64,000 nt of DNA, taken from positions 288,183-352,182 of the forward strand of contig JAFCMP010000065.1 in the NCBI GenBank assembly GCA_017506865.1, given 5' to 3'. Each line of letters opens with the position of its first letter. Within the stretch, counting starts at the first letter, position 1. This DNA is from Tribonema minus. Lineage: Eukaryota > Sar > Xanthophyceae > Tribonematales > Tribonemataceae. The notes under the pieces were generated by a model. The model worked only from the letters and a program-made list of their open reading frames with translations. It made no database searches and was not told the origin of the DNA. Shown in pieces: positions 1-64,000 of this stretch. A program made the translations under genes and the position numbers.

Positions 1-206
1 TGCACAATGTAGTTGGTGAAGTGCCGCTTGCTGAAGCCAAAGTGCGCAAATAGGTTGTACTTGTGCTCATCAAACAGGTAGCTGCACAGGCTGACCAGGG
101 GGTGACCACGGCTCAGCTCATCCAGTAGGAACGCGTCAAAGTCCCACTCGTCAACCTGCGCATCAAGATGTGTTTTCATATAAGCATATAGGTATGTATG
201 TATTGT

Positions 207-620
207 GTATTACAGGGTGGCCACGGCTCAGCTCGTCCAGCAGGAACGCGTCAAAGTCCCACTCGTCAACCTGCAGGACGCCACAACGCTCAGCGTGAGC
301 ATGTAGGTATGTATGTATAGGTATGTATGGCATCACTGGGGTGACTGCGGCTCAGCTCATCCAGCAGAAATGCATCACAGTCCCACTTGTCAACCTGCAC
401 GCCATGATAACGCTCAGCGTGAGCCTGAGGGTAGGTATCTGTATATATAGGTATGTACGTATCACTGGGGTGACCGCGGCTCAGCGCGCTCAAGTTCCAC
501 AGGTCCAACTGCATGCCATCACAACGCTCAGCTTGAGCCTGTGGGGCATATTAGATGTACTGGGCCGCTGCTCAGCGTGTCCAGTAGGGAGGCGTCCCAC
601 TCAACCAGTTGTGCTCATGA
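207..620 (-). repeat. Tandem array of decayed copies of the PDE exon 8 5' edge
   Basis: Upstream (minus-strand sense) of the exon at 155-1 lie four further copies of its first ~55 nt together with its acceptor and flanking intron. The exon/intron boundaries of the first three are near 270, 394 and 509, and a degraded fourth sits around 553-605. Spacing is about 115-124 bp. Each unit holds a version of the antisense exon string GGCTCAGCTCATCCAG followed by the antisense acceptor CTGC and a shared intron stretch (AACGCTCAGCGTGAGC). Similarity decays with distance from the real exon. Confidence 0.75.
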
Positions 621-737
621 TGAGGGCATGTGTGTATATCGCATGATACACGCTACTCCCATCAAACAGCACTGTTGGAGAGCGCATCGATGTGCCGTCA
701 GTCACTGGTGTCCAAAACAGGCTAGTGGCTCCACACC

Positions 738-800
738 CTAGCCTAACCCTACCACCGATCCTAACCTTAACCCTTGCCCCACCCTTGACCCTGATGCAAC
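738..800. repeat. Degenerate telomere-like C-rich repeats
   Basis: A run of imperfect CCTAACCCT/CCTTAACCCT units. Similar isolated units occur at 33284-33300 and 18075-18125. They may be interstitial telomere-like sequence or simply C-rich intron DNA. Confidence 0.35.
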
Positions 801-1439
801 TCATGGAAGTGCTGAGCAGCAGCCCATGCTTTCACCATCAGCAGCATGCCTGGCACATGAGCATCATATGGCACCCGTCCACTCATTTGGAACACTCGCG
901 CACTAATTCAGCGGTGTATCCCAATGCTCGTTGCCACTCGCAGAAGGTGCACTCCATCCATTGGTTCATTCATTCATTAATGCATCCATCCAGTAGTTCA
1001 TTCAGCTATCACGTCCATCTGCAGGGCACACGCGCGCGCACCAGCGCTCACCTTGCACAGCAGCTGGAACAGCGCGTCCCCATCATCCCCCGCGACAGGC
1101 TCGGCACGGCCGTCACCGCGGGACTGCCACCAGCAGCAGCGCTCAAAAACGCTGCCGCCGGCATGCCCTCCACGTGACACAGCTCAGCGGTGCCGCCGCA
1201 GCGTGCAGTGTCGCCGCCAGTCTGGGAGGCGCTACGCGGACTGGATGGTGCGTCGGCGTTGCCGCTGCCGGGCTGGCGCAGCAACGAGATGGCGGCGCGC
1301 TGCGCGGTGTCTGCGGAGGAGTTGCCGTTGTGCGCCGCGCTGCTGTGCCGGCGCACCTGCAGTGCACAGGTGGCGAGTGCGTGAGTTGAATGACTGGGTG
1401 AGTTGAGGGGGTGAGTGAATTTTTTGGGATGTGTGAGGG

Positions 1440-1590
1440 ACTTGCCATCGCGCGCCGCGCTGATGTGAGGCCGCCGCACCTGCGCGGAGCGGTTGATGAG
1501 TGAGTTGAGTGAATGGGTGAGTGAGTGAGTCATGGAGTGAGTGAAGAAGTTGCCATCGTGCGCCGCGCTGCTGTGCCGCCGCACCTGCGA
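1440..1590 (-). repeat. Two extra copies of the PDE exon 7 5' edge
   Basis: Relative to the minus-strand exon starting at 1356, two more copies of its first ~40 nt plus acceptor lie upstream, with boundaries near 1479 and 1584 (spacing 123 and 105 bp). Both keep the antisense GCGCCGCGCTG...GCCGCAC-CTGC pattern of the real exon edge. Short GAGT-rich repeats separate the units. Confidence 0.7.
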
Positions 1591-1596
1591 GTAAGA

Positions 1597-1800
1597 AAGC
1601 GGGCGATGATTCTTAGCGCGCGCGTGAGGACCGGGGACTCATCTCCGACTCTCTGCTGCGTCACAAAACCAGTGTGCCGTAACGGCATGCTCCCGGGCAG
1701 CGTGCAGCACCGCCAGCCCCCGCTCTCCCCCCCCCCCGCTGCCGCCTGTGCATCGCCGTCACGGCCGCAGCGGTGCCGCCTGCTTGTTCGCAGAGCAGCG
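1597..1800 (-). repeat. R-family repeat fragment (copy D)
   Basis: This stretch matches part of copy A at about 2750-2990: AGAAAGCGGGCGATGA, then CTCTGCTGCGTCA, CAGCGTGC, a C run, GCCGCCTGTGCATCGCCG and GCCGCAGCGG. It carries no open coding signal of its own. It marks the point where similarity to the phosphodiesterase duplicate stops. Confidence 0.6.
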
Positions 1801-2506
1801 GTAGCCGCAGCATGCAGCTTTCAAGTACTGCGAAATAGAGCGAGGTTTGTAATTGGAGGTGTGTTTTGGTGAAGCATTGGCACACTGGCATATGGTTGGA
1901 AAATGGTTCTCCAACCATGCGAGCGGGGCGACCTTGCTCAGCAAGTCCTACACCCAGGCAACAAGCAGTGACACAACAGGGCGGTTTGATTTTTTTTTGT
2001 GAACTTCAACAGCAGACGAAGAGCCTCGCCTTCTGCTGAGCGTGACCGCAAACTGCTTCTCAGTCAGCAAAAAGAAAACAAAAACAAAAATAGCATAGAG
2101 CGGTCAACAGAAAATCAAGCCATACTGGGCAATTGTGGGACAGCGGAGGCGCGCTTCTTGATGATGGTGATCAGCCCGCACTCGATAGCGGCACACCGGC
2201 AGTCACACAGGCGTATTCTGCATTGTGCAGAAGAAATTCATCAATTGAACAAAACTGAACTTCATCAACTGAACAACACTGCGCGCAAACACACATGCGG
2301 TGAACAATTCCTCTCAATCGACCAGAAGCAGATGCAGAATAGGCAATGCAACTGTGGCGGCAGCGGCAATAGTGCAGATGAGACAGTTAAAGCCACCATA
2401 TCTGGGCTGAAAGTTTAATGTCAACATGTTCATTGATGTAGATGCTGGTCGGCAGTTGACTGATGGGCGCACAAAACTATAATGACTGTTGTAAAGAAGC
2501 TGGGGG

Positions 2507-2532
2507 AGCGGGGGGGGGGGGGGGGGGGGGGG
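2507..2532. repeat. Long poly(G) tract
   Basis: An almost pure G run of about 25 nt inside R-family copy A. A comparable C run of about 30 nt lies at 2885-2914. Such tracts can form G-quadruplexes and are prone to length change. Confidence 0.9.
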
Positions 2533-4626
2533 CATCGCCCAATGCACAAGGTACGCTAGACGGACTGCCGCATGTCAAACCGATTCGTCCTTGGGCGCAT
2601 ACGTAGCTGCTAAAAGTACGGAGTAAATATGCTGAGTCACCATATAGCCAGCTTGAGAAAATAATTGAATGCACCCAATACATGCACCTTCTGTGGCGCC
2701 CCCCCCCCCCCCGTCAAATACGGGGGGTGGAAGGGGGAAGAAAGGTAGAAAGAAAGCGGGCGATGAGACCCCCCATGCGCGTGAGACGGAAGGCTCCTCT
2801 TGACTGTCTGCTGCTTTATGAAACAAGGGTGCCGTAGCAGCTTGCCCAAAGGCAGCGTGCCGCACAGCTCCAACCCCTGGCAGCCCCCCCGCCCCCCCCC
2901 CCCCCCCCCCCCGCCCCAGCTGTCGCCGCCTGTGCATCGCCGCCGCGGCCGCAGCGGCACCGCCTCTCACCCGCTGAGGATGGTGGCCGCCGAATGCAGT
3001 AGCCCGGTCAATAGCTTGGTCAGTAGCTGTGGGCAATGAACAGCTTGTGGGGAAAAGTGCAAGTGGGTGATCGGGCAGCTCACATGTTGGAACTGCAGGG
3101 GCGGACACGCAAGTCAGTACGTAGAAGTCACCGGAGACTTGTTATGCGCAGAGACAATGAACGCTGGGTTTCCGGACAAAAGAGTATGCAAATGATAAGG
3201 CAAGCCGTACTCAGTATTGGTGCGAGTGGGTAAGCAAGTCAGAAGGTTCCAGGAGACTTCTATACTTCAAAGTATGTGGGTTCTACATCGATACGCATGA
3301 TATTTGTGCCTGCACAGGCGCAGTTGATGTAGGTCAGAGTGCAAGTAAGTGAACAGGCGGACAATACAGTGAGCAGCAGGAGCGTGCAAGTAGCCAGTAG
3401 GTTGCCGGAGACATGAAGCGGGGCATGTCGTGGGTTACAATAGGACAGTAAGTGAGGAATCAGGCAGGTGGCACTCTCAAGCTGGATGTGTAGGAAGAGA
3501 ATAGGAAAGCAAGTGAGTACATGGTCCACAAAAGATTGTGAAATGTGGGCATGATCCGCACCTGCACAGAAGCAGCATGAATCAGCAAAGAAATTCAGGA
3601 GGTGCGCCAACAGCACCGCACTGCCTCAGAAGGGGGGGGGGGGGGGGAGGGGGCGCACCTTATGCCTGCACATGTAGTGATGCCATATGTCGTTGCGCTG
3701 AGACGACCTGCGTTAATTTCTCGTTGCGCTGTTGCAACACGCACGGCCCATCGTTAAGGTCTGTCTTAGTCGGCACCAATCTCTGTGTCGAGGCCCCCAC
3801 ACCACGCCAAGGTGCAGACCAATCGCAGGGGAACTACACGAAAGCTACCTAAACCGTTCGTCACGAATACAGCCGTCTCAGACATAGGGTTGAGCTAAGC
3901 TTGAATCTGAAGCAGCTGAGTCCTGGTGTGCATTCTGTTAACTGTAGTGTAGTCAGTGATTGAAGTAAGTGATTTGTACACAGTAGTGTGAGCATCGACT
4001 TTATTTATACCCTGCTATCTTGTTGCTGTTCAGGAAGTGTAGAGCGAAGACTTTGTATTTTATAGTTATTTGCAAGGGTGGCAGATTCATCAAGGCACTT
4101 GGACGTGAGGGACGGCCCTGGGGGGCAGGGGGCAGCGGCTCCTCCCAGCCCCCAGAAGAGGACACGCGCGCATCGTGCCCTCCCACGATCCAGGTCTGCT
4201 TTCTGGTCGCGAGCCACCGACAGTACCCCGAGGTCGTCTATAGACAGATCACGGCCCCAGACATGTACAGGCTGCGCTGCGCAGCATGGTGCCGTGCGTT
4301 CACTGACCTAGGGAAGCCTCCCGCACGACCGCCGATGCCGCAAATACCAAGGGCCAAGCAATAAGGATTGCCTGGCCTTCACATCCAAATGCCTCGCGCG
4401 TGACAGAGCATTACCATGAGCACTGCGTCGCATTGCATGATTCTTCGGCACGATAAGGGCTGCAATTTGGCCAACACTCGCGTCCACTGCACAAGTTAGC
4501 GAGTGTCAATCAGCAAGCTTCTCCTTTCTGCGCAACATGGCCTTGAGACTGGTGTCATGGCACCTGGGCGGTTGTATGATGCTTTGAGCACAAGCCGCGG
4601 TAGTGTCACAAGTGGCCGTGTCAGTT

Positions 4627-4655
4627 GTACTGCAAACAGGTCATGTTTGCAGTAC
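4627..4655. repeat. Conserved R-family palindrome, copy A
   Basis: GTACTGCAAACA and TGTTTGCAGTAC flank a 5-nt centre, giving perfect 12-bp arms. Equivalent palindromes lie at 38316-38342 and 44112-44138. A second, wider inverted repeat (GGTCATGT ... ACATGACC) overlaps it. Confidence 0.75.
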
Positions 4656-5573
4656 TACCAAAGACATGACCACTGATTACACCAGCCAAGGCGTGCTGTG
4701 TGAGCACTATGGTTCATGTTGTTATGACCATGGTCAACCTTTGCTGCCCTATGCAGGGCGACTTGCCCCCTTGGTCGCATATGCTAGACTGCTGACATGA
4801 AGTTTGGCAGTCAAATCGGTTTGCGTTTGCGGTTTTGTGGCACAAGTGGGGATGCTCTTAGTACGCTGCTGCAGTGTGTCACAGTTGCCGCGTATATGCC
4901 TAGCAAGTGGCTGGTACAGCAGGCTGCGTGCTGCCACATTTGAACCTGCCGTCCAGTCCCAGCAGCCAAGACTACACAGTAAGGAAGAAGCTTGCTGAAC
5001 GAGATCCGCAAACCAAGCGCCGCAGGGGCATGGACAATAACTGCCTGCATCGCGTCTGGAATCATGACAAGTCGTGGCAGGTGCCGATGGAAGTGTCCTG
5101 AATTTAATTACATGAGAAGCTCAGGCCAGGGCGCCCGCTGTGGCAGACGCAATGGTACCTCCAAGCGTACACTCCGCCGACGCTGGGACAGGGAACCCAG
5201 CTGACACCACCGAGCGCACGCCACGCCTAGAACGCCAGGGGTGATCTGGAACCGGCAGCACGTGAACACGCGTGCTTCCGAGGGCGGCGTATTGGTACCG
5301 CCAGTGCAACCATGCTGCTTGTGGTTGCCGCCAACATCACCTCCGGTGCGTGCGCCATGCAGGCTTGTTTTGCAGCGCCGAGCACACGCACCAAGCCTCG
5401 CCGCGCGCAGCTAGCGAGCGAGATGGACCTTGGAGAGGAAAGGAAGGCGACCCATCATCCTCCAAGGCCTCCTGACTATTCCACTGTAGGCCATCCGTGC
5501 GCCGGAGGTGATTCTCGCAGTTCAACTCACTGTTGAAGTGGATGAACACTTGAAGTGCACATTTTGAGCACAG

Positions 5574-5965
5574 CTGCGGCTCGCAGGCCACTCGCACAAC
5601 GATTGTTTGGCTGGCAGAGGTTTCTGCTGGAGAGTGCTTCGATGCGTTGCAAGCTTACAGCACGCCATATCACGTGAGCTGCGCAGTCTTTGCTGGCAAA
5701 CAGAGTTCCTGCGATGCCTAGTGCATCGTACTCATGAATGCGAGATATCCTCAATATCTATCCGGCCACGGTTTGCACAAAGGCTTTCAGCTCAAGTGAC
5801 GATGCATTTGATCTGCAGACTGAGTGCCGCTCGCAGGATAACTCTCGCACACAGAGTGTTTTGGCTGGCAGAGGTGTCTACTGCAGCACGCCTGGGAGAG
5901 TGCTCCGTCGCGTCTGAAGCTTACACCACGCCATGATATGTGAGTTGCACAGCCTTTGCTGGCGG
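5574..5965. repeat. Imperfect tandem duplication, ~250-bp offset
   Basis: Two related blocks share CGCTCGCAG/CTCGCAGG, TTTGGCTGGCAGAGGT, GGAGAGTGCT, AGCTTACA-CACGCCAT and CACAGCCTTTGCTGGC-type strings. They start near 5574 and 5824. No gene is evident. The surrounding 5.5-6.4 kb contains nothing else recognised except the short repeat at 6110-6149. Confidence 0.55.
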
Positions 5966-6109
5966 CCGACGAGCCACATTTATCAATCACTGGGCTTGAC
6001 TGCAGTGGCAGTCAGCGCCATCACATTAAAATATTTTGCGCTGGCAATACCCTGCCAAGCCATCGATTGCGTCCATCGCCATTGTTCATATACTGGCGTG
6101 TGGGACCGT

Positions 6110-6149
6110 ACTTTACAGCGGATTAGATTACTTTACAGCGGATTAGATT
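6110..6149. repeat. 20-bp direct tandem duplication
   Basis: The unit ACTTTACAGCGGATTAGATT occurs twice head to tail without mismatch. Confidence 0.9.
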
Positions 6150-6389
6150 GCCGCAGATGATGAAAAGCTTGATGATGAAAAAATGGCTTCTGCTGCAAAT
6201 TTGAAGTCACAGGCAAGAGTGCCTGAAGTTACTGCGAACTCACACGAACTGTCGATGAACTGGAATGAACTCGTATATACCAGGTCATAATGGTTTGAAA
6301 AGCGATCATGTGAGGCGTGGCGTGCAAGTATGCATATATGTTATGACACAAGTATCTGGCATGTAAGACGACTTGTCACGAGCAGCACT

Positions 6390-6596
6390 CAAAGTCAAGA
6401 CCGACGTGGTGCCAGGGGGGGGCACATGGACGAGGACGTAGGGGGGCATCTCGAGATGCCATTTGGTGGCGTCGTTTGAGTGGTTGTCATCGAGACACTT
6501 TCAGACTGGCACTCGACATATAGATTCCGTACCGCAAGCTTAGATACCATTCATCTGTGCTTTTTCGCACCCTGAGAAAGAATCAATAAAAAGTAC
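6390..6596 (+). mobile_element. 5'-truncated 3' stub of non-LTR retrotransposon family 2
   Basis: It matches the 3' ends of the copies at 31.3-32.1 kb (+) and 60.96-61.4 kb (-): the GGGGGGCACATGGA-GAGGACGTAGG block encoding the C-terminal MEEDVGED region, the TTTGAGTGGTTGTC stop region, and the 3' tail TTTTTCGCACCCTGAG...AATAAAAAGTAC. It is too short to encode a domain. Its end abuts, tail to tail, the 3' end of a family-1 stub. Confidence 0.75.
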
Positions 6597-7231
6597 GTAT
6601 GGACTTATATTTATAAAGGCCCAAGGGAGGCCGGGTTGCCTATGCAATCGAAAAGCTTGGGTCAACGCAGCAGCCTAGGCTGCGCTGTGCCCTAGGAGCT
6701 TGGATACCGGCGCTGCAACACAGCCCAGCATTCGCGCTCCGCATATGTACGCCATGACGCGCTCCCCCAACTCCCGCGCCAGCGATGCTCAGCTCAATGA
6801 GGATCTGACGCTTAGCTAACCCGGCCTTGCGTAACACATCTGCCTTCCCTACCCCTGAGCACAGTGCTGAGTGCATTGCCAACTCCTTGACAAAAAGTCT
6901 CGTCTGCTTGCCCAGCCGTCCGTACGGCTCCTGCACGAATGGCACAAAAGCCCAAGATGACGTCAAGGTGCTGGTGTGGTGCTTGACCTTTGCGTCCTCC
7001 CCCACCCCAGCAGCATAGCCGTCCGTGTTCGAGGCATTTGTTTTGCCTGTCAGGTACGAGCTCGCTGTGGGCGCGCGCACACTTGTGTCTAGCACTGTTC
7101 CCTTGTTACGGTATGCACTGCTAAAGTGCAGACACCCTGGGTCAATGACTGTGTCCGCCCGATACCCTGGTACCTCAAAGACGCTAGCGTCCTCATAAAA
7201 AGTACTATAGTCACTATTGTATTCGCGTGCA

Positions 7232-7238
<7 letters not shown>
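6597..7238 (-). pseudogene. 5'-truncated family-1 non-LTR retrotransposon (restriction-like endonuclease end)
   Basis: On the minus strand it encodes VPGYRADTVIDPGCLHFS, AYRNKGTVLDTSVRAP and FVPFVQEPYGRLGKQT. This is nearly the same as the C-terminus of the 2,820-codon ORF at 50310-58772. The RAD...VLD spacing fits a PD-(D/E)XK restriction-like endonuclease of R2/NeSL-type elements. After RQILIELSI the frame diverges from the full copy (AGAGVGGARHGV instead of SLARELAE), so this copy is frameshifted. It lacks all upstream domains and is a dead-on-arrival insertion. Its 5' truncation point lies just past a poly(A) tract on its own strand. Confidence 0.85.

Positions 7239-7272
<34 letters not shown>
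7236..7272. repeat. Poly(T) tract, 37 nt (poly(A) on the minus strand)
   Basis: An uninterrupted T run directly upstream, in minus-strand sense, of the truncated family-1 retrotransposon. It may be the poly(A) tail of a minus-strand retroposed sequence that ends here. Confidence 0.9.
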
Positions 7273-7274
<2 letters not shown>

Positions 7275-7306
7275 GCATATACATTCGCGTCAAGGGCATC
7301 ATACTG

Positions 7307-7795
7307 ATGCGAGGCGGACACAACCTATATGTAAGCATGAGGAGTTCCGGGACGGCTTCAACAAAATTGTTTCTGTACAGGCACTTGAGGGAACCTGCAA
7401 ATGGACACACTGATGTCATCATTGATAGACCAGATTTCTCAAGTGCTGTGCAACCAGGAGACAACATTTGTGACACAGAAAGAGAGAGGATGACATGCGA
7501 GGGTGCGATTGCACCTCTCTTGCAACCGTTGAAAGATAATACAAAATATTCATTGCGTCCGCTGCAAAACATCTTTGCCAACATGCTCGACAACATCTAC
7601 CTGAATCCACGAACGAAACCCGACCTCATCGACTCGTTCAGCACGTATGGACTTGTATTTATCCTCGTTCAGCACTCGCGAGTATTTTCAATGAAACTGT
7701 TTTCACAATTCATTTCAAGCATTTCTGCGATGATCAGGGACGTGCGCATGATGGAGGACCTGCAGCATGGTAATTTTACCACCCTACGGCGTTAA
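7307..7795 (+). CDS. Unrecognised 162-codon ORF
   Basis: An open frame from the first ATG after the poly(T) tract (MRGGHNLYVSMRSSGTAST) to a stop at 7793-7795. It lacks the low complexity that marks most spurious ORFs here and has ordinary composition, including PLKDNTKYSLRPLQNIFAN and NPRTKPDLIDSF. I recognise no domain, membrane segment or signal peptide. The frame is open through the poly(T) upstream, where it would read polyphenylalanine. That suggests the true 5' end, if any, is after the tract. It may be chance, a decayed mobile-element piece, or an upstream exon of an unrelated gene. The part around 7645-7665 shares CGTATGGACTTGTATTTAT with the 3' UTR of the family-1 element. Confidence 0.25.
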   Translation: MRGGHNLYVSMRSSGTASTKLFLYRHLREPANGHTDVIIDRPDFSSAVQPGDNICDTERERMTCEGAIAPLLQPLKDNTKYSLRPLQNIFANMLDNIYLNPRTKPDLIDSFSTYGLVFILVQHSRVFSMKLFSQFISSISAMIRDVRMMEDLQHGNFTTLRR

Positions 7796-7999
7796 TCTGG
7801 GTGATGGCACGTTGACACATAGACCGGGCGTTGTTGGCGACCACTAGCTTGGCCATTCAACAGAAGTTGGGAGGTTGGTCGGCCCAGGAACCGCACAAGG
7901 TAGCGACTGCAGCGTTAGGCTGCTGCTACCGCTGCCCCCGCTATCATACCGCCGTCGTTTGCCAAGCGACCCACTCTCGATGTAAGAGAAAAAGATACC

Positions 8000-10900
8000 T
8001 TGAAGCTAGAAACGGCACCTGGCTGTGTCGGGCCCTCGGAGACAGCGATAAGAGGCAGGCAGGCGAAGGGCGAGAGGGGGCGCAAGCAGGCGCAGCAGGG
8101 AGCTCAGTTGGCGCGTGTGTACGCGCGCACGCAGTCGGATTCCATGGGGGGGCGCACGGCGCCTACGATGGCCACTCACAGGTAAGTGATTGGAGTCACG
8201 GTCTGTCGCCTTGGGCGTGTGAGCCTGGCACCAGGGGTAATAATGCCTGGTTGGCTTCACGTACGACTCAAGAGAGTGATAGTCATTGCAAATCTTTGAG
8301 GCAGGCAGCATGCACAACGGCCACCGCTTGCCATTCACGAGCAGGTAAAGAAAATGTTGCTTACACGCTCAAGCAACACCACCACCAACTTCTTGCCAAG
8401 CTGGTGAACACAACCATTCCTCTACAGACGTGCAGTCGCCTGCTGGAGCATCCTATGCAGACAGCACCGGCAGCATCACGCCGCTTGGAGTTGAACCTGA
8501 ACCGCTGATGGTGAAGTTGCTGGACATTGCTGGACACTGTTACAAAAACGACACTGTGAGCACTGATGATGCATGCTGATCTACGGCAAGGCACCGTCAC
8601 GTGCAAACACGGAACCTGCATTCCGAAGCGGTGCACACACTCCACGTCAGAAGCGCGCTGGTGAAAAGTCAAAGCTGCAGTTGCCAACAACAGCGTATAC
8701 GTAAGTCTGTCAGCTTCCGTGATTTGGGCTGATCACTTGTGGGGCTAACAACGCCCTGAACGCGAGTTCGATTTCTACGGGAAGCACAATGTGAACAGTA
8801 CAAATTAACTAGCTTCAGCAACCTATAAAAAGATCGCTTTATACCACAACGCCCCCCCCGGCCGCAGGCTGAGCCTGAAGGACATTGCGCCCATGGTCGC
8901 CGCCGCGGTCAAGACGCGCAGCAACAACCACAGCGGCTCCGGCCCCCCTACGCACCCCGGCGCGCGTGCGGACCTGCACAACTGGAGCAGCGGCGACGCC
9001 AACTTCAACAACTCCAGCATGGGGCACGAGAGGGGGGCGAGCCGGTCCATGGGGGGGGGTGCGCAGCCGCCTAGCGGGGGGCGCAGGGGGAGCTTCCAGG
9101 GGAGGAACGCCATGCCGCGCACGCGGTCCGCGGCGCGGCGCTTTGAGACGATACCCATCGAGAAGCCGGACAATGAGACGTGAGTAGTGGCTGCATGTGT
9201 GTGCATTGTGCGTACGTGGCTGCTCGTCATCGAGTCAAACATATGGTTTGCGGTATATGTAGGGAGAGTCGCTGTATGCAGGGATGGCTACCGGTACCGG
9301 TGATGCCCCATTGGTGTTGCGTGTCATATGCCATGCTGTTGGCCGTGTCGCTTTGAAGCGATGCATGGCCGCCTGTCGAGTGGCCGAACAACGAGGCGGG
9401 AGCGGAGCACTGACTGATGGTGTTAACCCTAAGCCTATCCTGATGCTGCGACCGCGTTGATGTTAGCAACTGCTTGGAGCTGCTGTCTGATTTGGCTTTC
9501 ATTGGCGTTATTCACGTGTTTGGCAGGCACAAACGTGCCACGCAATAGGTGTGCTGGCAGCATGACTCTTTGGCTTGGATGAATGGTCACAAAACACAGC
9601 AGCCCGCAGAAGAGAAAACACACACATAGTGCTCTTGCAGTGATGGTCGGTCGCAACAACGGACCCCCCCTTGCGCACACTCGCGATTCCCCCCCATCAC
9701 CTGCAACCCGTTTGCCGCATCCGACGCCCCTCTACGCTGATTCACATCACAATCTCATAATCGCAGATTCATGACAAAAGTTGGTTGTAACAAGCCATCA
9801 CCTGACGCCCTGAGCACTGCTGCACCATGTCAGTGCTCGGCGCCACGGGCGGATCCCCCTCTCAGCCCCTGTCATTCATGCTCACGCCCCCCGCACCTCC
9901 ACTTGTTGACTCGTTGACTCGAACTCGACTCAGACTCATGGAAGACTCGCGGGTGGCGCTGGAGTCCTGGTGGCTGAACGCTGTCGTCCTGCTAGCGGCG
10001 GGTGCGGCGGTGGCGCTGGCGGTGCTGCTGTATGTGAGGGGGGAGGGGGGTCCAAACACCAATCTGGGGGACCCGCTGCGGGCGGCACAGGTGGGCAAAT
10101 AGTGTACTTCAAGTGCATACTTCAAGCTCGCAGTTGCTTTGAAAGCATCGAATACATCCTCTAAGCGGAGGTATACTTTGAAACAATGAGTGGTACATCC
10201 GAAAAATGGCGTTGTTGTGACCTACGTACGCAGTTGATGTTCACACATGGCAGCTTTGTATGCTACAGAAGGTATACTTCTTAAAAGGCATACTGAAGGC
10301 TTTGTTCGTTTAGCAGTCAAGTTGTGCTGACTTCTGCGCATGTGAAGGCCAGTGACAGGTGCACCAATATTGACCGACCGTCTGTTACATGCGCCAATGG
10401 GAAAGGCGGTGCGCTGCATGCAGCTTATGAATTAAGCAGCAAAAGTTGGCATTTGACACTAGTTCCAGGTTTCACATAGCAAGGCAGGCCTGGCGTAATC
10501 ACATATCCAGCCACGATGACATCAGTGGCGATGGACTCAGTACACCACTTCCGCGCGTACATGGGTGTACCGCATGTGAAAATCTCACTACTTGCACGAC
10601 ATTGATGTCATTCAAGACTTCAAAAGTCAGAAGTGATGGTCAATGGTACAGGGACACATTGTCAAAAGGTTCATGTAGATTCTGCTACTGAGCTTGACAT
10701 CAGCCAGCCCTGTGTTTTTTGGGCGCCCTGAGTGAGAACAACATGCAAGTATGTATCTGGATTCAATTTTTTTCTGGGCAACACGCTTCCCGTAACAAAA
10801 CGTCAAACGCTGCAGCTATGGTAAACTCTTACGGTGGAGCAATCACAGAGTTTGCGGCCCACGCATGCGCTGCTATCGCAACATGGATATATCGCGTCAG

Positions 10901-13900
10901 CAGAGATGCTTGTAGCGTAACATATGGTGTGACTGTGGCGAGGGAAGGTGAGCGTCAAGAATCCGGTGACCCTAATTCTGACCTTAGGGCAAGAGGCTGG
11001 GCACAGCGCTCGGCTTTGCATACGTGACACAGCGCCCACAACACCTGGCATCCGCACCAGCGCAGGTGCTGCACACTGTGGAATGCCCGTGGATCGCCTC
11101 TGCGCGCACTTCAAGTGCGTTGTGTTGACGTCCAGCTCAACAGGTTGAGCGCCGCTGCCGTGCGTGTGTGTCCACGCACTCGCAGGTGGCCATCGCGTCG
11201 TGCTTCCTGGCAGAGCTGGTGGTGCGACTGCGCGCGTTCGGCCTGAGCTACTTCAGCGAGTGGTTCAAGGTGCGCATTGTTGAAGTTATCATGATCGAAC
11301 CTGTCATCCTGAAGTTGACTTTCCTGCTGTTGGTTGTGCTGAACTTGCTGCTTGAGCCCATATCAGTGGCTTTCAAATTGCCTGAAAGTCCTCATATGGA
11401 GCTTGACAGCGGCTGCATCCGTGATATGCTGCAGCAACCTTAGTGTTGCGCGTTGTTGCAGGCGTGGTGACGTGTCACAGCCAGTGCGTCAAAGAGGTTC
11501 TGAGCGCTGTGTTGGTGGCGTTGAGGCGTGCTGTGTTGGCGTGAACCTGGCACTAACTGTGTGAAGCGTTGTGCACTCTCAGCTGACCTGTTTCAGCTTC
11601 CGTCCTTGTCCCTTTCTCAACGCAATGCATCCAATGCCTGTGTCCGTCTCCTGCTGCCTCTCTCTGTCTACCGTACCTTCTCTCTGTTTGCCCTTCCAAA
11701 TCTAGGTCCTGGACTCTTTTGTTATTGTTTCCGCCTTTTCGCTGGTCTTCCTCACACCGGCGGCGGGCTTGGTGTGCTTCGGCCGGATTGCAAGGGTACT
11801 TGGGCCGCTGATGACGTGGATCCACCCCCCCGAAGTGCTAGAAACGGTACGCAATCTGAAGTGTCTGGTTGACTTCTTTGCGAGTGTGACATTGCGCGTC
11901 AGAGTTGCTGAGCACTGCTGCACACTCGTGTGCACGCGGCACGTCGGATTGCAATCTGAACATGTACATACATACTCCGAAGTATACCGTTGGATTGCGG
12001 TCTGAAGTTGTGCATGTGACATACTTCGGAGTATAGCATTCACTGAGATGGCCGGCACACGGCTCAAGTCATCTCTCGACATACAGAGGGGGGGGGGGGG
12101 GCTGCTGCCCCCCTGCCAAGAAGTGTGTGGGCCTTGGAAACCGGTACTTGAAAGAATGTGTGGCGTTTTTTGAACTTCAAGTTCAAGTGCAAAGACGCGC
12201 CTGGCAGCACATGTGCGCCCCTAGTAATCATGTGACACTTTTATCGCGTCATCGCTGCACAGTAGCAAGCGCACAAGGCCCCCGCAGTGGTGTTGTACCG
12301 CCGCGCACGAATCAGTACTTTAACTTCAACTCCAATGCAACAAACGCACCCGGCAGCACAGCGCACTTTTGATAATCTGTGCTGCCTCAAACTCACCATT
12401 ACCACGCAGGAGCAAGCATGCGAGGCCCCCGCGGTGGCGCTGTACTGCTGGAGCGCACAATTCAGTACTTCAGCTTCAAGTTTAATGCGGGCAGCCACTG
12501 CACCCGTGATAATCTGCGCTGCCTCGAACTCGCCATTACCACGCAGGAGAAAGCATACAAGGCCCCCGCTGCGGCGCTGTACCGCCTGCTGGCGCGCACG
12601 GTCCTGTACTGCAACTTTTATTTGAAGTATGGCATATTGTGCGCCTGGTGGCGCAGTGCAACCCTGATAGTGTGTGCTGCCTCGCACCCAATGCCATTGC
12701 TGCGCAGGAGCAAGCGTACGAGGCCCCTGCGGTGGCGCAATGTAAAGACGCGCCTGGCACAATGCGCCCCTAACACGCTGCCTCGCACCCGCCATTGTTG
12801 CTGTGCAGGAGCAAGCATATGAGGCCCCCGCAGTGGCGCTGTACCGCCTGCTGGCACGCACGATCAAGAGCAGCTGCAGCGTCTTCACCGTCACCGAAAA
12901 GAACGCGCTGCGTGACCTCATGTTCCTCCTGGCGCACCACCAGATCTACGTCGACATGGACATGCAGCGCGCCAACGCCGCGTACTGGAAGGAGTACGGG
13001 TCACGCCAGGTGACGTTTGTCAACCCTTGACCCTACAGCTTCAACGTAGATGACTTTTGTGTGCTTGGTTTGTGATCAGCTTCGTGCTGTCATGTAGGGA
13101 AGTTCGCGTGTGGCCTTGTGGAGGGATATGCTTTTGCTCAGGTGCAGGCTTTGCTCACCAGCTGGTACTATACCGTGATAACAGTGAACAGGGGGGGGGG
13201 GGGGGGGGAAGGGGGGGGGGGGGGGGGGCTAGTCAATCTAGTCTCCCATGCACCCCTCTATCCATTGGCAGAAGCGCAGAAACATCATTTTCAGGGATTG
13301 TCACAACTCCACGCTCGGAGTCGTTGCTGACTTTGCTCCGACTCCGCTGTGACCGGAGCAGAGTCGTAATTGTTTGAGCCGTCTGATTGCTCCTTGAAGT
13401 CAGATTTGGAGTCGGTCAACGATTGATGCCCGCTCCCCGAATCGGAGGCAGAGCCGTTCAGCGCACGAGTCACAGTTCCGCAGAGCAGAGTCAGAGACGT
13501 TCAGGTGTTGTGGAGTCACAATAATCCCTGATTATTTTTGGTAAGTGGCGTGGCAACTGGTATGGCCGGTCAATTATCAACTGTCAATATGGGCCGCGCA
13601 CCCGTGCTGACGCTCCATTTGCAGCACAACTTCAATATGTAACTTCAAGAGACAGGAGGGCACAAATAGACTGCGCGCCTTCAAGGGGCGGATCAGCAGG
13701 GCCAGCAAGGCGGACCCGCCCCACTCATTCACTCACTCGCTTACTCACCCGGTCACTCAAATTACTCCCTTTGAGCTGATGCGCAGGTGCGGCGGCACAG
13801 CAGCGCGGCGCATGACGGCAACTCCTCCGCAGACGCCAATGACTCACTCACTGACTCACTCACTCACTCAACCACTCACCTACTCAACTCACTCACTCAC

Positions 13901-16900
13901 TCACCACTCACACACAGGTGCGGCGGCACAGCAGCGCGGCGCACGACGGCAATTCCTCGGCGGACGCCGCACAGCGCGCCGCCATCTCGCTGCTGCGCCA
14001 GCCCGGCAGCCGCACCGCCGACGCACCATGCAGCCCTCGCAGTGCCTCTGGCGGCGACACTGCACGCGGTGGCGGCACCGCTGAGCTGTGCCACGTAGAG
14101 GGGATGCCGGCGGCAGCGTTTGTGAGCGCTGCTGCGGGGGGCAGTCCGCATGCGGTGACGGCCGTGCCGAGCCCTGTCGCGGGGGATGACGGGGACGCGC
14201 TGTTCCAGCTGCTCTGCAAGGTGAGCGCTGGCGCGCGTGCGCCCTGTAGATGGACGGATGAGTGAATGATTTAGCGGATGCGTTGATGGATCACTTCCTG
14301 TGCATGGACGAATGATCGGCCGAGGTGCACAGAGGCGCGAATGACTGTACAACGTGCGACTTTTATCAATGAACGAATGAATGAACGGTCGTCCGTAATA
14401 CTTTTGTGCCCAGCCTGCTGTGAATCGGTGACGCAAGGAATTAAAGGTATGTTAGAGGTGACAACTGGTACATGCATACACGTGATGTGTACTCCTAGTA
14501 CATACCCACACGCCGATATCGAGCGCGTTCATGCGCCCAAGCCCATCAGAGAGTTTCTGAGAGGGATCTCCTTCAAGAGGGATAACCTTTCAAGCGGGAT
14601 CCCCTGCTACTGGGCGAGCTGCGCCGCAGCGTCTCGCCTGTGAATCTTATACCACTGTGCATACCTGCCCAAAGGCTCACGCTGAGCGTTGTGATGGCGT
14701 GCAGGTCGACGAGTGGGACTTTGACGCGTTCCTGCTGGATGAGCTGAGCCGTGGGCACCCCCTGGTCAGCCTGTGCAGCTACCTGTTTGACGAGCACAAG
14801 TACAACCTATTTGCGCACTTCGGCTTCAGCAAGCGGCACTTCACCAACTACATTGTGCAGGTGAGGCACGCCGTACCCTCTGTGTACATTGTCTATGTGC
14901 ACATATGACTCAGAATTACAAGTACAAGTGCGTATGGGTCACAGGCACTGCATCTGGCACTGCAGCACTGCAAGTTATGCGAGCGAGGTTCAGAGTGCGA
15001 ACCAAGTAGTGATATCTTCCCTCTGCTGCATATCATGAGTCTGCACAAACTCCCAGCCCAGATACTTTGAGGTCACTGCAGGCCCCAATGCATGCGTGTG
15101 CCACGTTGCTGCCCATGGCAAGTGTGCCATCTGTCCAGTGCCTAGCGTGCATTGAGCACAAGCTGCGTTCACCGCGAATTGGCCTTGAGCAGTTACTAAG
15201 GTCAGGGACAACGGGTAGAAAGACGGCCAGGGTGATGGATACAGTACTTGCATTGTCATGCGAGTAATTTCAGCATGTTGAGCACTGCTACCTACTTGCC
15301 TGCGTGGCAGCCTTGCTGATCGCAGAGGCGTGCGTCTTGCAAGCTGCCATGCGCCCTGTTGTATCATGCCTACATACCCTGCTAACGCTGCTGAGCTCTG
15401 CTGCAACAGATCGAGGCGGGCTACGGCAGTGGCCTCAGCAAGGGCTCCGTGAACATACCCTCTGTATGTATCATACCTACATACCCTGCTGACTCTGCTG
15501 AGCGCTGCTGCAACAGATCGAGGCGGGCTACGGCAGCGGCCTCGGCAAGGGCTCCGTGAACGTGTACCACAACCGCAGGCACGCGGCGGACGTCACGCAG
15601 GCGGTGCACTACTTCATGCAGGTACGGGGGCTGTATAATGTAGAAGTGCGTGTACTTTGGAAGTATATAGAAGTATAGAGAGCATGTGTGTACATACCAC
15701 AATCGCCGGTCTGTGAAGGATCGCACACAGGCGGTGCACTGCTCGATGCGAGTGACCGGGCGAGCACTGCGCGCACGCGCATCGTGCACGTGGAGTCTGC
15801 TGTGTTGCTCATGGTGTACCTGCCGTAACAGTTCACTTGGTTGACAGGCATGTGTGAAGCGTCAGTCTGTCAAGAGCGCACAAAGTGACAGTTACTTCAG
15901 AGCATATACATCTGTTTTTGGTGTGGAGGTCGTGCTGAATGGTTGCTCATGGTGCACCTAACTGCCGTGACCGTGCTCTGCGTGAGTATGCTCCACATGA
16001 GTATGCACTGCATGTGCCATCTGAGCAGCTCATTTGCAGACACTGAGGTGATGCAGCCTTCCATTCAAAATCTCTCGAGTTCTTCGGCCTGCTCATCTGC
16101 TAGAGCAGCATCAGACTACTACGTCGGAAGATACTCCCGGAGCACAGTGCTCAGCAAAGCTTAAATTGCTTGCTGATACAGGAGCTGACGTGCACCCCTC
16201 TGCCTGCAGGTCTGCCACCTGGGCGCATCACTGACGGACATTGAGATGATCAGCCTTCTGCTGGGTGCCATTGTCCACGACTTCAAGCACCCCGGCCGCA
16301 GGTGAGTGCTGAGCACTGCTTCCATTTTTGCGCAGCCGATTTTTTTTGTGAAAGCGTCTATAACACTCAGTCATTTCATTCCTTAGCACATCGGCGGCGT
16401 CTGTGACAACGCTGGTCACAAAGTGCGACTGCTGCAGCTGACAGCACCAAATTCCAATCAAGCACCCTGAGCACAACTGCATGCTGAGCAGTGCGGCATT
16501 GTTATTATATACGTCTATAAAGTATAGCGGCGAGCTCAATGCATACGTTCACGTCCTGTCAATACCAACAACCACCACACGTGTAGCTGTGCGCCAGAGC
16601 ACTGAGTTTGCCGAAGTATGCACCAGAATGCAACTTGAAGCTCGTGTCGCACCTCAGAATTCTGGCGCCCCGATCGCTGGCCACAATCGTCACCACTGCA
16701 GTGAACAAGCTGTATCCGAAGCGATTTGTTGGCCGCTCACCAATTGCACACAGGATTGACGAAGACTTTGAAAGCAGCGATGATCCATACCACAACTGGG
16801 CACAAGTCAAGGTTCATGCACCGCTGCAAGTCTGCGTGGAATATGTTTTTTGAAGTAATTATAATTTATCACCAGCCTCCGTGCGGCTATGGTGCAGGGG

Positions 16901-19900
16901 CGACTTGAGTGTGTTGGGGCCATGTACTGACGCGGCAGCGCTCTTTAACGCCCACATCTCAGCAACTTCAAAGCTTTTAGCCACTTGGCTGTCGCAGAAA
17001 ATGGGATTCGTAGCACGTTGGTTGTGCAATGCATGTTGTGGGCAGCATCATCAGCATGTGACACTCCTGCTTTTGGTGTGACGCTCCTGCTTTTGGTGTG
17101 ACGCTCCTGCTTTTGATGTGGCACTCCTGCTCTTAGTGTGACACTCCTGCTCTTGATGTGACGCTCCTGCTGTTGGTGTGACGCTCCTGCTTTTGATGTG
17201 AAGCTCCTGCTTTTGATGTGACACTCCTGCTCTTGATGTGACGCTCCTACATTGAAATCCTTGACTGCTCAAATATACTGACACCCGCTGTGTTTCGTCA
17301 CGCATGTACCGCGCAGCAACGCGTTCTTGATCAAGACATTCTCTGAGCTGTCGCTCGTCTACAACGACGTCAGCGTGTTGGAGAACTTCCACATCAGCGA
17401 GGTACCGTATTTGAAGACGTCAATAACCTATGTCGTTGCAAGAGTACTTTGTATGGTGTAATATCAGGAAGCTGAAGACGTCCACACACATGTATGGTGT
17501 AATATCAGGAAGCTGAAGACGTCCACACACAAATGTATACACACAAAAGGAGCCATGTAAATGAAATTGATGTGTCTCCAAAGGGAAACCTTGAGGTCCA
17601 TACTTCATTGATGTACTCCACCAGACGTGCACAAAAAGGAGGAATATTTAGACTGACCAGGCAGTGCGATCATTTGCAGTTCTTTTTAAGGTGAAATTGC
17701 ATGCTCCCTTCAGCATGCTGGAGTAGTTCCTGCTGTTTGTACTCGGAAAGCGTAGTATGGACTGCACATGTTGCAATACAGTGTGGTGGCATGGATGCAC
17801 ACATGCATCAGCAGCCACAGCTGTGATCATAGCTAACGGCTGCTCGTATGCTGTATGCACACCCTGTGACAGGGCTGGTGCCTATCCTGTCACTGTGCAT
17901 TGCGACGGATCTCACCCCCCCTACGCCTGCCATCTTATTGTGGTCACAACCGTACCATTTTGCCACGGTGTGATTGATCACATTTGCCAGAAGTAGGATG
18001 GTGATGCTCAGTCATGCTGCTCCCTTGCGCAGTTGGTGCTCCTACTGTAATCTCATGCGCAATGAGCACGCTACTCCTAACCCATGCCCCTAAATTTCTC
18101 TGTGCCCATACCCCTAACCCTACGCCTTACTCAATAACCCATTTGCGTATTTACCCCAATGCGAACTCTCAATGTGTGCGCACGCCTTCCTTGTCCGGCA
18201 ACACTTCATGTAGCATCATGCACAATGTGCGCCCCGCACCTTGCCCACTCATCTGCACGATTCTAACCCTCACTTTAACGCTACTTCTGCATGCAGGCCT
18301 TCCGTGTTCTGCGGCAAGATCGCTGCAACTTCATGCGCAATGTGGACCCCGCTACCGTACGCAGCATCAGGGACACCATGATACCGCTGGTGCTGGCGAC
18401 AGACTTGAAGTTCCACTTTGACCTCCTGGGGGAGTTCAACTCGCACCTCACCGACATGCGCACGGAGATTGGAGAGGAGAGGTCAGTTCAAATATTACTT
18501 GAATTATCACAGTTCCAGGGTGGCAGCAGCTGGGTGACCATGGTTCAACCACTGCTGCCATTGCCGCCATTCTCTTTGCTTGCGCGTTTGTCTGACTGTT
18601 GTTGCGCCGTGTGCACTGTAGCGCCATGCGTGTACTAGGTATGCATGGACACGAAAGGGCTCAGAGTGCTGTGGAACTGCTCAGACGAAGTGCCGACCTC
18701 TCAGTGCAGCTGTAACCTCAAGCGGTGACGCACCCCTACCTTGTGTTTGTCTGTGTATGTAACGCATATTGAACTGCATTTATGTGACGCGTATTAAACT
18801 GCATTTCAAGAGTCGCAGATATTGCGGCTCACCCTTGCAGTCTTGCAAACCTCAACAGGCTAGCAAGGCACACGATCACCATTTGCCGCATTGTTTGCAT
18901 CACAGACAAACACTGGCCTATAGCTGGAAGCAGCACCAGCCGATTGCTCTCCATTGTGTTGCCTTGCTTGCTGCATGCGCCGTGCCACCCGCCATGCTCC
19001 ACGGCATCCTTGCTGTTGCATTGCAAATTCTATTCTATGGCCGCGATGCAACAACAGCTGATGCGTGGCTTGCACTTGCCCACCTACGATCTGGCCTGCT
19101 CGATGCACGCACCATGCCGCCGCATTGCGCACCTGTGCCAAGCCTCCACAATTTGTCCACGCTGTGAATTCAATTCTGCGGGAATGTGACAACGCCAGCT
19201 CATGGCTCACTCAAGCCTCTGTTTTGCTGCTCTGTGCATGCGCGCTTTTGCAGCAAGACGCGCACGTACATGTCTGCCATGAAGATCTGCATGAAGAGCG
19301 CAGACATCAGTCACCCCACGCGACCCATGTTCCTGCACCTTCAGTGGACAAAGGTGGGTCAGCGATGCACGAGTTCTGGTCGTCATCACGGGTGTGCGAT
19401 TGAGCTCTACGACCAGCATACTCTATGCCCAATGAGGGTCTGGCTGTAATCTGCACTGCCTCAGTCACGGACAGCTCAAACATCGGCTGTGTTTTGCACA
19501 TACCCCCCCCCCCTTCCCATGTGTATGTTACACTGCACTGTTGAACTCGAGAGCAATCGTTGAGGCTTTGCTTATTCAAAGTGTAAGCTACCCTGTGCAC
19601 GCAATGTTGCTGTCACCTGATGCTTGACGTTGGCAACAGGCAGGGACTAAGCGTGCCAGCCGTTAGGCGCAGAAGATGGCCTGCTCACAGCCCACAACCA
19701 TGCAACAGCTGTGCTGCGCCAATATTTGCATGACACGTAGGGATTGCACGAAAGCATGATTGGCCACACCAATACGGCGTATTTTGGGGCGTATTTGGCA
19801 ACCAGGAATATGTCTTGAGCAAACATAAACATGATCAGATGCTGCGCGAAAGGCGTATTTGTGGGGCATGCGGTGAGTCTGCTCGATTCCAAGCATACAG

Positions 19901-21833
19901 TCAACTACAAAAGGGGCACTTGAACTCAGTATTGCTTCACAATTCGCTTTTGTGCAACCCCAATGACATGTCTATTCTGGCATACACTGCACCGGAATGG
20001 CGTTTGCTGCGACATCACTCCAAGGTGACCACTTCAAGTATGCTGCGCGGCTACTGCAAAGATAAATGCATTGTACATCTGTCCTTGTTTACAAGGTACG
20101 CTAATGCGATGCGTCTGCGCTACAAGGGGCACTTGAGTGATGAGCATCACCACCTTTCTCACCTGCATGATGAGCGCCATCACTTGCATTTGTGTTGAGC
20201 ATCGCCACCCCTCTCACCTGCGCGCCCAGGGTGCAATGCCGCCGCCAATGATTGTAACTGGTGTCCTTCGTAGCCTGTATGCATCACACTTGTCTATTTG
20301 CTGCCTTGCCGCAGGCCGTAATTGAAGAGTTTTTCCTGCAAGGGGACGAGGAGAAGCGCAGGGGGTTGGAGGTGAGAGGGTGGATCGCACATGAGAAACA
20401 ATTCCCGTACTGTGTGAAGTGTTTTCCTTGAAGTATGTTTACTTGTCACAATTACCTTCAAACCTGCAAGTGATCTTTTTCAGTCAGCAGATCATCACAT
20501 CACAGATGCGCTCAGCATACATTGCCCTTGTACTACATATGCTTTGAGCTCAAGCCGTGCGCAGGAGCTTTGGGTACACCCACGATAGCAGGTTGCCAGA
20601 GCGTGGGTAGCATTCATCGAGTGCAACATCAACTTCGCACGCCTGGTTGAACCCTTAAAGCTGGCCTTCGACACAGAAGTGTCCAATGTCGCGTCATGTG
20701 ACCCATGTCGCCCCTGTATATGCTGACACACACTGTCGTACCGCCATGTGCAGATAAGCCCACTGATGGACAGGGACACAACGGCCATTGCGGACTCTCA
20801 GAAGGGCTTCATCAACTTCCTGGTCAAGCCGCTCTTCAAGAGCTGGGTCAGCTTCCTCAACACGCCTGAGGCCCAGACGTGCCTCACCAACCTGGAGGTA
20901 TGTAGATTACGCACATACGTCGTACAATATCTCAATGAACTGAACAGCACATGTAGAAGCAGCACATGTAAAACATATTGTACGTGGAGCCCTCCAGCCA
21001 GCTCCGCTCAACCATCATACTGGTGGCCAATTTACTTAAGGCACAGCAGAGTATAGTGTTACCATGTCCCATGTGCGTATGCGTCACCAATAGCAATGGC
21101 AATTCACTCTGGCAGATCGTCCATGATACCATCATGACCATCAGCCCATGGCCCTCAATTGACACGCCCCGGTGCATCGGCCAGCTGCGACGCACTCCCT
21201 TCATCCGTGCGCCCTATGGCACTTCTGCTTCGATATGGCAAGTGCCCACGCAAGATGATGTAGCAACAGACAGCATACTCCCCCTCTTCCCCGCTCCTGC
21301 CTCCGCAACTTGACTTCTGGTCTAAACCTATCTCGCGCGCCGTGTCCCAGGTCAACGAGGCCATGTGGGTGGCCAAGGAGAAGCGCGGCGACGACACCCT
21401 AGAGGCACTGGTACCCGACCCCCCTTCCACGCGCTCAAGCACGGGGGCACGCACCAGCATGCCCGCAGGCGGCGCCGCTGAAGCTGCTGCCGCCATCGCT
21501 GCCGCCGGTGCCGCCGCTGCAAATGGCACAGCTGGTGCCGCGGGGGGCACTGCAGCGGCGGCGGCGGCGGCGGCAACGCACCCGCAGCAGCATGCGCCGC
21601 CGCAGCAGCAGCAGCGGCAGCGCTCGGGTGGCGCTGAGCACTGCATCATTGACGTGGCGGGTGGCGGGGAAGAGGAGTCGTCGGCGGTCCTGCCGTTCTC
21701 TGAGCGGCAGCGCAGCAGCAGCGGCGGCAGCGGCGGCGGCGCCGCGCACGTGCAGCTGCAGCTGCCGCCGGCGGAGCGGCATTGGAGTGGCAGCGGCGCG
21801 ACGGAGGCGCCGGAAGGGCCCATGGAAGTGTAG
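8000..21833 (+). CDS. Voltage-sensor domain-cyclic nucleotide phosphodiesterase fusion protein (16-exon model)
   Basis: Exons: 8000-8181, 8868-9179, 9934-10033, 11186-11269, 11706-11846, 12809-13009, 13918-14220, 14705-14860, 15517-15621, 16210-16301, 17317-17401, 18297-18481, 19254-19353, 20315-20371, 20754-20897 and 21351-21833. Every junction is AG/GT and all phases agree; the sum is 2,730 nt (909 codons plus stop). The product should be a membrane protein that hydrolyses cAMP or cGMP. Exons 3-5 encode four helices resembling the S1-S4 voltage sensor of Hv1 channels and voltage-sensing phosphatases. Exons 8-15 encode a full class I PDE domain. The tail (exon 16) is Ala/Gln/Gly-rich and probably disordered. 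Start choice: ATG 8000 is the first in the frame of exon 1, but 8144 or 8168 are possible and an earlier exon cannot be excluded. The S1-S2 loop looks too short, so one phase-0 exon between 10034 and 11185 may be missing from the model. Confidence 0.85.
9934..11846 (+). other. Voltage-sensor-like domain (S1-S4) exons of the PDE fusion gene
   Basis: Exon 3 gives a hydrophobic helix (WWLNAVVLLAAGAAVALAVL), taken as S1. Exon 4 gives S2 with E and R four residues apart (AELVVRLRAFG). Exon 5 gives S3 with an Asp (VLDSFVIVSAF), and S4 (LVCFGRIARVLG) with two Arg at three-residue spacing. The spacing from the S2 Glu to the basic residue (+4) and on to the S3 Asp (+17) equals that recalled for Hv1 proton channels, where these residues form the charge-transfer centre. 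S1 lacks the Asp that gives Hv1 its proton selectivity and S4 lacks the first Arg, so proton conduction is not predicted. A sensor role like that in voltage-sensing phosphatases is the better inference. Confidence 0.7.
12263..12808 (+). repeat. Tandem array of exon 6 5'-edge copies upstream of exon 6
   Basis: Four copies of the exon 6 start with its acceptor precede the real exon (boundary 12808/12809). Their AG boundaries lie at about 12262, 12409, 12546 and 12707 (spacing 147, 137, 161 and 101 bp). All continue with a GAGCAAGC-type start and AGGCCCC. The second and third copies match ~50-60 nt of exon. Intron flanks are shared as well, for example AATCTGYGCTGCCTC-type strings. All but the first retain the CAG|GAG acceptor. 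A long minus-strand ORF over this interval is a shadow of the repeat. Confidence 0.85.
13187..13227. repeat. Interrupted long poly(G) tract in intron 6
   Basis: Two G runs separated by AA, together about 37 nt, inside intron 6 of the PDE fusion gene. Confidence 0.9.
13726..13917 (+). repeat. CTCA microsatellite and one extra copy of the exon 7 5' edge
   Basis: The copy begins after GATGCGCAG at 13787 and reproduces about 55 nt of exon 7 (GTGCGGCGGCACAGCAGCGC and on) 131 bp before the real exon start at 13918. ACTCACTC repeats fill the remainder on both sides. Confidence 0.85.
15303..15516 (+). repeat. Near-identical 107-bp duplication of the exon 9 acceptor and exon start
   Basis: The acceptor CTGCTGCAACAG and about 45 nt of exon 9 (ATCGAGGCGGGCTACGGCAG and on) occur at 15410 and again at the real start, 15517. 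The preceding intron (CCTACATACCCTGCT) is duplicated too. Few mismatches indicate a recent event. A decayed piece of the exon 9 end (GGCGGTGCACTGCTCGATG) also lies downstream near 15730. Confidence 0.85.
16005..16065 (+). repeat. Decayed copy of the exon 10 start in intron 9
   Basis: GTGCCATCTGAGCAGCTCAT followed by a GACACTGAGGTGATGCAGCC-type string resembles the exon 10 start (GTCTGCCACCTGGGCGCATC, then a GACATTGAGATGATCAGCC-type string). It lies about 195 bp upstream of exon 10. Confidence 0.5.
17056..17250. repeat. 20-bp tandem satellite in intron 10
   Basis: About ten head-to-tail units of GTGACGCTCCTGCTTTTGAT with small changes (GACACTCC, CTCTTGATG). It lies about 70 bp before exon 11. 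Confidence 0.9.
18184..18296 (+). repeat. Decayed copy of the exon 12 start in intron 11
   Basis: CCTTCCTTGTCCGGCAA, CTTCATG, ATCATGCACAATGTGCGCC and CCGCACC line up with the exon 12 start (GCCTTCCGTGTTCTGCGGCA, AACTTCATGCGCAATGTGGA, CCCCGCTACC). The copy is about 112 bp upstream of the real acceptor at 18296/18297. Confidence 0.65.
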
Positions 21834-22166
21834 GCGCGCACACATGGCTGAGTGCGTCGATCATCAACACGTAGGCACAGCTCAGCCGTGGGTATGTACG
21901 GTGGTGCAAGCCAGGGACTTGGAGGCTCAGCTCTACGCATGGAATTCTTCACCTAGAAGCAACCCTTACTTTTGCATCATCTGTCCGGGGGGTGCGTTAC
22001 ATGTGCTGGTTATGTCACCGTGCTGGCGGCACGCATGTCTGCAAGATGCGCTGCCAGCAAAGCAGCGCGGCCCTCGTTCTGCCGTCCGTTGCGCGCTCTC
22101 TACGGAGGAGGCGTCTCTGTCCTTTTTCAATGCACTGCGTGTTTGGCTGTCGTCAATGTGCACATC

Positions 22167-22171
22167 TGTAA
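22167..22171 (+). promoter_or_regulatory. Candidate TGTAA polyadenylation signal of the PDE fusion gene
   Basis: TGTAA, the usual poly(A) signal in volvocine green algae, is the first such motif I found after the stop codon, about 335 nt downstream. It is short enough to arise by chance. Confidence 0.4.
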
Positions 22172-22179
22172 TGTTGTGC

Positions 22180-23906
22180 CCCCATGCCTGCTGTGCCTGC
22201 TGTGTCACCACTGAGTGGATGCCAATTGGCACAACATGGAAGCAGACGCATGCATAGCTTACATTCGTTGCATGCCATTGCGTTGTGAGTATCGCGGGCA
22301 AGAGCAACTGCAGCACGTATTTCAGCGGGGCACACACTCACCGTCGTATTGAGAATCTATTCAACCAGCCACAACGACATTGACAGTACACAATATTAAT
22401 CAGCCAGGGCCGTCCCTCGTGCGAACTCTGCCCTCCAGATGGCTTGAGGTGGATGGAATAGTGCCTGCAATCCAAAATGCAATGTGTGTGCTCTGAGCAC
22501 GGGTACAGACGACGTCACACCCCAGAGCACCGCAGTGTGGAGCAATGCTGCTTGACTCCTTGCAGATGTTGCCGAGCTGAGCATCCAATACACCATCATC
22601 AGGGAGCCAAGCCTCTTGCAGTATGATGGCAACATGATTAATGCATGATGGCGTCGGTGCACAGCCCCCTTTTAAATCAACTTTCTGAAATCTGACTTGT
22701 TTTGGAGCATGCCAAGTACTGCAGCGGTGCATGCAATAGCAGTTGACCCTGCGCGCGTGGCACAGCTCAAGCCTGCAATGTGTCTGTGAGCTCCGCCTGC
22801 AGACTCGGTCGGACATGCAACCTTCGCGAGGTATCGAGGGTCTGGCAATCTAATTTCGAATGAATCACGACTATGGCACCATCACGTTGGTCTGCAGTGA
22901 CTGCATGTTTTCTTGCAATCAGGCGCTTGAACGACAATGCCAGTATACCGCATCACAAAGCTGCAGACGATCTGCCTTGTTCACATTCGTCAACATGCAA
23001 GTCATCGATCACATGGGCTTGAAGCGCAATGTGGATCTTGCCAAGCTGAGGACAAGACTTGACAATGTGGCGTGTTGCTCAGTCTTGAAAGCTTTAGTGG
23101 GACTCTGGCACATGCCATTCTTGAACTCGCTCTGGCAATAAGATGCCGCAGAAATAAGTGTCTACTGCGCTGTCTGTAGTCTGCACAAGGTCTCTGTGAA
23201 CACCATGTGCCTGGTGTGCCACACATTTGTAGACCAGCAACAACTCCAGATGCAAAACTTTCATCTGCATGCAATGTTGAATCTCATCGTGATGTGAACA
23301 TCTGAAGCAGTACGCGACGCGCGCCTTGTGCTGTAAGCTGCAAAACCATCAGCAGGTGCGTGAAGCGCTACAAAAGCAATGATGGCTATACCGCGCATAC
23401 AACAACCCGACGCACTACAGGGCAAACAGGGAGACTCAGGAGACAGGTTGCCCAATCATATGCAATCATCATATGCATTGCCAAACTCAGAACCGCCTTT
23501 GACCCAAACTATGTCCCAAACCATACACACTCAGTTCACACACACTATTGCCAGACGAAAGGCGCCGAAACAATTCGAGACTGGCAGATAGGTCCCAGCA
23601 AATGTGGCCATCCTCACCACCCCCAGCAACATATTGCCCTTGCCGCCACTGCACATTATGAGATGACGAGCGCACTGCCTTCATTTGCATGCACATGATA
23701 CGCTTGCGGTGTACGTAGCGTTGTGCGCGCACAGCCTGCGGTAATGAATGCTGCATTGCAGCTACATTTGCAGTGGTCGCTGGTTACCGGAGGCCCGCGT
23801 TATCCTCTTTGAACTGTATGTACCTACGCCAGGTCCGCTCTTTTCAATACCTGCTGACGTGCCTCTAGCGCTCTGCCTCCCCCGTGCGCTTGCACACAGA
23901 CTTGAC

Positions 23907-23937
<31 letters not shown>

Positions 23938-24271
23938 CTCCCCTCACCATTTACTACTTGGCACAGGGCCTGCCTCACAACAGCGTACTGCGGGCTTCAC
24001 TCTAATTGCGCCCAGCTCCCACACTCAACGCTTGCGACGGCACAGCGGGGACAATACCTCCGCTGTTGAGCAACGTACCGTGCAGCGGTGAGTTGCGCTG
24101 CTGGTGGTGCCGTTGTCTTTACTGGTCATATTTTGCTGCGGTGCTCCTCTCTAGTCGCCAGCACTGCTGCTGATGATAGAGTCAGTGTCACTCGCAGGTG
24201 CGGACGGCGCAGCAGTTGCGGTTACGGCAGGTGTGTCTGCGTCCGTGCCGGCCACCGCAGCAGTGCTCGAT
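22180..24271. other. Intergenic region without a supported gene
   Basis: It lies between the convergent 3' ends of the PDE fusion gene (+) and the polyglutamine gene (-). Short ORFs on both strands lack splice-consistent structure or recognisable domains. A C run of about 16 nt followed by an ACAC microsatellite lies at 23907-23936. No mobile-element signature was recognised. Confidence 0.5.
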
Positions 24272-27212
24272 TTATTGGCGCGCTGTGAAATGTGCCATGG
24301 TTGCGGCGGTTTGAAAGCCAGTCGGCGCTGCGCCATCGTCTTCATTCTGCAGTTGGGAGCAAACGCAGCGAAATCGAGGGAGCAAACGTGAGATACTTTC
24401 TCACAAGTGACTGAGAGATCACATGACATTACCATAGCTCACGTATATTTAGATAGGCCAAAAAGCAGGCCGCAGTGTGTCGTTGCGATGCTCAGTCAGC
24501 TTCAGTACTCCCTGGTACAAGACACACCGCACAAATCACGCCTGTGTGTGGATTTGAAAGCAAATGTAGGGCACAAGTGCACTGCACGTCTTCACGACAG
24601 GCATCATCAGACACAGCGTACACTTGAAAATGAGGGCATTGTTGGCGCTGCAGGTGTTTTTCATCATGCGCATCAGTGATGTGACACATGAGCTTGTGAG
24701 CACTGATGTCTGTAGTTCCAAACAGTAAAGGTTCACAAATGTAAATACACAGACTCTTTGTGACAATGAAGTGGCAAGAGAGTGCGGCGTGTCTGTCGAG
24801 AGATGTTGACCATGATATCAGCGACCTACTGGCAAATGAGAGTTTACAGTCATTGTCAGCAGCGCTGCATACTTTGAAGTATTCCTTTGCAGGTCATGTA
24901 TACTCTCTACAGCAGGCACCCTCTCTGACTGTGTGGTACATCTGCTACGCCAACGTGCATACGTTCACCAGCGAACAACCAGAGTTGAAGAGTGACGGTT
25001 GAAGATATGTTCGGGCGTGTCAAATGCTCACCTCATATTCTGCAGAGGCGTCGGACACATAGCCGTCTGCTTGCACAGCTGCACGAGTCGCCTCCGCCTC
25101 TGACTCAGACACCGCCAAGTCAGACTCTGCCTCAGCCCGCGGAGACCCTGAGTCAGACTGAGAGTCTTGGTCAGACAGCAGCCAAATTGCTTCATCCCCT
25201 TGGTCCTGTGGGGAAAAACATCACCGATATCAGGAGAGCGCAATGAGGCCTAGGCTCTGCCTCTCGTGTGATTGGGCAGCGCTACACCACCAGCTGTAGT
25301 CATTATCTACAAGTCATGTAGGTGAGCCAAAAGTAGGCCTGCAATGATGTCGGCACAGCGCACTTGCTGTCAGTGATACTCTATTGTTCGCTTGGTACAT
25401 GGACAACACTTTGCAAGTAGCACATTGTCATGTTCGTGATGATGACGTACATAAATCAGAAATGCTGCGCGCGTGGTCATCTCAACATGCAGCATACCAT
25501 CGTAGAGGGGCATGAGGAACCACAGATGGTTGCGTTTTTCATGATGCGCAACGGCAGTGCGACACAGAGCATACACCGAGGTTTAATGAATGTGAATGCA
25601 CACTTCACCTGATGAAATGAGATCACTGCGGCTTGATCTTGACAACAATCTCCAATTTTGACAAAATGGGCAACGCCTACAGCCAAAGCGGGTCGGCTGT
25701 CATCGTCAGCAGGGCTCAGCCTGCCTGCTTTCTGACAGCCCATCACTGCTCATCCTCTGTCTCTCTCTCTCTTTCTCTCACACACATGAGCGCCAACACG
25801 TGCTTGCTCGTCAGCAGCCAACTAGAGTATGGTTGAAGTGTGTCAAAAATGCTCACCTCTTCGGCTGCAGTGGGCGCATCATTGTGCACAGCTGCAGGGG
25901 TACCATCCGCCTCTGCCGCCGACTCAGCCTGAGGCCCGCCTGCAAGCTCTTGCAGGACCTGCTGCCCAGGCTCAGTCTCGCTCAGGTGAGGGGGCTCGTG
26001 CTGCTGCTGCTGCTGCTGCTGCTCTTGCTGCTGCGCGCGCCGCTGCTGCTGCTGCTGTGCCCGCTGCTGCTGCTGCGGCGGCGGGCGCTGCTGTGGCTGG
26101 CGCTGCTCATGTTCCTGCTGCTGCAGCACCCGCTGCTGCCGCTGCTGCTGTGGCTGCTGCTGCTGCTGCTGCTGCACCTGCCGGCCCTCCTGCTGCTGCT
26201 GCGGAACCCGCTGCTGCTGCTGCTGCTGTGGCTGCTGCTGCCGTGGCTGCTGCTGCCGCACCTGCTGGTCCTGCTGCTGCTGCTGCTGCTGCGACGCATG
26301 GGGTGCGCCGGCCACATTGTAGGGGGCACGCGTCACACATACCCCCCTGCGTGCAGCCCAGGCCTCCAGCTGGCGCCAGTCGCCCTCCAGCTCTGCCACC
26401 TCATCTTGCAGCCAGGTGTCCACCTTGGCGCGCCACTTGTGCTCCTGCCTGCGTGACCACTCCGCCAGCTCCGCCCGCTGCTCCGGCGTGGCAAAGGTGC
26501 AGTCAACCTTCAGATTCGAGATCTGCCTCCAGCGCTCGAACTGCATCCAGCTCTCGTGCACCACGAAAGCGGTTTTGTTGGCGTAGCGCAGAAAGTCGGC
26601 GCGCCTGTCTGCCTCCGCCTGCCACATCTGGTGGACGGTGACGCCTCTGAAGTCCTGCTGCAAGCGCTGCTCCTCGGCGATGAGCGCTGCCGCACGTTTA
26701 TTGAAGGCATCGAGCTGCTGTTGCCGCTGCTGCTGCGACCATTGCGACCGGTCAGCAGTGTTCAGGAGCCGAGCCCTGGCAGCCGCGATCCTGCCCAGCA
26801 GGCTCTGCACATGGTCGTCCATGGAATAGTAAAGGTCCAGCACACGCGGATCTGGGCGTAACTCCTGCCAGCTTGCGTGCACCGGTGGCTGCTGCGGCTG
26901 CTGCTGCTGCTGCTGTCCGTGCTGCTGCGGCTGCCGGTGCTGCTGCGCCTGCTGCTGCTGCTGCTGGTGCTGGTGCTGGTGGTGCTGCGGCTGCGGCTGG
27001 GGGTACTGCGGCTGCTGCTGTTGCGGCTGCTGCTGCTGGTGGTGGTGGTGGTGGTGCGGCTGCAGCTGTTGGTGCTGCTGGTGGTGCTGTTGGTGGTACT
27101 GCTGGTGGTGCTGCTGGTGGTACTGCTGGGGGGCGGCGGCGACGGCGGCAGCGGCAGAAGAAGTGGCGCCAGCTCCAAATGCGGTGGCGTCGACAGCAGC
27201 ACCCCCCTTCAT
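24272..27212 (-). CDS. Polyglutamine/His-rich protein with a central charged, Trp-rich region
   Basis: Model: exon 27212-25857, exon 25205-25032, terminal exon 24346-24272 (stop TAA). All three joins are phase 0 with GTGAGC donors and CAG acceptors. Domain order: Ala-rich start (MKGGAAVDATAFGAG), a Gln/His tract, then a non-repetitive charged region of about 220 residues rich in Trp, Arg and Glu. That region includes WQELRPDPRVLDLYYSMDD, MWQAEADRRADFL and EWSRRQEHKWRAKVDTW, and is probably helical or coiled-coil. A long Gln tract and a Glu/Asp/Ser-rich acidic tail follow (SDQDSQSDSGSP, ASAEYE, NEDDGAAPTG). I recognise no catalytic domain. Such composition fits a transcription or RNA-associated factor, but that is inference. 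ATG 27212 is used because no acceptor was seen just upstream. The gene could instead be the 3' part of the locus at 27964-29973. Exon 1 could also read on past 25857 to a stop at 25743 if unspliced. Confidence 0.6.
25990..26300 (-). repeat. CAG/CTG trinucleotide-rich tract, second Gln tract
   Basis: Interrupted CTG repeats on the plus strand encode polyglutamine on the minus strand. The first Gln/His tract of the same exon lies at about 26880-27130. Ala- and Leu-rich ORFs on the plus strand here are shadows. Confidence 0.85.
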
Positions 27213-27963
27213 TGCAGCAAGCAGAGCGGCGGCGGCGCAAGACTCAGCCGTGATGATTGATGAGTTTCGAACTTGAAGCAGTGGGCGCTTAAGCTGCCGG
27301 TGCTTGATGTGGTTTCCAAGTTCAAGCCAACACGAGGCTCTGCTGAGGCTGACTGCCGTGACCCCCCAAAAGCAGATCGGCGGTTTTGGAGCTGCTGCAT
27401 CGTCATCCGCTCTGCACGTGACAGTGTGCTGAGTACATGCATAAGCCTGCCACCAGCAGTGCAGTATGGAAAGCGGACGACGGCGCAGGTGAAACCGCCG
27501 ACCTACTCCCAGGGGGTCACGGCTACCAGCAGCGTGGCGGGCTTGAGATAGCCTCGTCGACTCGCATCACAGCAGGCAGAAACGCACTAAGTGCGTTGAC
27601 CGGTTTCCAGTGTCCGCATGTGCACACCATACACGATCGTATACAATAGAAGCATCGATGCCATGCATAATGTAACAGCAATGACATCATGATGATCCCT
27701 CAATTGTGTCATCGCCTGCAGGCCGTACTTTGCAGTCCGTTGGTCTGCAGCACTTTGGTACACTGTTCCATCATCTACAAGCGTCGACTCAGCACAAGAG
27801 ACCATTTCTTCTACTGGCCCCAGCATCTGTCCTGCAAATGTCAAACTGCATGTTGAAGAAGGCTCCTGCACGCTTTAGCAACCAGGGACTGGCTTAGTGG
27901 AACACCACATACTGTACATTGTACTTAGAGCTCTGTACTGAAACTTGAAGTTTGCTTATGTAC

Positions 27964-29973
27964 CTGACGTTCCAGACTGCCGTGTGGTGCCGCCGGCGCC
28001 GGCGTGCGCTGTGGCGATGCCCTCTGGGCTTCCTCCAGTGCCGCCGACGCAGCGGCAGCGCCAGCGGGAGTGGCCTCGATGAAAGGCGCCAGGCCTGGGG
28101 GCAGGCGCGGCAGCATGGCTTGCTCGGAGGCCCTCGGCGGCACAAGTTGCTCACGCTGCACTGCTGCTGCTGCGTTCTGGCCGCGCTGCTGCCGGTGATG
28201 CTCTGACTCTGGCTGCGGGTGGTCGACGATGGCTGGTGCTGCAAAGGCGGCGGCTGAAGCGTGGCGTCTCCGACGGCAGCAGCGGCGGCGGCGGCGGCGG
28301 CACGTGCAGGCTGAGCGCTGTGCATCGGCTGTGCAGCGCGCATGTCCCTCACCACAAATGGCAGCTCTGGCACGGATCTCTGCAGGGCAAAAACAGTTAA
28401 GCGGCAGATGGTACTTTTGCTCGTCTTGTTGCCACCTTGATGGAGACGGGTGCGCACAGTACACCGTACCGGTACATGGGTGCAGTACACAGCAGTACAC
28501 TGCTGCCGCAGCGCTCAACCACCACTGTGCAGCGAAGCTCAATCATCGCGAAGTGGCAGGCACGTGATCTGTACGACCCTGGCACAGAATGTAGTGAAGG
28601 GCCTTGCCCCGTTTGCTGCATCGACGGTAGACCTAACCTCGCTACATGCATCTTCGTGTCTACATACACGAGGCCCACTCTCTGACCGTGCCCAATGTGT
28701 ATTGATGATGCACAGGTGCGGCGCTGTGCTCCGACCATGGTGCTCCCACCGTGCCCGTCTAAAACCCAAATGAACTAAAAGGAGCGGCATCGCTTCACAT
28801 AAGTACAATGACCTAAACACGGATTATACACGCGTACCTGAGGTACATCAGGCACCGATAACCCTGCAGCTGCATTGTTGCTAGCCTTCGTCCTCTTGCG
28901 GCTGGCCCCCTCAACGGCCGGCGCAGCATCGTCCATGACATGCTTGCGCCGTGCTCTCACCGCTTCTTCACCTGCTGTCCCCTGTCATGTGCACTAATGC
29001 GCGTACACAAATAGCCTCAATGATGAGTCAACCAGCGCCCCCTTGCAGCTTGCGCTACATCAGCGGGCGCAGTGTTTTAGCTTGTGCAATGTTGTGCAAT
29101 GAGTGCACAGAACAGCTTGCTGACCGTATGAACGAGGTTGCTGAATACTTTGGAGCCCGTCAGGGGCACCGCAATTCAACAGCATGGGTGACATATTCGA
29201 ATGAGCGCTCATGCTACACCCCGCCACACTGGTGGTAGCTGCAGCAGCAGGTGCTGACTGGTTTGGGCACTACTGGAAATCAAAGATTTCCTTGCCTACT
29301 CGCAGAAAAGAAATTGAAATTACTACAAGCAAGTACCTACCAGATGAGCTTACCTGTGCATCCAAAGGTGCAGCAGCCCCGCGCTCCTGCGTGCTGCTGC
29401 CCGGTGATAGCGCTCCACCACTCCTGCCAGTGGCCTCCAGCTGTCTAGTACAGCCATCAGCAATTTTGAAGATGTACGCCATGCCTCGCATAAACGTCCG
29501 AGCCTCCACGTCATCAAGCAGTGCATCACGATCACGGTCGTCGTTGAGCCAGCCACCAGCTTTGCAGGTGTCGATCAGAATAGCACACATCTGCTCCTTG
29601 CGCCTATGATCGGTTCGCTGTTGCGTGAGGGCCTGAACGACATTCCACACGCTCCACTCATTGCCCGGTAGCTGCCTCGCAAGCAACTGCAAGTCCCTGA
29701 CTTCGCCCCAGTGCATCCCAGCCCTCCACAAGTCCCTGGGCAAGTGCCCGCGCATTGCTAAAAGCTTCCTCGCTGCGTTTTTCGCCGCCAGTACTTGAAT
29801 GATTGGTACTCTTGGAGTGCTGCCGTGTGTGCGTGTGCCGGACTCAACGCTGGAGAATTAGAGCTTCCTGAAGCCGGAGAGGTGCTCCCTGAGTCCAGCG
29901 GGAAAGGCATCGACCTAAACTGAGTCCACCTGTCCTCGTCGCCGGCGCCGGTGTCTGAGTTAGCTCCCTGCAT
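27964..29973 (-). CDS. Unidentified Ala/Gln-rich gene, partial model
   Basis: Candidate exons: 29973-29930 (MQGANSDTGAGDED; weak GTGGAC donor), 29849-29354, 28981-28838 and 28379-27964, with compatible phases at the first three joins. The second exon holds the best protein-like stretch (VPIIQVLAAKNAARKLLAMR, LQLLARQLPGNEWSVWNVVQ, LIDTCKAGGWLNDDRDRDAL). It is likely helical, with no domain recognised. The third carries a basic motif (RKRTK), possibly a nuclear localisation signal. The fourth is Ala/Pro/Gln-rich. Its first half reads well in one frame (RSVPELPFVVRDMRAAQP) and its second half in another (EQLVPPRASEQAMLPRLPPG). That implies a one-base indel or a small unseen intron near a CAG run at about 28160. 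Further 3' exons are not resolved, and the polyglutamine gene at 24.3-27.2 kb may be its continuation. Confidence 0.45.
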
Positions 29974-30224
29974 GCTCGCACCTTTTTTTTACGCTAACAG
30001 CAGCTGGCCAACTTCAACGAGTAACGGTTTCCGACCGGAATGTTGTTCCAATGCTGGGTGCGGTGAAGTAGCTGCTGAGGAGGGCCCAGTGGTAGTATAG
30101 CTACTGGTGGTAGCGGTTTTGAAGTCGTTGCTGCACCTGGGTGAGGTGTAGGGATGCAAAGCTTCAGATTCTCAGAAGTAGTGATGGTTGGTGCAGGTCT
30201 GAGAGTCCGCACATGTACATGACG

Positions 30225-30320
30225 GCTGGGCTTGCTAAGCATCACATCCTTACGGAGCTTAGTATGTCGTTGGCGCGGGAGTCAGCCCGCATCATGGCGT
30301 ACACACGCGGAACGGATGCA
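30225..30320 (+). mobile_element. Diverged fragment of the family-1 retrotransposon C-terminus
   Basis: It encodes AKHHILTELSMSLARESARI and MAYTRGT, matching AKRQIHIELSISLARELAER and VMAYTRGA near the end of the 2,820-codon ORF. The surrounding 30.0-30.6 kb shows no other supported feature. Confidence 0.6.
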
Positions 30321-30574
30321 TATGCGATTATGTCAATGTGTCTCTTTGCCCCAGCCCCCACCGCCATCAGTGAGCAAGTGTGTCGGCTTTCTGCTGCTCT
30401 GCTGCTCACCTATGACGCTGGCCCACATCTTATTGCTGTACGGAATCTTGCCTTTCAGGTGCACATTCATTCACTGACAGGTACTGACTCGAGTCCGTGC
30501 GCAAGTGCAAGAGTTCGGGTGACTTCAAGCGACTTCACTGCACGTTCGGTAGAAGTATACCAGTAGTACATTAC

Positions 30575-31268
30575 AAGACCCACCATTCTGGTCACTATCA
30601 TCACTGGCAGATTTGCTACGTATAAGCTTGCCATTTTGGCAATCGGGTCATCTGACAGCATCAGGGTGCAGGAGCGGAAGCTGCTGGATGCTGTCGCCAC
30701 GGAGTATGCGATTAGGATGTCGGTGCCCGAGCAGTCAGCTGACTAGTCAACTAGATTAATAGGCATAACACGTTCATGCATACGCACAGCTCTCTTGTCA
30801 ACGCTCCATATTGCGTGTGACGTTCAGATTGATGCTGTACTTTCAACTTCTTTCTGCTTGAAAGGCAAAAAACCCTGCAACATGCAGAGTATGTGCAGTG
30901 TATGTAGAGTCTAGAGTCTAAACATCGCACCGGTAGCGACTGGCGCCAGCGCACACAGCGTGCGCCTAACCGCATCCCATTCCCACCCAACCATTCTGAC
31001 TTCAGCTACCCCTACACAGTACTTCTACTACTGCCACTACTCAGTCTCCTACCGCTGCTATTACTACCCTTTGTGGCTGTTGAGGAACCCCCCAGCAGCT
31101 GCTTGACTGCAGCATGCTCTCAAGCTTTGAGTCAAGCTCCAGTACACACGTCTCGCGGGCAATACTCGAGCGGAGCGGTTGTAGCAAAAGGTTCTGTAAT
31201 GCGAGCTTTGATGTCAATCTTCTGGGCTTTTTCACGCCCTAAGAGCGGGAATTGATAAAAAAAGTACA
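30575..31268 (+). mobile_element. Rearranged 3' stub of non-LTR retrotransposon family 2
   Basis: 30580-30735 resembles the segment encoding LATLAIGSFGSI...LLEAVATEYASRMSVPG in other family-2 copies, with many substitutions. The typical 3' tail (TTTTTCACGCCCTAAGAGCG, then a GATAAAAAAAGTAC-type end) is at 31228-31266. Intervening sequence (30740-31200) is not recognisably family 2. Another family-2 stub starts directly after this tail. Confidence 0.55.
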
Positions 31269-32082
31269 AGATTCTGCATGCGCGGGTGTGTCAAGCGCCA
31301 CGCGTCAAGGCGCACGACACCATCGTCCACAATAACGTCAAGAGGGCCACGCAGCGCATCCTGCGGCAATACCTCAAAACGGGACTGGTGGATGAGGACT
31401 ACACGCCGTTTCTGGGATCCGCCAGGCCGCCGGGAAGTCGCAGGATGGACATCGTGCTGCCTGCCGACGCCTTCCCGGTGACCAGCTACGACGACCCGGC
31501 ACATCAACTGCCGCTCATGGTGGACGTCACCTGCTTCGAGGCACAGGTGGCATCGCGGGCGCAGAAGACTGCACCAGCAGACCCCGAGCGTTGCTGTCGC
31601 AACCAAGAGGCCGCCAAGACTACCCACTATTCTGGTCGTTGTGATCAGAATTGCTACAAACTTGCCACTTTGGCAATAGGGTCATTTGGCAGCATCGGGG
31701 AGCAGGGGCAGAAGCTGCTGGAGGCTGTGGCGACGGAGTATGCCAGCAGGATGTCAGTGCCCGGAGAAGCGCGCCCTAAATCTCTTAGGGGCATCGCCCT
31801 GGCGCGCTTACGCTCGGCTCTGTCGACAGCGCTCCACATGGCCGCCTACTCTGGCCGTGTCATGACACACATGGCAGAATCCAGGGGGGGGGGGCACATG
31901 GAGGAGGACGTAGGGGAGGATCCCGAGATGCCATTTGGCGGCGGCGGCGTTTGAGTGGTTGTCGTTACGACACATTCAGACTGTCATACGACATGTAGAT
32001 TCCGTACACTGTCAGCTAGATGCCGATCATCAGGCCTTTTTCGCGCCCTGAGCGAGAGTTAATAAAAAGTACAAGATTCTAC
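31269..32082 (+). mobile_element. 5'-truncated family-2 non-LTR retrotransposon with intact endonuclease reading frame
   Basis: The open frame runs to a stop at 31954. It encodes the distal half of a zinc knuckle (CVKRHASRR is the shadow frame; the true frame is CQAPRVKAHDTIVHNNVKR), then RRMDIVLPADAFPV...LMVDVTCFEAQVASR and GSFGSIGEQGQKLLEAV, then MEEDVGEDPEMPFGGG. The R-x-D ... VDV pattern after a CCHC-type motif fits the restriction-like endonuclease of R2-type elements. The 3' tail ends AATAAAAAGTACAAGATTCT. Unlike the larger copy at 61-64 kb, this piece has no frameshift. Confidence 0.8.
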
Positions 32083-33490
32083 TCACTGTCACACGGTGGC
32101 ACACACCCACACGGCAACTTCCCCGGTCTGCAACCTCATACGAGTTCATACGAGTTCAGACGCGTATCACATATGAGTATTCTGCCAGCCTTTAAACTTG
32201 CAGCGTCGTACCTGTTCTATATGCGTGTTGTGTGTTGTATCCATGTTCTGACCTGCCGCGGCGGGCAAGCAAGGACAGAGCACCCTGGAGGTGGGACTTG
32301 TGGCTGCAGCATGTTACAGTTCCCTCCCCCCCCGCAAAATAATCATAAAATTTCGCAGGAGGTGAGTTTTCAATCAGGTGAATTGTTCAAGGCTTTTGGA
32401 GGTCGCTCACACTCAACGAGCGCACGGAGGCGGCGTTGCCCACACTGCCTTGTCAAGCACTCCGTGGGCATTTGCAAAGGGGTCAGGCGTGAGGTCACAA
32501 GTAACGCTCACAAGCATCGTGCAAGTTCCTGGTGCTGCTGTCTCGCTGCTGCTGTCAGCGTCAGCAAAGGAGCGCAGTTGACAGGTCTGTGTACGACAAC
32601 ACCATATTTTGCGGCGTATTTGCTCACACAGATACGTACTTAAATACATATACACGCCCCCGCACTTAAAAGTACTGAAGTACGCATACGGAGTTGTGCA
32701 ACCCTACCTGAAGTCAATGCATAATGCACGCATCTCATTCAGGTGAACAAGCCACATCTTTGCATACTCTGAGAGTGATGGGCGCCTCTGAGACTTGATT
32801 ATTCCCCGTTTTCAGGTTGCCTTGCCACAATGACCGCGGCTTTGGCTGCACATGGTCAATGGTATGGTATGTGTGATAAAACCAAGCTGTTCAGCACTCG
32901 CTGCTCATGCTCAGCTCCAAGCATGGGAGCGCGGCCTTGCCTTTACAACCACTCTTAGTCATGGCGGGCTCCCGCCTCCGCTTCCCCGCACTTGAATCGA
33001 ATGTTGAACCCCCTTGAGGTTGCCTGCGTCTCGTGAGCTCGTGAGAGGGGGTTCCGAGCTCTCGCGCTTCAAAATTGCGTAATATTGCCTTTCAATAGTA
33101 ATTGTCACGTTACGAGTTGAGTATAAAAAAAAACAGCAATGTACTGTTGAAACAGGGCCTCTCTGGGCCAGCATAACTGCGCTGTGCAAGCAGCAGTATA
33201 CTACACACCACCAGATCCATGCAAGAGTGTGATCCATTCGTGAAAAGGAATGCAGTGACGCTCCATCTTCACTGCAGTATGCTCCTAACCCTAACCCTAG
33301 GGCAACAGGCAGTGCTACCACAAACCCCCCGGCTCCTAGCAATGAGCCAGCATTGAACAAGGGACTTTCGTCAACACAAGCATTGCGTCTCATAGCGCGT
33401 GCGTGGCACACTGTGTGTGTGGTTGCCTACTGAACTGTAGGGAAGCGGCGACCATAGGCCTGGATCATATCCATGAGGCCCATGTCAGCC
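32083..33490. other. Intergenic region without a supported gene
   Basis: Short ORFs only. It contains a perfect telomere-like stretch, CCTAACCCTAACCCTAG (33284-33300), and an ACTTAAATACATATACA-type AT-rich patch near 32640. No transposon domain was recognised before the integrase remnants begin at about 33.5 kb. Confidence 0.45.
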
Positions 33491-35900
33491 AACTGCCTTC
33501 AACTATACCTTTCCGGCGATGGCCCCAATTCGCCAAACCTACGCACGCGGAACACATGGTTCTTGACGCCGCGTCGCCCGCGGCCGCGCCTGCGCTCACA
33601 AATTTCTTCAATGCCCGTCAGCCCCCCCCCCATTGCTCCGCCCTGAAGCGCGCCGCGTTCGTGCAAGTTGAACAGCGGCCGCCCCAGAAACACGCAGCCT
33701 GCCACTAGCAGGGGGTCTGGCTTCTGCTGAGCCGTGAATGGCTTGACTAGGGCAACATGTAAGCGCTGCACTGCACCTGTGTCGAAATGCTTGATCTCGA
33801 CACAGGCGGGCCCCGGTACCCTGACTACCTGATGGGACCCTCAAACGGCGCCTGTAACTTAGGCGCCAGCTCCAGGCTGCAGCATGGTGTCGGGCTTGCA
33901 AGCCACCCACACCAGATCACCCACGTTGTATGCCTGAGGGTCGCGCAGCTGCACGTTGGCCGCCTCAGCTGCCTCCTGCGCCGCCTCCCCTTGAGCCTTG
34001 CCGCCTCAAAAGCCCATTGTAGCGCCAGCTGCTGCTCCCGCTGCTCCTCCGTGGCTGCGGGCTCCGGTACACCAAGTATATGGTTGATCGACAGCTCCGG
34101 CGCGTGGCCAAACATGAGGTAAAAAGGCTGCTCCTTGATGCTGGTATGCGCAGTTTGCTGCAAAGGCGTGCGCGAACAGCAGCCGATCCCAATGGCGCGG
34201 GTGACTTGCGGCGTGTGCGCGCATCATGTGGGTGAGCTGCTGATTTGGCCGCTCCACAATGCTGTTGCCCTGCGGCCGATATGGCGTGGTCTGCGTCTTC
34301 TTGGCGCCCAACAGCTTGAGCAGCTCTTGTACCACCGCATGAACTCGTCACCTTGGTCAGTGTGGACGGAGCGCGGGACGCCGAACACGCCGACAATGCG
34401 GTCGGCAATGAACTGGGCGACCTCCTCTGCAGACTTGTGCTTGAGGGCGCCGTAGACCTTGAAGCGCGTGGCGGCGTCGATGGCGTTGCAGGAGTAGTAG
34501 TTGCCGTCCTCCGAGGGGTTGTACCCGCCGGTGAGGTCAATGTACCACAGATCCCTCGGGCGAGTGTCCAGCTGCTGCATGGTGCCGCTGATGAAGGGGC
34601 GCGCGCGGTGCGCCACCTTGATGCGCTGACACACGGCGCATGCTTGGCACCAGCGCCGTACGTCCTGCTTGAGCACGGGCCAGTAGTAGCAGTGCTGAAG
34701 CTTGTTGAGCGTTGACTCGTAGCCCATGTGACCACCGCCGACAACATCGTCGTGTGCGCTGCGCAGCACTGTGGACTGTAGCTCCTGTGGCAACACCAGG
34801 CGCTGGCGCTCCTGCCGCCGCCTGCCGTCAAGTGCGTTGAGCTCTGCTGCGTCGCGGCGCATAAGCATGCCGTCGCTGTTGAAGTTGAAGTTGGCCAGCT
34901 CTTCTGGTGCGATGCAGCTGGCGACGCCCTCGTCGCGCTCATCAGTAGTGCCGAGCAGGCACCGGATGATGCGACCTGCAAACTCGTCTGTCTCCTGCTT
35001 CTCCCGTAGCTGCTGCGGCGGCATGGCTGTAAACAACGTGCGGTATTGAGCCTGCAGACTGCCCGCAGCAGCATCGTCGTGCGCCGCGCGTGCGCTGCTG
35101 CCACCTCCGTTCGTCGTGCGTACGTCGCCGCTGTTGCCAAGCGGCGGTGCCGCCGCGGCGCTGCCGTCGCGCGCCGCGCGCACGCCGCCGCCACAGCCGA
35201 GCAGTGCCGCTGCAGCAGCGCCCGCCGCCGCGCGCGCGCACGCCGCCGCCATCGCCGAGCAGCGGCGTCGCTGCGGCGCTGCTGTCGCACGCCGCGCACA
35301 CGCTGCCGCCATCGCTGAGCAGCGGCGTCGCCGCGGCGCTGCCGTCGCGCGCCGCGCGTATGTCGCCGCCATTGTCGAGCGGCGACATCGCCGCGGCGCT
35401 GCCGTCGCGCGCTGCGCGTACGTCGCCGCCATTGCCGAGCGGCGACGCCGCTGCAGCGTTGCCGCGGTGCGCCGCTTGTACGCGGCCGCCATCGCCAAGC
35501 GGCGGCGCCGTCGCAGCGCTTCCGCGCGCAGCGGGTACGCCGGCGCCACTGCCGGGAAGCGGCGCCGCCGCAGCAGAGCTGTCGTCGTGCGCCGCGCGCG
35601 CGGCGCCGCCATCGTCGTTACGTGTGCGGTCGCTGCTGCTGAGCTGCTGGTCCCCCCCCTCAGGCTGCTGCTGCTGTATGGCGGGAGTAGGGGTCACCAC
35701 AGCAGTGTAACCGCCTTGTGCGCGAGCCGGCGCGCAGACCAAACGTCCGCGCGCAAAGTAACTCACTGGCTCCACTGGCAGGTCCAACGCGCCCACGTAC
35801 GCCAAGCCCTGGCATAGCGTGCGCGTCATGACTGGCAGCATGACGTTGGCGGCTACTACTCCTTGCATCGAGCGCGTAATGTCTGGCGGGGGATGCATGG
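33490..35900 (-). pseudogene. Gypsy-type retrotransposon integrase region, frameshifted
   Basis: Reading on the minus strand: a leader (MPVMTRTLCQGLAYVGALDL-type), a 20-residue repeat array, then RTLFTAMPPQQLREKQETDE. The HHCC zinc domain follows (HMGYESTLNKLQHCYYWP, WCQACAVCQRIK), then the DDE core: YIDLTGGY (first Asp), HTDQGDEF (second Asp) and PYRPQGNSIVERPNQQL (Glu). C-terminal parts continue in other frames (FYLMFGHAPELSINH, and a possible degenerate chromodomain with IEEICERRRGRG and FRVRRFGELGPSPE near 33500-33600). At least three frame changes split it, so it cannot be expressed as one protein. No reverse transcriptase precedes it on this strand: at about 35.9 kb it meets, head to head, plus-strand RNase H sequence. 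Confidence 0.8.
35080..35600 (-). repeat. 60-bp minisatellite within the integrase-side reading frame
   Basis: Eight to nine imperfect units of ~60 bp, each giving about 20 residues of the type ARDGSAAATPLLSDGGSVCA on the minus strand. It lies between the leader peptide and the integrase zinc domain. All three minus frames stay open over it, which inflates ORFs on both strands. Confidence 0.8.
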
Positions 35901-35959
35901 GTCGCAGACCTGCACTTGCAGCTTCTGGTTGAAGTTAAGTACCAGCGCCTCCTGAGCGC

Positions 35960-36290
35960 TGGCCACATCGCCCCGCCGCTGCTTGTAGTGCGACGGTGGT
36001 CGCTGGCTGATGCGCCTGACAAGTGTCGGCGCTGGCTCGTTTGTCGCGCGAGCTGCTCGCCATCGTCAAGACAACTCGCGTACTTCAAACCCTACTTGAA
36101 GTATCACACGTTCCGCCTGTTCACTGACTGCGCGCTCCTTCTCTTCCTTGGCCGCAACCTTCATCATAGCCTAGTACTGGAGCGGTGGGCGGCAGCGCTC
36201 GACGACCTAGACTTCACCGTCGAGTACCTGAAGGGGGAGCGCATGCCGGCTAATCCGTGTTCACGCCTCAGAGACCCGTCACGCCTGCGG
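35960..36290 (+). pseudogene. RNase H end of a Gypsy-type reverse transcriptase
   Basis: RELLAIVKTTR, then after a one-base shift YFKPYLKYHTFRLFTDCALL and LERWAAALDDLDFTVEYLKG, match the end of Ty3/Gypsy RNase H (the E-LLAIV, F-L-TD and ERW-L...F-V-Y-KG pattern). The reverse transcriptase itself is absent upstream, where integrase sequence of opposite orientation begins. The same reading frame continues into the methyltransferase. Confidence 0.7.
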
Positions 36291-36990
36291 CACCTCGCGG
36301 ACTTGCTGCCGGCGGACGTCTGCGACATGGAGCGGAGGCGCGCACGCACATACTTCAACAGCCGCAGCATCATGCGGCCAGTAACGGCGGTCAACCTGTG
36401 CGCGGGCATCGGCGGCGGTGAGGAGAGCGCGGCTGGCTACTGCGACTTCAAGCTCGCTGTAGAACACGACCCAAACATTGCAGAGCTCTACCAGCGGCGC
36501 GTCCCACACACAACATTGCTGGTGGCGGACCTGGACGCGGTGGCAGCGCTCAGGAAGACATGGCACTACCTGTTCCTCTATGGGACCCCGCGCCAAGACA
36601 GCAGCAGCGAGGGCTTGCGAGTACTGGGTGAGCGGGCCTACGTGGCCATACGAGCGGCCAAGCGCTTGTAGTGCGGCTCAAGCCGATGCTGGCCATACTG
36701 GAGAACGTTCCGCCCTTCCTCAGCACCTCCACCTTCCGCGACTATTGCGATCTGCTGCTCGACGCCGGTTACGACATCGGCGTCTACACGCTGTGCGTGG
36801 ATCGGCTCGGCGGCGCCACTACGCGCAGCCGCATTTGGGTCGTAGCGCTGCAGCGGCAGGAACACAGCGGCAGACGATTGCTGCTTTTGGGACAGTACCT
36901 ACGCGATGCACAGCAGCAGCGCGCCAGCATGCTGCAGCGTGCGCAAGGAGTTGGGCGGCGAGGAAGCGGGGTTCTGGTACGCGGCTAGAA
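36291..36990 (+). pseudogene. Cytosine-C5 DNA methyltransferase domain captured by a retrotransposon, catalytic Cys lost
   Basis: In frame after RNase H: motif I AVNLCAGIGGGEESAAGY, motif II-like LAVEHDPNIAELYQRR, motif III-like LLVADLDAV, and motif IV LFLYGTPRQDSSSEGLR. After a frame change at about 36660 come motif VI ILENVPPFLST and motif VIII-like GATTRSRIWVVAL. In C5 methyltransferases motif IV is PCQ, whose Cys attacks the cytosine. Here it reads PRQ (CGC), a single-base change from TGC. I do not see the target-recognition domain or motifs IX-X clearly. With the frameshift and the Cys-to-Arg change, this copy is predicted inactive. It is most like a retroelement-borne methyltransferase rather than a host gene, because RNase H and retropepsin flank it on the same strand. 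Confidence 0.75.
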
Positions 36991-37070
36991 ACCCCGACAA
37001 ACCATCAGTGCTGTCCACTGATGCGCCGCCATGAACGCCGCGCTGCGACGCTCAACACCAAAACGCCATA

Positions 37071-37597
37071 GTGCCAGCCGGCACATTCGACACCGCCGGA
37101 GAGCCCGCCGCGCAGCTCGCGCAGAAACTGCCGCCGCATTGGACGGCAGAGGACATTGCTGCAGTCTTCGGCGCCGACGACGGGCGCGCAGTCATGCGCG
37201 TAGGCCTGGTGCTCCATACGGACACGGTGGTTGACGACGCCGTCATCGACACCGGCTCAGGCGCGGCATGGATCCGCGAGGACGTGCTCGCCAACATCAA
37301 CCTGACCGACGGCGCCGCCACAGTTTACTACGCGCCAGTGCTCGGCGAGGCGACACAGGTTGCCGCCGCGCAGGGGCACGTCATGGATCGCGTCAAGCAC
37401 GTTGTCCTGCGCACCACGCTGCGGGAGAGACGGCGGCGGGAGACCCGGTAGAGGCCACGTACCTTGTCCACTACACGGTAGGCAGCATTGGCCCATCCGT
37501 GCTGCTTGGCGGCGCGGCGCTCTGCCGTAACCACTTGGTGCCTGTACCGCATGAGGGCCATTTGATGCGTACGCGTAAGTTCACGACGAGTTCATGA
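37071..37597 (+). pseudogene. Retropepsin-like aspartic protease remnant
   Basis: MPAGTFDTAGEPAAQLAQKL leads to VVDDAVIDTGSGAAWIRED, which contains the DTGS active-site motif of retroviral-type proteases with the usual flanking hydrophobics. After a frame change near 37440 comes YLVHYTVGSIGPSVLLGGAA, fitting the later IxG-type strand. In Gypsy elements the protease normally precedes reverse transcriptase. Here it follows the methyltransferase, so the order is rearranged or belongs to two adjoining insertions. Confidence 0.65.
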
Positions 37598-37639
37598 AGC
37601 GATCAAAAAAGTGCGTTTTTGGTGAAGCGTGCGTGATCA

Positions 37640-40600
37640 CTCCAACGAGCGCACGGATGGCCTACAGTGGAATAGTCAGGAGGCCTTGGAGGATTTTGGG
37701 TCCCCTTCCCTACTTTCTCCAAGGCCCATCTCGCTCGCTAGCTGCGCGCGGCGAGGCCTGGTGCGTGTGCTGGGCGCTGCAAAACAAGCCTGCATGGCGC
37801 ACGCACCGGAGGTGATATTGGCGGCAGCCACAAGCATGGTTGCATTGGCGGTACCCTTCCGCCGTCCTCGGAAGCACGCGTGATCACGTGCTGCCGGTTC
37901 CAGATCACCCCTGGCGTTCCAGGCGTGGCGTGCGCTCGGTGTCGGCTGGGTTCCCTTTCCCAGCTGTCGGCGGCGTGGACAAGCTTGGAGGTACCATTGC
38001 GTCTGCAGTAGCGGGCGCCCTGGCCTGGGCTTTGCAGGTAATGAATTTGAGGGCATTCTCATTAGCATCTGCCAGCTGTCATGATTCTAGGCGCGGCAGT
38101 TGTCCATTTCACCTGTCTGCGGCGCTTAGGTTGGCGAATCTCGTTCAGCAAGCCCCCTCCTCCGTGATTATGCAGTATTGCCGAGAATGTTGATACATCA
38201 AGGCCGGAATAGTTTGGCACGCAGCCTGCTGTAGCAGTCACTCTGCAGGGGCTTAGAGCTGGTGTGACCATGACCAAGCTGGCGCTGGTGTCATTAGCGG
38301 TTACGTCTTCGTCTTTACTGCAAACAGGACCTGTTTGCAGTACGACCGTGACACAACTGCTTGTGTCACGAAAGCAGCTTGCGGCTGCGTTGTCACACAA
38401 TATTCCAGCTGTCATGATACCAATCTCGACGCAGTGCGTCCAGGAAGGAGAAGCTTGCTGAATGACATTTGCTAGCTTGAGCAGCAGACATGGTTGTGAC
38501 CAAGAGACGGCCATTTTCATGCCAATAATCATGAAAGTTATGCAGTGCTGGTGGTGATGCTCTGTCACGCGCTTTGCATTTGGATGTGAAGGTCAGGCAA
38601 ACCTTATTGCCTGGCCTTGTGATTGCGGCGGCGGCTGCTGATGTGTGAGGCTTGTATGGCTGTGCCTGGGTCGGTGAGCACACAGCACCACGCTGCGCAG
38701 CGCAACCTGTACTTCCAGGCCGTGATCTGCCTATAGACGACTCTGGGGTACTGTCGGTGGCGCGCGACCAGAAAGCAGACCTGGATCGTGGGAGGGCACG
38801 ATGCGCGCGTGTCCTCTTCTGGGGGCTGGGAGGAGCCGCTGCCCCCAGCTTCCCAGGGCCGTCCCTCACGTCCAAATGCTTCCAACAGTATATTTATGCT
38901 GCGAATGCAAAGTATCTTTGAAATAATGCGGTGTAGGAGATGTGGAGCAAACTCAGGCTGATTATGAATCGTTATCAGTATGAATCATCAGCAGTGTGCT
39001 CCACATTTCCTACTGTGACACAGCAACATGATAGCAGGAGTCTCAACATATTTGCCTCACATTACATATCATACACATCAATCAATGCTGACACTACTTA
39101 TAATAAAGTTGCCAGCCACATCAGTGTTCAGCTTCCGTAGCTTCCGTAGAATAAAAAATCGTTTATCTTTCATTATTTACAAGCAACTTTTTTTGAGACA
39201 ATTGTGAGCATGTCTAGACCATCATTGAAGAATAGTTTATGTAGCTTTCGTGTAGTTCCCCTGCGGTTGGTCTGCACCTTGGCGCGGTGTGGGGGCCTCG
39301 ACACAGAGATTGGTGTCCAACTAAGACAGACCATACTGGGGGGGGGAGGCTGCAATGTATGACAGAGCGAGAGATAGATGCAGTTTGTCTCAGTATTTAA
39401 AATGATGTGCTCACACACTACACTTGACACACTACACCCGCAGGCACCAGAGGAGCTTGCACCCCCCTCTCTTACCTCCCTCCCTTCGCCCCCTCAGGCA
39501 TTCCCTCTTGCTTGTGGTGTTGCGACGCTGACGGCGTGCCCTTGCTATTTGATTGTCCACGCCTAAACATCACAGATCATATTGCATTTGATTGTCCACA
39601 CCTAACCATCACAGATCATATTGCGTATCGCCTGCCTGATTACTCACAACCTCTCTGACCAATATTTGCTGCATCTGTGCAGGCGTTGCTCATGCCTACA
39701 TGCGGAAGGTATCTACGAAACACTGACTGAGATTGCGGCCTGCTCAGCACCTTAAACGGTACAGAACATGCCCCTGTCAGGTCTCGTGTGATGTAGTGAC
39801 TTACTTGTCCACGTCATGCACAAATTCAGGGTTCCTTTACCCCCGGACCTACCCGCTCCTATCAATCCCTCCTGATCCCCCACTAATCCTCTCGTCGCAG
39901 GTGCGCCTGTGCAGGCACGAAACATCGTGCCTTTGATTGCAGACCCGACATTCAAGTCACCTTTGACCTTCTGACTCGCGTAACCACTCATATTTATACT
40001 GACTGTGGTATACCTGATCATCCGCTTATTTCCTCGTAGTGAACTCAGTTCTCTTGCACCTGTGCAGAACACGCCTGCTGTGACCTGCTATGCACTGACT
40101 TTCGTATCCGTCCCTGCAGAACCAGCATACTGTATGGCCTTCCTGAGCATCTGCTTTTTCTCTCGTCAGTCTTGGTACTCACGTGTCGTTCATTGCCCAC
40201 AGCCCTGCTCTTCAGGCAAGCAGGTGGCACCGCTGCTGCCACGACGACGATGCGCGGGGGGGGGGTCCAAGGGTCGCGGGGCGTGCAGCGCTGCTGCCGC
40301 TGCCTTCATGCCTTCCGCTGTGGCACACTGGCTTAGTGATGCATCAGAGAGTCAAGATGAGTTATGAGGAGTTCCCCGTCCTCGCGCGCGCTGTAGCCTC
40401 ACACGCCCCCCCCCCCCCTCTCTTTTTACTTTCTCCCCCCTCCCTCTCCCCCCCCATCCCAGCCCCCTAAGACAAGTCATTTTGTTTTCCTTGCACGCTC
40501 TGTGTACATGACATTCAATTGCCCAATCTGCAAACATTTTAATGAATACATCAACTTGTTGACCAAAAGTCAGCACTTTAATAGGGCTGTGATTGCCTTT

Positions 40601-40690
40601 TCTTCCTCTGTTGCTGAGCTGCCGCTGTTGATTGCCTGTTCATGTCTGCATCTGATTGCCTGTGTACATCTGCATCTGGTTGACTGAGAA
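37640..40690 (+). repeat. R-family interspersed repeat, copy B
   Basis: It starts at GCACGGATGGCCTACAGTGG right after the protease remnant and ends near GCATCTGGTTGACTGAG. It is closely similar to copy C over 37.90-38.10 kb (the GGCGTGGACAAGCTTGGAGG region, followed by a CAG/GTAATG donor-like site). That interval looks like a conserved exon (acceptor-like CCAG, GVRSVSAGFPFPAVGG frame), but no larger gene could be assembled. Acceptor-like CTGTGCAG strings recur at 39676, 39908 and 40060. No element-encoded enzyme was seen. Confidence 0.7.
38316..38342. repeat. Conserved R-family palindrome, copy B
   Basis: TACTGCAAACAGG and CCTGTTTGCAGTA are perfect 13-bp arms around a single central A. It can form a hairpin or bind a dimeric protein. 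Confidence 0.85.
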
Positions 40691-40879
40691 GTAGCTGTGT
40701 CAATGTGTGTGTGTTTGAGGGGGCCTGGCGCAGTGCTGTGTATACATGCTCGAGCCTCAAGCCCGCAAGTTCCTGCGCGGTGTACACGTGGCCATTGTTT
40801 TTTGAGTTGTATACTGTCAGTGGCCGGCAGGCTTGAACGGTTGACTCATGGTTGTCACCGCCAGTGGGGGCTTAGCTGC

Positions 40880-43220
40880 AATTTCAGGTTTGAGTGCGGA
40901 CGAATGGATATTCATATCCCTGTTGTATTGAAGGCTCTAGTAGAAACGGAGGCTGGCCCAGGGATTGTAGCATTTCAAATTCATGCATGATGCTGTGCTG
41001 ATCTAGCAACAGATACTGCCCCCCCTTGAATGCTGCTTCAGCCGGCCATAAGCTCTGCGTCGCATGCTTCTCTACTGTACGGCATCCAACGATGAGGGTA
41101 CTGGCGTCATCGCCAATCACAACAAGGGCACCAAATGCTGCTGTGGTGCATTCTGATAGCAATTTGCCTTATAGGCGAGGGAGCCGTCAGGGCAAAGCCT
41201 TCTTTTTCAAAAGTCACATAGCTAACGCAGCTCTCCACACTACTGGTGCATCTGGACTGGCTATTTTGCGGTGCTGGGTATGCTTATGTAAGTATCGCTG
41301 CAACCATTCACCAATGAATGTGGTTGCCACTTCTGTTGAGAACGCCCAGAAACTACTACGGCGCTCACTCTCCAGCGTGTGCGGTATTACCTACTGCACC
41401 ACGTGCACCGTATCAGCACTTGGCACGTATGGTACTGCAGTCGCAAGCCTGCAGTTATGCTTTGCAGCCTGCAAGGAGCTCTCGATGCCTCCACCTTGCC
41501 TGACAGAAGTTGTGCTTGACGGCTTTGAAGTATGCTGCAAGATTCTAGCTCTGTTCCGAAAGCCAAAGTTGGCATGCCCTGACTCACCAGAGCGCGGTGC
41601 GTGGTGCTGCTGAGTGTATTTGGTGTGGTGGCAGCACGGCTTGGTGGCAATGCAGACGTAATTCCCGCAGCATGCGCGTAATGCGATCTCATCAGAGAAC
41701 AATGGTTGATGCAGGCATCTGCTGACACAATCAAGGCAAATGTCGAAGTGCCACAGTGATGATGGTCTCTGACTCGCTTTAAGCGCAATTTAAAAGAAGG
41801 CCGTCCCTCCAGGTCGCTCGCCCCCCCATTTCTTTTGGGGTGGGGTGGTTTGTTCTGCATTTCATGTACTTCCGCTTGTGGAGCAGAACCCCATATAAAG
41901 CTTTATTCATAGTAAAGCAGTTTAATCAAAGCTTACATAGAAGAGACCTTAACAAATCGCCCCATCCCCCATGTCTGACCAAACATGCCCAAAGCATTCT
42001 TGAAACAAACCGTACAGACCGGGAACCCCTCGGACGCTATTTGCAGGGATGAATAATTGCACATGTGTGCTCCGAACCTACAAGATTGGAGAAGATCTTG
42101 ATTCACGCTTGCATTTTGTCTAGCAGATTGTCTGATCCTCGATTTGTGCCCCTGCGCCAACAGGCGGTTCATTCACACGTCCTGCAAGCAGCATCCAGTT
42201 CCTGCTTACAGGTCAAATGCTTCAGTGACAAGACCTGACAGCCTTTGTAAAGAACTGAGACGCAACAGATGTTGGGGACAACCTCATGGTAATGAGAAAC
42301 GATGCACGATGCATCGCAGGAATGCCGGAGGATTCTGAACAGCGCGAGGGCATGCAATCATCATCATCGCGCAACATGTCGCACCTCAAGTACTGTCTGG
42401 AGCATCCTGACATGCTGCACTCACAGCAGCTGCACTGGTGAAGGCCACTATAGAGGCTGAACAGGGTGTTTTTTCAGCACACTCCTCAATGGATCTCGAG
42501 ATGCCACAGCCAACACTGCTGCAAACCTCTCTGCTATGTAACATTGATTCTATTACGTATGTGCAACTTTGGAGGTGACAAGCTGTTGCGACGACTCTGG
42601 AATGTCAGCAGCTGTTTAGACGAAGGAATAAAGCTCTTGGCTCTGAATGAAGCTTGCTGGTGCAACAAACGCTCATAGTGCTGTTCTACCTGGTTCTTGA
42701 ACTTTATGTGGACCAACTTGAAGGATGCTTCCAGGTAAGCGTGGTCAACAGAGCCAGCCTCGGGCTTTCTTTGAAGATAAAGAAAATATGCTAAGGCTCT
42801 ATCTAGAGCTGTGAAACTCTTGGTAGACTTGCTTTGTTTGCTCACGAACAATATGATGGGGGGACATCATGAGACGCAGTGTCAGGCTCATTTCATGCTC
42901 CTGAAAAAATGGATGACGCCCTGCAAGTATTGAGCATCCACGTTATCACGCCTCGTAACAGCAATGCGCATGGCCTGCTTCAGCAGAGGTTCAGAAAAGA
43001 GCTGTTGCAATTGCCCATACCATGTCTCACCTTCGGGCAACAGAAGCTCACGTTTACAGGTCGGAGACTATCTTGCGTAAGAAGCGTGGATGTTCAATGC
43101 ATGCATCGCAGGAACAGGAACTCCAAAGAAGCATTCACTACTACTGGTAGACTCTTTTCTTTGTGTGCGTCTGCCGCTGTACCCCCAAGAGAGCGCGGTG
43201 CATCCACTTCAACTGTGACT
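40880..43220 (-). pseudogene. Unidentified decayed protein-coding cluster between R-family copies B and C
   Basis: Several minus-strand frames look protein-like but shift repeatedly. In order from high coordinates: EPLLKQAMRIAVTRRDN with LQGVIHFFRSMK; MSPHHIVREQTKQVYQEFH; ALDRALAYFLYLQRKPEAGS with LVHIKFKNQVEQHYERLL (42534-42851); SEGFPVCTVCFKNALGMFGQ (41933-42172); FSDEIALRACCGNYVCIATK (41391-41702); and FGALVVIGDDASTLIVGCRT with KHATQSLWPAEAAFKGGQ (40884-41162). No family was identified. The compact size and decay suggest an old transposase-like or retroelement gene, but introns in a live gene are an alternative. Confidence 0.3.
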
Positions 43221-43244
43221 TGAACTGCGAGGGAGAGAAATCCC

Positions 43245-46200
43245 ACCAGCACCAGCGCGCACGGATGGCCTACAGTGGAACAGCCAGGAGGCCTTGGAGG
43301 ATGTTGGGCTCCCTTCCCTACCTTCTCTGAGGCCCGTCTCGCCTGCTCGCTGCGCGGAGCGAGGCCTGGTGCGTGTGCAGGCGTACCTGCGGCGCACTGG
43401 AGGTGATTGGGCAACCATAGGCAGCAACGTTTGCGGTGGCGGTGTCCTTCCGCCTCCCCTGGGACGAATGCGCGCCTGAACACGTGCTGCCTTTTTCAGA
43501 TCACCCCTGGCGTTCTAGGCGTGGCGTGCGCTCGGTGTCGGCTGGGTTCCCTTTCCCAGCTGTCGGCGGCGTGGACAAGCTTGGAGGTACCATTGCGTCT
43601 GCAATAGCGGGCGCCCTGGCCTGGGCTTTGCAGGTAATGAATTTGAGGGCATTCTCATTAGCATCTGCCAGCTGTCATGATTCTAGGCGCGATGCAGGCA
43701 ACATTATCCATTCGCCTGTCTGCAGCGCCAGGTTTTCGAATCTCGTTCAGCAAGCACGTTCTCTGTGTCTGCGCAGCATGTTGCCGAGACTTTTGATACA
43801 TCAAGGCCGGACTGAGTGTGGCACGCAACCTGCTGTAGCTGTCGCTCCGCAGGTGTGACCATCTGTCACTCTCACTGCAGCATACCAACAGCATCCCATC
43901 CCACACATGTTGCAAAACGGCAATTGCAAGTACTCTATATTATAAAGGCCCGATTCCACTACTGAATTTCACGACAGCAGTCGTGCATATGCTGCCAAAC
44001 GGGCAGAAGATCGCCAAGGCAGCATAGGTTGACTTTGGTCACATCACCTTGGCCATTGTTCTCATGCAGCAAGCTGGCGGCTGGTGTGATCATTGGTTGT
44101 GTCTCTGCCTGTACGGCAAACATGACCTGTTTGCAGTATGAGGGTGGCACACCTACTCGTGACACCATTGCGGTTTTGGCTGCAGCATCACACAAACTTC
44201 TGGCTGCAATACTTCTCCATCTCAGGGTACATGCTGCCCAGGAAGAACAAGCTTGCTGATAGAGATGCGCTAGCTTTGTGCCGCAGACACAAAATGGTTG
44301 GCCAAATTGCAGCCTGCATCATGCTCATAACCATGCAGTGTGATACAATGCGGATGTTAGTGCTCTTATTCGCGCGAGGCATTTGAACGTGAAGGCCAGG
44401 CTTTTCATTTTGCCTGGCCTTGGTGATTGCAGCGTTGGCAGCTGTGTGAGGCTTGTAAGGCTATGCCTGGGTTAATGAACACAAAGCACCACGGTGCGCA
44501 GTGCAGCCTGTGCCCCTCGGGTCGTGGTCTGCTCATGGTCGCTCCCGAGGAACTGGCGGTGGCTGCGATCAGAAAGCAAACCAGATCGTGGGAGGGCACG
44601 ATGCGCGCGTGTCCTCTTCTGGGGGCTAGGGTGAGCCGCCGCCCCCTGTCCCCCAGGGCCGTCCCTCACGTCCAAATGCCTCCCCCTATGTCACACCAGC
44701 AAAACGTTTCAACTTTACTCAACCTTACTCTGCACACCAAGCAGACAGCAGGGACTTATCAGGTGTGTCACTCACACTCCTCCAATCAATCCCTACAACA
44801 TAGTTGCCAGATTGTACATCAACGCTCACTGACCGTAGTCTGAGATTCATGAAACATTTTTCCGACACAAGAGTATGCACATAAAGGTTTGTTTGACGAA
44901 TAGTTTACGTAGCTTTAGTGTTGTTCCCCTGCGATTGGTCTGCACCTTGGCGTGGTGGGGGGGCCTCGACACAGAGATTGGTGTCCAACTAAGACAGACC
45001 ATACTGGGGGGCAGCATGCAATTTTGACAGAGCGAGAGATAATTGCAGTTTGTCTCAGCATCTAAACCAGGATTTGCTCACTGACTTCTTGAAACCCGCA
45101 GGCACCAGAGGCGCCTGTCCCCCCCTCTCTAACCACCGTCCTCTCGCCCCCGCAGGCCTTCCCCCTTGCTTGGGGTGTGCGGCAGCGATGGCGCGCCGTT
45201 TTACATAATCATGACAGATCACACCGCGTATTGCCCGCCCGATCACTTACACGCTCTTTGACCCAAATAATTGCTGCACTGTGCAGGTGCCGATCGCGCC
45301 TACATGTGGGAGTCGTCTATGAACTACTGACTGAGATCACCATCTGCCTCATTACTCACTTGCTGTCTGACCCAACACCCTTCGCACCCTAGCAGGTACA
45401 GTACATGCCTATATTGAGGTCTCCTGTGACCAGCGACTTGCTTACTTGCCCATGGCATACCCCCATTGAGATCTCATGTGACCTACTGACTACTGACACG
45501 CTCCTCCCCACCCTTGTATTGTCTGCCTGTTCCCCTAGTTTCCGTCTGGTCCTACATCTACTGCGCCTGTGCAGGCGTCAAACATTGTGCTTGGATTGCA
45601 AACGCGCATAAAAGTATCCTGCACCCATTTGCATTCATTAAGATCGGCCTGTCTGATCATCCGCGTACTCTCTTGTCAGTAAACCCAGTACGCATCGCAT
45701 CTGTGCAGAACAAGTTTCCTGTGACCTGCTACGCACTGACTTTCGTATCCGTTCCTGCAGATCCGACATACACGGCCTGCCTGAGCAACCGCTCACACCG
45801 TAAGATTAAAAATTATGCTTACTCTCTAATTGATTCTTATTCATAAGTCATTCATCTCCCACAGCTACCGGCTGCTGCATGCGGGAGCCAGCGCTGCGCG
45901 TCGGGTGAGCAGGAGGCACCGCTGCTGCCGCGACGGCAATGCGCGGGGGAGGGGGGCTTAAGGGGATTGCAGCGATGCCGACGCTGCCTTTGGGCATGCC
46001 GCTATGGCACACTGGCTCAGTGACGCAGCAGAGAGTCAGCAAAGAGTCAAGATGGGTCGTGAGGAGTCCCCTGTCCTTGCGCACGGGCGCTGTAGCCTCC
46101 CACGCCCCCCCCTCCCTTTTCCCCTTTCTCCCCCCTTTCATCCCCCACATTCTACGGGGAGAGACTTGTGCCCAAGGAAAAAGTACTGTTTGACTGGCGG

Positions 46201-46430
46201 CAGGCCGTTGGGCATACCTGGTGCGTTGCCCCCCCCCCCCCCATCCCACCCACCCTAGCACAGTCATTCCAATTCCCATGCATGCTTTGATTATGACGGT
46301 CAACCGTCAATCTGCACATGTGATAGTGGAAACATCATCAAACTTTCAGCACAAATATCATGATGGTGCCGCTGACTGTCACTTCTTCCTCTGTTGCTGC
46401 GCTGTCTGCAGCTGATTGACTTCAGAAGTA
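43245..46430 (+). repeat. R-family interspersed repeat, copy C
   Basis: It starts at GCACGGATGGCCTACAGTGG and runs in the same orientation as copy B. It has the same landmarks: the exon-like block at 43.50-43.63 kb, a palindrome at 44112-44138, the DVRDGPGGQG-type antisense block near 44.6 kb, CTAAGACAGACCATACTGGG near 45.0 kb, and C runs near 46.1-46.2 kb. Conserved DNA but no open product shared by all copies. Confidence 0.7.
44112..44138. repeat. Conserved R-family palindrome, copy C
   Basis: TACGGCAAACATG and CCTGTTTGCAGTA: the same palindrome as in copy B with two mismatches between arms. Confidence 0.7.
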
Positions 46431-46445
46431 AATGTGCCAGTGTGT

Positions 46446-46534
46446 ATATACATTGTGTGTGTGCGCGTGTGTGTGTGCGTGTGTGTGTGCGTGTGTGTGT
46501 AGATGTGTGTGTGTGTGTGTGGGGGGGGGGGGGG
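46446..46534. repeat. GT microsatellite followed by poly(G)
   Basis: Alternating GTGTGTGT with CGTGT interruptions, then about 14 G. The minus-strand ORF rich in His-Thr here is a shadow. Confidence 0.9.
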
Positions 46535-47761
46535 CAGCGCAGCGCTACAGCTGTAGTTCATGGAAGTTTTCGGGCACAATGCAGAGTTACGCCTGACTGA
46601 GTATGTGCCTGTGGTGTACCTCTGTTGAGTGCAGCCTCCGCTGCCTCGCAATTGCCAAACTGGCGTGCGGTTATGTCGTCCGCTCGTGCTGTTGTTGCCC
46701 AATTGGAAAGATCGCAAGAGCAATTGCGGCCACCTCAGGAGAGAGTGAGGCCCTTGTCTGTGTTTGGAGGTCACAAATATGAGGGCCGTGATGTGAATGC
46801 TTGCTGCCCGATGGTTAGGGTTTGCTGAACAAGGTCGCCTGCTTACACGAATGGAAATAAATTGAAGTGGTTTTAAAGTGCTGCCAGCAGAGCATTGCTG
46901 TAAAGTGGCATGTTTGCTACAGCACATACATCAATGAATTTAGACAACAATGAAGTGTTTCAAAAAAAGGTTGAGCTGCTGATTTGCAGAGTGCAGGAGT
47001 GCAGGTTTGCCTGCACTGGCATGCTTCAGAATCTACAGCACTTCGTAGTGATGGTCGTTTTTATTCGTTTTTGCTGAGGGCGCGATGACCCCTGAAGTAC
47101 TTCAGAAGGATAACATGGCAGATGCTGTGCACAACCGTTACGGCGGGGCGGCGCCAACTCCGAGAAAAGGAGGAGGTGCGTAAAGTTAACTTCATTGAAG
47201 TTAACAATTGGCTACTTCAGCAAGTGGAACTCCGAGCTAGACTCAAACATGGATGCAACCTGGAGTGCTTAACATTGGTGACCGCGCTCCACTAGACACT
47301 AGATATGCGGCAGCTTGCCCAGTGACAGTTGTGTCAGAATCTGATGCAGCAGCGCTCAGGAGGTTGCTGATGCTCCAGGACCACAAAGCCGCTGGCAGCA
47401 GCTTCACTGGGCCATGCACATCATGGGGTATGTACCATGTCATGCTCTGACACAGGCAGGCAAGCGGTGGCAATGTGCCAGTGATGGCCAGGACCATTGC
47501 ATTTGCACACGCAGCAAGACCTAGACGTGCCGCGGCATTACTGACACGCTGTCACACAGTGCAGCGGCGGCGCATGAATGCAGCATAGGTGATAGTATAA
47601 CGTAACATGGAGCAAGAGCAGGGCAGCGTTTTGCACCAGCCGCCACTCCCGTGTGATGAGCACCTTTGCTTTATTATCAACCTAGAACCTGTTTTAAGTT
47701 TAAATTGAAAACAATTGCTAACTATGGATACATAACGCTGTACGCGGCCAAAGCACGGCGG
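46535..47761. other. Intergenic region without a supported gene
   Basis: Only short ORFs. It contains two close palindromes, CTGAAGTACTTCAG (47092-47105) and GTTAACTTCA-T-TGAAGTTAAC (47185-47205). These may be regulatory, since they lie downstream of the minus-strand membrane-protein gene. No domain was found. Confidence 0.5.
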
Positions 47762-49722
47762 TTATGCGCACTGAGGTCGGGGTTGCCCGGCTGTGAAATT
47801 GCTCGGGCCCAACGGACCGGGTGAGGGCTGCCTCTCACTGCCTCGCACAAGGTCGGCAACGCCATACAGCGTCTGCGCCACCGCTGCCACAATGAGTGCA
47901 GTGCTGATGATTATCATGACAATGCCCACGACAAGCTGCGATTGAGCGCCGGACACCTGCGACTTGATTAGCAATGCGTTCATGCTCGCGAAATACACAA
48001 TCACTGCACCCAGTAGGTATTGCCGCTGCATGGCGTGCTCTCGGTGGGGCCGCACAGCCATGAAAATTAAAGTCAGGAGAAAGGCAAAGAGCACGGAGAC
48101 CGCGGCCTGCCCCGCGGACCCGGGCAGTATGAACACAAGGACGCCCGTCAGGACTACGCGGCGTGCGCACTCCACCATCTCCCACCACTCCGCCTTGGGC
48201 TTGTACTGCGCCCACAGGAAAGAAGACGCGTGCACAAGGTCCCAGTGGGGCTCCAGCCCCTGCTGATGCCCCTCATTGGCGAGCTCAGCTGCTGCTGCAC
48301 CCAAGAGCTTAGGCTGGTCAGCACTAGCCGAGCTAAGTGGCGCACAATGCAGAGTAGAGTCGTCGGCCCATTGTGACACCTGCTGAAGTCCCCGACCCCC
48401 TCCTGCAGTTGCGCCTACCTGCTTGGTGAGCACGCGCCAAGTGGGGTTGGGATCACAGCGTGGTGGTGCCGGGTAGTGCATGCGGACACGCATGTCACCA
48501 TGCACACTGTCACCCTGCGAGAGGGCTGCCACCACACTGGGAGCAGCGGCGACTGCGCCTTGCCGCGCCTGGTGCTGCCGCCGCTTGAAGCACAGCAACA
48601 GCGCGTACAGCGCAGGGACACCGAGGGGGTACACCACGAACATGGTCATGGCATACGCAAAGTACCGCCAGTACTCTGAATTGTTGTAGCACTGAATGGA
48701 GTAATCGGCACGCAGGTAGTAAGTGTCCAGCTCCTGCATATAGTCGCAAGCAAATGTCTGGAAGATGATGCTGCTGACGGTGCCGTAGACCAGAAAGGTC
48801 AGCGCCAGGAACGCTGTCCAGTGCTTGCGCAGGGCCTTCAGCCGTGCCGCCCGCGCGGCGTCCGCACCTGCCACCCGCCGCAGCCTGTGCTCGCGTGCCA
48901 CTGCCCACAGCCACGAGCAGCCGAGCAGTGCCACGGCCACCAGCGGTCCCAGCGTCATAGCAAGCAGCTTTTCGTAGAAGGTGGCGTTGTACACGCACCC
49001 CCATGCAAAGCTCAGGTTGGGCAGTATGGCGAGCTTGTGGATGAAGTTCTCGAATGTTGGTGCCAGCTGTAGGCCAGTCACCTCAAGAAAACCAGCGACG
49101 AGCTGGGGTGGCGGGAGCACGGAACACAATGAAAACCGGCAATTATGCAGACCAGGATTAGGTGAATTCATGATGCAGACACTGTGACAGCCATTATGAT
49201 ACTGTGCCCAAACACACGTGCACTGCAGTTCAGCTGCGGGGCGACCATTCGCCAAGCTAACCAGTATCCATCTTGCCCATGCAACATCAACATAGTGTCA
49301 TACAAACAACACATGTACATTTACTTGACAATGTGCAGCTCACAAGGTTTAACACAGCTGCTGCAGCACTAGGAACAGACGAATCGGATGCACATGGCAC
49401 GTAGCGACTGTCACTCGCACACAACTGTTACACACCTGAATGACAATAATTGGAATGCGTAGGTAGTTGCCGTTGAACCGGACGTGGCAGCTGCTGCAGC
49501 ATGTGAGCATGCTCCGCTTGGACCCCCACACCGCCAGTGCCCCGGGCTGCTCATTGATGTCCCAGAAAGGCAGCAGATAAACGGCTGTAACGCCCACCAC
49601 CAGCACCACGACACCAATGCCAGTGTACGCAGCAGCCTTGTTTGCGGTGGTGCACTGTTGACAGGTGTAAGAGGCGCCAGCCTGAGGGGCGTAGCCAGCG
49701 GCGATGTCGCACACGGCGCAGT
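47762..49722 (-). CDS. Multi-pass membrane protein with Cys-rich (ephrin-receptor-like) segment, partial 5' end
   Basis: Exon 49722-49436 begins after a CCAG acceptor with Cys-rich CAVCDIAAGYAPQAGA and YTCQQCTTANK (ephrin-receptor/GCC2-type repeat), then a membrane helix (AAAYTGIGVVVLVVGVTA). A GTGTGT donor joins, in phase 0, to exon 49102-47762, whose frame is open to a TAA stop. That exon carries about seven more helices and motifs typical of a large algal/oomycete family of Cys-rich plus multi-pass proteins: FQTFACDYM, YLRADYSIQCYN, MFVVYPLGVPALYALLLC, WWEMVECARRVVLTGVLVF and PGSAGQAAVSVLFAFLL. The stretch from about 48415 to 48255 (GATAGGGRGLQQ...) may be a retained in-frame intron, since GTAGGC follows LTKQ and CAGCAGG precedes the next conserved part. 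Function is unknown in this family; a surface receptor or channel role is only inferred. Exons further 5' are expected but not identified. Confidence 0.7.
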
Positions 49723-49734
49723 CTGGCAAAGCAT

Positions 49735-50034
49735 TGAAAAAGGACAGGAACGGGTGCCTTAGTGCTCAGTGTAAGTGGAGCAGCGACCCTTTCTGTTCAG
49801 GGCGAGCATTGGCAATACTGCACGCGCTGCAGTCACTGTGAGACCAGTCCAGGCTAAAATACCAGTCCAGGCTAAAACACAGGATTCGAGAATGCTCGAA
49901 GTGAACGCGGCATGCCATGCAGCAGGTACCTCGCATCACCTATTTGTGGAGTACACACTACAGTAACTGCAGTAGCATGAACGTAATGTAACTAGAAGTA
50001 CGGTAATTGCACTTGTGGACTTGTTTGTTGTAAA
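49735..50034. other. Short intergenic gap
   Basis: No gene recognised. It probably contains intron or 5' sequence of the membrane-protein gene. CCAGTCCAGGCTAAAA-type sequence is directly duplicated at about 49847-49877. Confidence 0.4.
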
Positions 50035-50130
50035 GCCTTCAATTGCTTAAGCCCCAAGGGCAGGCCAGCGCGTTGCGTATGCAGTCGAAATTTTTGCTTG
50101 CAGCCTAGTCTGCACTGCGCCCTGATTGTA
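50035..50130 (-). mobile_element. Second, degraded copy of the family-1 retrotransposon 3' end
   Basis: AGCCCCAAGGGCAGGCC, TATGCAGTCGAAA and GCAGCCTAGTCTGCACTGCG repeat, with mismatches, the 3' end of the intact element at 50250-50340 (GGCCCAAGGGAGGCCGGG, TATGCAATCGAAA, GCAGCCTAGTCTGCGCTGTG). The two lie about 215 bp apart in the same orientation. Confidence 0.7.
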
Positions 50131-50309
50131 CTGTAAGCACCATGTGGTGGTACAGCAGTGCTGCAGTGGCATGTGTGCACATGATTAGGTATTGATAGGG
50201 TTGCCGCTGGCGTATAATTGAACGTTAGTACGTATGGACTTGTATTTATAAAGGCCCAAGGGAGGCCGGGTTGCCTATGCAATCGAAAAGCTTGCGTCAA
50301 CGCAGCAGC

Positions 50310-53300
50310 CTAGTCTGCGCTGTGCCCTAGGAGTTTGGATACCGGCGCCGCAACACAGCCCAGCATTCGCGCTCCACGTGTGTATGCCATGACGCGCTCC
50401 GCCAACTCCCGCGCCAGCGATATGCTCAGCTCAATGTGGATCTGACGCTTAGCTAACCCGGCCTTGCGTAACACATCTGCCTTCCCCCCCCCTGAGCACA
50501 GTGCTGAGTGCATTGCCAACTCCTTAACAAAAAGGCTTGTCTGCTTGCCCAGCCGTCCGTACGACTCCTGCACGAATGGCACAAAAGCCCAAGATGACGT
50601 CAAGGTGCCGGTGTGGTGCTTGACCTTCGCGTCCTCCCCCACCCCAGCAGCATAGCCGTCCGTGTTCGAGGCATTTGTTTTGCCTGTCAGGTACGAGCTC
50701 GCTGTGGGCGCGCGCACACTTGTGTCTAGCACTATTCCCTTGTTACGGTATGCACTGCTAAAGTGCAGACACCCTGGGTCAATGACTGTGTCCGCCCGAT
50801 ACCCCGGTACCTTGAAGACGCTAGCGTCCTCATTGCGGACAATAGAGACATGGTGCTGTCTCAAGATGCGCTGTAGGCACCGCTTTTGGGCAGTGTGTGT
50901 CGCGTTGTGCCCCCGTATGTGCTGGCTGGGGCAGCTGATCGCATGCGTGGAGGTGGGGCTCACGTCACTGCACCGCCATGGGCACACCTCGCCCTGTATG
51001 CCCCACCCGTCTATAAAGATCGCAACCATAATCATCGTGGCTGCTGCCATACTGGACATGGGCGCCGCACCCGGGCGGTCATTGGCAGCGGGTGGCACGC
51101 TCATCCACGCCATTGCCCCGGACGCACGCTGGCTGCGCAGCTGCGCCAGGACCCGCGCGCTAGCCTGTTGGCGGCGGCGGCTGGTGTCACGCAAGTCACC
51201 AATAAGTGTAGCCTGCGTCGGCTTGCCCACGGCACCAGCCGAGGCAGCCTCTAGGTCCTCCACCAGGCAGTCCTCGTATTGACGTCGAAGAACATTTGAA
51301 AGGCGGGCTTGTAGTCCGTGCGTGAAGTGACCGCGCCGGCGGCGGGGCACTACCTTTCTGCAGATCTCGTCAGCATAGGCCTCCCAGTCGTCGTCGTCGT
51401 CCTCCTGCCCGCCGCTGCAGCTGCTTTCTTCCGCGCTAGTTTGTGTTTTAGCGGGCGTGGAAGAGGCAGCCGCGGCAGCGGCTTGAGGGCCAGGTACGGT
51501 CGCCGCCGCAGCGGCCGCCTCGGCGCCAGGCACAATGCCGTGGGTGTGTGGGGCTGGCTCAGTGGTCCCCGTCTCCGTGACGGCAGTTGCGGCGTAGATC
51601 GCTTGCACCGCAGTGGGGAGCGTCGACGCTGCGGCCGTTGTATCCGCTGCCCACCGTAGCAACGATGCTGGGAGCTGCTCGGCCACAGCTGTGCGTGATT
51701 TTTCGCCGCCATCAGCTGTCAGCGCTCGCGTAGAGCGTCGCACGGCCTCGATGATTGGCGGCAGTCCCTGGTCCTCGCGTATTGCGCATGAGTGCTGCGC
51801 GAACCAGGTGACTGCGCCGTGTTCGTCAGTGCCGAGCCTCAGGGCCCCTGCTGCCACAGTGGCATGAATTATTGCAGGCCGCAGTGTTGTGCATGCCTGG
51901 GCCGTGTATGCGGCTGGTGCCAGTAGCCCCAAAAGCGGCATGCCCAGACCGCCTCGTCGCTCCGGCAACCGTGACGCCCGCAGTGGCACTGCGATGTCCG
52001 TGAGTTCTGGCGGGCCCAAGCGCGGCAATACCAGCACGCTGCCACTGCTGGCTACCTCATTGTCACCAGCAGTGCAGGCGGCCAGCAGGTGTGACTTCAT
52101 GACTGCCGCGGTAGCGCAGCCGTGCAGGTGCAGCATGCGTTCAAGCGTCCATGCACAGAACCCGTCAAATGCGTGCAGCCATGTCTCACTCAAAGCCGTG
52201 TCAACGACCCGAGCTAAGAAGCCCATGCGCTTCGTCAGTGACCTGCGCAGAATGAACTGTGCTGCCTGTAGGTGATGCCGCGCCATCCCAGCTAGCTGCC
52301 ACGACAATCGCCATGTCCCTGCGTCAACAAGATGCTTGCTCATGGCAGCATGCACATAGGCTGGGTGCCCTACCGGTACCCCGACCGACGTAAAGCCCTG
52401 ACTGGATTCTGGCATGGTGGCGTCCACAAACGGTATGTCAAGGGCGCGCAGGCGTGCTCTGGCCGCTTCATCAAACACTGTGCCGCGCATGGCAATGGCC
52501 AGCGACTTGTCTGGTCGAACGCGTAGGCCCCCTGCCGCAAGCCGACGGATCACCTCTGCCACCCCAGCGGCCGCTGCATCGTCGAAGTAGGCAGCTTGCA
52601 GCACGTTGAGGTCATCCAGGAAAGCGCAGTGCGGGGCTGGCGGTTCCGCTGTGCTGTGGCCGTAGGCCGGCATACTGCCGGGCGTCGCATTCACTCCATC
52701 AGGGTAGAAGAGTAGGAATGCCGCTGCCACTGCAAAGTACAGCGGCCCTAGAGGGTCCCCTTGCTGGCACCCTAGGTGGGAGCAGATAATGCGAGCTTCA
52801 CCGTTCACCTCCACTCGCATCTCTGGGGCAGTGTCACCACAGTATACGGACTCAAAGTGCGGGAGCAGCTCCGGACAGAAGAGCATAAGTCCCCGCACAA
52901 TGGCGGCGCGATCCACACTGTTAAATGCGTTCTCACAGTCCAGCTGGATTGTGGTGCCATACAGCTCGTGCCACACGCGCGCGCGCGCTGCCACATGCTC
53001 GACGCCAGACCGGTATCCTACGCCAAACTGCGACATGGAGGCCAGCAGCCCCGATATTTTGCCCTTGACACCCCGTGCCGCTGTGGACCCGAGGAGTCTG
53101 CGCCAGACACTGGAGCAGGCGATCGGACGCCGCTTCTGTCCTATGCCTGAGAGGGCCGCGGCGCGGAGAAGCCGTTGCGATTGCTCCGGCAGCAGTTCGG
53201 GCTCAACAAGCAGCGTCGTGAACACCTTGGCCAGGTGATGGGCGAATGCCGGTTCCATCACATCCGATTCTGAATCACCAGCTAGTCCTGGCGAGGCACT

Positions 53301-56300
53301 GCCCACGGGGCGGGTGGCTGCTTTCACTGGTGCACCAGGCCCAGCGGCCATCAAGAGGTGTTCATAGCGTAGGCCGTCCAGCCCTCCTGCCTTCCCCGCC
53401 CCTGCTGCGGACAAGGTCGACAGTATGTCTGTCGCCTCCACCTCGAGGCGCCGTCCGGCTGCGCTGGCAGCATCCTCAGGCCTATCGCTGCGATCATGCG
53501 CCTGACCCGATTCGAAGACGGGACTGCCGCTGCCAGCGGGCCCGGCGGTCGTTGCCACCCCTGCGCCGTGCAAGCAGTGCCGCCGGGCGTCGCGTACCAG
53601 GCCGCGCACTTGCTCCATTGGCGTATCGACTACCCCGGGCCGGGTGCCAGTTTCAGGGTGCTTTGCTGCCAGCACCTGTGCCGTGACCTCGTCTGCTGGG
53701 GCGCATGCTTCACGCGCCTCTAGTCGTGCGGCAGCCAGGCCTACCCCCCGTCGCTTGCCTGAGAGGGCAGCGCATGCTGTTTGCTGCCTGGAGTCAGCCT
53801 CCGTCCAGTCGGCATCGAAGTTCGTTTGTGCCGACGCCGTAGCTGCGTTGTTTGGTTTGGGGGCCCGCAGCGCCGCTGCTGCTGACAGCGTCTTTCTCAG
53901 TAGCTCCGCAAAGTCGCCAGACAGCAACGCTGCCAGCCGGGCCGCAGGCGGCATACCGGTTCCCTCCGGTTGCCTACCAAAGGCCATTGCTGCTAGCAGG
54001 TGCAGCAGCCTGTAGCCGCGCTGCACTAGAGTCTGAGAAACCTGATGAGCAAACGCCCCGGCACCATGGTGGAGGCGCACCCGTGCCGCCTCACGTGCAC
54101 TGTCTGTGGCGTCCGCCAGTAGTCGTGTGGCGTGCTCCACTAGCCGTGCCCACTGGGTGCACTGCAGCTGAGTGCGGAAGGGGTTGGCAGTCGTGGTGAA
54201 CCGTAGCAGCAGTAGATCCGCCTCATTGGTCTGGTCAAGTGCGTGGACGACCGAGGGCGTCGAGAGGTCCCAAGCCAGGGATGCTCGTGACTGGGGCTTT
54301 GAGGGCCTGCCACTGGTGGTGGTGGTCGGGGGGGGCGGTGACGCGGCATCGTCCGGCGGGTCCAAGTCCATGTCCGCCCATCCCACGGCCGTCCCGTGGG
54401 GGGGGCTGCTGTCCTGCAGCCTTAGGCTGTTAGACTGAGTGCGGCTGCCGGCGCTGCCAGGCGGTGCCGCAGCAGCTGCCGTTCGGCGCCGGCGTTGCGC
54501 GCCGGTTGCCGTGGCCGCCGGGCGTTTCTTGCTGGACTTTGAGTTGGCAGCGCCACTAGCCGGCACCGCCGGTGGCTTTGGAGGTGTCGCTGCGGCAGCC
54601 CCCGCCGCCGCGGCCGCGCCGTCGCTACCCGCACCCCCGCCCTCGGACTGGCCCGGGGGTACTGCCGGGCGTGCGCGCGTGGGGGCGCTTCCATTCCGTC
54701 GACACGTGTGGCATGGCGAGGTCAGCGCGCATTGCCTCTGCCCCGCGCTGGCTGACATATGGACCAGACCGCAGGCACCTGTGCATGCACTCAGCTTCCT
54801 TACCGCCCGTAGGAAGTCTTCTGCCGTGCAACCATACATGGTGCTCATCTCCTGCACACGCTTGGCATGGTGTGCCCCAGTGTTGCAGGTACTGCTGCCT
54901 GAAGGGGCACGGTCACCGGATGGGTCGTGATCAACCTGCTGCCGGATGCCCTTGGCGTATGCTGCCGCCAGATTTTGCTGACAGTGTGATGTGCTCGCCT
55001 CAGGGTTCAGCATCGACCTCGTGCAGCTACCACCGTTGAAGTGGGCCACTACCGGTGCCATGCGGCTCGCAGCTGACAGTTTGCCTCGCTGTTTGCTGTC
55101 CTCTTTCTGACCAAGCTGCCAAAATGCCAGTGTGCATAAAGGACACCTCAGTGGCTCAGGCTGCTGCGGCAACTGTAGCGCAGTACGGGGCTGTGTCCGA
55201 CTCGGAGCCGTGATGTGGGTGCTGTTAGCTTGAGTGGTCGCCGACGCTGTCATAGTGGTTGGCAAGGGCGGAGCTGCCGCAGGGGCGACAAGCAGTTCAA
55301 AGTGTCCCACATTTGTATATAGCCCAGGCGGCGTCCACAGCACATCCAGATGGCAGTCAGGCTGAGCTGGAGTTACCGGTGCGAATACCGCTGGCAGCCC
55401 CATCAGTTGTGCCAGCACCAGCCCTGTTGATTTTTGCGTGCTGCCAGTGGCCTGAGGCTCGGCCTGCCACACCGTCACCGAGACCGCGTAGACCGCTGCA
55501 ACAATGGCCCACACAGACAAACCGAGGGGCCGTCCCCACACGCCCTCTTCCTGTAGGCGTTGCAGCAGGAGCGTGTGCCCGCTGTCCGCGCTGTCCGTTT
55601 CATTTGTGCCGTACTCGATTGCGAGGCAGCGAGCGCGTGTCCCGTACGTGTCGAATTGTTCACGTGTACACGCAGGTTGGGCTGCTGCATGCGCGGTCAG
55701 TTGACGCATCGATGACATGCTGGCCCCTTGTTTGCCCGCCCCCTGCGTGACGTATGCCACCATCCCGTCCAGCAGTGCCTCTCGCATGGCAATCACCAGT
55801 GCTGGGGCCGGCAGTCCGTGCTCAACTGCGACGCTGCCTATGCCGTGTAGAGCTGTATGAATCAGGCAGTTGCCGTTGCCCACGTTGCTCACGGGGCGAA
55901 GCTCCCCACCACGTGCTAGCGTCGCTGTGTTTTCCCCAAGCGCCTGTTTGTGGAGTGCCTGCAGGCCCGTGTGCCAAGTGGAAAAACCATAGTTGGTGGC
56001 TTTTGCCAGCGCGTCTTGCTGCTCCTCCACGGTGACTGTATGGCACACGGTTGAGGGTACCCGGGTCGCCACCGTCACGGTGGTGACCTTCGCCGGCCCG
56101 GATATTGGTGCTGAGGGGGCAGAGGCACCGCCCCTCGGCGGTGTGGTGGCTGGTGCCAGGGGTGCACGAGAATTGTCGCACTGGGCCTGTCGCTCCTGCG
56201 TCCGCCGTCTGTGTTTACCTCTGCGTCGACTGCGCTTTCCACTGGCAACCATAGCCGTGACAGGTGCTGTCTCGGTCATTGTTGCGTGGGTGCTGTTATC

Positions 56301-58772
56301 ACCAGCCTGCGTTACGTCTGACTCACCACGTTTCCCGGCTGGCTGGCGAGGCGACCTGGCAACGACCGGTTCCCTAAGGGAGAGTTGGTCAAACACCGTT
56401 GCCAGGTCATTACCTTCTTCTCGGAGGGAGAGCAAGCTGAACGTGACCGTCAGGTCATGCATCTGACTCGCCAGCGGTGCGCAGGAAGTCCGGCCCAGCA
56501 GGGTCTGTGTTGCTGGCGCGTCGCTGGGCGCCGGCCGCATATGCAGTCGGCGTGACGTGCGGCAGGGTCCAAGCTTGGTACCCGTCGGCCAAGCGCAAAG
56601 CACCGTGACGCGTGCCCGATTGGGGGCAAGGGCCAGTGCACGTACCCTGCGCGCGAGTGCGCCAGCCGCCCCCAGCAGGCCTTGCCAGTGTGATCCCGTC
56701 GGGTCCCTGGGGCATTCGCTAGACTGAGCGCCCGCTGCGACAGCAGCTGCGGCACTGCCAGGTGTGCTGGGCACACGATCGTTGCTTGACATCGTTGCGC
56801 CGCTATCGCTAGCACGACTTTCGCCAGGCAGCACACCCATTGTGCTGCTCCGGGTCAGTCTCGGCAGCGGCGCATCTGCCACACCGTCCAACGTAGATGC
56901 ATGGGCTTGCCTGGGGTCTACCCCCAGGTGCTCGCATCCGAGGATTTTGCGTATGGGACCACATTTGCTAGCGGCGGCGAGCAGCGCGGCTGTTGGCTTC
57001 AGGCTATTCCCCCCACCAACAGCTGCACCACCCGCTGCCGCCGCGCATGTCGTTGGTCGGGTGTGTATGTCAGCAATGTGATCATGGCCTGATGCACGGT
57101 CACAGCCTGACAGTGTGCATGCTGTCGCGGCGACCGGGCCTGCGAGGCAGTCGGCGCAGCGCCACACGTCGCACTGGTCCAGGGCCCCTAGATCACCAGA
57201 TGGTGTCGTGGCGCTTGCTGCTGTGCGTCTGATGAAGAGGTTGCCGCACCCATCGCAGACCTGCTCCAGGCCGCCGCATATTGGTCGATGGTCTAGGAAA
57301 AGCTGAACATGCAGTTCTGCAAATTGCTTCCCTTTCCCTGTGTGGCGCGTGCGCTGGTGTGCACATGCGTGTGCCGCTGGGCAATTCTTTCCCGGGGCCC
57401 GAGGATTTGCTCGCACTATGAACTTGTCGCACATGCGGCAGTCCAGCCCCGGGATATTGACCTTCCGGTTGGCAGCGGGTGTCTTGGCGGGCGCCAAAAC
57501 TGTCATAGCGGTGATGCCGGATATTGGGTGCCCGTTGCGACTGTTACCGTCAGAGGTGACGCTGCCGCCTGACAGAGAGGCGCCGCTGCCAGCTGGCTGC
57601 AAAGACCGGGACGTGATTCGTCTCTGGTGACCCGCCGGCCCAGGTTCGCCAACTTCCATCGGTACAGGCATGGTCACGGTGACCGGCTTTGCCAGCGCAC
57701 CGCCAGACTGTGGCTCTGGACGGGTGACGCTGCCAGTGCTTTGGGCGCTGGCGCGGCGCCGACCCCGCCGGGGTGCAGCCGCCCCACGTTCGCCGCCCGG
57801 TGCAGCAGCCGCTGCGGCCGCTGGTGCTGTTGTCACCATGTCTGCAGTACATGAGGTTTCCGCTGCGGTGACCTCCATCGGCTGAGGACCGGGATGCCAC
57901 TGGGGAGAGGCGCCGCTGCTAGCTGGCTGCGAAGGCCGCGACGTGATCCGTCTCTGGTGACCCGCTGGCCCACTGGTAGGTTCGCCAACTTCCATCGGTA
58001 CGGGCACGGTCGTGGTGACCGCCTTTGCCAGCGCACTCAGTTTGCCAGACGGCGACTCTGGGCGGTTGATGCTGCCAATGCTTCCGAGGCGTCCCGGGGG
58101 CGGCCCGGCGCTGGCGCCGCGACGCCGACCCCGCCGGGATGCAGCTGCCCCGCGTTGGCCATCTGATGCGGCAGCGCCTGCCGGCGGTTTTGGCACCATG
58201 TCTGCCGCACGTGGCGTTGCCGCCGCCGTTAAGTCGGAGGTAACCTTGCGACCGCATGCAGCGGCGGCTGTGACAGTCGTCCGTGGCTGTGCAACCACCG
58301 GGTTGGCCGGTGCGGGCCCCGCCGCTGGTGCGGCAGTGGCAGCCGTCACTAAAGGCGTTTTCCGCCGCGAACGTCGTTTTGGCATTGGCGTTGTCGCTAC
58401 TGGTGAATCCGGCGGCAGTGTCGCCCGACGGCGTTTATTTGCCGCTGGTGGCGGTAGTACCACCAAGCTCAGTACAATCATCGCTGCTGGCGGCAGTGCC
58501 TCCCGTAAACTCGCCGCTTGAGACTCCGAGTCACTGGCAGGCTGATGCCGCGGGCGCTTCGTCTGTGAGCATCCCCTGTCACAGTGATTAGCGGCACCTG
58601 GGCTAGACAGATGGCGGCGGCGCTTCTTGACGTGCGCGTGGCTGCCACTGCCCTGAGGCTCGTCCGAGTCGGCTGACGACAAGTGTAGTCTGCGCATGCT
58701 TCTGCACAGCTCTGCAACCTGACTGCACACTGGCACCTCTGGCATCGGCCGCGGTCTAGAGCTCTGGGCCAT
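50310..58772 (-). CDS. Retrotransposon polyprotein: zinc cluster, OTU cysteine protease, reverse transcriptase, restriction-like endonuclease
   Basis: One uninterrupted ORF of 2,820 codons. Residues ~1-430 are low-complexity and basic, with RRGRRR motifs like AT-hooks. Residues ~440-545 are a Cys/His cluster (CRMCDKF, VCDGCGNLF, WRCADC), likely nucleic-acid binding. Residues ~955-1165 are an OTU-type deubiquitinase-like protease, with catalytic Cys in VGNGNCLIHTAL and His in NVGHFELL. A Cys-rich patch lies near 1330 (CTGACG, CHTC). Residues ~1780-2110 are the reverse transcriptase: TIQLDCENAFNSVDR, GCQQGDPLGPLYF, and the active-site FLDD in AFLDDLNVL. A knuckle CPWRCSD...HAISC follows at ~2595. 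The restriction-like endonuclease is at ~2660-2790 (YRADTVIDPG, GIVLDTSV). No apurinic endonuclease domain was seen. With all motifs present and no stops, this copy could be recently active. Confidence 0.9.
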   Translation of the reverse strand: MAQSSRPRPMPEVPVCSQVAELCRSMRRLHLSSADSDEPQGSGSHAHVKKRRRHLSSPGAANHCDRGCSQTKRPRHQPASDSESQAASLREALPPAAMIVLSLVVLPPPAANKRRRATLPPDSPVATTPMPKRRSRRKTPLVTAATAAPAAGPAPANPVVAQPRTTVTAAAACGRKVTSDLTAAATPRAADMVPKPPAGAAASDGQRGAAASRRGRRRGASAGPPPGRLGSIGSINRPESPSGKLSALAKAVTTTVPVPMEVGEPTSGPAGHQRRITSRPSQPASSGASPQWHPGPQPMEVTAAETSCTADMVTTAPAAAAAAAPGGERGAAAPRRGRRRASAQSTGSVTRPEPQSGGALAKPVTVTMPVPMEVGEPGPAGHQRRITSRSLQPAGSGASLSGGSVTSDGNSRNGHPISGITAMTVLAPAKTPAANRKVNIPGLDCRMCDKFIVRANPRAPGKNCPAAHACAHQRTRHTGKGKQFAELHVQLFLDHRPICGGLEQVCDGCGNLFIRRTAASATTPSGDLGALDQCDVWRCADCLAGPVAATACTLSGCDRASGHDHIADIHTRPTTCAAAAGGAAVGGGNSLKPTAALLAAASKCGPIRKILGCEHLGVDPRQAHASTLDGVADAPLPRLTRSSTMGVLPGESRASDSGATMSSNDRVPSTPGSAAAAVAAGAQSSECPRDPTGSHWQGLLGAAGALARRVRALALAPNRARVTVLCAWPTGTKLGPCRTSRRLHMRPAPSDAPATQTLLGRTSCAPLASQMHDLTVTFSLLSLREEGNDLATVFDQLSLREPVVARSPRQPAGKRGESDVTQAGDNSTHATMTETAPVTAMVASGKRSRRRGKHRRRTQERQAQCDNSRAPLAPATTPPRGGASAPSAPISGPAKVTTVTVATRVPSTVCHTVTVEEQQDALAKATNYGFSTWHTGLQALHKQALGENTATLARGGELRPVSNVGNGNCLIHTALHGIGSVAVEHGLPAPALVIAMREALLDGMVAYVTQGAGKQGASMSSMRQLTAHAAAQPACTREQFDTYGTRARCLAIEYGTNETDSADSGHTLLLQRLQEEGVWGRPLGLSVWAIVAAVYAVSVTVWQAEPQATGSTQKSTGLVLAQLMGLPAVFAPVTPAQPDCHLDVLWTPPGLYTNVGHFELLVAPAAAPPLPTTMTASATTQANSTHITAPSRTQPRTALQLPQQPEPLRCPLCTLAFWQLGQKEDSKQRGKLSAASRMAPVVAHFNGGSCTRSMLNPEASTSHCQQNLAAAYAKGIRQQVDHDPSGDRAPSGSSTCNTGAHHAKRVQEMSTMYGCTAEDFLRAVRKLSACTGACGLVHMSASAGQRQCALTSPCHTCRRNGSAPTRARPAVPPGQSEGGGAGSDGAAAAAGAAAATPPKPPAVPASGAANSKSSKKRPAATATGAQRRRRTAAAAAPPGSAGSRTQSNSLRLQDSSPPHGTAVGWADMDLDPPDDAASPPPPTTTTSGRPSKPQSRASLAWDLSTPSVVHALDQTNEADLLLLRFTTTANPFRTQLQCTQWARLVEHATRLLADATDSAREAARVRLHHGAGAFAHQVSQTLVQRGYRLLHLLAAMAFGRQPEGTGMPPAARLAALLSGDFAELLRKTLSAAAALRAPKPNNAATASAQTNFDADWTEADSRQQTACAALSGKRRGVGLAAARLEAREACAPADEVTAQVLAAKHPETGTRPGVVDTPMEQVRGLVRDARRHCLHGAGVATTAGPAGSGSPVFESGQAHDRSDRPEDAASAAGRRLEVEATDILSTLSAAGAGKAGGLDGLRYEHLLMAAGPGAPVKAATRPVGSASPGLAGDSESDVMEPAFAHHLAKVFTTLLVEPELLPEQSQRLLRAAALSGIGQKRRPIACSSVWRRLLGSTAARGVKGKISGLLASMSQFGVGYRSGVEHVAARARVWHELYGTTIQLDCENAFNSVDRAAIVRGLMLFCPELLPHFESVYCGDTAPEMRVEVNGEARIICSHLGCQQGDPLGPLYFAVAAAFLLFYPDGVNATPGSMPAYGHSTAEPPAPHCAFLDDLNVLQAAYFDDAAAAGVAEVIRRLAAGGLRVRPDKSLAIAMRGTVFDEAARARLRALDIPFVDATMPESSQGFTSVGVPVGHPAYVHAAMSKHLVDAGTWRLSWQLAGMARHHLQAAQFILRRSLTKRMGFLARVVDTALSETWLHAFDGFCAWTLERMLHLHGCATAAVMKSHLLAACTAGDNEVASSGSVLVLPRLGPPELTDIAVPLRASRLPERRGGLGMPLLGLLAPAAYTAQACTTLRPAIIHATVAAGALRLGTDEHGAVTWFAQHSCAIREDQGLPPIIEAVRRSTRALTADGGEKSRTAVAEQLPASLLRWAADTTAAASTLPTAVQAIYAATAVTETGTTEPAPHTHGIVPGAEAAAAAATVPGPQAAAAAASSTPAKTQTSAEESSCSGGQEDDDDDWEAYADEICRKVVPRRRRGHFTHGLQARLSNVLRRQYEDCLVEDLEAASAGAVGKPTQATLIGDLRDTSRRRQQASARVLAQLRSQRASGAMAWMSVPPAANDRPGAAPMSSMAAATMIMVAIFIDGWGIQGEVCPWRCSDVSPTSTHAISCPSQHIRGHNATHTAQKRCLQRILRQHHVSIVRNEDASVFKVPGYRADTVIDPGCLHFSSAYRNKGIVLDTSVRAPTASSYLTGKTNASNTDGYAAGVGEDAKVKHHTGTLTSSWAFVPFVQESYGRLGKQTSLFVKELAMHSALCSGGGKADVLRKAGLAKRQIHIELSISLARELAERVMAYTRGARMLGCVAAPVSKLLGHSAD

Positions 58773-58789
58773 CAGCTGAGGTGGTGGCG

Positions 58790-58978
58790 GGCCGGGTATC
58801 GGTGGCGGGTCCGGTATCGGCGGCGGGCCCGGTATCGGCGGTGGGCCCGGTATCGGCGGCGGGGCCCGGTATCGGCGGGGGGCCCGGTATCGGCGGCGGG
58901 CCCGGGATCGGCGGCGGGCCCGGGATCGGCGGCGGGCCCGGGATTGGCGGCGGGCCCGGGATCGGTGGCGGCGGCGGT
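58790..58978. repeat. 18-bp GC-rich minisatellite upstream of the retrotransposon ORF
   Basis: About ten units of GGTATCGGCGGCGGGCCC, giving GPGIGG on plus or IPGPPP/DPGPAA on minus. It lies immediately 5' of the ORF start at 58772. ORFs across it are repeat shadows or leader peptides. Confidence 0.9.
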
Positions 58979-59399
58979 ATCACTAGGCGTACCCAACGGC
59001 CAACACCATGGCGGCGTCTGCGGCGTGTGTTAGATTGGCGTGCAGCTTTGACCTGCCACCACCACAAGCCAGTATTCAGCCCGTGGTTGCGCTGTTCCCG
59101 TTTGCGTTTCAGAGGTGACCCCTCCCCACGTGAGGCAGGGCTGGTAAGCCAGTGGAGAGCCATAGCTTTGAAAGGCGACTTTGAGGCGCGAGAAAAAAAA
59201 AAAAAAAAAAAAAAAAGCCCAGGCTCGGTCTCGAATGCGCGGCTGCCTACCGCGAACACTCCCCTGCACAACTATACCACTTCCAGTTCAAGATCCCGTC
59301 CTGCTCTGGTGTATCTGTTGAGGTGCTTCTCCCGCCGTCGTGAAACGAGCGGTGGTGGAACGAGTCGGTGTGCTCAAGCTCTCTGCCTCTGACCAACAC

Positions 59400-60960
59400 A
59401 AGGCAGCTGGGCTGAATGCAATGCTGTGCACTTCGTGTCCTTGCCGCTGCAGTGTCGTGGTCCTGTCGTGTCTGTGCGTGTGCTGAATGCAGTCAGTCTC
59501 TGCCAGGCGGGGTCCCTTGTGCGGCTGCAAATCAAGCTGGTCAGCAAGCGTTCAAACCTTAATCTGGTGAACTGCTATCTACTGCCCTGCGATCCAGTGT
59601 GCCTAGGTTCCCCCTTCCCGATCCGTCGACGGCGATATCGTCTGATGTTTGTTTTTTTTTTTTTTTTTTTTCTTTTGGTTTGCCCTTCTTGTGCTTCGGC
59701 CGATGTCGCTGTGTGCGTAGGTAGCTTTAGCAATATCAATGCGAGGCTTACTTGCTTACACCGGCGACCCACGCTGCGTGTCTGGCCTTGTTCGCCTCAG
59801 GCCCGCGGTGGAGCGAAAATCCGCTCTCTAGTCCTCGGCTGTAGCCAGGCCGACAGGTTGAGCGTGCGGTGCTGCTGTGCCCTCAGTGTCCCCTGTGCAT
59901 CCTCGCCTTCCGCGCCGCCGCTCCGCCAGCGGCTCCTCCTTCGCTGCCTCCTCCTGCCGCTCGCCCGTGCAGTATATAGAACTCTACTGATTCAATAGAG
60001 GGTTTCCGAGTACTCTAGTACTATAGAAGTATATGCATTATATGCGATTACACGTAATTCCGTAACATACTTCCAAGTGTTGTTGTATCAGATTTACTTC
60101 AAGCTTCAAGCTGCTAGGTATATGCTTTGGATTATGATGCTGCTTCGTCGCTACGGCGTGTTTCCGCAAAGCGCAGAGTTGCTGCCGCATGCCCTGCGCA
60201 AAACAAAGCGTTTGAAGGGTAAGTGCATGTCCAGACCTCTGAGTGAGCAGCTGCACGCTCTGGTCAGTGAGCTGTACTCACTTACTCATCAATGAGTTGC
60301 AATAGTGTTCTCCAGAACAAGCTTGGTTTGCTGTGTGACAACACCCTTTCAACACATGGTGTGCGTAGCGAATGTAAGGCTACGGTCATCATCAGCTGTG
60401 CGAGATCTCTGCAGACCGTGGTGGGTGTGTGAGGTGTGCGCCGCGTTCATGCAAGTGACAAACAGTTATGAGAACTTCTGATGTAACAGTCGAACATGCA
60501 TGCATGACCAAAACACCGTACTTTGTTATAATTTGATTGACGGTTTCGCGACTACGGCGCTCTGGAAAAATGGTCGGGTGCCATCAACATGACCGCCGGC
60601 GATTTGCATGGTATAGTTGTGAGGCCATGCTTGGTGCTTCAAGTTGGTGAAGGTCACTGTTGAGACGGGTCAAATATGGTGCGCATGCGCTGCATTGCAT
60701 GCACTATGAGGCCTTTTTTTCTTCCGATTTCAGAGTTTGTCTTCCAAATTGGGCTAATTGATACTTCGAAGTATATGTTGGCTGGACAGGATAGATTACA
60801 GAAAAATTCAAAAGATCGTGGAGGTCTAGGTGACAAGGAGTGGTTTAACTTAGCCGCAAGTGCCTTGACGTTCCACCAATGACCGTGGTTGCCGCTGCTG
60901 CAGTCATTGGCCACGAGTCAACACTGCCATCATAGTCACAAATGATTATAAATTTATAAA
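59400..60960. other. Intergenic region between two minus-strand retrotransposons
   Basis: No supported gene. It contains T(20) at 59652-59671, a CT-rich stretch at 59880-59970 followed by TATATAGA, an AGTACTCTAGTACT palindrome near 60010, and ATACTTCGAAGTAT at 60761-60774. Confidence 0.5.
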
Positions 60961-60961
60961 T

Positions 60962-63900
60962 ATATGTACTTTTTATTAATTCTCGCTCAGGGCGCGAAAA
61001 AGCCCAGATGATTGGCATCTAGCTGTAAGGATCTACATGTCGTATGACAGTCTGAAAGTGTCGCAACGACAACCACTCAAACGCCGCCGCCGCCAAATGG
61101 CATCTCGGGTCCTCCCCTACGTCCTCCTCCATGTGCCCCCCCCCCCTGGATTCTGCCATGTGTGTCATGACACGGCCAGAGTACGCCATGTGGAGCGCTG
61201 CCGACAGTGCCGAGCGTAAGCGCGCCAGGGCGATGCCCTTGAGAGCTTTAGGGCGCGCTCCTCCGGGCACTGACATCCTGCTGGCATACTCCGTCGCCAC
61301 AGCCTCCAGCAGCTTCCGCCCCTGCTCCCCGATGCTGCCAAATGACCCTATTGCCAAAGTGGCAAGTTTGTAGCAATTCTGATCATAATGACCAGAATAG
61401 TGGGTAGTCTTGGCGGCTCTTGGTCGCGGCAGCATCGCTCGGGGTCTGCTGCAGTCTTCGCCGCCCGCGACGCCACCTGTGCCTCGAAGCAGGTAACGTC
61501 CACCATGAGCGGTAGGTGGCGTGTCGGGTCGTCGTAGCCGGTCACCGGGAAGGCGTCGGCAGGCAGCACGATGTCCATCCTGCGACTCCCCGGCGGCCCG
61601 GCGGACCCCAGAAACGGCGTGTAGTCCTCGTCCACCAGTCCCGTTTTGAGGTATTGCCGCAGGAGGCGCTGCGTGGCCCTCTTGACGCTATTGTGGACAA
61701 TGGTGTCGTGCGCCTTGACGCGTGGCGCTTGACACAGCCGTGCATGCAGGGTGCCGCCCGGCGACTTCCCGCACAGCTTGCAGCCTGCCGTCTGCTCCTC
61801 TACTCCGATGGCGCGTTTGACGGCCAGCTGCCAGGATAGGCCATCGAACGAAGCCGTTGTGGAGTACATGGGCTCGTTGAGGAATGCCATGCCGATCGAG
61901 TGCATGTGGCGCTGCGACCGGAATCGAGCAAGTGCTTGCGTGCGTTGCGTGCCCTGCGGCAGCTGTTGCAGGTCCGCCTCCACCTTATCTGCAAGCTCGG
62001 TAGCGACGGCATCTGCAAGCGCACTCTGATTGGGGCGCTTCAGGCTACACTGCAACTGCAGAGCACTGGCGTCAAGTACGCAAGCAGCATCCGCACCAGT
62101 GCCACCACCTGCTGTCGGCCGCAGCGGCGGCTGCTGCGTAGGTGGTTGCTGCTGCAGTGGCGTTAGCGCTGGTGGCAGTATATGTTCCAGCTTGTCACCT
62201 GTTGCTGCACGTAGAGATGTGGCAGCTGTGGCGATCGTCCGCATGAGGGCAGGCGCGCCACCTCTGCTGCTGCTGCGCCTTGTAGCATTGCTGGTGTGGA
62301 ACGCGCAGCGCCTGCATTGACGGCTGCCGCTGCTGCGTGCGCTGGTGCTGCAGCTGTGCCGCCTGCCGTTGCTGCTGCTGCCAGTGGTGTTGCTGCTGCC
62401 GCAGGTGTTGGTGCAGCACCTGCCGCATTGGCCGCTGCCACCGCCATTGCCGCTGTCGCAGCCGGCACGGTTGCGGCGCCGCCTGCCGACGCTGCTCCTG
62501 TTGCAGGTGCTGCAGCAGCCCTTAGGCTAGTAGGGCCTGTAGCAGCTGTATTGCCTATGCCCGCAGCCGCTGCTGTTGATGCTGCAGTTAGTGATGCCGC
62601 CGAGGCCACTTGAGGTGCAACATGTGCTGCCGCTGCTGCAGCAGCCTCTGATGCTGGAGCAGCTGCTGCTGCCGCCGCTGCTGCTGCCGCCGGAGTAGTT
62701 GCGCCGTGCGCCGCCGCTGCTGCTGCTGCCGCTGGTGCCGCCTGTGCTGCCGCCGCGGCCCCTGATCCAGCGGCAGCTGCGTCGTGTGTTGCCGGAATGG
62801 CTGCGCCATAAGCGCGGCCAGCCGCTGATGCAGTTGCCGCTGCCGGAGCGGTCGCGCCTCCACTGGCAACCGCCGCTGCCGCTGTAACAGTTGCCGCTGC
62901 TGATGCTGCTGGTGCTGGTGCTGCTGCCGCTGCTGCCGGTGTCGCTTGTGTTGCCGCATCCTCAGCAGCGTTGTCTGCAGCCGCTTGAGGAGCCGCCTGC
63001 TGCAGCACCCCCGCCCATCCAGAGAGTGCTGGTTGCAGCGCTTGCAACGTGCCCGCCACATACGCAGCATCAGCGATGTCGCAGGCGCTGGTAATGCCAA
63101 GGCCGCCATGCCGTGTTGGGAGTCGCGCTTGCTGTAAGGCTGGGCCGTGCGCTGCCAGATGGAAGTGGGCCCCACTTTGCTCAAACTGGCGCCAGGTCTG
63201 GCCTGGTGGCTGCAGGCCCATTGAGTGCTCAAGCACCCACTGCGTGACCCGATCCCACTCCTTGGCGGCTGGCGCTGTCTGCGTAGTGGGAATGGTGCGC
63301 AGGCAGTACGTCATGCGAGGCACCACGCAGTAGCGCAGTAACCTGAACATAGCCCTCGGAGATGTCAGGCCGCGCGCATCGCTCTGCAAATCGAGCCCCT
63401 GCCCGCCTGCACCCGCTTCCCTGCGCAGCCATGCGTCCACAAAGCTGCTGTGGCCCACCGGCACCCCCAGCAACACAGCTCCACGGTTCTGATTTTCATC
63501 CGTATCCCCCACTAGCTGAACGCCCAGCTGCTGCAGCAGTTGCCGCTCGTGGTCCGTCACCACATGCCCCCTGCCAGGCAGCGCGCGTGACTTGGTGAGG
63601 TTTAGCTCCAGCCCACCTCCGCAAAGTGTTGTTTGAGCTGCGCCACCGCCTGTATGTCATCCTGAGTCAGCGTGCAAGCGCCTGTTCGGACGTTGGCATC
63701 GTCCATGTAGGCGCCCCATCCGCCTCCGCGCGCGCTGCGCAGCCGCCGCTCATTGAACCGTTTCAAGCACTGAGCAATGGCGCCGCAGAAGAGCATCGGT
63801 GCCGCGGGGTCCCCCTGCTTAAACCCGCGCTGAGACATGATGATGCGCGTGGAGCCGTCAACGTGCTGGAACAGCAGGCGTGGCCGAGTGCGAACGTATG

Positions 63901-64000
63901 TGCCGATGAGTAGTCGAGGAAGTCCGGCAGCTGTGCTGCTACCCATTCCGCTGCCGCCAGGACGAACACCATGTTGAAGGCATTCTTGAGGTCCAGCATT
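60962..64000 (-). pseudogene. Family-2 non-LTR retrotransposon, frameshifted and cut by the window edge
   Basis: Reading on minus from the right edge: reverse transcriptase motif LDLKNAFNMVF, GFKQGDPAAPMLF, and the catalytic YMDD in GAYMDDANVRTG (63.6-64.0 kb). A single missing base after AEVGW shifts the frame to ELNLTKSRALPGRGH and LLGVPVGHSSFVDAWLRRE. An Ala-rich linker encoded by GCT/GCA repeats follows (62.3-63.0 kb). A second shift near 62.2 kb precedes the zinc knuckle CKLCGKSPGGTLHARLCQ with HDTIVHN. The endonuclease core is RRMDIVLPADAFPV and LMVDVTCFEAQV. A third shift near 61.44 kb precedes SFGSIGEQGRKLLEAVATEY and the C-terminus. The 3' tail is the conserved CGCGCCCTGAGCGAG...AATAAAAAGTAC at 61003-60965. 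The shifts make it non-functional unless they are sequencing errors. Confidence 0.8.

Follow-up and report, generated by a model that had tools for sequence, protein, structure and literature searches.

A candidate voltage-tuned phosphodiesterase: a reduced voltage-sensor-type membrane domain joined to a class I cyclic-nucleotide phosphodiesterase in an alga

Few enzymes are under the direct control of a voltage sensor. Besides the pore-forming channels, a 2023 review lists as proteins with a voltage-sensor domain (VSD) sNHE, a protozoan adenylyl cyclase, Ci-VSP and Hv1, and the legend to its Figure 1 claims to give the topology of all VSD proteins then reported (PMC10651576). The protozoan adenylyl cyclase is described there with a K+ pore, and a term search finds the word phosphodiesterase nowhere in the main text of the review (PMC10651576). 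Voltage-sensor-type domains on cyclic-nucleotide enzymes occur in stramenopiles and alveolates (PMC12223298). Among the open-licence PMC papers listed in literature searches, none was seen to describe a voltage-sensor phosphodiesterase; an earlier note on the DNA considered here knew of no characterised voltage-gated phosphodiesterase (PDE).

The locus lies in a stretch of 64,000 nucleotides, the whole of which is called the window in the following. Re-derived from the genomic sequence, 16 joined exons (Table 1) form a single open reading frame of 872 amino acids at 8168-21833 on the + strand, with GT-AG at all exon joins and an unbroken frame from the ATG at 8168 to the stop codon at 21831-21833. 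The predicted protein is composed, in this order, of a cytoplasmic N-terminus, four membrane segments (S1-S4), a conserved linker and a complete class I PDE. The fusion of a VSD to a PDE in unbroken phase, the core of the earlier note, thus holds, as one GT-AG-joined frame carries both Ion_trans and PDEase_I above the Pfam cut-off. Beyond the gene extent given previously, 9934..20897, coding sequence is also found upstream, at 8168-8181 and 8868-9179, and downstream, at 21351-21833. The donor at 10033 previously assigned to the S1 exon is in phase but deletes 19 residues of the S1-S2 loop (VRGEGGPNTNLGDPLRAAQ in the window protein, VERGDGGLEDLSDPLRAIQ in P0002); as it retains these matching residues, donor 10090 is preferred.

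Table 1. Exons of the predicted gene, in window positions
Feature	Position	Strand	Remarks
Exon 1 (MATHR...)	8168..8181	+	start codon probable; alternative in-frame ATG 8144; relatives start M...THRLSLKDI / M...NRLSLKDI
Exon 2, cytoplasmic N-terminus	8868..9179	+	LSLKDI motif; PKA consensus RRGSF, Ser80 codon 9091-9093
Exon 3, S1 (residues 121-143) and S1-S2 loop	9934..10090	+	homology to P0002
Exon 4, S2	11186..11269	+	Phe168, Glu171 (11213-11215), Arg175 (11225-11227)
Exon 5, S3 and S4	11706..11846	+	Asp192 (11712-11714), Arg216 (11784-11786), Arg219 (11793-11795); absent from P0001
Exon 6, conserved linker, residues 241-300, S4 to PDE	12809..13009	+	mean pairwise identity 0.66, four closest members
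Exon 7, variable linker	13918..14220	+	second RRxS site RRHSS, Ser308
Exon 8, PDE catalytic region begins	14705..14860	+	
Exon 9, PDE signature YHNRRHAADV	15517..15621	+	Tyr473 at 15565
Exon 10, metal-site HD	16210..16301	+	His514 at 16276
Exon 11, PDE	17317..17401	+	
Exon 12, PDE	18297..18481	+	
Exon 13, PDE	19254..19353	+	metal-site Asp629 in KSADISHP, 19303-19305
Exon 14, PDE	20315..20371	+	
Exon 15, PDE	20754..20897	+	purine-selecting Gln680 in SQKGF, 20799-20801
Exon 16, PDE end, low-complexity C-terminal tail, stop	21351..21833	+	

The existing database prediction on the contig, P0001 (941 aa), omits the S3-S4 exon and uses intronic repeat copies; because the sequence of this exon is found in P0002, P0003 and P0004, P0001 is read as a mis-prediction. 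Five 61-nt copies of the linker exon's 5' end make up the repeats at window 12259-12865, with 61-100% identity to the reference copy. One of the five is the genuine exon start (12805-12865), the other four are situated within the preceding intron, and some of these are treated as coding by P0001. Exon 9 is preceded, just upstream at 15407-15457, by an incomplete repeat of its own 5' end, which P0001 likewise treats as coding.

The class I catalytic domain was said to be complete, and indeed PDEase_I matches residues 468-705 (E 1.1e-78) over positions 1-237 of the 238 of the Pfam profile. The motifs YHNRRHAADV, HDFKHPG, KSADIS and SQKGF align to PDE4C, with the metal-binding His/His/Asp/Asp and the purine Gln present. 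By its sequence the catalytic domain is PDE4/PDE1-like with intact metal-binding residues. In the Pfam scan of the window protein solely Ion_trans and PDEase_I exceed the cut-off, with neither a PTEN-like phosphatase domain nor a Guanylate_cyc domain found.

With respect to the membrane domain, Ion_trans covers residues 115-216 (E 2e-7, 30.9 bits, cut-off 25) in the joined protein minus its first five residues, so that a search with both domain profiles recovers the VSD as well as the PDE. The re-derived exons contain all the residues on which the sensor assignment had been based, namely S2 Glu171 with Arg175 at +4, S3 Asp192 at +17 from Arg175 and the S4 motif CFGRIAR, the Arg216 and Arg219 of which are the two basic residues of this segment. 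Phe168 is positioned at -3 from Glu171, as in the charge-transfer centre of Kv channels and Hv1, to which the S2 Phe/Glu/Arg and the S3 Asp belong. As read from an alignment to Cav1.3, the two arginines represent the second and third S4 charges, with the first, fourth and fifth positions empty.

The S2-S3 region of the window protein aligns without gap to human Hv1 (5oqk) at a weak single-sequence score (E 0.042), the best of five weak PDB matches to the window sequence as lone query. A profile of nine S1-S4 sequences gives 99 matches at E up to 10 against all PDB sequences, the best 60 of which are all members of the voltage-gated superfamily, Hv1 or VSP, with Cav channels on top; Hv1 (5oqk, 2.3e-4) and Ci-VSP (4g80, 9.6e-4) are included among the matches. 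Of the four hydrophobic segments described previously, S1, S2 and S3 appear as hydropathy peaks of the window protein but S4 does not form a separate one, and soluble PDE stretches are also flagged. Four membrane helices are predicted in a relative, folded in place of the window protein: the AlphaFold model of P0004 from Chrysoparadoxa, built from 41 rows, contains S1-S4 as four long helices (95-117, 121-155, 157-175 and 179-203) and a PDE4-like domain, with a mean pLDDT of 81-94 in ten-residue blocks over 81-200 and mostly above 93 in the PDE, with dips to 51 and 77. A first AlphaFold model (mean pLDDT 41) from a 10-row alignment that included the mis-spliced P0001 was set aside; among its best 50 Foldseek rows there were poor PDE superpositions only. 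With the pLDDT 81-94 model as query at full length, rather than its VSD alone, the best 50 rows of Foldseek and of VIA were all PDEs.

A database search with residues 100-310, which comprise S1-S4 and the linker, returns P0001 plus three relatives at E 6.9e-54, 2.9e-42 and 9.1e-41, so that this sequence similarity is judged to be beyond chance. With the Chrysoparadoxa protein as query nine rows are obtained, including itself and six models without S1 and S2 (P0005-P0010). The linker and PDE as query match 671 proteins at E up to 1e-10, the best 120 of which were inspected; among the nearest of the matches listed the S1-S4 pattern is seen again in P0012 (Ectocarpus), P0014 (Scytosiphon), P0015 and P0016 (environmental) and P0019 (Triparma), and in part in P0017 (EukProt, without S1), P0011 (Undaria, without S2) and P0020 (Triparma, cut short). 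The VSD-PDE fusion is thus shared with Chrysoparadoxa, brown algae, divergent Triparma proteins and environmental contigs. The earlier note proposed a search of other green algae for this architecture; the alga itself, taken there for a green one, is most likely a red-lineage (ochrophyte) alga, as indicated by a nuclear rbcL fragment and by the nearest row of the PDE tree. In this maximum likelihood tree of 28 PDE domains, which omits P0033 and P0087 (failed a pattern), the window protein belongs to a 13-row group (support 97/95) adjoining Triparma-type PDEs with weak support (79/70; the midpoint root serves for drawing only), and the row closest to it is Chrysoparadoxa, an ochrophyte of the PX clade. 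The nuclear fragment of plastid rbcL, at about 1500-1690 of L016 (G000:C334:714136-714324), is of what we take to be the red (form ID) type.

Conservation was read from an 18-row family alignment that omits P0001 (mis-spliced), P0013 (no N-terminus), P0018 (truncated copy), P0022, P0026, P0027 and more distant PDEs. The S2 Glu is found in all 11 rows that have S2, the Phe at -3 in 8 and the +4 basic residue in 9 of these 11; an S3 acid is present in 12 of 12 rows with the start of S3 (11 Asp, one Glu). While the first S4 Arg is invariant (18/18), the second, at +3, is found in 9 of 18 rows and is missing in P0005-P0010 (one close group), P0003, P0019 and P0020. In Pfam scans of the window protein and its relatives the Ion_trans cut-off is exceeded by the window protein only; P0004, which carries a database PF00520 listing despite this score, reaches 24.5 of 25 bits, P0002, P0003, P0012, P0016 and P0017 score 16-22 bits, and P0011, P0014, P0015, P0019, P0020 and the truncated P0005-P0010 have no match at E up to 1. 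Cumulatively, by descent and by its counter-charge network, S1-S4 is assigned as a voltage sensor with a reduced S4.

The 60-residue linker follows the pattern PAVxLYxLLxRT...EKxxLRxLMxLLAHxQIYVD...AYWKEYG. In the four closest members (six pairs) the mean pairwise identity is 0.66 in the linker, 0.78 in the enzyme, 0.37 in S4 and 0.27 in the next spacer, and conservation of S1-S4 is below that of linker and PDE. As the linker is nearly as conserved as the enzyme, a coupling element fits better than a tether. Identity of the linker with the UCR module of PDE4 is not supported by hhalign (P 0.54), and the P values against fungal-type transmembrane PDEs (0.0085) and PDE1 (0.013, two sequences) are weak and not relied on.

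Upstream of S1 a PKA consensus RRxS[FLI] is present in 8 of the 8 near members having an N-terminus (the P0020 model, without one, is outside this count), at a distance to S1 of 41-44 residues in six of seven measurable cases and of 55 in Undaria, a model without S2. In shuffled N-termini the frequency of such sites is 2-6% per protein. No site of this kind precedes S1 in the more distant P0015, P0016 and P0019. The window protein, P0002, P0003 and P0004 carry a further RRxS site after the linker. These RRxS sites may be phosphorylated.

Elsewhere in the genome, an inverted second copy of the PDE part occupies window 1-1587 on the - strand and runs on outside, to about 6.3 kb upstream (L009; database model P0018). 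Its pieces are 86-100% identical to the gene at the amino-acid level, except for one piece of 51% over an apparent insertion, and the frame is apparently broken near 1099; no exons for S1-S4 or the conserved linker were matched in it, and it is probably a pseudogene. In stretches of 7-10 kb near other PDE genes (C12, C190, C544) the only S1-S4 match of at least 25 bits is a chance-level one of 26 residues in L013 (E 0.64). A genome search with S1-S4 and linker returns the window gene plus one weak S1-like stretch on C67 (L022, G000:C67:318559-318660, - strand), 68% identical to the S1 region with an internal stop, perhaps a fragment of another copy. Four Guanylate_cyc matches are listed, all on contig C115, and by eye no S1-S4 pattern was seen near them among the ORFs of at least 90 aa in two of three stretches (L032 excluded); cNMP-binding domains have 39 matches in the same genome. 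The window itself contains at 25980-27250 on the - strand a long CAG/CTG-rich stretch, which could encode a glutamine-rich protein.

Taken together, we regard it as an evenly balanced proposition that the gene encodes one membrane-bound cyclic-nucleotide PDE whose N-terminal S1-S4 is a reduced voltage sensor. A change in membrane voltage would move the S4 arginines about one step past the S2-S3 centre, the conserved linker would relay this movement to the catalytic domains, which are probably dimeric, and cAMP and/or cGMP hydrolysis would change with membrane potential. Long PDE4 forms carry a PKA site, and in likeness to it the RRxS-phi site before S1 would be phosphorylated by PKA as feedback. 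As the S4 of the window protein has only two charges, the voltage sensitivity is expected to be weak and graded. Control of hydrolysis by voltage is the reading we favour, left unproven by an S4 with only one or two charges; what stands of the earlier suggestion that voltage may gate cAMP/cGMP hydrolysis is the sensor-type S1-S4 fused to a PDE, while voltage-driven S4 movement or hydrolysis is what we infer. The flagellar or photobehavioural role suggested with it is speculative. That ochrophytes possess a family of voltage-controlled PDEs, with voltage directly setting cAMP/cGMP breakdown and PKA feedback on the same enzyme, is put forward tentatively, at slightly less than balanced confidence. 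Against the leading reading speak the charge-poor S4, the lower conservation of S1-S4, the low Ion_trans scores in relatives, the weak PDB matches of the lone query and the hydropathy profile without a separate S4 peak.

A serious rival, and a real though not the expected possibility, is that S1-S4 is by descent a voltage sensor that has lost its response to voltage: it would anchor and perhaps dimerise the PDE at a membrane, for example of a flagellum, or sense a lipid or partner, with regulation by PKA and linker. This is the strongest rival because half of the aligned rows are without the second S4 Arg; moreover, divergence is faster in S1-S4 than in linker and PDE, the relatives stay below the Ion_trans cut-off or have no match at all, and the conserved RRxS sites offer alternative control. 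However, a plain anchor needs none of the S2 Glu, S3 acid and first S4 Arg, which are kept in every row with the respective segment, and the second Arg is placed at exactly +3 in the window protein, Chrysoparadoxa, P0002, four brown-algal-type rows and P0015/P0016. We consider it improbable that the domain conducts, in that a gating-pore leak (omega or proton) arises from the missing S4 charges and the enzyme either controls this current or is controlled by it: there is no conserved S4 His in the 18-row alignment, and the S1 of the window protein (WWLNAVVLLAAGAAVALAVLLYV) is, as already remarked for its Asp, without any acidic residue, unlike Hv1 with its D112, although P0002 has a Glu there. 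Most improbable of all appear two neighbouring genes, a sensor-like one at 9.9-11.8 kb and a PDE at 14.7-21.8 kb, joined on paper only. P0001 does skip the S3-S4 exon, yet still joins S1-S2 to the PDE, and PDEase_I and Ion_trans genes are reported to be adjacent in Euplotes (PMC8670190); on the other hand, the same order is found in the single uninterrupted P0002, P0003, P0004, P0012, P0014, P0015, P0016 and P0019, and the contigs of P0002, P0015 and P0016, of at most 2763, 2788 and 2640 bases, hold a complete coding sequence with little room for introns and seem to resemble transcripts.

Compared with known systems, the window protein shares with the voltage-sensing phosphatases (Ci-VSP, TPTE) an S1-S4 sensor, a linker and a cytoplasmic enzyme without a pore, but its enzyme is a cyclic-nucleotide PDE where theirs is a PTEN-like phosphatase, and its S4 has two arginines, where that of Ci-VSP has four to five. 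With Hv1/VSOP, the best single-sequence PDB match, it has in common the S2-S3 spacing of Glu, +4 basic residue and +17 Asp, while differing in its S1 without acidic residue and its large C-terminal enzyme. In contrast to PDE4 and PDE1 it possesses a membrane domain, its linker shows no similarity to the UCR of PDE4, and a His replaces the Asn of PDE4 after AD(I/L)S. In the membrane PDEs of Blepharisma (P0034), fungi (P0024 and P0053) and EukProt (P0108) the class I PDE is likewise preceded by a hydrophobic N-terminal region, but these proteins lie outside the 13-row group, and the two scanned, P0024 and P0034, are without an Ion_trans match. The supported assignment is a voltage-sensor-type S1-S4 with a class I PDE, distinct from both VSPs and the Hv1 proton channel.

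The VSD/ion-channel cyclases of ciliates, apicomplexans and Phytophthora (PPTG_13136, PPTG_13761) equally combine a voltage-sensor-type domain with a cyclic-nucleotide enzyme; in contrast to the protozoan cyclase with a K+ pore, however, S1-S4 of the window protein runs directly into the linker, and while the cyclases are annotated to make the messenger, the PDE would destroy it. If linked to voltage, the PDE would unite electrical sensing and the removal of cAMP/cGMP in a single molecule, as a match to the voltage-sensor cyclases in its lineage, and would be a natural component for building voltage-controlled cAMP tools, with natural S4 variants of one or two arginines to test how little charge a sensor needs. 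A family of voltage-controlled PDEs, if true, would be to cyclic-nucleotide breakdown what the stramenopile voltage-sensor cyclases are to synthesis.
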